Assembly: GCA_937904325.1 (NCBI GenBank)
Contig: CALGTK010000349.1
Location: forward strand, 1-32,866
Length of the DNA: 32,866 nt
Source of the DNA: an uncultured Planctomyces sp.
GTDB taxonomy: Bacteria > Planctomycetota > Planctomycetia > Planctomycetales > Planctomycetaceae
Direction of reading: 5' to 3'
The notes under the pieces are model-generated. The model was not told where the DNA came from. It worked only from the letters and a program-made list of their open reading frames with translations, and searched no databases. Each line of letters begins with the position of its first letter. Position 1 is the stretch's first letter. Shown piece by piece: positions 1 through 32,866 of the stretch. The position numbers and the translations under genes are program-made.

Positions 1-90
1 GCTGAAACTGAAGCACCGGCTGAAACTGAAGCACCGGCTGAAACTGAAGTACCGGCTGAAGGTGAAGCACCTGCCGAAACTGAAGCACCA
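1..90 (+). repeat. 18-bp in-frame tandem repeat, five copies
   Basis: The unit gctgaaactgaagcaccg occurs at 1-18 and 19-36 unchanged, at 37-54 with one change, and at 55-72 and 73-90 with a few changes. It is in frame with the coding tail and may begin before the window. Copies drift towards the 3' end. This is a coding minisatellite, not a CRISPR: there are no spacers. Confidence 0.9.
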
Positions 91-105
91 GCCAAAGACG
101 AGTAG
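1..105 (+). CDS. C-terminal tail of an unidentified protein (5' end outside window)
   Basis: Frame 1 is open from the first base to a TAG at 103-105 and gives 34 residues made of a repeating six-residue unit, AETEAP, ending in AKDE. The repeat is acidic, alanine/proline-rich and probably disordered. A strong intrinsic terminator follows at 157-189, which supports this being the true 3' end of a gene. Tails of this kind are known on some planctomycete ribosomal and other abundant proteins, but nothing of the folded domain is in the window, so I do not name the product. Confidence 0.7.
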   Translation, partial: AETEAPAETEAPAETEVPAEGEAPAETEAPAKDE

Positions 106-156
106 TCGAAGGGTGGCTGACGCCGCTTCCTGCAAAAATTCGTCGCCAGCAATGAG

Positions 157-189
157 AACGCCGCAACAGGTGATGTTGCGGCGTTTTTT
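157..189 (+). terminator. Strong intrinsic terminator
   Basis: AACGCCGCAAC (157-167) pairs perfectly with GTTGCGGCGTT (175-185) around a 7-nt loop, an 11-bp GC-rich stem, followed by a T run. It lies about 50 nt after the stop of the partial gene and separates it from the minus-strand gene that ends at 269. Confidence 0.9.
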
Positions 190-268
190 CTTTAAACATG
201 ACGCAATCTGATCGGCCGAGTTCTTGCCGCGACGTCTATTACCGCAGACTGGTCAGAAAGCACATCAA

Positions 269-1642
269 TCAGAACAACGAATCGATCGGCATCCCAGCGT
301 ACACCCGATGTGGTCTTTGCTGGCGATCTCGCAGTGCGGCGTTTTGGGGAATTCCCAATGCGCGTAGCATCGTTGCCACGTAATCCTGAGGTGAAACCGG
401 GGATTCTGCTGGATAGGCGCCTTGAGCATCGCTTGCTCCAAAAACTGCCCCGCCTCGAATTCCACCTCCGGCAAGGATGCCGCTGTAACAGTTGGGCCAA
501 TGTTCTCGCCCGGCATTTCCAGCGGTGATCGTCGGCCGGCGCCCAAATTCGCCTACCCAGGCGATCAAGGTTTCGTCCAGCAGACCTCGTTCATCCAGAT
601 CGTCAAGCAACGCTGACAACGCTCGGTCGGACGGGGGAAGCAAATCGTTCTTGAGTCTGTTGAAGTTGTTGCCGTGTGTGTCCCAAAAGTTCTGGCCATC
701 GTTGTGCCAGTTCACTGAAACCATTGGGACACCGTGCTCGACCAGCCGGCGGGCAAGTAGAACGCTTTGACCGTGAATGTTGCGTCCATATCGGTCGCGT
801 GTATCAGCAGATTCGTGCTTAAGGTCGAACGCCCGACGAACTTTTTGTGACGTCAGAAAATCAACGGCCTTCGCCTGGTGCGACGTCATCGTTCGGCCCG
901 CGCCAGATTCTGCAAGACTTCGTTGTTGCCGCTCGATGGTGCTGAGTAATTGCTGTCGAGAGGTCAGACGCCCGGCCGACGTCCCATCCAGAAGCTGCAA
1001 GGCTGGAATCGACCAGTTATCCGCGTTCGGATCCCCCGTCAGCAAAAACGGATCGAACGTTCGCCCCAGCCATCCGCCGTGCTGCCCTGGAGCCTGTCCT
1101 CCAGGAGCTGCCGGGTGATACGCCTTCCACGGCATTGTTACGAAGCCGGGTAAGCTCGATTCTGCGCCAGCGAACCCTTTGAATCGATTTTGATCTCTAA
1201 GGTGAGCAAGGACTGAGCCAAGATGCGGTGCGTCGGTCTCGTTGGGCGGTTCTGCGTCGGACGGCCTGACTCGTGCAAGGTGACCGGTCAACGTGGCATG
1301 AGCGCTGGAAAGATGCGCCGGGTCGTTGTGTGTCAACGATCGTATGACAGCGACCTTATCCATCAGCTGAGCAAGATGCTGGAAGTGTTCGCAGATTTGC
1401 AAACCGGGGACGGTCGTCGATGCTGGTTTGAAATCGCCTCGAACTTCGGCCGGAGCATCCGGCTTCATATCCAGCGTGTCGAGCTGCGAAGGTCCTCCCC
1501 ACATAAAGAGGAAAATGCAGGCTTTGGCCGGCTTCGCGTTGACGCTTCCCGACGTTACAGCCTCAACACTCGCCCCACTGGACAGGCCAGCCAAAGTTGA
1601 AACGCCAGCCTGGAGAACAGCCCGGCGATGAATGTGCCGCAT
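269..1642 (-). CDS. DUF1501 family secreted protein
   Basis: Member of the DUF1501 family, distantly related to the alkaline phosphatase/sulfatase fold and massively expanded in planctomycetes; the reaction is not established. The chosen ATG at 1642 begins MRHIHRRAVLQAG, a twin-arginine-like signal followed by a hydrophobic/small-residue stretch, giving 457 aa. An upstream in-frame ATG at 1687 would add 15 residues before the signal and is less likely. Family hallmarks are visible: the WGGPSQLDTLDMKP segment near the start, SLTHNDPAHLSSAH, VSVNWHNDGQNFWDTH in the middle, and near the end WVGEFGRRP followed by GREHWPNCYSGILAGGGIRGG. DUF1501 genes usually sit beside a PSCyt/DUF1553 gene; this copy has no such partner here. 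Its upstream neighbour on the same strand is the PHP gene, 210 bp away. No clear Shine-Dalgarno is seen at either start. Confidence 0.85.
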   Translation of the reverse strand: MRHIHRRAVLQAGVSTLAGLSSGASVEAVTSGSVNAKPAKACIFLFMWGGPSQLDTLDMKPDAPAEVRGDFKPASTTVPGLQICEHFQHLAQLMDKVAVIRSLTHNDPAHLSSAHATLTGHLARVRPSDAEPPNETDAPHLGSVLAHLRDQNRFKGFAGAESSLPGFVTMPWKAYHPAAPGGQAPGQHGGWLGRTFDPFLLTGDPNADNWSIPALQLLDGTSAGRLTSRQQLLSTIERQQRSLAESGAGRTMTSHQAKAVDFLTSQKVRRAFDLKHESADTRDRYGRNIHGQSVLLARRLVEHGVPMVSVNWHNDGQNFWDTHGNNFNRLKNDLLPPSDRALSALLDDLDERGLLDETLIAWVGEFGRRPTITAGNAGREHWPNCYSGILAGGGIRGGAVFGASDAQGAYPAESPVSPQDYVATMLRALGIPQNAALRDRQQRPHRVYAGMPIDSLF

Positions 1643-1852
1643 CGAGAATGGCGACGAGGCAGTCGTTGTAGCTTGGCGACCAGGCATGACAAACGGGAAT
1701 AGAAGGTACTCAAGGCTGGATTTCGAACACTTTGAACGAAGACAGAACCTTCGATATTAACCGGATTCGAAGGCTGGTGTCACGACCTGAATCTGTGGTT
1801 CGGCTTCAGTGAAACAGCAGCCATACTGGTGTCGGACGACCCGTGTCGCAAA

Positions 1853-3193
1853 TCAATTCACAGCTTGAACGGCGGCTGGTCCGATTGCTGGTTGTACCCA
1901 TGCCTGTTCATAGTCATCGATTTCAGATGGGTTGGGATGCTTGCGGCTCGATGTGATCCGCGCTCGGACATAGATCTCTGTCCCAGTGAATGTATAGCTT
2001 GCTGACGGCCCGTCGTGAGCAGCCAGAAGCTTGCCGATGTCTTTGCTGTACCGACGTGTTGCTCGGATCGCTTTGCCGTTTTTGTCCAGTACGGGTTTGG
2101 ATGTTTTGTCGTATCCGGAGTCCGTCCCGATAAATTCAATCCTGTAATCGACGCCGGCTTCGGCTTGTACTTCTACAGACAGGCCTCTGCTGGACGATTC
2201 GACTTTGGTAAGGGTGACACCCGAGGTCGAATAAAAGTCACCGCGTTCCATTGCTGGAATCATTGATTCGGGGTCGAGGGCCGCTGCAAGAACCATGACC
2301 CATCCACGACCGGGTTCACTCTTGCGGCTCGGAATGCCGTGATAATTGTGACCGTCGTCCGTCGCCAGGCCATACATCACTGGCAACTGAAGTTCCGCCA
2401 GCCGTTTGGTGAGAATGATGTCCCACATTCGCTCCGTCGATGCGTGTTCCTCGTTGCCAGAGTTATTGACTCCCGGATGACCGTTGTAGACTTCGTAGAA
2501 TTTCTCGCCGCGAATACGCATCAGGTCTTCGGCCGTCACTGCGTAGCCGAAGTTTGGATGATTGAGATGAATCATCATCGACTGCCCGCTTCGTTCACGC
2601 TGCGAAATCAAAGCGTCAACGTTTTTCTGAATCGTCTCCGAAACACTCTCGCCCCTCATGGGCGGAATCAGGTCTTTGACATTCGCCGCACACAGATGCA
2701 CGGGATACTTCCCGAATCGATCGGTGACTTCTTCTCCCTGGATGAGCAGAAACTTTCCGGGCTGACCGACTTTTGCGTTGACTTCGCTGAATGTCTTCAA
2801 GCGAACTTCGGTGCGTCCATCAACGAGTCGCTCATCGACCCAGCCTTCTGGAAATCGTTCTTTGAGTTTCCTGAGTGCGTCTTTGCCGGTTGGCTTCTTC
2901 GCGATATCAACCCAACGATTTTTTGACTGAGCAAGCACGTTGTGGTCTGTGAAGCAAAGAAAGTCATAGTCACGATCTCGATACCACAGCGCGATCATTT
3001 CGAGATAATTGTCACCGTCGCTCCAGAGCGAGTGCGTGTGCAGATTTCCTTTGAACCACTGCCTGTTTCCATCTTCAGAAAGAACGTCCGCTTTGGCATT
3101 AGAAACAGTGGCATCCTGCGATGCTGAATTCAGCAGCAGGAATCCGACAGCCAGGACTGCGAAGAAGCAAAGTACGCGACGAGACTTTTTCAT
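1853..3193 (-). CDS. Secreted PHP-domain metal-dependent phosphoesterase-like protein
   Basis: The start at 3193 (MKKSRRVLCFFAV) is preceded by GGAAAGG at good spacing and opens directly into a signal peptide with a hydrophobic core; an in-frame ATG at 3220 would only add nine polar residues. Length is 446 aa. PHP (polymerase and histidinol phosphatase) metal-binding signatures are visible: NLHTHSLWSDGD near residue 52, FTDHN near residue 83, HLNHPNFGY in the middle, and ATDDGHNY further on. These are the His/Asp clusters that bind two or three metals in the family. The C-terminal third looks beta-rich and lacks a motif I recognise. PHP proteins of this secreted type are probably extracytoplasmic hydrolases of phosphoesters; the substrate is unknown. 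The gene has its own 5' region, the gene-free stretch to 3955. Confidence 0.82.
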   Translation of the reverse strand: MKKSRRVLCFFAVLAVGFLLLNSASQDATVSNAKADVLSEDGNRQWFKGNLHTHSLWSDGDNYLEMIALWYRDRDYDFLCFTDHNVLAQSKNRWVDIAKKPTGKDALRKLKERFPEGWVDERLVDGRTEVRLKTFSEVNAKVGQPGKFLLIQGEEVTDRFGKYPVHLCAANVKDLIPPMRGESVSETIQKNVDALISQRERSGQSMMIHLNHPNFGYAVTAEDLMRIRGEKFYEVYNGHPGVNNSGNEEHASTERMWDIILTKRLAELQLPVMYGLATDDGHNYHGIPSRKSEPGRGWVMVLAAALDPESMIPAMERGDFYSTSGVTLTKVESSSRGLSVEVQAEAGVDYRIEFIGTDSGYDKTSKPVLDKNGKAIRATRRYSKDIGKLLAAHDGPSASYTFTGTEIYVRARITSSRKHPNPSEIDDYEQAWVQPAIGPAAVQAVN

Positions 3194-3955
3194 GACGACC
3201 TTTCCAGAATATGCCTGCACGTCGGGCAGATGTCGTGAATCACGGTGGAGAAACCCGTTGCTATTGATACATGAGTATGCGCTGCGGAACAGCGAATCGG
3301 CAATGCGCGGCCCTCAACGCGTCGAGACAATCGCGTGAACGATCATCCTGTACGTCAGCGCGAGAAATCATCGCTTATAAATTGTCGAAACCAACTTCTT
3401 TGAAGATCGATGATGCTCCATGATCGCGCAGTTGCAAAGGCAAGCTAACCCGAAACTCCGGACGTCGAAACGGGAGTCGATATAATGTTGAGAAACTCTG
3501 TCTACTTCGCCTGGAAAACATCGTGGCGACGCGATAGTATCCCGCCGCCCATTCGGGCGTGATAAAATACACCGCGACTTACAGAAGTAGACCAAAGACT
3601 CGGCAGGAGCTATTCGAGTCTTCCGCTGGAAACAGCGAATCATCACGGAGGTCCGGGTTTGACTGCCCGGCATGGATGCTTCGGCTTGCCGAAGTGAAGC
3701 CACTGCAGTTGAACCTGTGCTCGATTTTCGTCTGAACTTCAGACGCTCGAGGGAACGGATTCCTTCTCTCGTTTTCTGGCGACGCTCGGTAGTAGTTGTT
3801 GAGCCGCCGACAATCACTTCTGATTTCTTCAATCTCCTTTCGATGTTGATGGCAAACAGTAACGCCTGTCGAGCATTCCTCAGTGTGAGGAAATCCGGGC
3901 TGACGCAATTACGCCATACTTTTTATCGAAAATGTTTCAGCAGAGAGGCTGTCGC
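3194..3955. other. Long intergenic stretch between divergent genes, with two palindromes
   Basis: About 760 bp with no convincing gene: open frames here on both strands have arginine/serine-rich, low-quality translations and no supported starts. It holds the divergent regulatory regions of the PHP gene (minus) and the 272-aa gene (plus). Two perfect inverted repeats stand out: CTTCGGCTTGCCGAAG at 3679-3694 and TTCCTCAGTGTGAGGAA at 3876-3892. A perfect TATAAT at 3481-3486 has no recognisable -35 box. Confidence 0.6.
3876..3892. promoter_or_regulatory. Perfect inverted repeat upstream of the 272-aa gene
   Basis: TTCCTCA (3876-3882) and TGAGGAA (3886-3892) are perfect complements around GTG. 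The repeat lies 63 bp before the ATG at 3956, where an operator would be expected, and has no T run, so it is not an intrinsic terminator. Function is inferred from position only. Confidence 0.35.
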
Positions 3956-4774
3956 ATGAGCACTGTCGTCGACGTTCAGGAAACCGAGCAGGAACTGATT
4001 TCAACCGCCCAGATTGCACTAAGCAGTTGCAACTGGACAGTCGGTGAATGTGCCACTAAGTGGACAAGCCGGTACTCGCGTGGAAGGACTGATGCTGACT
4101 TTGGAGCACTGGTCGGACTCAGTGGCGACCAGATTTATCAGCGTCGCCGTGTGTGGGAATCCTTCACGGACGTCTCTGACAGCTACGCCAGGCTCAAATG
4201 GTCACACTTCTACGTAGCTCTGACATGGTCGGACTCTGCCGAATGCCTGGCATGGGCAGAAGAAAATGCAGCCACTGTCGCGGAGATGAAAGCCTGGCGG
4301 CGAATGCAGAATGGCGAAGATCTGACCGTCGAAGCCGAAGCAGACCTGGATCTAAACTCTTCCGCAGCCGGCTTTGGTGAGCCAATCGTGCATCTCACGC
4401 CGGAAGGATTTGGCGATTCGGACGGCGTTCGTCCAACTTCTGACTCTTTAGACGAAAGTCATGCCAGCGAAAATCAGATTCAGGCCGTAGCAGGAGAAGC
4501 AGATCCCGCAAGTGGCGATCAGGCTTATTCTCCTTACAAAACCGGCGCGACGAGCGTGCCGCCGGAATCAACTGAAGGAGCAGCAGAGTCGAGCGGTCCG
4601 GCCTTGCTGAATCCGGAACAGGCATTCAAGAAAATCACCACGGCCGTCGAACGATGTACGCGAATGCTGACCGACGGAATAATTGACGGATTCGCGGAAA
4701 TCTCAGAAAAGGATCGCCTTCGATTCCTGACCGCGATTGAAAACTTCAACGAAAAGACGAACGGACTGAGTTGA
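3956..4774 (+). CDS. Unrecognised 272-aa protein coupled to the HtrA-type protease
   Basis: I do not recognise this gene by name. The ATG at 3956 (MSTVVDVQETEQEL) has AGAGAGG upstream; an earlier in-frame codon at 3932 lacks this. Residues 1-125 look like a folded, helix-rich module: FGALVGLSGDQIYQRRRVWESF resembles a helix-turn-helix, and LKWSHFYVALTW followed by AEENAATVAEMKAWRR recalls the LSWSH...VREL pattern of ParB-like and DUF1016-N proteins. That resemblance is by eye only. About 90 residues of acidic, Ser/Pro/Glu-rich linker follow, then a charged helical C-terminus of about 55 residues. There is no signal peptide or membrane segment, so it is cytoplasmic. The stop lies 2 nt before the ATG of the protease gene, so the two are almost certainly cotranscribed and translationally coupled. 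A DNA-binding or adaptor role is possible but unproven. Confidence 0.75.
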   Translation: MSTVVDVQETEQELISTAQIALSSCNWTVGECATKWTSRYSRGRTDADFGALVGLSGDQIYQRRRVWESFTDVSDSYARLKWSHFYVALTWSDSAECLAWAEENAATVAEMKAWRRMQNGEDLTVEAEADLDLNSSAAGFGEPIVHLTPEGFGDSDGVRPTSDSLDESHASENQIQAVAGEADPASGDQAYSPYKTGATSVPPESTEGAAESSGPALLNPEQAFKKITTAVERCTRMLTDGIIDGFAEISEKDRLRFLTAIENFNEKTNGLS

Positions 4775-4776
4775 CG

Positions 4777-5925
4777 ATGAGCACATCCGGGTCCCGCCAC
4801 TATTCTGCAGATGTACCGGGCACTTCCCGGGTCAATGTGTGGCTTGTGGTCCTGCTACTCGGCCTGACGGGAGTGATGATTTACCGGCAGGCGTTCTGGC
4901 ATTCCCCGCTCCTCAATGCGAAAGCCCAATCACGAGCAGTCACTCCGCGAGGCAATCTGGCGGCTGACGAACTCAGTACGATTGAACTTTTCGAGCAGGT
5001 TTCGCCAGCCGTCGTGCACGTGACATCGGTCGCCGTTCTGCAGAACGCGTTCACGATGGATGTCCGCGAAATGCGTGCCGGCACTGGCAGTGGTTTCGTC
5101 TGGAATACTGAAGGGCACATCGTCACCAACCTGCACGTCATCCGTGACGGTCAGGGAGCCGTCGTCACGCTCGCCGACAACTCCAATCACTCAGCTCGAC
5201 TGGTGGGCTTCGACGCTGCAAACGATCTCGCCGTACTGAAAATCGACGTTCCACCACGATCGTTAACACCAATCGCGGTTGGCGAATCGAGCGATCTGAA
5301 AGTCGGCCAGAAAGTCTTTGCGATCGGCAGCCCTTTTGAATTCGACCACACACTCACAACGGGTGTCATCGGCGGTTTGAACCGAACATTTGGAACAGCC
5401 TCGGGAACGATTCACAATGCCATTCAAACGGACGCGGCGATCAATCCAGGTAATTCGGGTGGGCCGCTGCTCGACAGTGCCGGACGACTTATCGGAGTAA
5501 ATACCGCAATTGTCAGCGAGTCTGGTGGTTCACACGGCATTGGTTTTGCCATCCCGGTCGATTTTGTAAACGTCGCCGTTCCTGATCTGATTCGCACGGG
5601 ATCGATCAGTCGTCCATGGCTGGGCGTTGTCGTTCGAGAAGAATTCGACGCAGAACGAAACAGGCTACCGGGCGTGGTCGTTCTGCACGTGATCCCTAAG
5701 GGGCCGGCCGACAAAGCCGGAATCCTACCCATCCGCAGGGGTGACTATCTTGAGACTCTGGCTGGGGATCGCATTCTGGCGATCAATGAGGATCCAATCC
5801 GTACAGCACGCGACCTTCTCGATCTACTCACCCAATACCGAGCAGGCGATACAATCACAGTTACCACCTTGCGCGACGGTGGAAAACTGGATGTTTCCGT
5901 GATGCTGGAAGCCATGCCTGAATAA
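4777..5925 (+). CDS. Membrane-anchored HtrA/DegP-type serine protease with one PDZ domain
   Basis: ATG at 4777 gives 382 aa; a TTG at 4771 overlapping the upstream stop is an alternative. Residues about 19-37 form one transmembrane segment (VWLVVLLLGLTGVMIY), placing the protease outside the cytoplasmic membrane. The trypsin-like domain has the complete HtrA triad: His in TNLHVI (residue 120), Asp in AANDLAVLKID (150) and Ser in PGNSGGPLLD (227). A single PDZ domain follows (about 280-380) with WLGVVVRE, GPADKAGI and GDRILAINE; the usual DegP second PDZ is absent, which matches the DegS/short HtrA layout. It likely acts in envelope protein quality control or regulated proteolysis. Its partner is the 272-aa upstream protein, 2 nt away. 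No terminator is seen directly downstream. Confidence 0.93.
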   Translation: MSTSGSRHYSADVPGTSRVNVWLVVLLLGLTGVMIYRQAFWHSPLLNAKAQSRAVTPRGNLAADELSTIELFEQVSPAVVHVTSVAVLQNAFTMDVREMRAGTGSGFVWNTEGHIVTNLHVIRDGQGAVVTLADNSNHSARLVGFDAANDLAVLKIDVPPRSLTPIAVGESSDLKVGQKVFAIGSPFEFDHTLTTGVIGGLNRTFGTASGTIHNAIQTDAAINPGNSGGPLLDSAGRLIGVNTAIVSESGGSHGIGFAIPVDFVNVAVPDLIRTGSISRPWLGVVVREEFDAERNRLPGVVVLHVIPKGPADKAGILPIRRGDYLETLAGDRILAINEDPIRTARDLLDLLTQYRAGDTITVTTLRDGGKLDVSVMLEAMPE

Positions 5926-6367
5926 CGGGTGCATTGAACCAGGGTAGGCAAGTGCCCCATCTTATGAAGCACGTGGCAGTGCGTTTGAAAATCAAATCAG
6001 ATACGAAGCCTGCGCTCGACCTTGAATCCAATGATTTAAAACTCATGTGACGCTCCTGAAAGTCGGAAGATCGCCATTCCGAGCAAGCCCAGCGATCGAA
6101 ACGCGAGTGTTCACAGATGCAGCTCAACGGTCTGTCCAAGCTTCAGGTTCCACTTTTCGATTCAACGTGACCTGATTGTACGTGAGGCCTTACTGGAGAA
6201 GGCTCTCGACGTTGACATTCAAGTGGCAGGGAGTAGTATCAACTGCTTGGAGCGGCTTGGGTTACGATGCCGGCGATGAGTCACTACGAGCGTTGAAAAG
6301 TCCGCCCTGTAGTGTAACCCGAAGCCCACATCTGCCTACCGTGTAACGCACACGATTGAGACCTTCG
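5926..6367. other. Intergenic region between the protease and STAS genes
   Basis: About 440 bp without a supported gene. A 28-codon open frame at 5964-6050 lacks a ribosome-binding site. The only clear element is the promoter at 6212-6239. Confidence 0.6.
6212..6239 (+). promoter_or_regulatory. Sigma70-type promoter for the STAS gene
   Basis: A perfect -35 box TTGACA (6212-6217) and a TAGTAT -10 box (6234-6239, four of six matches) are separated by 16 nt. Transcription would begin near 6246, leaving a leader of about 120 nt before the ATG at 6368. Confidence 0.5.
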
Positions 6368-6733
6368 ATGACCGACAAAAGCCCAACGATAGAGAAGCGA
6401 GGCGATGTTACGTGTATTCGTCTTGGACCTGAATTCGAGAATCTCGATGAAAAATCGCTCGACATGATCCGCACGACGATGCTCGATGCAGCTGCCGCAG
6501 GAGACCCGCCACGAGTGCTGATCGATTTGCAATACACCAGCTTTTTCGGTTCGTCATTTATCGAAGTACTGTTTCGGATCTGGAATCGGGTCAACGGAAT
6601 GCCTGGCGGGAAATTCGGCATCAGCGGACTCACAGACTACTGCAGGGATGTCCTGGAAGTCACACACCTGGACAAGCTGTGGAATCTTTATCCCGATTTC
6701 GATGAAGCGGTCAAAGACCTGTCGGAAGGTTAG
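6368..6733 (+). CDS. STAS-domain protein (anti-sigma factor antagonist type)
   Basis: A single STAS domain of 121 aa, the fold of SpoIIAA/RsbV anti-anti-sigma factors, which are switched by phosphorylation of a serine. ATG at 6368 (MTDKSPTIEKRGDV) is preferred over an in-frame TTG at 6356. Features: the first strand DVTCIRLGPEFENL, the central strand PRVLIDLQYTSFFGSSFIEVL, and a terminal helix DFDEAVKDL. The usual D-S-S-G signature reads G-S-S-F here; Ser63 remains at the phospho-acceptor position by eye alignment, but the flanking Asp and Gly are replaced. No kinase or sigma factor gene is adjacent. It is monocistronic, with a promoter at 6212-6239 and a terminator at 6771-6806. Confidence 0.88.
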   Translation: MTDKSPTIEKRGDVTCIRLGPEFENLDEKSLDMIRTTMLDAAAAGDPPRVLIDLQYTSFFGSSFIEVLFRIWNRVNGMPGGKFGISGLTDYCRDVLEVTHLDKLWNLYPDFDEAVKDLSEG

Positions 6734-6770
6734 CTCACGCCGGAGCCAGAGAACCCTTAACTAACAACAT

Positions 6771-6806
6771 CACCCTGGCCGCATTTGCCGCCGGGGTGTT
6801 TTTATT
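6771..6806 (+). terminator. Intrinsic terminator after the STAS gene
   Basis: CACCCTGGC (6771-6779) pairs with GCCGGGGTG (6790-6798) with one T-G wobble and a 10-nt loop, followed at once by TTTTTATT. It ends the STAS unit and isolates the next gene. Confidence 0.8.
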
Positions 6807-6910
6807 GACGGACTGTTTCAAACTTGTGGCAGTATCTGTAACTGCATGTCCCGCGGTCCAACCTGCCGAAAGCGTTCGTCAGGAGCAGTCTTCACTTTCA
6901 GAAGATTCGA

Positions 6911-9346
6911 ATGGCAAAGTCGAAACAGTCATCTCGGAATCGACCAGTGAGTAAGGCTTACAGTTCGCGCCAACCCCAAATCGCAGATCCATTGCTTCAA
7001 GGAGCCACCGGCCGTTCAGCCGCAATAGTGTGGGGACTGCTTCTGGCACGCTGGATGAGCCCGACTGAAGGCACGGTTGAAGGAGATACGCTGTGGCTGA
7101 CTTCGTTGACACTCGCCGCGGCCGCGGGATTCTGCTGGTGGAAATCACGAGTTGCCCTGGAACGGCTGCGTTTTGAAAAGTTGGATATCGCTGTCTGGTT
7201 TCTCTGCAGCGGACACATTCTTTCTTCGCTGATAGTGATCCTGACGGAAGGCAACAAACGCGCCGCGACCAATATGTTGTGGGAGTGGCTTGCCGTTGCA
7301 GTCACATTTTCGCTGATACGGCAGACGATAACACTGCAGTCTCGTACCAGGTTCCTGGAAACAGTGCTCGTCATCACAACAGCACTGGCGTGTTACGGAA
7401 TCTGGCAGCCTGCATTCTGGTATCCGGCGAACATCCTTGAGTATGACAAAGTCATGGCCGAGCTCGAATCGGTCGAATCGTCGCCAGACATGCCGTCTCA
7501 GGAGCGGGCAAAACGCCAGATGGAACTGCGAGCAGAATGCGTCTCGCTCGGCATCCCGTTGTCAGGCCCCGCGCAACAACTATTTGAGCGAAGGCTTCGC
7601 GATAGTCGGGAACCATTGGGGTTCTTTGCTCTGACGAATACGCTGGCCAGCTTCATGACAGTCGCCGTGGTGCTTCTTGCTGGCACGCTGTTGAACGTGC
7701 TTCTCCCGAGTCGGGCAGGTTCGCAGTCAACTGAACTTAACAACCGAGGACTTGTTTGCGTTCTGACCACCACGTTGCTCCTGGTGGTTTATTGCCTCGT
7801 TCTCACAAAAAGCAGGTCAGCCTGGGGCGGCACGCTGGCTGGGCTCGGCGCTTTGATCTGTCTGTTTTTCATTCGGACGAATTCTGGAACGGCGTTCCGA
7901 AAGCTGATTCCAATTGTCGCCATCGGAATCGTCACCATCTCGCTGCTTGCCGGAGTGGCGATTACTACCGGGGCTCTCGACAAGGAAGTCCTGACCGAGG
8001 CATCGATTTCACTAAGCTACCGCTTGGAATATTGGACATCGGCCTGGGATGTGTTTCTCGATCATCCACTGTTTGGTACAGGGCCGGGGAACTTTCGCGA
8101 CAATTACCTTCGTCACAAGTTGCCGCAGTCGAGTGAAGAAATCGCCGACCCGCATCAGTTTATTCTGGACGTGGCGGCGAATGCGGGACTCGTTGGCCTG
8201 GCCGGGCTAGTGGCGTTTCTTGCCTGCATTGGCTGGTACGTTTGGCAGCTCTGCCGGTCGTGCAAAAAGACGCCGAACGTAAACGCCGATGGCGGAAACG
8301 ACTCAAACTGTTTTCAGCCAGCGTCAATACGAACTGTAATCGGGGCTGCCGCTCTTTTGATCGTGGCTGGTGAATGGCTCTTTTCTGGAAGCCTTGCCTT
8401 TAGCGTGCTCACTGTTTGCATGGTGGCTTTGGGCATTGCCGGGCTGATCGACGTTTCGCTCAGGCGATCGTCATCTTCTTCCATCAGCCCCGTCGAACTT
8501 CCCATACCGGCGGTCGCCGTTGCTGCATCTCTGGTCGCCATATTCGTGCATCTGTCTGCCGCTGGAGGAATCGCAATGCCGGCGGTGATCGGATTAACTC
8601 TTGCACTGTCGAGTGTATTGAGCGTTGATGCTAAGAAAGAATCAATGGCCGGGGGTAAAAAAGAGCCGCAAGCAGCAACATCAGCGGCGGTCGCCAGCGT
8701 GTCTGCCCAAGACTACCAGCAAAGCCAGAACCTTCCCTGGCTGGTTGCCGCGTTGTTCTCTGGACTGACCGCAATGGGCTGCACTCTGACTGCGTTCAGC
8801 CCAGTGATTCGAACAACGTCATTACTTCAACTCGGCGACTACGACGCAATCAATGGACAACCTGCCCGGACAGTCGTCAGCAGCTACAGATCCGCAGCCA
8901 AAGCGGACACGTTGACACCGGAACCGTACATCCACCTGTCGCAGTTTCATCTTCACCAGTGGCAGCAAACCCGCGATCACACGTACTTCGACCAGTCGAT
9001 TCAGGCTGCTGAGCAAGCCCAGGCACTATCCCCAAACAGTCCGCAGATAGCCCACGAACTCGGATACGCCTGGCTCGTTCGTGCCCGCGAGTCGTCGATA
9101 CAGAATGAAGAAGCTATCGCTGAAGCAGTCACGGGTTTACAAAAAGCTCTGCAGATGTATCCGACTAATCCTTTATGGACGGCAGAAACGTCGCAGGCTC
9201 TGGCACTGGCTGGCACGTCAGATGAAGCATCCCGGCTGGCTCGACGCGCGTTGGAACTCGACGAGATAAACCGTGCTGCCGGTCATGTCGATCGTTACCT
9301 GCCTGACGAGTTGCTCTCAGACATGAAACGACTGGCTGGCAAGTAG
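6911..9346 (+). CDS. O-antigen ligase/polymerase-like membrane protein with C-terminal TPR region
   Basis: 811 aa starting at ATG 6911. A long polytopic membrane domain holds about a dozen hydrophobic segments and the Wzy/WaaL (O-antigen ligase, PF04932-type) signatures: LTKSRSAWGGTLAGL near residue 297, then HPLFGTGPGNFRDNYL near 385 and PHQFILDVAANAGLVGLAGL near 415, the large periplasmic-loop region of these glycan polymerases/ligases. Two further hydrophobic clusters (about 470-555) are separated from the end by another membrane segment. Residues about 650-811 are helical TPR-like repeats (SAAKADTLTPEPYIHLSQ, AAEQAQALSPNSPQIAHELGYAW, ALQMYPTNPLW, ARRALELDEINRAAG). The family transfers or polymerises undecaprenyl-linked glycans at the outer face of the membrane; the acceptor is unknown. 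The C-terminal TPR is a common planctomycete arrangement. It stands alone, between the STAS terminator and the convergent sulfatase gene. Confidence 0.88.
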   Translation: MAKSKQSSRNRPVSKAYSSRQPQIADPLLQGATGRSAAIVWGLLLARWMSPTEGTVEGDTLWLTSLTLAAAAGFCWWKSRVALERLRFEKLDIAVWFLCSGHILSSLIVILTEGNKRAATNMLWEWLAVAVTFSLIRQTITLQSRTRFLETVLVITTALACYGIWQPAFWYPANILEYDKVMAELESVESSPDMPSQERAKRQMELRAECVSLGIPLSGPAQQLFERRLRDSREPLGFFALTNTLASFMTVAVVLLAGTLLNVLLPSRAGSQSTELNNRGLVCVLTTTLLLVVYCLVLTKSRSAWGGTLAGLGALICLFFIRTNSGTAFRKLIPIVAIGIVTISLLAGVAITTGALDKEVLTEASISLSYRLEYWTSAWDVFLDHPLFGTGPGNFRDNYLRHKLPQSSEEIADPHQFILDVAANAGLVGLAGLVAFLACIGWYVWQLCRSCKKTPNVNADGGNDSNCFQPASIRTVIGAAALLIVAGEWLFSGSLAFSVLTVCMVALGIAGLIDVSLRRSSSSSISPVELPIPAVAVAASLVAIFVHLSAAGGIAMPAVIGLTLALSSVLSVDAKKESMAGGKKEPQAATSAAVASVSAQDYQQSQNLPWLVAALFSGLTAMGCTLTAFSPVIRTTSLLQLGDYDAINGQPARTVVSSYRSAAKADTLTPEPYIHLSQFHLHQWQQTRDHTYFDQSIQAAEQAQALSPNSPQIAHELGYAWLVRARESSIQNEEAIAEAVTGLQKALQMYPTNPLWTAETSQALALAGTSDEASRLARRALELDEINRAAGHVDRYLPDELLSDMKRLAGK

Positions 9347-9387
9347 CGAAGTATGTTACTGCAAGGGTGTCTCGATAAACGTCCGCG

Positions 9388-10764
9388 TCAGTTCTTGCGA
9401 AACGCTTTCATTTCAGCCAGCAGTCTTGCGATCTCATCAGGTTTCGAATCAGCTAGATTAGTTTGTTCGCCGATGTCAGATTCCAGATTGAACAGTAGCG
9501 GTGGATCGTGCTTCACAGGATGAACGCGTTTGCGGGTGTCCGGATCGGAAGAACGAGTCTTCGTCGCAAGATGAATCTTGTAGCGACCAGAGCGGAAAGC
9601 GTCTGCACTGCCGCCTGTGAACAGCCACTGAGTTCGCGGGCTTGCTTCCTGCCGAAGCAGAACGCCAGACAGATTGGTCGAGATATAACCGGGCTTGTCA
9701 GTCGGCTCGTCCCCGCCGGTCAATGTGGCAAACGTTGAGAATAAATCGAGATTCGCGGCCAGCCCGCCGATCGTTGATGATTCAATCGTGCCCGGCCAAT
9801 TGAAAATTCCTGGCACTCGAAACCCGCCTTCCCAGGATGTTCCTTTTTCGCCTCTCAATGGGCCAGCCGTTCCACCGTGAGGGCCGAACATCGACCACGG
9901 GCCATTGTCACTCGTGAAGACGACCAGTGTGTTTTCTTCAACACCGGCTTTTTTCAATGCGGCGACAACTTTTCCCACCGACCAATCGACTTCTTCGATA
10001 ACGTCGCCATAGCGTCCCGCGTCACTCGTTCCCTGAAAATTCTTTGAAGCAAACACCGGCGCGTGCGGCATATTGTGGGCGAGGTAGAGGAAAAAGCGTT
10101 CTTCCTTGCGAGCGTGAATCCACTTCACGGCTTCCTCGGTGTATCGCTTCGTGAAGAGTTCCTGGTTGACAGGAAACTCGACGACTTCGCGATCACGAAT
10201 CAGCGGTACCTGAAACGTGAACTTGCCACACGCGTCGAAAACGTCTCGCGTCTGTCGCTTTCCGGCGGGCGCTGGAACGTCGTTGCTGCCCGGAGTTCCG
10301 AAGTAGTAATCGAAGCCGCATTTCAGAGGATGCATCGGGCTCTGCGTAAAATCCTTCGGATATCCCGCCAGATGCCATTTCCCAAGGATCGCCGTCGCGT
10401 ACCCCTGTCGCTTGAACATCGCCGCCATCAGGCTCTGAGGCGAAGCAGCGAGTTTCTGCTTCCCCAGCAATGCCGGGTGCCGACCACTCATCAGGCCGGT
10501 TCGGCTCGGAACACAGGTCGAGCCGGAAGAATAGAAACTCGTCCAACGCTGCCCTGACGCCGCAAGGCGATCAATATTCGGAGTCTTGATCTTCAAATTT
10601 CCGTAGCAACCAAGATCCCCATATCCCATGTCGTCGACAAAAATCAAAACGACATTCGGCTTGAGTGGTAGATCATCCCTGGCATAGGCCGTTGCGTAAG
10701 ACGCCGCAACAACGAGGAATGAGCAAAACAGTCTTCGAACAATGATCGAACGTTTGGACGGCAT
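9388..10764 (-). CDS. Secreted type I (formylglycine) sulfatase
   Basis: 458 aa, ATG at 10764, with an N-terminal signal peptide (about residues 1-28, core LFCSFLVVAASYATAYA). The metal-binding start PNVVLIFVDDMGYGDLGCYGN gives Asp44-Asp45, and the sulfatase signature reads CVPSRTGLMSGR, so Cys84 in C-x-P-S-R is the residue converted to formylglycine by the maturase (not encoded here). Further family motifs: ILGKWHLAGYP, the HNMPHAPVFAS stretch and VVFTSDNGPWSMFGPHGG. Length is normal for arylsulfatases. It hydrolyses sulfate esters, in this phylum usually on algal polysaccharides, in the periplasm or outside the cell; the exact substrate cannot be read from sequence. It converges on the O-antigen ligase gene (41 bp apart) and lies downstream of the DUF3500 gene on the same strand. 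Confidence 0.95.
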   Translation of the reverse strand: MPSKRSIIVRRLFCSFLVVAASYATAYARDDLPLKPNVVLIFVDDMGYGDLGCYGNLKIKTPNIDRLAASGQRWTSFYSSGSTCVPSRTGLMSGRHPALLGKQKLAASPQSLMAAMFKRQGYATAILGKWHLAGYPKDFTQSPMHPLKCGFDYYFGTPGSNDVPAPAGKRQTRDVFDACGKFTFQVPLIRDREVVEFPVNQELFTKRYTEEAVKWIHARKEERFFLYLAHNMPHAPVFASKNFQGTSDAGRYGDVIEEVDWSVGKVVAALKKAGVEENTLVVFTSDNGPWSMFGPHGGTAGPLRGEKGTSWEGGFRVPGIFNWPGTIESSTIGGLAANLDLFSTFATLTGGDEPTDKPGYISTNLSGVLLRQEASPRTQWLFTGGSADAFRSGRYKIHLATKTRSSDPDTRKRVHPVKHDPPLLFNLESDIGEQTNLADSKPDEIARLLAEMKAFRKN

Positions 10765-10879
10765 TCGGATTCTCAGTCTATTGCTAAGAAACCAACAAAG
10801 AACTGAATTCGCTGTGCTTCTCAGTTCCCCACGGCAGTTGTTTGTCAGCCTCTAAGCTAAGGAACGTATTTGAAATAAC

Positions 10880-10898
10880 TTCCCGATTTCGATCGGAA
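10880..10898 (-). terminator. Weak hairpin after the DUF3500 gene
   Basis: On the minus strand TTCCGAT pairs with ATCGGGAA around a CGAA tetraloop, with one G-T wobble, followed by an A/T-rich GTTATTTC. It lies about 75 nt after the DUF3500 stop. The T run is poor, so this is only a possible terminator. Confidence 0.3.
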
Positions 10899-10972
10899 CC
10901 GGCGATCTTCGACATTCCCGTGCAGGCGACCTTCGAAAATTTATTTCGACCGCATGCCTAGAACGACAGTTT

Positions 10973-12157
10973 CTACTTTGAAGAAGCTGCGGGCTTATGG
11001 TGCTGTTCGATGTGCTGGCGTAAGAGGTCTTTTCCGTAGTCGTTGCCGTTGGGAGTTCGCATGACGGCGTGGATATGGTCTTTTGTGGGTTCGCGTGAGC
11101 GGAACGGGGCGACTCGGCGTTCGTGGTCGAATTCGATCAGAATGACTGGACTGTGGATCCGGTAGTAGAACACACTGTCTGCGGTCGTGCCGCCGATCCA
11201 CGCGAGGAAGGTTCGGTCGAGGTGTCGTTTCACTTCGTCCATCTTCACGGCAGCGTGACCGTCGTTCATCGTGCCGACGTATTCGCGAACGACTTCCAGC
11301 AGTAATGCCTGCTGTCTGGTGTTCAGCTTTGAAGCGGAGATGCCGGCATAATCCAGATTGACGTTGTCTTTGTAGGCCTGGGTGAGCGCGTTGTTGCCGT
11401 CTTTGACCGTCGAAAGTATGGCTACCTTCTGTTGCCGTTTGTCCAAAGCCTGAATCAGAGCCAGGCCTTTGTTCTGTTCGTCCTGCATGACGATCGTGCC
11501 TTTGAACCGGCCCCTCGTGGCGTGAACCGGTTCGCTGCCAACGAAGACCGGCGACATGACGACCTGATCGCCCAACACGAAATAGTTGATAATGAGATGA
11601 TGTCCATCGATCTGCCATCCCCACGGTTTCGTCGTAGACGGATCGCCCATGATCGTGATCCAGTAGAGCCACTCGCCGTACTCGTCAAAGTTGCTGGCCA
11701 GTTCGGCAAGGGTCCCGTTGAGCTTCATGATGTCTTTGGACTGTTTCAGCCCTTTCGCGCTGAGGCTTGCTTTCAACAGACCGAACGCCACCTCGCGTTG
11801 CTCTTTGTCCATTTCGTCAAAGCCGACCCCGCGTCGTTTGTAGAAGTGCCGATTGTCCCAACTTCGCCATTCGATATGGTCGACCGGGTACATCGTCCGC
11901 GAAACCTGCTCGTCACTCAGTTTGTCGAGCAGAGCATTTGCCGCATCGACAACCGGCTTCGTCGTGACTCCGGTTGATTCGATCTTGAACAGGCCCGGTT
12001 CAACTTTCCCGCCGGACGTAATCCCGACAAACGGCTGAGCGAGCGACGCTTCTCCGCCACCCCGACCTCCGCGTCTGGGCGGCTGGGCATACACCGCCAG
12101 CATCGCAAAGACACCGACGACGATTGAAAGGGCAGTAATCTTTTTAAATGGAGTCAC
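10973..12157 (-). CDS. Secreted DUF3500-family protein
   Basis: The C-terminal two thirds match the DUF3500 family: [19 protein letters not shown], then [47 protein letters not shown] and the ending [17 protein letters not shown]. Function of the family is unknown; it is often found in secreted proteins. I choose the GTG at 12157 ([20 protein letters not shown]), because it opens directly into a signal peptide and gives 394 aa. The open frame extends upstream to another GTG at 12307, which would place 50 polar residues before the signal; neither start has a clear Shine-Dalgarno. A glycine/arginine-rich linker ([11 protein letters not shown]) follows the signal. The gene is divergent from gyrA; the longer start would reach close to the gyrA promoter. 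Confidence 0.85.
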
Positions 12158-12353
12158 AGGACGTTCGCTTTCTGAAAATGACGTATGCGGCTGAGCAAGA
12201 TCGTAGTCTTGTGAGGCCGTTGAGGGCTGACAACTCTCAGGATCACGCGTGGATATCCCGTTCGAATCTAAACTGGAAATCAGGTCGTTAAATCCACAGT
12301 TTGCCACACTTCAGAAGGGACTGTTTTGCAGGTTTACAAACGGCTTCGAGTCG

Positions 12354-12382
12354 TTGTGGAAGCACTTGCATTTCACTATGAT
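12354..12382 (+). promoter_or_regulatory. Probable gyrA promoter
   Basis: TTGTGG (12354-12359) and TATGAT (12377-12382, five of six matches to TATAAT) are separated by exactly 17 nt. Initiation near 12389 would give a leader of about 146 nt ahead of the TTG start at 12535. Confidence 0.5.
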
Positions 12383-12397
12383 TCACGGCCTGAAATG

Positions 12398-12440
12398 ACG
12401 CCCGAAAACTCGGGGAACCCCCAAGTTTCCGGGCGTTTTC
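12398..12440 (+). terminator. Attenuator-like hairpin in the gyrA leader
   Basis: ACGCCCGAAAACT (12398-12410) pairs with AGTTTCCGGGCGT (12424-12436) with a single A-C mismatch; the loop contains GGGG and CCCC that can pair further. The stem runs straight into TTTTC. It points along the plus strand, but the only plus-strand gene nearby is gyrA downstream, so it would act as an attenuator or end a short leader RNA of about 50 nt. Confidence 0.55.
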
Positions 12441-12534
12441 TGCGTCCATCAGATGCTTCGATCCGGGTGCCTTGTCACGGTGCCAGACGAGGCTCGATTC
12501 GAGACGAAATTTTGCCGCGTAAGGAGACACTGCA

Positions 12535-15342
12535 TTGTCCGTCGGAAACGGTGAGTCGGGTGATCTTTCGGTCCCGGAAGAGCGAATTCAGCAACTGGAT
12601 ATTCAGGACGAAATGCGGACGTCGTACTTGACGTACGCGATGAGCGTCATCATCTCGCGAGCCTTGCCAGACGCTCGCGATGGTCTCAAGCCGTCACAAC
12701 GCCGCATTCTGGTGGCGATGGGCGATCTGAATCTTGGACCGGCGACCAACCGCGTTAAATGTGCCAAGATCTGTGGTGACACCAGCGGTAACTACCACCC
12801 TCATGGTGAAGGCTCCGTTTATCCGACACTCGTACGTCTCGCCCAGAACTGGGTGATGCGTCAGACAATGGTCGACAAGCAGGGCAACTTTGGATCGCTC
12901 GCCGGTCTGCCTGCGGCAGCGATGCGATATACAGAGGCCAGACTCTCCGCAGCGGCGTCGGACATGCTGGCGGATATTCAGTACGACACCGTCGACTTCG
13001 CTCCGACATACGACCAGAGCCGCACCGAGCCCGTCGTTCTGCCGTCGAAGTTTCCGAACCTGCTCGTCAACGGTTCAACCGGCATCGCCGTCGGCATGGC
13101 GACCAGCGTTCCGCCGCACAACCTGGCGGAAGTCGCCGACGCCGTGATCATGCTGATCGACGAGCCGGAAGCGACGATCGACCAGCTCATCGACGTTCTG
13201 CCAGGCCCGGACTTCCCAACCGGCGGCATCATTTGCGGCCGCTACGGAATCCGAAAGGGATATCAGACTGGCCGGTCGACGCTGACACTGCGAGCGAAGA
13301 CGCACTATGAAACTGAAAAAAACAGCGACGTCATCGTGGTAACGGAGATCCCTTATCTCGACACCCGCGACCGAATTCGTGAGAAGCTGGAACTGCTCGT
13401 TCGTGACGAAAAGGTTAAAGGCATCTCGCGAATCGTCGACCTGACAGACCGCAAGACGCCGAGCTGGCAGGTTCGGCTCCACATCGTTCTAAAGAAGGAC
13501 GCCGACAAAGAAGTCGTCCTGAATCAGTTGTTCCAGTTCTCGTCGCTGCAGACAACGGTCAGCGTCATCATGCTGGCACTCGTCGGACAACGACCGAAGA
13601 CGCTGAACCTCAAAGAGATGTTGCAGGAGTTTCTGCGGCACCGCGTCGACGTTATTCGCCGTCGCACCGAGTTCCTGCTGGCCGAGTCTCGCAAACGTAA
13701 ACACACGGTCGAAGGGTTAATGATCGCTCAGGTCAACATTGACCAGGTGATCGCGACAATTCGAGCCGCTTCCAGCCGCGCTCAGGCCAAGGATGACCTG
13801 CAGAAGATTCTGGTCCCTGCTGAACTGGTCGCGCGAGCACTCGGCGAAGACGGCTTCCGTAACTACACCGAAGAATATGGTACGCAGTCTGAGTACTCGC
13901 TTTCCCCCAATCAGTCCGAAGCCATCGTATCAATGCAGTTGGGATCGCTGGCGAACCTCGAACGGGAAAAACTGCAAGGCGAGTATCACAAACTGCTCGA
14001 CGACATCACTGACTTCCTGCTGCTCCTGGCCGACGAAGCGAACATTCTCGCCGTCGTTCGCGAGGACATGGAAACCCTCAAGTCAAAGTACGGCGACAAG
14101 CGTCGCACGGAGATCAGCGAAGAGGAACTCTCTAACGTCAACAAGGACGACCTGATTACCGAAGAGACGATGGTCGTCACGCTGTCGACGCGCGGCTACA
14201 TCAAGCGAACTCAGCTCACGACTTACCAGGCTCAGAATCGCGGCGGAAAAGGAATCACCGGCGGAAAGAACAGCGAAGAAGATGCGATGGAGCATCTCTT
14301 CGTCACAAGCACGCACGCCTGGCTGCTGTTCTTCACGAATTTCGGCAAAGTCTACTGGCAGAAAGTTTACGACCTGCCTCTGCAGGGGCGGACTGCCAAA
14401 GGTCGAGCACTGATCAACCTTCTGAACCTGGCCAATGGCGAAGAAGTCGAAAACTGCATTGGCGTAAAAGATTTTGACGACGAACACTTCCTGCTCATGG
14501 CGACGAAAAACGGAATCGTCAAGAAGACCGCCCTCAGCGAGTACAGTCGACCGAAGCAGGGCGGCATCATCGCACTCCGACTCAAAGAAGGTGATGAGCT
14601 GGTCGACGTCGTGGTGGTTGGGCCTGGCGACGACGTCCTGCTGGCGACGGCTTCCGGAATGACGATCCGGTTTCCGCATACCAACGCCCGAAAGATGGGA
14701 CGAGCCACAGCTGGCGTGCGAGGAATCAAACTAGGGAAAGACGACGAACTGGTTGGCATCGTTGTTGCCAATCCTGAAATGTGCCTGCTGACAGTTTGCA
14801 AGAACGGATATGGCAAGCAAACACCGTTCGGACTCGGCGGAACAGTTCCTGACCAGGTCGACGACGACGCGGGCGAGTCTGAAGATGAGACTCCGGTCGA
14901 AGCGGATATTTCCGAAACTGACGTCGAAGAATCTGAACACAGGACGGAACGAAGCGGATTCCATTACCGATCTCAAAACCGCGGAGGGAAGGGAATCCGA
15001 GATATTCGGACGACAGCCCGCAACGGAAAAGTCGTCGCAATTCTGGCAGTTTCCGATGATGACGAAGTTCTGATGGTCACCACCGGCGGAAAAATCCAGC
15101 GGCTTCGAGCTGGCGACATCTCAGTCGTTGGTCGAAACACTCAGGGAGTTCGGATCATTCGGCTGGAAGATGACGACAAACTGGCCTCAATGGCGAGAAT
15201 CCCAAGCGAAATCGTCATTGAAACGACTGTTGTAGACATCTCAGACAAGTCAGAGAGCACAATCGACGCTACGGCAGCAGATTCTAACACTTCCGCTCCG
15301 AACCCGGACTCAGAAGCTGAATCTGGCAGCGAAGAGGTGTAG
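12535..15342 (+). CDS. gyrA: DNA gyrase subunit A (type IIA topoisomerase A subunit)
   Basis: 935 aa from a TTG start at 12535, fixed by AAGGAG at 12521-12526, 8 nt upstream. The breakage-reunion domain is complete, with catalytic Tyr132 in [12 protein letters not shown] (E. coli Tyr122) and the conserved [16 protein letters not shown]. The C-terminal beta-pinwheel follows, with [11 protein letters not shown] near residue 565 in place of the GyrA box QRRGGRG, and a second QNRGGKGI near 815. Between them, residues about 765-808, lies an acidic insert rich in Asp/Glu. The quinolone-interacting segment reads [12 protein letters not shown]. coli Ser83 corresponds to Gly93 and Asp87 to Pro97. With a GyrB partner (not in the window) it introduces supercoils; a ParC-like decatenating role cannot be excluded because planctomycetes may carry several paralogs. 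The acidic tail ends in GSEEV. Confidence 0.93.
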
Positions 15343-15395
15343 ACTGCTGCCAGGCCGGCCCAGACTGAATCAAGCAGTGCTTACCGACAAGGATG

Positions 15396-15478
15396 GGAAC
15401 ACTGATCGACGCTGACAGCCGTTAATTGATCCAATGAATGGATTAGTGGCTGTCAGCGTCGATTAGTGTTCCTTTTTT
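15396..15478 (+). terminator. Very long terminator hairpin between gyrA and rimO
   Basis: The 25-nt arms at 15396-15420 and 15448-15472 are complementary with a single G-T wobble, and the 27-nt loop can fold further (TGATCCA with TGGATTA). The right arm is followed directly by TTTTTT (15473-15478). It ends gyrA transcription, so rimO should have its own promoter or depend on readthrough. Confidence 0.92.
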
Positions 15479-15540
15479 ATTTGAGTTCCAGATACGACCG
15501 GGTTTCGCCTGGCCGACGAAACACCACAGGTGCTTTTGCT

Positions 15541-17004
15541 ATGCCGATGTTCCAGGAAGATATCAACCTGATCACTCGCCCCGGCGAAACGGGATCGGGT
15601 GAACAGCTCATCAAAGGCAACTACGCGTTCGTCAGCCTCGGATGCCCGAAGAATCTGGTCGATAGCGAAAAGATGCTCGGCACTTTGGCTCTGGACGGCT
15701 ACTCGCTGGTCTCCGAACCGGACGGAGCCGACTTCGTCATAGTCAACACGTGCGGCTTCATCGAAAGCTCGCGTGAAGAATCAAAGTCGGTTATCCAGGA
15801 AATGCTCGACCTCAAGAAGCAGGGACGAACCAAAGGCGTCATCGTTGCTGGCTGCCTGCCCGAACGCGTAGGCAGTTCACTGCTGGAAGAGATGCCCGAG
15901 ATCGACCATATCGTTGGAGTTTTCGGCCGCGACGAAATTCATCGAGTGGCAGACCGACTGGTCGGCGGAGCACGAGAGCAGCGAGAGCTGTTTCGGCCAG
16001 CGCCGATCAAAGCACTGGACGATACGGCTCGGTTGCGAATCACACCGGGGCACTTTGCCTATCTGAAGATTTCCGAAGGCTGCGACCGAACCTGCACATT
16101 TTGCTCCATCCCGTCGATGCGGGGCAAGCATGTCACCAAGCCAATCGAAATGGTCGTGCAGGAAGCTGGAGAACTTGTCGAGGACGGCGTCCGGGAACTG
16201 ATCGTCGTTGCTCAGGACACGACCTACTATGGAATGGACCTGTACGGCGAAGTTCGTCTGAATGCCTTGCTGAAAGAGTTAGAGAAGGTCGAAGGCCTCG
16301 ACTGGATCCGCCTGATGTACCTCTACCCAGTCAACTTTACAGACGACATCATCGAGACCATCGCAAAATCTGAAAAAATTATCCCGTACCTGGATATGCC
16401 ACTTCAGCACATTAACGACACCATGCTGAAGCGAATGCAGCGACGCGTGAATGGTGCGCAGACGATCGAACTGGTTGAAAAATTGCGAGCGACGATTCCC
16501 AACCTGGTTCTTCGCACAACATTCATCACCGGCTTCCCCGGCGAGACCGAAAAACAGTTTGAGGAACTCAAAGAATTCGTTCGGAACACAGCCTTCGAGC
16601 GAATGGGCGCATTCACTTATTCGTTGGAACCCGGCACTCCGGCAGTGAAACTCGAAGACCATCTTCCTGAAGAAGTCAAAGAAGCTCGTCGTGACGAGCT
16701 GATGGCAATTCAACAAGAGATCGCGTTCAAGTTCGGCGATTCGCTGATCGGCTACGAACTCGACGCCATCATCGACAGCCAGGTTGAAGAAGACGTGTAC
16801 GTTGGCCGCATTTTCGCAGACGCACCGGAGATCGACGGCAACATCTACGTGACCGGCGAAGGAATCAATATTGGCGACTTGATTCCCGTAGAAATCGTTG
16901 ACCGACAGGACTACGACCTGATCGGCCTCTACCACGGCGCTGAAAATAAGGACGACTTGCTGGAAGCAGACCCAAGCGAACCTTGGGAACCGGGACATCA
17001 CTAA
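15541..17004 (+). CDS. rimO: Ribosomal protein S12 methylthiotransferase
   Basis: Radical SAM methylthiotransferase that adds a methylthio group to a conserved aspartate of ribosomal protein S12. ATG at 15541 gives 487 aa with about 25 residues before the first motif; the frame stays open further back, but that would begin inside the terminator hairpin. Domain order is complete: N-terminal UPF0004 domain with three cluster cysteines (SLGCPKN, NTCGFIE, VAGCLPER), radical SAM core with CDRTCTFC giving Cys181, Cys185 and Cys188 in C-x3-C-x2-C, and a C-terminal TRAM domain (about 415-480). The SIPSMRGKHVTKP stretch and LRTTFITGFPGET are typical of RimO rather than MiaB. No convincing Shine-Dalgarno is visible. 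It converges on the FHA gene. Confidence 0.95.
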   Translation: MPMFQEDINLITRPGETGSGEQLIKGNYAFVSLGCPKNLVDSEKMLGTLALDGYSLVSEPDGADFVIVNTCGFIESSREESKSVIQEMLDLKKQGRTKGVIVAGCLPERVGSSLLEEMPEIDHIVGVFGRDEIHRVADRLVGGAREQRELFRPAPIKALDDTARLRITPGHFAYLKISEGCDRTCTFCSIPSMRGKHVTKPIEMVVQEAGELVEDGVRELIVVAQDTTYYGMDLYGEVRLNALLKELEKVEGLDWIRLMYLYPVNFTDDIIETIAKSEKIIPYLDMPLQHINDTMLKRMQRRVNGAQTIELVEKLRATIPNLVLRTTFITGFPGETEKQFEELKEFVRNTAFERMGAFTYSLEPGTPAVKLEDHLPEEVKEARRDELMAIQQEIAFKFGDSLIGYELDAIIDSQVEEDVYVGRIFADAPEIDGNIYVTGEGINIGDLIPVEIVDRQDYDLIGLYHGAENKDDLLEADPSEPWEPGHH

Positions 17005-17432
17005 TGTTATACCGCAAAGTCCAAATAAAGTTTCTCGGGACATGAACGTCAGCGAGGCCGACATCGCGGGTGCACGATGTTAATTCGGCTCGGAGCAACT
17101 GTAGTCGGTCGTGTGATTCAACGTTGCGGTGTGTCGCGCACGAAGAAACCTGGAGGGTTTCCGGCGACGAACTCACCAACCAGCGCGGCTACGATTATTG
17201 GCATCGGCGAAGCGAAGGAACTTGCCGCCTTAACTTCCGATACCCGAGCGGTCGCTGTTGTTTTTGCGAAATCGCTCAAATCCTCGATACAGTCACTACT
17301 CAAGCAGATCACAGGTTGCCGGATAATTTCGCATCGACTGATACGCCGGATTACCAATCCGTAGCACACGGAGAGGCTTGCCTCGCAGTTTTTAAAACCA
17401 AAGTCGTTCGTCACTTTAGACAAACGATGGGG
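17005..17432. other. Convergent intergenic region with paired inverted repeats
   Basis: About 430 bp between the ends of rimO and the FHA gene. Open frames on both strands look non-coding (no starts with ribosome-binding sites, poor composition). The notable content is the pair of inverted repeats at 17347-17384. Confidence 0.6.
17347..17384. repeat. Pair of adjacent inverted repeats, REP-like
   Basis: CGGATTACCAATCCG (17347-17361) is a perfect 6-bp-arm hairpin, and GAGGCTTGCCTC (17373-17384) a second perfect inverted repeat 11 bp further on. Read on the minus strand, the stretch gives a short peptide-like run, LRGKPLRVLRIGNPAYQS, directly after a stop codon. I suspect a copy of a dispersed intergenic element of this genome, but there is only one copy in the window. 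Confidence 0.4.
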
Positions 17433-18113
17433 TTATTCGTCGTCGCTGGACGGGTCGATCAGCTTCTTCAGGTATGTTGCAATATCCATCTCAAGCTGCA
17501 GCAACCGTTGCCAGGCGGCCCAGTCCATCTTGAAGGGCTGCTTTTCGTCACCCTCTGTTGGCGTAGATTTTCCAGCTTCGATCACCGATCGCAGTCTGTC
17601 GTGGAGATGTGCCAGCAGGTCGGATGTTTGTGCCACTTGCAGCGGCATAAGATCTCCCGGTAGCTCAGGTGGTCCATCAGGAAAGAGTCGCGGCAGGTCC
17701 TCGTCAGCGTCTCGTGAGCCACCAGCGGAAAAGCCGAACTCGTCTGATTCGAACGAGATTGTTCCGCCAGGTGATTCCTTGACGAGATCCTTTCGTTCCT
17801 GAATGTGCTGCTCGATCTCGTCCGCACTTCCAAAAAGCAACAGGCAGCGTCCGATTGAAACCTGGTCACCAATCCGCAGAACATGCATCTGGATCGGGTG
17901 ACCATTGACTCGAGTGCCGTTGGTGCTCTCTAGATCCGTCAGAATGACTCGCCCGCCATCTTCCTGGACTTTGGCGTGAAAGCGGCTGACGCGTTCGTCG
18001 TTAAGCTGAACGGCGTTGTCCTCTTCTCGACCGATCGTGATCGGGGGAAGCAGGTCGGCAAGAACCCGGCCACGTTCCATGCCTTCAAGAACTTGAAATG
18101 TGAGCAATGCCAT
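17433..18113 (-). CDS. FHA-domain protein
   Basis: The ATG at 18113 gives 226 aa starting MALLTFQVLEGMERG, the usual entry into an FHA domain; an in-frame GTG at 18188 would add 25 polar residues. The forkhead-associated domain (about residues 5-95) has all phosphothreonine-binding signatures: IGREEDNAVQL, RVSRFHAKV and DLESTNGTRVNG. It should therefore bind phosphothreonine peptides. The rest is an acidic linker, then a helical C-terminus (WAAWQRLLQLEMDIATYLKKL) with no catalytic motif. It lies about 105 bp downstream of the response regulator on the same strand, so the two may be cotranscribed; a shared signalling role is inference. Cytoplasmic: no signal or membrane segment. Confidence 0.9.
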   Translation of the reverse strand: MALLTFQVLEGMERGRVLADLLPPITIGREEDNAVQLNDERVSRFHAKVQEDGGRVILTDLESTNGTRVNGHPIQMHVLRIGDQVSIGRCLLLFGSADEIEQHIQERKDLVKESPGGTISFESDEFGFSAGGSRDADEDLPRLFPDGPPELPGDLMPLQVAQTSDLLAHLHDRLRSVIEAGKSTPTEGDEKQPFKMDWAAWQRLLQLEMDIATYLKKLIDPSSDDE

Positions 18114-18218
18114 ATCGCGTTCTTCAGTTTTTTGAGATGACAGCCGGACGTATGATGCCTCCGAAGTCGAATCAGCCTGCACACTCACTGATGAATCAGG
18201 AAGTCCGATTACTCATCA

Positions 18219-18635
18219 TCAGTTCATGGAACCGGCCGCAGAGGATACATCGGGACCGCCGTAAGTGGAATCGATCGCCGATGACACATTGGTCAAAAGT
18301 TCTCGCTTACGGACAGGTTTAGCCAGAACCGACCACACATCGACCTCGCGAGCCTGCTCACGAAGCTCGTCAGTCGCGTCCGATGTGCAGAGGATACACG
18401 GCAGGCTGGAGTCGATTTGCTTGACGATGCGAACAGTCTCGAGTCCGGTCAGCTTGTGCATATTCATGTCGATTAGAATCAGATCGACATGCTCACCCTC
18501 AACAATCTCGACAGCTTCTTCGCCGGAACCGGCCTCGAACAGCGAGAACAACGGCTCAAAGATCGCTCGCAGGACTTCCCGGAAGCCTGCGTCATCATCA
18601 GCAATTAGCAGTTGATAGGGTTCTGTTCGCTTCAC
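18219..18635 (-). CDS. Single-domain response regulator (receiver only)
   Basis: 138 aa, beginning at a GTG (18635), the only start available before the receiver domain. The receiver has the full phosphotransfer set: acidic Asp13-Asp14-Asp15 in LLIADDDAGF, phospho-acceptor Asp56 in LILIDMNM, Thr84/Ser85 in LCTSDA and Lys106-Pro107 in LAKPV. No output domain follows, only about 15 disordered residues. Such CheY-like proteins signal by protein contact. No kinase is adjacent (the histidine kinase of this window is 5.5 kb away). The FHA gene follows on the same strand. Confidence 0.9.
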   Translation of the reverse strand: MKRTEPYQLLIADDDAGFREVLRAIFEPLFSLFEAGSGEEAVEIVEGEHVDLILIDMNMHKLTGLETVRIVKQIDSSLPCILCTSDATDELREQAREVDVWSVLAKPVRKRELLTNVSSAIDSTYGGPDVSSAAGSMN

Positions 18636-18843
18636 GCCGTGGTTACCCGCGGAGAGTTTGAAAGCTGGACTCAGAGAACCAGTTGTAACTGGCTTCGGAC
18701 TGACTGAAAAGTGACAACTACCGATACCAGAGGACCAACGAGACTGTCAATAGCGGAGTAAAGTTCACAGTTTGAATTTATTCGCTGTTGTTCGTAATTG
18801 ACCATTCGCGAGTTGTAATCTGCCACTACTCGTCTCGAAGATT

Positions 18844-18871
18844 GCCCGGCGGCCAGAAATGCCGGCCGGGC
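18844..18871. repeat. GC-rich intergenic hairpin
   Basis: GCCCGGCGGC (18844-18853) pairs with GCCGGCCGGGC (18861-18871) with one bulged G and a 7-nt loop. It lies 27 bp beyond the stop of the DUF1080 gene at 18899 but has no T run on either strand. It could stabilise a 3' end or be a dispersed repeat. Confidence 0.45.
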
Positions 18872-18898
18872 GAAGCGGTATTCGACTTCAGCAGCAAA

Positions 18899-19525
18899 TC
18901 AGTCGAGGCGTTTCACTCGGATGTTCTTAAAGTAAACGATACTTCCCGGATCGTGTGCCTGCAGTGCGAAAGTGCCTTTGTCGAGCTTTCGCGTGAACTG
19001 CTTGCCAGCCTTTGTGCCTTCAGGTTCGGTGTATTCCACAACCGTTTTGTCATCAACTTTGATCGTGACCGTGTTGTCCTTCACGATGACGTGCTCGGTA
19101 AACCACACGTCATCCTTCGCTGGAGCTGGATTCACGTCTTTGACCGCGTAGAGGCTGCCCGTCTTACGTGGGTCTTTCTTGTAGGTATTGTTGACCTGAA
19201 CTTCAAAACCGTACTTCGGCCAGCCCTCTTTCTGGTATTTCGTGTGGAAGTAAATTCCGCCGTTCGAGTTCTTTTTCGTCATCACATCGACTTTGAGTTC
19301 GAAGTTGATGAACGGCTTGTCATCGCCAACGTAAAACAGGTGAGCACGGTTTCCGTGCGCTTTGAACGTTCCGTTTTCTACCGTCCAACTGTCTTCGTTT
19401 TCGGCAGCTTTCTTCCAACCTTTAAACGACTTCCCGTCGTCGAGGCGTTTGAATCCGTCCTCGGCGAATGACTGAGCGGAAGCGGCAACAATCGCTAACA
19501 ATGTAAGGATGGCTGTTTTCGGCAT
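18899..19525 (-). CDS. Secreted DUF1080 (3-keto-disaccharide hydrolase-like) protein
   Basis: 208 aa, ATG at 19525, with a signal peptide ending near SFAEDG (about residue 21). The rest is one DUF1080 domain (PF06439, concanavalin-like jelly roll): FKRLDDGKSFKGWK, SWTVENGTFKAHG, NFELKVDVMTKKNSNGGIYFHTKYQ, YGFEVQVNN, WFTEHVIVKDNTVTIKVDDKTVVEY and the closing GTFALQAHDPGSIVYFKNIRVKRL. Some members hydrolyse 3-keto-glycosides; others may only bind glycans. GAGAAAG upstream may serve as the ribosome-binding site. It is one of two DUF1080 genes here, the other at 20655-21467. Confidence 0.93.
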   Translation of the reverse strand: MPKTAILTLLAIVAASAQSFAEDGFKRLDDGKSFKGWKKAAENEDSWTVENGTFKAHGNRAHLFYVGDDKPFINFELKVDVMTKKNSNGGIYFHTKYQKEGWPKYGFEVQVNNTYKKDPRKTGSLYAVKDVNPAPAKDDVWFTEHVIVKDNTVTIKVDDKTVVEYTEPEGTKAGKQFTRKLDKGTFALQAHDPGSIVYFKNIRVKRLD

Positions 19526-19831
19526 CGATTGGCTTTCTCAATGAGGCGGGATAGTTCGTCAAGGTGAGGAACCGCAAGAACTTTGGGCTCCGTAGAACGC
19601 TCAATTCAAAGGGAGACGGCAACAATCTGCAAGTCATCGGGCCTCCGCCGCCGAAATCAATTAAGAGACAAGCTGCATCGCCTGTCTTGATGAATTCGGG
19701 ACGGTGTCATACCGTCCCCCTACTTCACAGCGAGCGTCGCAAAATCGAGGCACACGGAAGTGGCTTTTGAGACGCCCAGGACCAATCAATCGAACGAATC
19801 AATTCGTGACAAATTGAAAGAAGGCTCAAGG
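19526..19831. other. Divergent intergenic region with a hairpin
   Basis: About 300 bp between the divergent DUF1080 and zinc-ribbon genes. I see no gene. A perfect 8-bp hairpin lies at 19698-19718. Confidence 0.55.
19698..19718. repeat. Perfect 8-bp intergenic hairpin
   Basis: GGGACGGT (19698-19705) and ACCGTCCC (19711-19718) pair perfectly around GTCAT. It lies upstream of both divergent genes and has no T run, so it is more likely a dispersed repeat or protein-binding site than a terminator. Confidence 0.45.
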
Positions 19832-20164
19832 ATGAGCGATCTGAAAATCTACTGGCCGGAAAGCGAACCCGCCGCAACCGCGACGGAATCGAATGATGCA
19901 GACATCCGTGCCGCATCCAACGAGCCAGACATCTACTCTTTCGCCGAGTGGATCGACAAACTGAGAAGTCCTGAATCGAATCGGTCAGCACTCCGAGCTC
20001 AACGCCTGAATTCGAACCAGACATGTCCGGACTGCACCCGAGCCGGAGTTTTGCCGCTAGTGCTCAACGACGGTCGCATGGACGGTTCGGGACGCTTAGT
20101 TCCGGGCTCCGCGACGCTCGTCGGATTTCGCTGCGACTCCTGCAGCCATGAATGGTCGGTCTAA
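19832..20164 (+). CDS. Small zinc-ribbon protein
   Basis: 110 aa from the ATG at 19832 (MSDLKIYWPESEP), with an AAGAAGG-type ribosome-binding site upstream; the frame is open further back but without such a site. The N-terminal half is acidic and probably disordered apart from a short helix (FAEWIDKLR). The C-terminal half carries CPDC (Cys65, Cys68) and CDSC (Cys101, Cys104), a typical four-cysteine zinc ribbon, ending in HEWSV. I do not recognise a named family; such proteins commonly bind nucleic acid or a protein partner. It is the only plus-strand gene in the right half of the window. Confidence 0.75.
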   Translation: MSDLKIYWPESEPAATATESNDADIRAASNEPDIYSFAEWIDKLRSPESNRSALRAQRLNSNQTCPDCTRAGVLPLVLNDGRMDGSGRLVPGSATLVGFRCDSCSHEWSV

Positions 20165-20327
20165 ATCAGCACTCGAAAGCTCTAATAGGCTCCGCGCAAG
20201 CAACAGCCCCAATCGGACAACGGCCAAAACTGGCTGCCGGCACATTGGGGCATTTGCATATAGAATTTCGAGTCTCACTCTCGGCTGGACACTGTGAAAC
20301 GGCATCCAAACCGGCAGGGACTCGTCA

Positions 20328-20417
20328 TTACTTCTTACGATGTCGAATCTTAGCTCGATTACGACGTTTTGTACTTCCGATCTTACGACGGCCTTTACCA
20401 GTTCTCTTTGTCCCCAT
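20328..20417 (-). CDS. 29-aa very basic ribosomal-type protein
   Basis: A 29-codon gene, ATG at 20417 to TAA at 20328. The protein begins MGTKRTGKGRRKIGSTKRRN and ends AKIRHRKK; about half of its residues are Lys or Arg and it has no acidic residue. The ribosome-binding site is strong: GAGGAG at 20427-20432, 9 nt before the ATG. Composition, size and start context match the tiny basic ribosomal proteins (bTHX-like or COX24/mS38/bS22-like groups), but I cannot assign it to one of them. A perfect palindrome lies just upstream (20450-20462). It is separated from the next minus-strand gene by about 240 bp, so it probably has its own promoter. It is short enough to be skipped by gene finders with a length cutoff. 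Confidence 0.75.
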   Translation of the reverse strand: MGTKRTGKGRRKIGSTKRRNRAKIRHRKK

Positions 20418-20449
20418 TTCGGGCAACTCCTCGGTAATCTAAAAAACTC

Positions 20450-20462
20450 GGTGCAATGCACC
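20450..20462. promoter_or_regulatory. Palindrome upstream of the 29-aa gene
   Basis: GGTGCAATGCACC: perfect 6-bp arms around one base, about 33 bp before the start codon. Possible operator or leader hairpin; position is the only evidence. Confidence 0.3.
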
Positions 20463-20654
20463 TGTGAATTTGGGTTGCAAACTAAAAGGCACCAGTCAAG
20501 CGACCGATACGCGAACAAGCAACTCTATCAGTGATCGACCGTCGGATCAACGCAGACCATTCTGGATGCAGCCAACCTGATCTTTCGAGCATTCGTGGAT
20601 AGCACACGTCGCGAAACTCCGGCAGATCGTACTTCTCGCACCAAAGGTAACCGT

Positions 20655-21467
20655 TCAAACTGATTCAGGTGTCGCCGGCTCTTGCGGGCGACCTCCCAGT
20701 TGTTCACCTTTCGGAGCGTGGACGTTCTCACGGATCCAGATATTGCGGAAGCGGGTCTTGTTCCCGTGAAACTGCAGCGACAGCGATTCCTTCTCGCCGT
20801 GTTTCGCGTAGCTCGCTGGAGCGACGTACGAAGTGCCACCCTGCAGCTCAAAATGGTTCTGAACGACGATCCCGTTCTGCAGGACAGTCACGTAGCCGGA
20901 AGTCTTCACCGAACCGTCGTCGTTGAATCCTGGAGCAGTAAAGATGATGTCGTACGTCTGCCACTCGCCTGGTTTTCGACAGGCATTAACGATCGGCGGT
21001 GTCTGCTTGTAAATCGCCGCGCACTGCCCGTCGTAGTAAGTCGTGTTCTCGTGCGAGTCGAGTACCTGCACTTCATAACGGCCCATCAGATAGACGCCGC
21101 TGTTACCTCGCCCCTGACCGTTCCCTTTCACTTCAAATGGCGTTGCGAACTCGAGGTGCAACTGACAGTCGCCGAACTTCTGCTTCGTGTTGATACTGCC
21201 GCCTGCCGTCGTTGCTGCACCGTCTTCGATAATCCACTTCTCGCCACCGTTCCAGGCATCGAGGCTCTTGCCATCGAACAGGACGATCGCATCCGACGGG
21301 ACCTGATTCGACCCGCCTGGATCAATAATTGTCGGCTCCTGCCAGTAGATACCGCTCTTGTACTCTTTCCAGAACAGGGCGGCAGTCAGAGTACCGCTGC
21401 ATGACAGAAGTAGAACAAGCGTCGAAACAAGAAACAGCTGTACGAGTGGTCGATTTGATGAGTGCAT
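20655..21467 (-). CDS. DUF1080-domain lipoprotein
   Basis: 270 aa, ATG at 21467 with AGGAAA 9 nt upstream. The N-terminus is a lipoprotein-type signal: hydrophobic LFLVSTLVLLLSC, with Cys23 as likely lipidation site. The DUF1080 domain (about 55-255) shows IVLFDGKSLDAWNGGEKWIIEDGAA, FGDCQLHLEFATPF, GRGNSGVYLMGRYEVQVLDS, CRKPGEWQTYDIIFTAPGF and LSLQFHGNKTRFRNIWIRE. This is the larger DUF1080 subtype, in which GNSGVYLMGRYEVQ is characteristic. Activity on 3-keto-glycosides is known for some relatives; the substrate here is unknown. It lies 38 bp downstream of ftsY and is probably cotranscribed with it and the sugar kinase. Confidence 0.93.
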   Translation of the reverse strand: MHSSNRPLVQLFLVSTLVLLLSCSGTLTAALFWKEYKSGIYWQEPTIIDPGGSNQVPSDAIVLFDGKSLDAWNGGEKWIIEDGAATTAGGSINTKQKFGDCQLHLEFATPFEVKGNGQGRGNSGVYLMGRYEVQVLDSHENTTYYDGQCAAIYKQTPPIVNACRKPGEWQTYDIIFTAPGFNDDGSVKTSGYVTVLQNGIVVQNHFELQGGTSYVAPASYAKHGEKESLSLQFHGNKTRFRNIWIRENVHAPKGEQLGGRPQEPATPESV

Positions 21468-21505
21468 GGTGATTGTTTCCTGATGAATTCATTCTTCAAT
21501 TCGTT

Positions 21506-22453
21506 TTATGCTTCTTTGTCGATGAGGGCGTCGACGAAGTTATCTGGATCAAAGACTTCCAGGTCGTCGATCTGCTCGCCGAGGCCGACATACTTAACGG
21601 GAATTCCCATCGTCTGACGAATCGCAATCGCCACTCCGCCTTTAGCTGAACCATCCAACTTGGCAAGAACGAGCCCCGTACATTCGACTACTTCCGAAAA
21701 GTGCTTCGCCTGGCTAAGTCCGTTCTGGCCAGTAGTCGCGTCCAGAACGAGCAATGCTTCATGCGGTGCCTCGGGGATCCGCTTTGCGATAACGCGATAA
21801 ATCTTGTGCAGCTCGTCCATCAGATTCTGATGAGTCTGCAACCGTCCGGCGGTATCGATAATGATGACGTCGACGCCTTTTTCGACGCCGACATCGCAAC
21901 CGGTGTACGCAACACTGGCAGGATCGGTGCCAGCCGGTTTGGTGACGATCTCACAACCCAGTCGCTCGCTCCACATAGTGAGTTGCTCGACCGCCGCCGC
22001 GCGAAAAGTGTCGCCAGCAGCCAGCAGCACCGACTTACCCGACTTCTGAATCAAATTCGCGAGCTTTGCGATCGACGTCGTCTTACCAACTCCGTTGACG
22101 CCGGAAACAAGAATAACAGTCGGCCCATCACTCTGTAGATTCAACGGCGAAACCGGATTATCAGAATCGTACAGGACGTCTTCGTCGCCCTTGAGCAGCG
22201 ATCGAAGTTTCGCTTTGACCGTGCTCCAAATCGCTTCGACGTCGACCGTTCGTCCACCATGCTTTTCTCGAACTTCGGTGACGATTTCCTGAGCGGCTGC
22301 AAACCCCATGTCTGAAAGCAGTAGTCGCTTTTCGAATTCCTGCAGCTTCGGCTCGTCCAGGATCTCACCCGCTTTAAACAAGTCACGAACATCAGTTCGC
22401 AACAGGTCCGTTGTCTTCTTGAGAGCTCCTTTGAGCTTTCCGAAAAATCCCAT
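21506..22453 (-). CDS. ftsY: Signal recognition particle receptor FtsY
   Basis: SRP-type GTPase receptor that docks ribosome-SRP complexes at the membrane. 315 aa, ATG at 22453. The N-domain helices (about 1-95) are followed by the G domain: P-loop GVNGVGKT (118-125), DTFRAAAVEQL (148-158), DTAGR (200-204), LDATTGQNG (237-245) and the guanine-specificity motif as AKLDGSAKGG (264-273; usually TKLD). The long acidic A domain of E. coli FtsY is absent; the protein starts with an amphipathic basic helix (MGFFGKLKGALKKT) that could serve for membrane targeting. It is 39 bp downstream of the kinase gene and 38 bp upstream of the DUF1080 lipoprotein gene. Confidence 0.97.
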   Translation of the reverse strand: MGFFGKLKGALKKTTDLLRTDVRDLFKAGEILDEPKLQEFEKRLLLSDMGFAAAQEIVTEVREKHGGRTVDVEAIWSTVKAKLRSLLKGDEDVLYDSDNPVSPLNLQSDGPTVILVSGVNGVGKTTSIAKLANLIQKSGKSVLLAAGDTFRAAAVEQLTMWSERLGCEIVTKPAGTDPASVAYTGCDVGVEKGVDVIIIDTAGRLQTHQNLMDELHKIYRVIAKRIPEAPHEALLVLDATTGQNGLSQAKHFSEVVECTGLVLAKLDGSAKGGVAIAIRQTMGIPVKYVGLGEQIDDLEVFDPDNFVDALIDKEA

Positions 22454-22492
22454 CTCTGTGTTTTCTCCGATTCCGCCGCGTACGGACGGTAA

Positions 22493-23989
22493 CTACTTGT
22501 TGATCTGACTTTTTAGTTCATCGAGTTTCGCGGCGGCACCATCCCAGGCGTCGCGATCCGACGGTTCGTAATCTTTGAGTTGCGACGACGCGCGAACGAC
22601 GTCACGGATATCGCTCAGTGATCCGATTTCGCCAGCGGTCCTGGCCTGAATGAGAATATTACCGATTCCTGTTCCTTCGTCCGGCCCCGCGACGACCGAA
22701 CATCCACAGGCGTCTGCCGTAAACTGGTTGAGTAGTTCATTCTTCGTGCCGCCGCCCACGATGTGCACAACTTCAACTTTCGACGCTTCAAGTTCTTCCA
22801 TCCAGCGTAGAACCTGGCGGTATTTCAAAGCGAGAGCTTCCAGGCAACATCTGGCCATCTGACCATCGGTCTCCGGCTCTGGCTGCCCGGTTTCGCGACA
22901 CCAACTCGCGATCGCCGATGGCATGTCGTCGGGACTGAGAAATCGGCTGTCATCAGGGTCAATGAGTGAGCGGAATGCCGGAGCATCCGAGGCAAGCTGC
23001 GTCAGCGTTGTATAGTCGTACGATCGGCCTTGACGCTTAAATGACGCTCGGCATTGTTGAACCAGCCACAGCCCCATGATATTTTTGAGCAGCCGGTACG
23101 TTCCGTCGACTCCGCCTTCATTCGTAACGTTCAATTCCAAAGCTCGCGGCGAGGTGTTTGCCCTGGGTATCTCCAGCCCCATCAACGACCAGGTTCCCGA
23201 GCTGATGTAAGCCCAATTCGACGAGCACGTTTTCTGAGTCGGCACTGCCACCACCGCCGACCCCGTGTCATGAGTTGCCGGAGCTACGACATTGAATCGC
23301 GAGCAGCCAGCATTTCGAGCAACGTCTTCTCTGAGTGTCCCAAGGTTCGTTCCGGGATCGACGACGTTCGGAAACATCTGCGTCGGCAGGCCAATTTTCC
23401 GCAGCATGTCAAACGCCCAGTCGCGAGTCGTCGCATTGAAACACTGGCTGGTTGTTGCGTTGGTGAACTCGACGACTTTGCTTCCAGACAGCAGCCAGTT
23501 CAGAAAATCGGGGATCATGAGGAACGTCGCCGCCTGCTCCATCAATGCCGGATTCCTGTGATTCATTGCGACGAGCTGATAAAGCGTATTGATCTCCATG
23601 AATTGGAGCCCCGTCTGCGCAAAAATCTCAGCCCGGGGCACCTGCGTAAACGAGTGCTCCATCATGCCGGTCGTTCGCGAATCCCGATAGCAGTACGGTA
23701 ACCCAAGCAGCTCTTCCGTTTCGGAAAGCAGAGCGAAGTCAACGCCCCAGGTATCAACGCCGATCGACTGAATCGAGTCGCCGAACTCCGTTGCACCTTT
23801 CGCAATGCCCGTTTGAATCTCCCGCCAGAGATTCACGAGATCCCAACGCAATGTTCCGCCAACCGAGACCGGGCCGTTGCGAAACCGATGCAGTTCCTGA
23901 GTTCGTACGGTTGTACCGTCGAACAATCCGGCCAGGACGCGACCACTTTCCGCACCAAGATCCACGCAAAGGTAACACTGCTGAGCCAT
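22493..23989 (-). CDS. rhaB: FGGY-family carbohydrate kinase, rhamnulokinase-like
   Basis: 498 aa, ATG at 23989. Two-lobed FGGY kinase: the first ATP/sugar motif is [18 protein letters not shown], followed by [12 protein letters not shown] with the catalytic-type Asp, [16 protein letters not shown], and [11 protein letters not shown]; the C-terminal lobe has [24 protein letters not shown] and [36 protein letters not shown] and the YCYRDSRT stretch are those of rhamnulokinase, which phosphorylates L-rhamnulose; fuculokinase is a less likely alternative. No isomerase or aldolase of the pathway is in the window. The gene is upstream of ftsY with 39 bp between, so a shared transcript is likely. 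Confidence 0.9.
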
Positions 23990-24109
23990 CGGACGACGCT
24001 CCGCGATTCATTAAACATTCAGGACCGACGAGACCATCGCAGGGTGCGTCTCGACACACTTTTCCGTCTGGAAGACGCAGATAATAGCGGCCGCCTGGCA
24101 ACACGTGAA

Positions 24110-25681
24110 TCAACGCACGGCGATCGCTCGGACAAGTTCTTCAGCTCGCGACGTGTCGTCACCTGTCGAATCCGACTGCTTTCTCGGCAGACGGACGATA
24201 AACGTGCTACCGAGGTCTGGACCATCGCTCAATGCTTCGATCGTTCCCCCATGATCCCCAATGATCCGGTCGCTGATCGAAAGCCCCAGCCCCGTTCCTT
24301 CGCCCGTCGGCTTGGTCGTGTAGAACGGTTCGAACAAGTGGTCGATCGTTTCCTGGTCCATCCCGGCGCCGTCATCGACGAAGTGAATCTCGACCCAGTC
24401 AATCTGCTCATGCAACTCGACCCGCAATGTCCCCTTTGCTCCGGTCGAATCCAGAGCGTTGGAAACAAGATTCAACGCGACCTGCTTGATCTCCGGTCCG
24501 CTGATTTCGATCTCACACGATTCCTGCTGATCAAACTCGACCTGACATTCGCGATACTTTTTCATGTGCGTGATCAGCGAAAGAACTTCCCGCAGGATGA
24601 AGCAAACATCCTGCTGAGTCTTCGCCGAGTCGTGATCTCGCGAAAAATCCAGCAACCGCTTAGTAATTTCCTGACAACGCTCGGACTCCGACTGGATCAT
24701 CGCGACGTACTGTTGCACGACGGCGGCGTCATCGTCTGGAGCGTCGGGCAGCAGTTCAGCCAGTCGAGATTCGAGCGACTCCCCTGCCCATCGAATTGCC
24801 GAAAGTGGATTGTTGATTTCATGGGCGACGCCCGCTGCTAGAAGCCCGACGCTCGCCAGTCGCTCGGACCGCACCAGTTGCCGACTTCGATCCTGCACCT
24901 GCCGATCAAGATTTGTCGCCGTTTCCTGAAATCGTTCGCTCATCAGATTGAACGATTCAGCAAGCTCGCCCATCTCATCGTCAGAGTCGACTTTCACTCG
25001 GTACGCGAAGTCTCCCTGGGCCACTCGCCGAGCCCCCTGATGCATCGCGCTGATCGGTCGAAAAATTTGTCGCCAGCCGAACCTCACCCACCCCCCCAGC
25101 AACAGCACAACCACACCGCTGCAAACGGCAATCAGCGTCATGCTCGACCGGTAATCGCGACGAGCATCCTTCAATCGATCTCGCAAACGGTCCGGCAATT
25201 CGTCGAGTTCCGCAGCAGCAAACTCAATGCGATCCAGCTTCACCTGTAGATCGCCAATCCCGACATCGCCGTCAGGTTCTCTCAGCCAGATCGTTATCAG
25301 TGCCAATCCCTGATCGATCTCACCGATCATCAGCCATGTCGGGGCATATTGAGACTGAACTGCTGTCGGCAGTTCACCCAATCGTTTCTGATAACGGGCG
25401 CATTCGTCGTGAGCCCGGGCAAGCCTCGCCAGCAACTCGTCTCGATCGAAGGTTTCGACGACCGGTCCGCCTTTCTGCGGCAGAGCCGAGCGAAGCCGCG
25501 CCACTGCTCGAGTCACATCTGCAGCCGAGGCCGTCGAGCGGTCATCAATTGCCGGGTCTTTGACAAGGTTGCGGTACGAAGAAATCCCCCACATCCCACT
25601 GACCGAAAGCACAGTCAACATGACCACGACAAGGCTCAGCCCAAAAATCATCTTCCGGCGGATTGATCGAGTAACAAACAC
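24110..25681 (-). CDS. Membrane HAMP sensor histidine kinase
   Basis: I place the start at the GTG at 25681, 7 nt after GGAGG (25689-25693), giving 523 aa; an ATG at 25705 in the same frame would make that ribosome-binding site part of the coding region. Layout: first membrane helix (about 12-32), periplasmic sensor region of about 145 residues, mostly helical with no known fold recognised, second membrane helix (about 181-200), HAMP (about 202-255), HisKA with His287 in LLAAGVAHEINNPLSAIRW, and HATPase_c with NLVSNALDS, DDGAGMDQETIDHLFEPFYTTK and GTGLGLSISDRI. This is a complete class I kinase of the NtrB-like PFYTTK type. No response regulator gene is adjacent. It is 120 bp upstream of the sugar kinase. 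Confidence 0.93.
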   Translation of the reverse strand: MFVTRSIRRKMIFGLSLVVVMLTVLSVSGMWGISSYRNLVKDPAIDDRSTASAADVTRAVARLRSALPQKGGPVVETFDRDELLARLARAHDECARYQKRLGELPTAVQSQYAPTWLMIGEIDQGLALITIWLREPDGDVGIGDLQVKLDRIEFAAAELDELPDRLRDRLKDARRDYRSSMTLIAVCSGVVVLLLGGWVRFGWRQIFRPISAMHQGARRVAQGDFAYRVKVDSDDEMGELAESFNLMSERFQETATNLDRQVQDRSRQLVRSERLASVGLLAAGVAHEINNPLSAIRWAGESLESRLAELLPDAPDDDAAVVQQYVAMIQSESERCQEITKRLLDFSRDHDSAKTQQDVCFILREVLSLITHMKKYRECQVEFDQQESCEIEISGPEIKQVALNLVSNALDSTGAKGTLRVELHEQIDWVEIHFVDDGAGMDQETIDHLFEPFYTTKPTGEGTGLGLSISDRIIGDHGGTIEALSDGPDLGSTFIVRLPRKQSDSTGDDTSRAEELVRAIAVR

Positions 25682-25851
25682 GCGGCTCCCTCCCTGAAGC
25701 AACATCAGCGTGCAAAGGATGTCGACGAGAAAATCAATCCTCGAAATTTAACAAACCTTGAGTCATCGTCGAACCCGGATCTTTGTATGCCGATCAATTC
25801 TCAACGAGACCAAACCACTGAACACTCGAACAACACTTTATCAACATTCCG

Positions 25852-25874
25852 TTTTCGTGTCTTTCGTGGTTATC
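25852..25874. repeat. Copy of a CACGAAA-type dispersed repeat
   Basis: The plus-strand run TTTTCGTGTCTTTCGTGGTT starts at 25852 and continues to 25874. A related stretch lies at 31054-31086. I know this kind of CACGAAA/CACGAAG sequence as a short intergenic repeat in many environmental bacterial genomes. It lies between the DUF1501 stop and the kinase gene. Confidence 0.5.
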
Positions 25875-25895
25875 TCTTGTCAGAAGTTTCGAGTG

Positions 25896-27326
25896 TCAGG
25901 CAAGCAGGTCCTCGACGACATTTCCGTGGACATCGGTGAGACGGTAGCGGCGACCCTGAAAGCGGAAGGTCAGTTTTGTGTGGTCGATGCCCAGGCAGTG
26001 GAGCAATGTGGCGTGCAGGTCGTGGACGTGGACCGGGTTCTCGGTGATGTTATAGCTGTAGTCATCGGTGCTGCCGTAAGTCTGTCCGCCTTTGATACCG
26101 CCGCCAGCCAGCCATAGACTGAAGCATCGAGGGTGATGGTCTCTTCCGTAATCGTCTTTCGTGAGATTTCCCTGGCAGTACACGGTGCGGCCGAATTCTC
26201 CTCCCCAGACGATCAGCGTGTCTTCGAGTAGACCTCGCTGCTTGAGGTCCAGCACGAGGGCCGCCGAAGCCTGATCCGTGTCTTTACATTGTTTGCCGAT
26301 GGCCGTTGGGAGTTTTGAATGCTGATCCCAACCACGGTGAAAGAGCTGCGTAAATCGGACTCCACGTTCCGCAAGACGTCGAGCGAGCAGGCAGTTGTAA
26401 GCGAATGTGCCCGGCACTTTTGCATCCTGCCCATAGAGTTCGAAAATGTGATCGGGCTCGGAAGACAGGTCGATCAAATCCGGCACCGAGGTCTGCATCC
26501 GGAATGCCATCTCGTACTGCGCCGTGCGCGTCGTGATTTCCGGATCGCCGGATTCTTCGAACTTCAGTGAGTTCAATTTCGCAAGATCATCCAGCATCCG
26601 CCTGCGAGTGCCACTGTCTACCCCCTTTGGGTTCGACAGGAACAGAACAGGATCGCCGGCCGAGCGAAACCGGACACCCTGGTACTTTGTCGGTAGAAAT
26701 CCACTGCCCCACAGACGATCGTAAAGTGGCTGCCCGCCCTCGCCCGAGACCATCGCCACGAAAGCCGGCAAGTCATCGTTGTCACTGCCCAGTCCGTAAG
26801 ACAGCCACGAACCGATACTCGGCCGGCCGGCCAGTTGAAACCCCGTTTGAAAGAACGTTATTGCCGGATCGTGATTGATCGCTTCGGTAAACATCGATCG
26901 AACGACGCAGATATCGTCGGCAATCTTCGCCGTGCGAGGCAATAGCTCGCTGAGGCTCGCTCCCGACGCACCATGCCGCTTGAACTTGAACATCGAGGGA
27001 GCGACCGGAAAGCTCTCCTGCTTCGACGTCATCCCGGTGAGCCGCTGCCCCTTCCGAATTGAATCCGGCAACTCAGTCGCCCGCAGATTCGCAAGCGATG
27101 GTTTTTCATCGAAGAGATCAATCTGAGATGGTGCCCCTGACTGAAAGAGGTAAATCACCCGCTTCGCTTTCACGGGAAGATTCGGTAAGCCACCAATCCC
27201 CGGAGCATTCGCTTTCGGAGCAGCTTGAGAGTCTCTCGCCAGCAACGAAGCCAGCGCGATCGATCCGAGCCCCGTTGCTGACTCAGACAAAAAAGTGCGA
27301 CGTTGCTGCAACATTGAATTATTCAT
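25896..27326 (-). CDS. DUF1501 family protein with Tat signal, partner of the PSCyt protein
   Basis: 476 aa from the ATG at 27326 ([16 protein letters not shown]), which has GGAG about 10 nt upstream; an in-frame start at 27371 is less likely. QRRTFLSES followed by a small-residue hydrophobic stretch is a twin-arginine signal, so it is exported folded. DUF1501 hallmarks: [91 protein letters not shown] and [23 protein letters not shown] near the C-terminus. Biochemical function is not established; in planctomycetes the gene is typically paired with PSCyt/DUF1549/DUF1553 genes, as here, although a small unknown gene sits between them. Confidence 0.93.
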
Positions 27327-27363
27327 GATTACCAACTCCCATCTGTTGTTCTGTTCCACTCTG

Positions 27364-27470
27364 CTATGCAAATATCCAAACTATGAACCCAAACACCGAC
27401 ACGAGCAGGAAGACGCTTATCAGTGCACAACCAATCAGCGAGATTCGGTCGTTGGCATAGTCTTTTTTTG
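27364..27470 (-). other. Slippery A-AAA-AAG site and -1-frame transmembrane extension
   Basis: On the minus strand seven A residues (27463-27469) are followed by G, forming A-AAA-AAG in the register needed for -1 slippage. The -1 frame continues GAC-TAT-GCC from 27462 to a TAG at 27364-27366, 32 codons, including the very hydrophobic [18 protein letters not shown] at the end. This frame has an in-frame TGA shortly upstream and no ATG, GTG or TTG of its own, so it can only be reached by frameshifting or by a one-base change in the A run. It stops 37 nt before the DUF1501 start. Confidence 0.6.
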
Positions 27471-27785
27471 CCCACGTTTGATTTCATTTTTCAGATTACC
27501 CCAATCCTCGAATCGCTGGATGTCTGTCACACAAAGCCCAAAGTTACCATACAGCTGTTCGTGCCCTTCGACTGTCTGACACTTTTTCGATGTGAGCATT
27601 GTCCGGGACGTCTGCTCGATTGCTTCTTTGAGAAATGCTGCCGCAAAGCTAAGACATCCGTCGCGATTTGTTCGAATGCGAAGATGATCTCTGCATTCAA
27701 GTTGTTCGACATGTGACTTTGCCTTGCGGAACTCAACTGCCTGTTCGAGACGGTTCACGATTTCCAGAATTTCCTCGTCGGTCAT
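27435..27785 (-). CDS. Unrecognised 116-aa protein, probable frameshift gene
   Basis: I do not recognise this protein. The ATG at 27785 is 6 nt after the stop of the large PSCyt gene, so it is in that operon. The zero-frame product has 116 aa, with a helical start (MTDEEILEIVNRLEQAVEFRKA), the segment DHLRIRTNRDGCLSFAAAFLKEA and no membrane helix; its last eight residues (TMPTTESR) look random. At codons 106-108 the sequence is CAA-AAA-AAG, containing the A-AAA-AAG slippery heptamer (27462-27468). In the -1 frame the sequence then stays open for 32 codons and encodes a transmembrane helix, so the true product may be a 140-aa membrane-anchored protein. Base composition is more A/T-rich than its neighbours. 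Roles such as small regulator or accessory of the PSCyt/DUF1501 pair are guesses. Confidence 0.65.
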   Translation of the reverse strand: MTDEEILEIVNRLEQAVEFRKAKSHVEQLECRDHLRIRTNRDGCLSFAAAFLKEAIEQTSRTMLTSKKCQTVEGHEQLYGNFGLCVTDIQRFEDWGNLKNEIKRGQKKTMPTTESR

Positions 27786-27791
27786 GCCTCA

Positions 27792-30700
27792 CTATTCCTT
27801 TGTGACAGCCTCATCCAGGTTGAAGATCGTGCTGCACAGGGTTGTCCAGGCGGCGAGTTCATCCACCTCGACGGCTGTGTCGACAGGCCATTCGCCCGTC
27901 TTGATCAAAGCGTCTGCTGCACCACGCTCGCCACTGAACTGCTGGCGATGATGGGCCAGACTCGCGAGCAGCACCCTTTGTTCCTGTTCACCGGGTGGCC
28001 TGCTCAGCACACGTTCAAAGATGTGAGTCAGGCAAGCCAGGTCGCTCTGTCCGGTTGCCAAAGTGTTTTGAGCAAGCACGCGAGCCGCTTCGACGAACGT
28101 CACATCGTTAAGTAGATTGAGTGCCTGCAGCGGCGTGTTGGTCCGTGACTGCCGAACTTCGCAGGACTCGCGGCCGGCTGCGTCAAAGTTCGTCATCATT
28201 GGTGGCGCGACGGTTCTCTTCCAATAGGTGTAAAGGCTGCGGCGATAGAGGTCCGGGCCGTGGTCCTGCTCGTAAGTCGTGTCCGAAGCAATTTCTTTCA
28301 GTAGTCCTTCGGGTTGGTACGGTCGAACCGATGGGCCTCCGAGTTCCTCAGTCAACACCCCGCTGGCCAGCAATGCCTGATCACGAATCATTTCCGCCGA
28401 CAACCGACCTCGTGGACCTCGAGACAGCAATCTGTTTTCAGGATCACCGTTCTGCCTTCCACCTGTTGAACTCTGCCGTTGCGACAATTGCCGGTAGGTA
28501 TTGCTCATCACGATCGTCTTGATAAGCCGCTTGACGTCCCAGCCGGATTCCATAAATTCAACGGCCAGCCAGTCGAGCAGGTCTGGATGGCTTGGACGTT
28601 CGCCTTGAACACCAAAGTCTTCAGTCGTTTTTACGATGCCCGTCCCAAAAATGTCTCGCCAGAATCGGTTCACCGTCACACGAGCCGTCAACGGGTTCTC
28701 AGAACTGACCAGCCACTTCGCCAGACCAAGCCGATTGGCAGGAACCTCATCCAGTAGAGGCGGCAGCGCTGCCGGAGTTCCAAACGTCACACGTTCACCC
28801 GGACGATCATACTGCCCTCGCGCCAGAACATGAGTCTCACGCGGAGTTTCCATTTCCTGCATGACCATGACCGTGGGAATCGTTCGTCGAAATTCAGACA
28901 AAGCTCGGCGAGTTCGGTCTGCATTTCGAACAGTTGAAACTAATGATTTGGGACCACCGACTCGCCAGAAGAAGTAGGTCAGCTTGTCGTGAGCCAAGGG
29001 GGAAATTTCATCGACCGGAAGGGCCAGCAGATCTTTCAGGCTCCGAGTTTCAGCAATGGATGAAATTTCGGCACTTTCAACAACTCGGTCATAGATTCGA
29101 ACGTCGTCAATGCGGCCATAAAAGTTCGAATTCCCGGCTCCGATACGAAAGGGTTCGTCGGAAGCGAAAGACTGATTGATCCCATCAAGGTTTGCTTTGT
29201 GAGCGACTCGTACTCCGTCGACGTACAGCTGAATGGCAGCCGATGTTCGGGTTCCATCGTAGGTTGCGAGCAGATGAACCCATCGTCCGGCAGGAATGGC
29301 TGCTTTTGTCTCGACTCTCAGCGAATCGTCCAGCCACCGTTTGACCAGATTGAACTGCACTTTGCCTTCATCGGTGATGTGCAGGTTGTAGCCTGCGCCC
29401 CGATCAATCAGGAGCATTTTCGAAACGACAGTGCCGGCCTTTAGCTCGGGCATGAAAACATGAGCCGACAACGAAAAGCGATCGAAGTAGCCGAACGTTC
29501 CTCCCTCAGTAAGCTCAACAAATCCCTGACCGCTCAGCTGGATGGCCTTTCCATTGCGTCCCTCAGTGAACTCGACGCTGCCGTTCGCTGTGACTCTGAC
29601 TGGCTTGTGCGCCCGGGCGATGGGATCAACGAGGGTAAACTCAAGAGAATCAAGCGGAGCGTGAAGGTGCAATTGGCGGCCGATTTGCCACTCGTCGGGA
29701 ATCCTATCCTGTTGTTTCTTCCAGTTCCCGTTTCTCCATCTTGAAAACTGGTTTTTCAACTTCGACCTGCCTGCGAATAATTGCTTCATTGCTTCGTCAT
29801 AGTTCCTTGTGAGCTGGCTTAGCTCAGCACCTTGCTGGTCAGTCGGAGCTTTGACGTACGGCGGTGAGTTGCCCTCTTTCAGAGCTCTTCCGTTTTCCGG
29901 AATGTTGTTGAAGCAGGAGAAGAGCTGGTAGTATTCCTTATGCGAAAGTGGGTCGAACTTGTGGCTGTGGCATCTTGCACAACCCATCGTCAGACCCTGC
30001 CAGACGGTGAACGTGGTGTCGACTCGGTCGACGACGTACTCGACTTGAAACTCTTCCGGAACGATGCCGCCTTCCGCATTGCCTCGATGATTGCGGTTGA
30101 ACCCGGTGGCAACCCTTTGGTCAAGCGTTGCGTCTGGCAGCAGGTCACCGGCAAGCTGCTCGATCGTGAACTGATCGAACGGCATGTTCTGGTGAAACGC
30201 TTCGAGCACCCAGTCCCTCCACCGCCACATATCTCGCGGCCCGTCCGTCTGATAGCCATTCGTGTCTGCGTACCGGGCTGCGTCGAGCCAGCGAATCGTC
30301 ATCCGCTCGGCGTAGCGAGGTGACTTGAGCAACCGGTCGACGACTCGTTCATAGGCGGCAGGCGAATCATCTGTCAGGAATTCTCGAATCTCGTCAGGAG
30401 TCGGTGGCAACCCCGTCAGATCGAACGAAACTCTTCGCAACAATGTTCGACGATCGGCCTCAGCGGACGGATTGAGGCCTTCCCGATCCAAACGTGCAAG
30501 GATGAAACCATCAATCGGATTCTTCACCCAGCCACTAGTCGAAACGCCCGCTGCCTTCGAACGAGATGGCGTCACGAACGACCAGTGTTGCTGCCATTCG
30601 GCACCGGACTCTATCCACTGTTTGATCGTTGAAATCTGGGTGGCGGTTAGGTTTCTGCCGGAGTCAGACGGAGGCATACGCACGTCCGAATCCGCCGTCG

Positions 30701-31007
30701 TGATGCGTCGAAAGAGTTCACTCTTTGTGGAGTCTCCAGCGACAACGTTCTGATGCGCGACAGATCTTCTGAAGAGTCCATCTCTGGAATCAAGACGAAG
30801 CTCTGCCTGCCGCTGCTCGGCGTCTGGCCCGTGACATTCGAAACAATGGTCCGCAAGAATTGGCCGAACGTCCCGATTGAAGTCGACACCCACAGGTTCA
30901 GCAGACGAAACCGGCTCGACAAAGCAGCTAACACAGATCGCCGCTGTCAGAGCAAGTGATCGTCCAAAGAAGGCGGGCACCAGCCGATGAATGTCGAAAA
31001 GAATCAT
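27792..31007 (-). CDS. Planctomycete cytochrome-type protein: PSCyt1, DUF1549, LamG, DUF1553
   Basis: 1071 aa from the ATG at 31007, which opens into a signal peptide (FFGRSLALTAAICVSCFVEP) with GAGG upstream. The frame extends to an ATG at 31064 and a GTG at 31082, but those lie in a dispersed repeat. Domains in order: PSCyt1 with heme motif CFECH (about 55-59) in RPILADHCFECHGPDAEQRQ; DUF1549/PSCyt2 with NPIDGFILARLDREGL, DLTGLPPTPDEI and a second heme motif CARCH (about 343-347) in MGCARCHSHKFDPLS; a LamG-like jelly roll (about 450-650; WVHLLATYDGT, IQLYVDGVRVA, RIDDVRIYDRVV); and DUF1553/PSD1 (about 745-1000; NRFWRDIFGTGIVKTTEDFG, RQSRTNTPLQALNLLND). It is exported, probably binds two c-type hemes, and may bind a glycan through LamG. 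Enzymatic activity is unknown. It heads the operon with the small gene and DUF1501. Confidence 0.93.
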   Translation of the reverse strand: MILFDIHRLVPAFFGRSLALTAAICVSCFVEPVSSAEPVGVDFNRDVRPILADHCFECHGPDAEQRQAELRLDSRDGLFRRSVAHQNVVAGDSTKSELFRRITTADSDVRMPPSDSGRNLTATQISTIKQWIESGAEWQQHWSFVTPSRSKAAGVSTSGWVKNPIDGFILARLDREGLNPSAEADRRTLLRRVSFDLTGLPPTPDEIREFLTDDSPAAYERVVDRLLKSPRYAERMTIRWLDAARYADTNGYQTDGPRDMWRWRDWVLEAFHQNMPFDQFTIEQLAGDLLPDATLDQRVATGFNRNHRGNAEGGIVPEEFQVEYVVDRVDTTFTVWQGLTMGCARCHSHKFDPLSHKEYYQLFSCFNNIPENGRALKEGNSPPYVKAPTDQQGAELSQLTRNYDEAMKQLFAGRSKLKNQFSRWRNGNWKKQQDRIPDEWQIGRQLHLHAPLDSLEFTLVDPIARAHKPVRVTANGSVEFTEGRNGKAIQLSGQGFVELTEGGTFGYFDRFSLSAHVFMPELKAGTVVSKMLLIDRGAGYNLHITDEGKVQFNLVKRWLDDSLRVETKAAIPAGRWVHLLATYDGTRTSAAIQLYVDGVRVAHKANLDGINQSFASDEPFRIGAGNSNFYGRIDDVRIYDRVVESAEISSIAETRSLKDLLALPVDEISPLAHDKLTYFFWRVGGPKSLVSTVRNADRTRRALSEFRRTIPTVMVMQEMETPRETHVLARGQYDRPGERVTFGTPAALPPLLDEVPANRLGLAKWLVSSENPLTARVTVNRFWRDIFGTGIVKTTEDFGVQGERPSHPDLLDWLAVEFMESGWDVKRLIKTIVMSNTYRQLSQRQSSTGGRQNGDPENRLLSRGPRGRLSAEMIRDQALLASGVLTEELGGPSVRPYQPEGLLKEIASDTTYEQDHGPDLYRRSLYTYWKRTVAPPMMTNFDAAGRESCEVRQSRTNTPLQALNLLNDVTFVEAARVLAQNTLATGQSDLACLTHIFERVLSRPPGEQEQRVLLASLAHHRQQFSGERGAADALIKTGEWPVDTAVEVDELAAWTTLCSTIFNLDEAVTKE

Positions 31008-31053
31008 AAGGAGCCTCAAAAGTCCGGTTGCAGACCGCGCAGTCTTAGAACTA

Positions 31054-31086
31054 ATTCTATTCATGTTCCTTCGTGTCTCCACAGAG
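31054..31086. repeat. Second copy of the CACGAAA-type dispersed repeat
   Basis: The plus-strand sequence ATTCTATTCATGTTCCTTCG and the following GTGTCTCC match the common form of this repeat and resemble 25852-25874. It overlaps the longer possible N-terminus of the PSCyt gene, which argues for the later start at 31007. Confidence 0.5.
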
Positions 31087-31106
31087 AAGCGACTCTGTAG
31101 AGGTCA

Positions 31107-32861
31107 TCATTCCGCGTTTGGTGCTGACTTCGCAAGCGACAACGACTTCAACGGCTCGTCGCTTACAGCCTGGTTCGAGTCAACCGGCAGGAACGCGGCG
31201 CCAGCCGATTCCGGGGCGAGCGTTTGCGGCGGCCCCAGAATCCATTGCGGAACGACAGCGGCCGCAGCCAGCACAAACACGATCGGCATCAGCGGCATAA
31301 CTCGACGATTCGAAATCGATTGAGTCAGTCCGTCATCATGCTGGCGGGCGGGCTGCGAGTCATTCGGAAGGAAGACTGGCCAGCAATGCCGGAGCGAAAT
31401 TGCGACCATGAACGCCGCGATGATCAACCAGAAGGCCGCCGCCGCGTCGCGTTTGAAGACTGACTGCAGAATCAGGAATTCGCCCCAGAAGGAACCGCTT
31501 AGAGGAATGACTGAAACTCCGGCCAGGCCGAGCAGCACGGTCAGTCGTCGCACCCAATTCGTGGCTCGCGGCAGACGACGTTGCTCGAGACGCTCGTCCT
31601 TTTCGGCGACGAAATAAAGATGCAACAAGGCAAGCGAACCGCACGACACGACGGTCAGCAACAACCCGCCCTGAGTGCTCGCCGCATCGCCAAACATGAT
31701 CGATACGAATGCCAGGCAGCCGCTCACCATGCCCGCCGCGATCAGCTTTCGTCGTGGATTATCGGTTGCCACGATCGAGGCTGACAGAAATAACGCCGCC
31801 AGAAAGCCCCACAGGAACAACCGCGGAGCGATTTGCTCGACATGCTCGGGAAAGAGCGGAACGAGAATTCGTGCGGCCGCGTAAAACGAAAACGGTACAT
31901 AGCCGACTGCCATGATGGCAACGATTCGCGAGTCGGCATGTTCCGAAACTCGGTACCACCAGTGATGAAACGGCGGCATCGGAAGCCTCAACAGAAGGCC
32001 GGCGCACAACGAAAGGAACAGCCACGGCGATACGTCCATCCATAGGTCATGTGCGGCTTCCGTTTCGTAAGCCAACTGAGGAACACTGCTCACGATTCGT
32101 CGCAACGAAAACGTCAAGTCAGCGTTTTCAGCATCAACAGTGACGAGCATCCACCAGTGACTACTCGCCGCTCCGGCAAGACTGAACAGGATGAGCATTC
32201 CAGACACAACCTGTGTCCGAAAGAATCGTCGAGCGGCCTCGCGTCTTTTCGGATCACCGCCCTGACCGATCAGAAAAAACAGACCAAGAGTCGACACCTG
32301 GCAACACATTGCCAGCAGAATAACATCCTGAGCAGCGAACGACCCCAGCATTGCCGATTCCGTCACCAGCAACCACGAGAGCTTTGAAACCAGTCGTGGA
32401 TCATCCGACGAGATGCTGCGGAAGGCGGCCAGTGTTGTCGACACGGTCAGCACAAGAAACCACAGACTGTACCGGTTCACACCGACAGAAAGCCGCACGT
32501 CGGGTCCGACAGGTCGCCACGGTCCGGACGGAGATTGAGTCTGCCATTCCGCCACCCACGACAGCGAACTGGTCATTCGTGTTGAGAACTCAGAAGCGTC
32601 TGGTTGTCCAGGTTCGAATCGGGCAACCATGATCAAGGTCATCGCAGCCGTCAGCCAGACATTGACCAAACCCGTGAAGTAAACAGGTTCCGGCCCCGAC
32701 GACTTCATCAAACGAACAAGCCCGGCTCCGACCAGAGGCATCGCAACCACCAGCAGAACAACATTGTCCGCAAGACTCAGCCAGAACCGCTCAACCGCTT
32801 CCACAGAACGAACCTTTCGTCTGGATGTGATTCTGACGTCGACAAGAGATACTGTCGACAC
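31107..32861 (-). CDS. NuoM-like proton-translocating-type membrane subunit, possibly 5'-partial
   Basis: 584 aa if read from the GTG at 32861, five bases from the window edge, so the gene may begin outside. A GTG at 32804 with AAAGG 8 nt upstream would give a typical NuoM-like start (EAVERFWLSLADNVVLLVVAMPLVGAGL). At least twelve membrane segments. NuoM/antiporter-family (PF00361) landmarks by eye: SVGVNRYSLWFLVLT, LFFLIGQGGDPKRREAARRFF, LLLRLPMPPFHHWWYRVSEHA and SVIPLSGSFWGEFLILQSVF. Compared with E. coli NuoM, Glu144 aligns with Gln188, Lys234 with Arg292, Lys265 has no counterpart, while Glu407 is kept as Glu461. No other complex I gene is in the window. The charged C-terminus (about 45 residues) is extra. 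It may belong to a variant NDH-1-like or carbon-concentrating complex, or have lost pumping. Confidence 0.8.
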   Translation of the reverse strand: MSTVSLVDVRITSRRKVRSVEAVERFWLSLADNVVLLVVAMPLVGAGLVRLMKSSGPEPVYFTGLVNVWLTAAMTLIMVARFEPGQPDASEFSTRMTSSLSWVAEWQTQSPSGPWRPVGPDVRLSVGVNRYSLWFLVLTVSTTLAAFRSISSDDPRLVSKLSWLLVTESAMLGSFAAQDVILLAMCCQVSTLGLFFLIGQGGDPKRREAARRFFRTQVVSGMLILFSLAGAASSHWWMLVTVDAENADLTFSLRRIVSSVPQLAYETEAAHDLWMDVSPWLFLSLCAGLLLRLPMPPFHHWWYRVSEHADSRIVAIMAVGYVPFSFYAAARILVPLFPEHVEQIAPRLFLWGFLAALFLSASIVATDNPRRKLIAAGMVSGCLAFVSIMFGDAASTQGGLLLTVVSCGSLALLHLYFVAEKDERLEQRRLPRATNWVRRLTVLLGLAGVSVIPLSGSFWGEFLILQSVFKRDAAAAFWLIIAAFMVAISLRHCWPVFLPNDSQPARQHDDGLTQSISNRRVMPLMPIVFVLAAAAVVPQWILGPPQTLAPESAGAAFLPVDSNQAVSDEPLKSLSLAKSAPNAE

Positions 32862-32866
32862 TTTCC

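Follow-up and report, generated by a model that had tools for sequence, protein, structure and literature searches.

A one-base break in an A-run probably parts a small planctomycete protein from its C-terminal membrane anchor

Introduction

The heptamer A_AAA_AAG is slippery for the E. coli ribosome even in its bare form, for which a shift of about 0.3% without stimulators has been described, rising to no more than about 3.7% when the 3' context is optimal (PMC4066793). The slipperiness of AAG is affected by the number of lysine tRNAs, one or two (PMC5009743). A different route to a second product is described for dnaX of Thermus thermophilus, where transcriptional slippage yields the gamma form (PMC1088944; PMC5009743). 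Productive slippage in bacteria is described for runs of nine As, or of eight in some organisms, with shorter runs allowed for some bacteria (PMC1088944). For frame transitions found by computation, Antonov et al. (2013; PMC3711429) speculated that an indel is a likelier cause than a sequencing error when the break lies close to the 3' end, and expected unclustered, BLASTp-confirmed transitions to be sequencing errors and not genuine indels.

Here we analyze a small gene of a planctomycete, located between the genes of a DUF1553 and a DUF1501 protein, in which such a heptamer joins a soluble open reading frame (ORF) to an open −1 frame encoding a transmembrane helix. The window, meaning the whole stretch of DNA that was analyzed, is an entire contig (C349) of 32,866 bases from an assembly of 488 contigs and 7.97 Mb.

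Results

The small gene starts six bases past the stop codon of the DUF1553 gene (Table 1). The seven T at 27463–27469 of the + strand are seven A in the gene, and CAA AAA AAG forms an in-phase heptamer of the X_XXZ_ZZN type known from programmed −1 frameshift genes. An initial annotation of this DNA had placed CAA-AAA-AAG at codons 106–108, and the sequence agrees with both the coordinates and the phase. It had further described a zero frame that ends eight codons after the heptamer and a −1 frame of 32 codons that encodes a transmembrane segment and closes before the DUF1501 start; both descriptions hold, and the last residues of the zero frame appear to be out-of-frame filler. Its remark that the −1 frame has no start of its own is correct in the sense that no start leaves more than 12 codons. 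We found no repeats around the small gene.

Table 1. Positions of the small gene, its two frames, its neighbors and the dnaX A-run. Coordinates are those of the window unless a locus is named.
Feature	Position	Strand	Remarks
Zero-frame ORF, 116 aa	27435..27785	-	stop 27435-27437; ATG first base 27785
Zero-frame ORF, residues 1-107			soluble region; family small and unnamed; 62% identity to G005 homolog, residues 1-108
Zero-frame ORF, last 8 residues, TMPTTESR			out-of-frame filler
A7G run with in-phase A_AAA_AAG, codons 106-108 CAA AAA AAG	27462..27469	-	frame-break point
-1-frame continuation, 32-33 codons plus TAG (27364-27366)	27364..27465	-	DRxSLxGCA motif and one transmembrane helix
Upstream neighbor, PSCyt1-DUF1549-LamG-DUF1553 protein	27792..31082	-	family domain matches
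Downstream neighbor, DUF1501 protein	25896..27326	-	likely start ATG, first base 27326
Own dnaX A10 run, in frame	L162 2672-2681 (G000:C374)		21 further dnaX loci among L165-L191

Judged by composition and homology, the −1 tail is genuine coding sequence. Its peak Kyte-Doolittle mean over 19 residues reaches 2.74. We compared it with 4221 stretches of 33 codons that are open in the −1 frame of long ORFs in the genome sample, and none reached this value; the peak of the zero-frame protein on the same scale is 0.36. A codon-pair model, for which 705 ORFs served as training set, gives the tail a coding score that about 1% of 2201 open off-frame stretches reach; among 3477 coding windows the score ranks at the 17th percentile. 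In a single BLASTP comparison with the tail of the homolog from genome G005 (see below), 16 of 31 residues are identical (E 1e-12). Profile A1, which comprises this homolog and the zero-frame part of the window gene, with the window tail left out, matches the −1 tail separately at positions 106–141 (E 3.6e-5). Nei-Gojobori counts between the window gene and its G005 homolog gave pN 0.224 and pS 0.757 for the head and pN 0.296 and pS 0.752 for the tail, and both parts look constrained in this pairwise comparison, in which synonymous sites are saturated. Since the tail contains neither a stop nor a second break, a long-dead gene is unlikely.

The homolog in G005 (CALDJX010000501.1, a MAG named 'uncultured Planctomyces sp.') is syntenic, belongs to the same genus and consists of a single 144-aa frame that likewise lies between DUF1553 and DUF1501 genes. 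Head and tail of the window gene align to it without a gap at the junction, where it reads GRKVDYVSDRLSLLGCAL (codons CGA GGA CGG AAA GTT GAT TAC) and has no A-run. The second homolog (G181, JAJDEL010000183.1, a 'Planctomicrobium sp.' MAG) is about 29% identical and also a single 144-aa frame. This zero frame contains the motif DRFCLLGCA and ends in a hydrophobic tail; an A-run is again absent. The heptamer thus occurs in neither of the two clear homologs, whose tails both belong to the zero frame, and the DRxSLxGCA motif of the window's −1 tail is common to these relatives. Unbroken homologs together with colinear homology across the break are what is expected of a singleton caused by a homopolymer indel. 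The design that they share is accordingly one protein with the anchor at its C-terminus; of the three sequences, only the window gene has the heptamer, a comparison that draws on two clear relatives, one of them the 29% identical protein.

A first scan of genome contigs for the small gene returned no relative; a second scan gave at least the two homologs described above. The search with the window protein at E 0.01 found matches in 4 of 59 relatives (the window's own genome, G005 and, weakly, G031 and G023), and the genus search in two of six genomes (own and G005). Across the family, profile A1 at E 0.001 matched 3 of 170 genomes (own, G005 and G181), the order search covering the same 170, and the A4 search at E 0.01 matched 5 of 170, adding weak matches in G151 and G171. 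A draw from the whole phylum, with about ten best candidates scored per genome, gave one match among 392 genomes, namely the window's own.

Four candidates were not counted as homologs. L011 and L012 are overlapped by open frames of 80–220 codons that lack a strongly hydrophobic segment, and the match in L018 spans 57 residues (E 0.0089). The fourth, L019 (E 0.009), may be a remote relative: its 176-aa zero frame closes with LSNLGCG followed by a hydrophobic tail. This frame (L019 1474–2004) lies about 0.7 kb from an ORF at 2740–3414, which by eye resembles, and may encode, a TIR domain. The best Pfam match of the window protein was the TMEM132 Ig domain, below the cut-off (E 0.0058), and that of the distant relative was Imm32 (E 0.094). 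PHROGs returned two matches of unknown function for the window protein (E 0.027 and 0.061) and none for the relatives, and NCBIfam had no match for the protein. AlphaFold gave a poor model from the three-row alignment A5 (mean pLDDT 46.2).

We compared the slot between the DUF1553 and DUF1501 genes in G001, G003, G004 and G005, leaving out the incomplete genome G002. The DUF1501 neighbor is 96% identical in G003, 95% in G005, 93% in G001 and 80% in G004; despite this close neighbor, the small gene of G005 is only 62% identical to that of the window. The 186-base gap of G001 and the short one of G004 hold no family member, and the slot of G003 has different content. The absence of the family from these three slots indicates that its loss or truncation is tolerated in the genus, and going by these comparisons the small gene is accessory and dispensable.

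The content of the slot differs among close relatives. In G003 (L143 807–1500) it holds a 38-codon frame (830–946), part of which is hydrophobic, and in antisense an ORF of 131 aa for which Pfam gave no match. DUF1501 paralogues form a very large set in the window's own genome, with at least 58 DUF1501-protein matches at E ≤1e-100 among the best 150 of 223 candidates scored.

We scanned 1,496,294 sampled bases (121 pieces including the window) for homopolymers. Runs of at least seven with a coding frame upstream number 80, and the frame closes within 30 codons in 11 of them. Three of these 11 have a new frame with a positive coding score; two, L043 and L085, have their own start near the run, leaving the window site as the sole run of this length with such a frame and no near start (1 of 80). 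Runs of five or six gave nine more places with a positive score and no near start, e.g., L080, L076 and L026. The scan is hence not specific, and shows only that runs of at least seven are seldom broken in the sample.

The same sampled bases hold 21 in-phase A_AAA_AAG sites in coding frames, 16 of which continue for at least 37 codons, while one leaves its piece. The frames of the remaining four close within 20 codons, namely at the window site, in a transposase, in L079 and in L088. In the transposase (L103 5968–6813), the heptamer lies one codon before the end of the upstream frame. Its orfB is in the −1 frame, carries HTH_21 and rve domains and also has its own GTG 27 bases further on; we read the element as IS3-type. 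The heptamer in L103 is likely a genuine frameshift site in the same genome. No lysine tRNA was among the 10 tRNAs that ARAGORN found in the sampled pieces and a few further loci of the own genome.

As a control we examined dnaX; of the 30 genomes searched, 29 gave the gene. In 22 of these 29 genes, an A9 or A10 run lies within codons 401–523 of the stop-to-stop frame, and the other seven have none. The farther of the other-frame stops follows at a median of 3 codons past the run in the 22 genes, compared with a median of 38 codons at 870 positions drawn at random from the 3' portions of all 29 genes; in two of the 22 (L179 and L185), one other-frame stop is 19 or 25 codons away. All six genus members, the window's own genome included, have an A10 run with other-frame stops 0 and 1 codons on. 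Judged by this layout, a Thermus-like transcriptional slippage to a short dnaX form looks conserved in the group. A brief literature search found no report of slippage in planctomycete dnaX; the one paper that it returned names 'Planctomycet' in a table of phyla.

Discussion

The small gene is very probably an accessory member of its family, whose normal product is an anchored protein of about 140 aa and whose frame is broken by one base in the A-run, with a real indel somewhat favored over an error. In this product, a soluble domain would be followed by a C-terminal membrane anchor. A length difference of one base in the A-run, directly before the anchor, would then break the frame, and plain translation would give the 116-aa form without the anchor. 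The length difference may well be a real and recent indel, either of the genome itself or of the dominant strain, and an occasional slip of the ribosome at A_AAA_AAG could still supply some anchored protein.

The initial annotation had left the choice between two forms made by design, which it put first in its title, and an indel, and had proposed a comparison of homologs. Both clear relatives are uninterrupted and free of the A-run, which speaks for the indel branch, and the case that would have told against its proposal altogether, homologs lacking the hydrophobic tail, is excluded for these two. The branch that found no support is the one in which the cell makes two forms by design through a programmed −1 shift at A_AAA_AAG, one soluble (116 aa) and the other anchored (140 aa); we regard it as very unlikely. 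The in-phase heptamer with its dnaX phasing and a homologous, strongly hydrophobic −1 tail that has no usable start are what such a gene would show, and the transposase of the same genome suggests that the host may be able to shift at this heptamer. However, in the relatives the tail is part of the zero frame and no heptamer is present, and most in-phase heptamers in this genome sit in ordinary frames that simply read on. The search for stimulators gave no sign of programming, in tests of little power. Pairing with the anti-Shine-Dalgarno sequence is weak (−2.6 kcal/mol) compared with the transposase site (−4.4 kcal/mol) and with plain sites, which reach −9.3 kcal/mol. The 60 bases downstream have a minimum free energy that ranks at the 44th percentile among 600 random 60-mers, on a scale of little power that puts the transposase site at the 37th, and the downstream fold differs from shuffled sequences by z −1.2 to −1.7, likewise a low-power test. 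All these measures have low power, the transposase as positive control being unremarkable on the same scales; as far as they reach, they bear out the doubt already voiced about a Shine-Dalgarno sequence and a stem-loop.

A switch at the A-run that toggles the anchor on and off, by transcriptional slippage or by phase variation, is quite unlikely as well. A homopolymer does lie at the frame junction, and RNA polymerase may slip on long A-runs of the kind kept, as A9 or A10 in a Thermus-like layout, by the dnaX genes of the own genome and of most relatives examined. Yet the seven As of the window fall below the lengths described for productive bacterial slippage in the account of PMC1088944, a conserved run of at least eight A or T, as would be expected of programmed slippage, is absent at this place from the small gene and from its two relatives, and A7 runs with an upstream coding frame are common, numbering 36 in the sample. 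The notion of two overlapping genes without any relation, or of a −1 tail that is open by chance, can be given practically no weight. It fits the ordinary stop of the zero frame, but it is contradicted by the single frames of the relatives, by the homology and colinearity of the tail with a relative's C-terminus and by the tail's want of a start leaving more than 12 codons.

If the one-base break is accepted, the difference may be a recent mutation or an error of assembly or sequencing, and we lean slightly towards the mutation. Long homopolymers, including the in-frame A10 of dnaX, are seldom broken in the sample, which favors a real indel, as does the place of the break near the 3' end if the speculation of Antonov et al. 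(2013) holds. The break is also unclustered and confirmed by BLASTp, and the expectation of Antonov et al. (2013) for such cases therefore counts against our lean. We further consider it unlikely, though conceivable, that the one-base change made the anchor dependent on unaided slippage at A_AAA_AAG, with a small and perhaps tunable membrane-bound fraction as the result. The locus would then be a newly born recoding gene that arose by accident, and its host one in which dnaX probably depends on an A-run already.

For annotation, the gene seems better entered as a membrane protein with a disrupted frame, belonging to a small planctomycete family, than as a dual-product gene. More generally, a slippery heptamer followed by an open, membrane-coding −1 frame is no evidence of programmed frameshifting before relatives have been compared. 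The A9 or A10 run in most of the planctomycete dnaX genes examined appears to be the more promising recoding lead.

Compared with described systems, the window gene has the same A_AAA_AAG heptamer in the same phase as E. coli dnaX, but it differs in that no stimulator was found and that the heptamer is absent from two relatives. Furthermore, the −1 product would be the longer form in the window gene, whereas it is described as the shorter form, gamma, in E. coli dnaX. Thermus dnaX (A9) and the window gene both have an A-run at the frame junction, unlike in length and conservation, as the seven As of the window are not conserved. The better Thermus-type counterpart in the window's genome is its own dnaX with A10, and the 22 planctomycete dnaX genes have the same layout of an A-run and near stops as that of Thermus thermophilus. 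The singleton frame transitions of Antonov et al. resemble the window gene in concerning one gene, in homology of the other frame and in a break at a homopolymer, and, as these authors describe them, also in their position near the 3' end and in a motif absent from homologs; in the features tested, the two do not differ.
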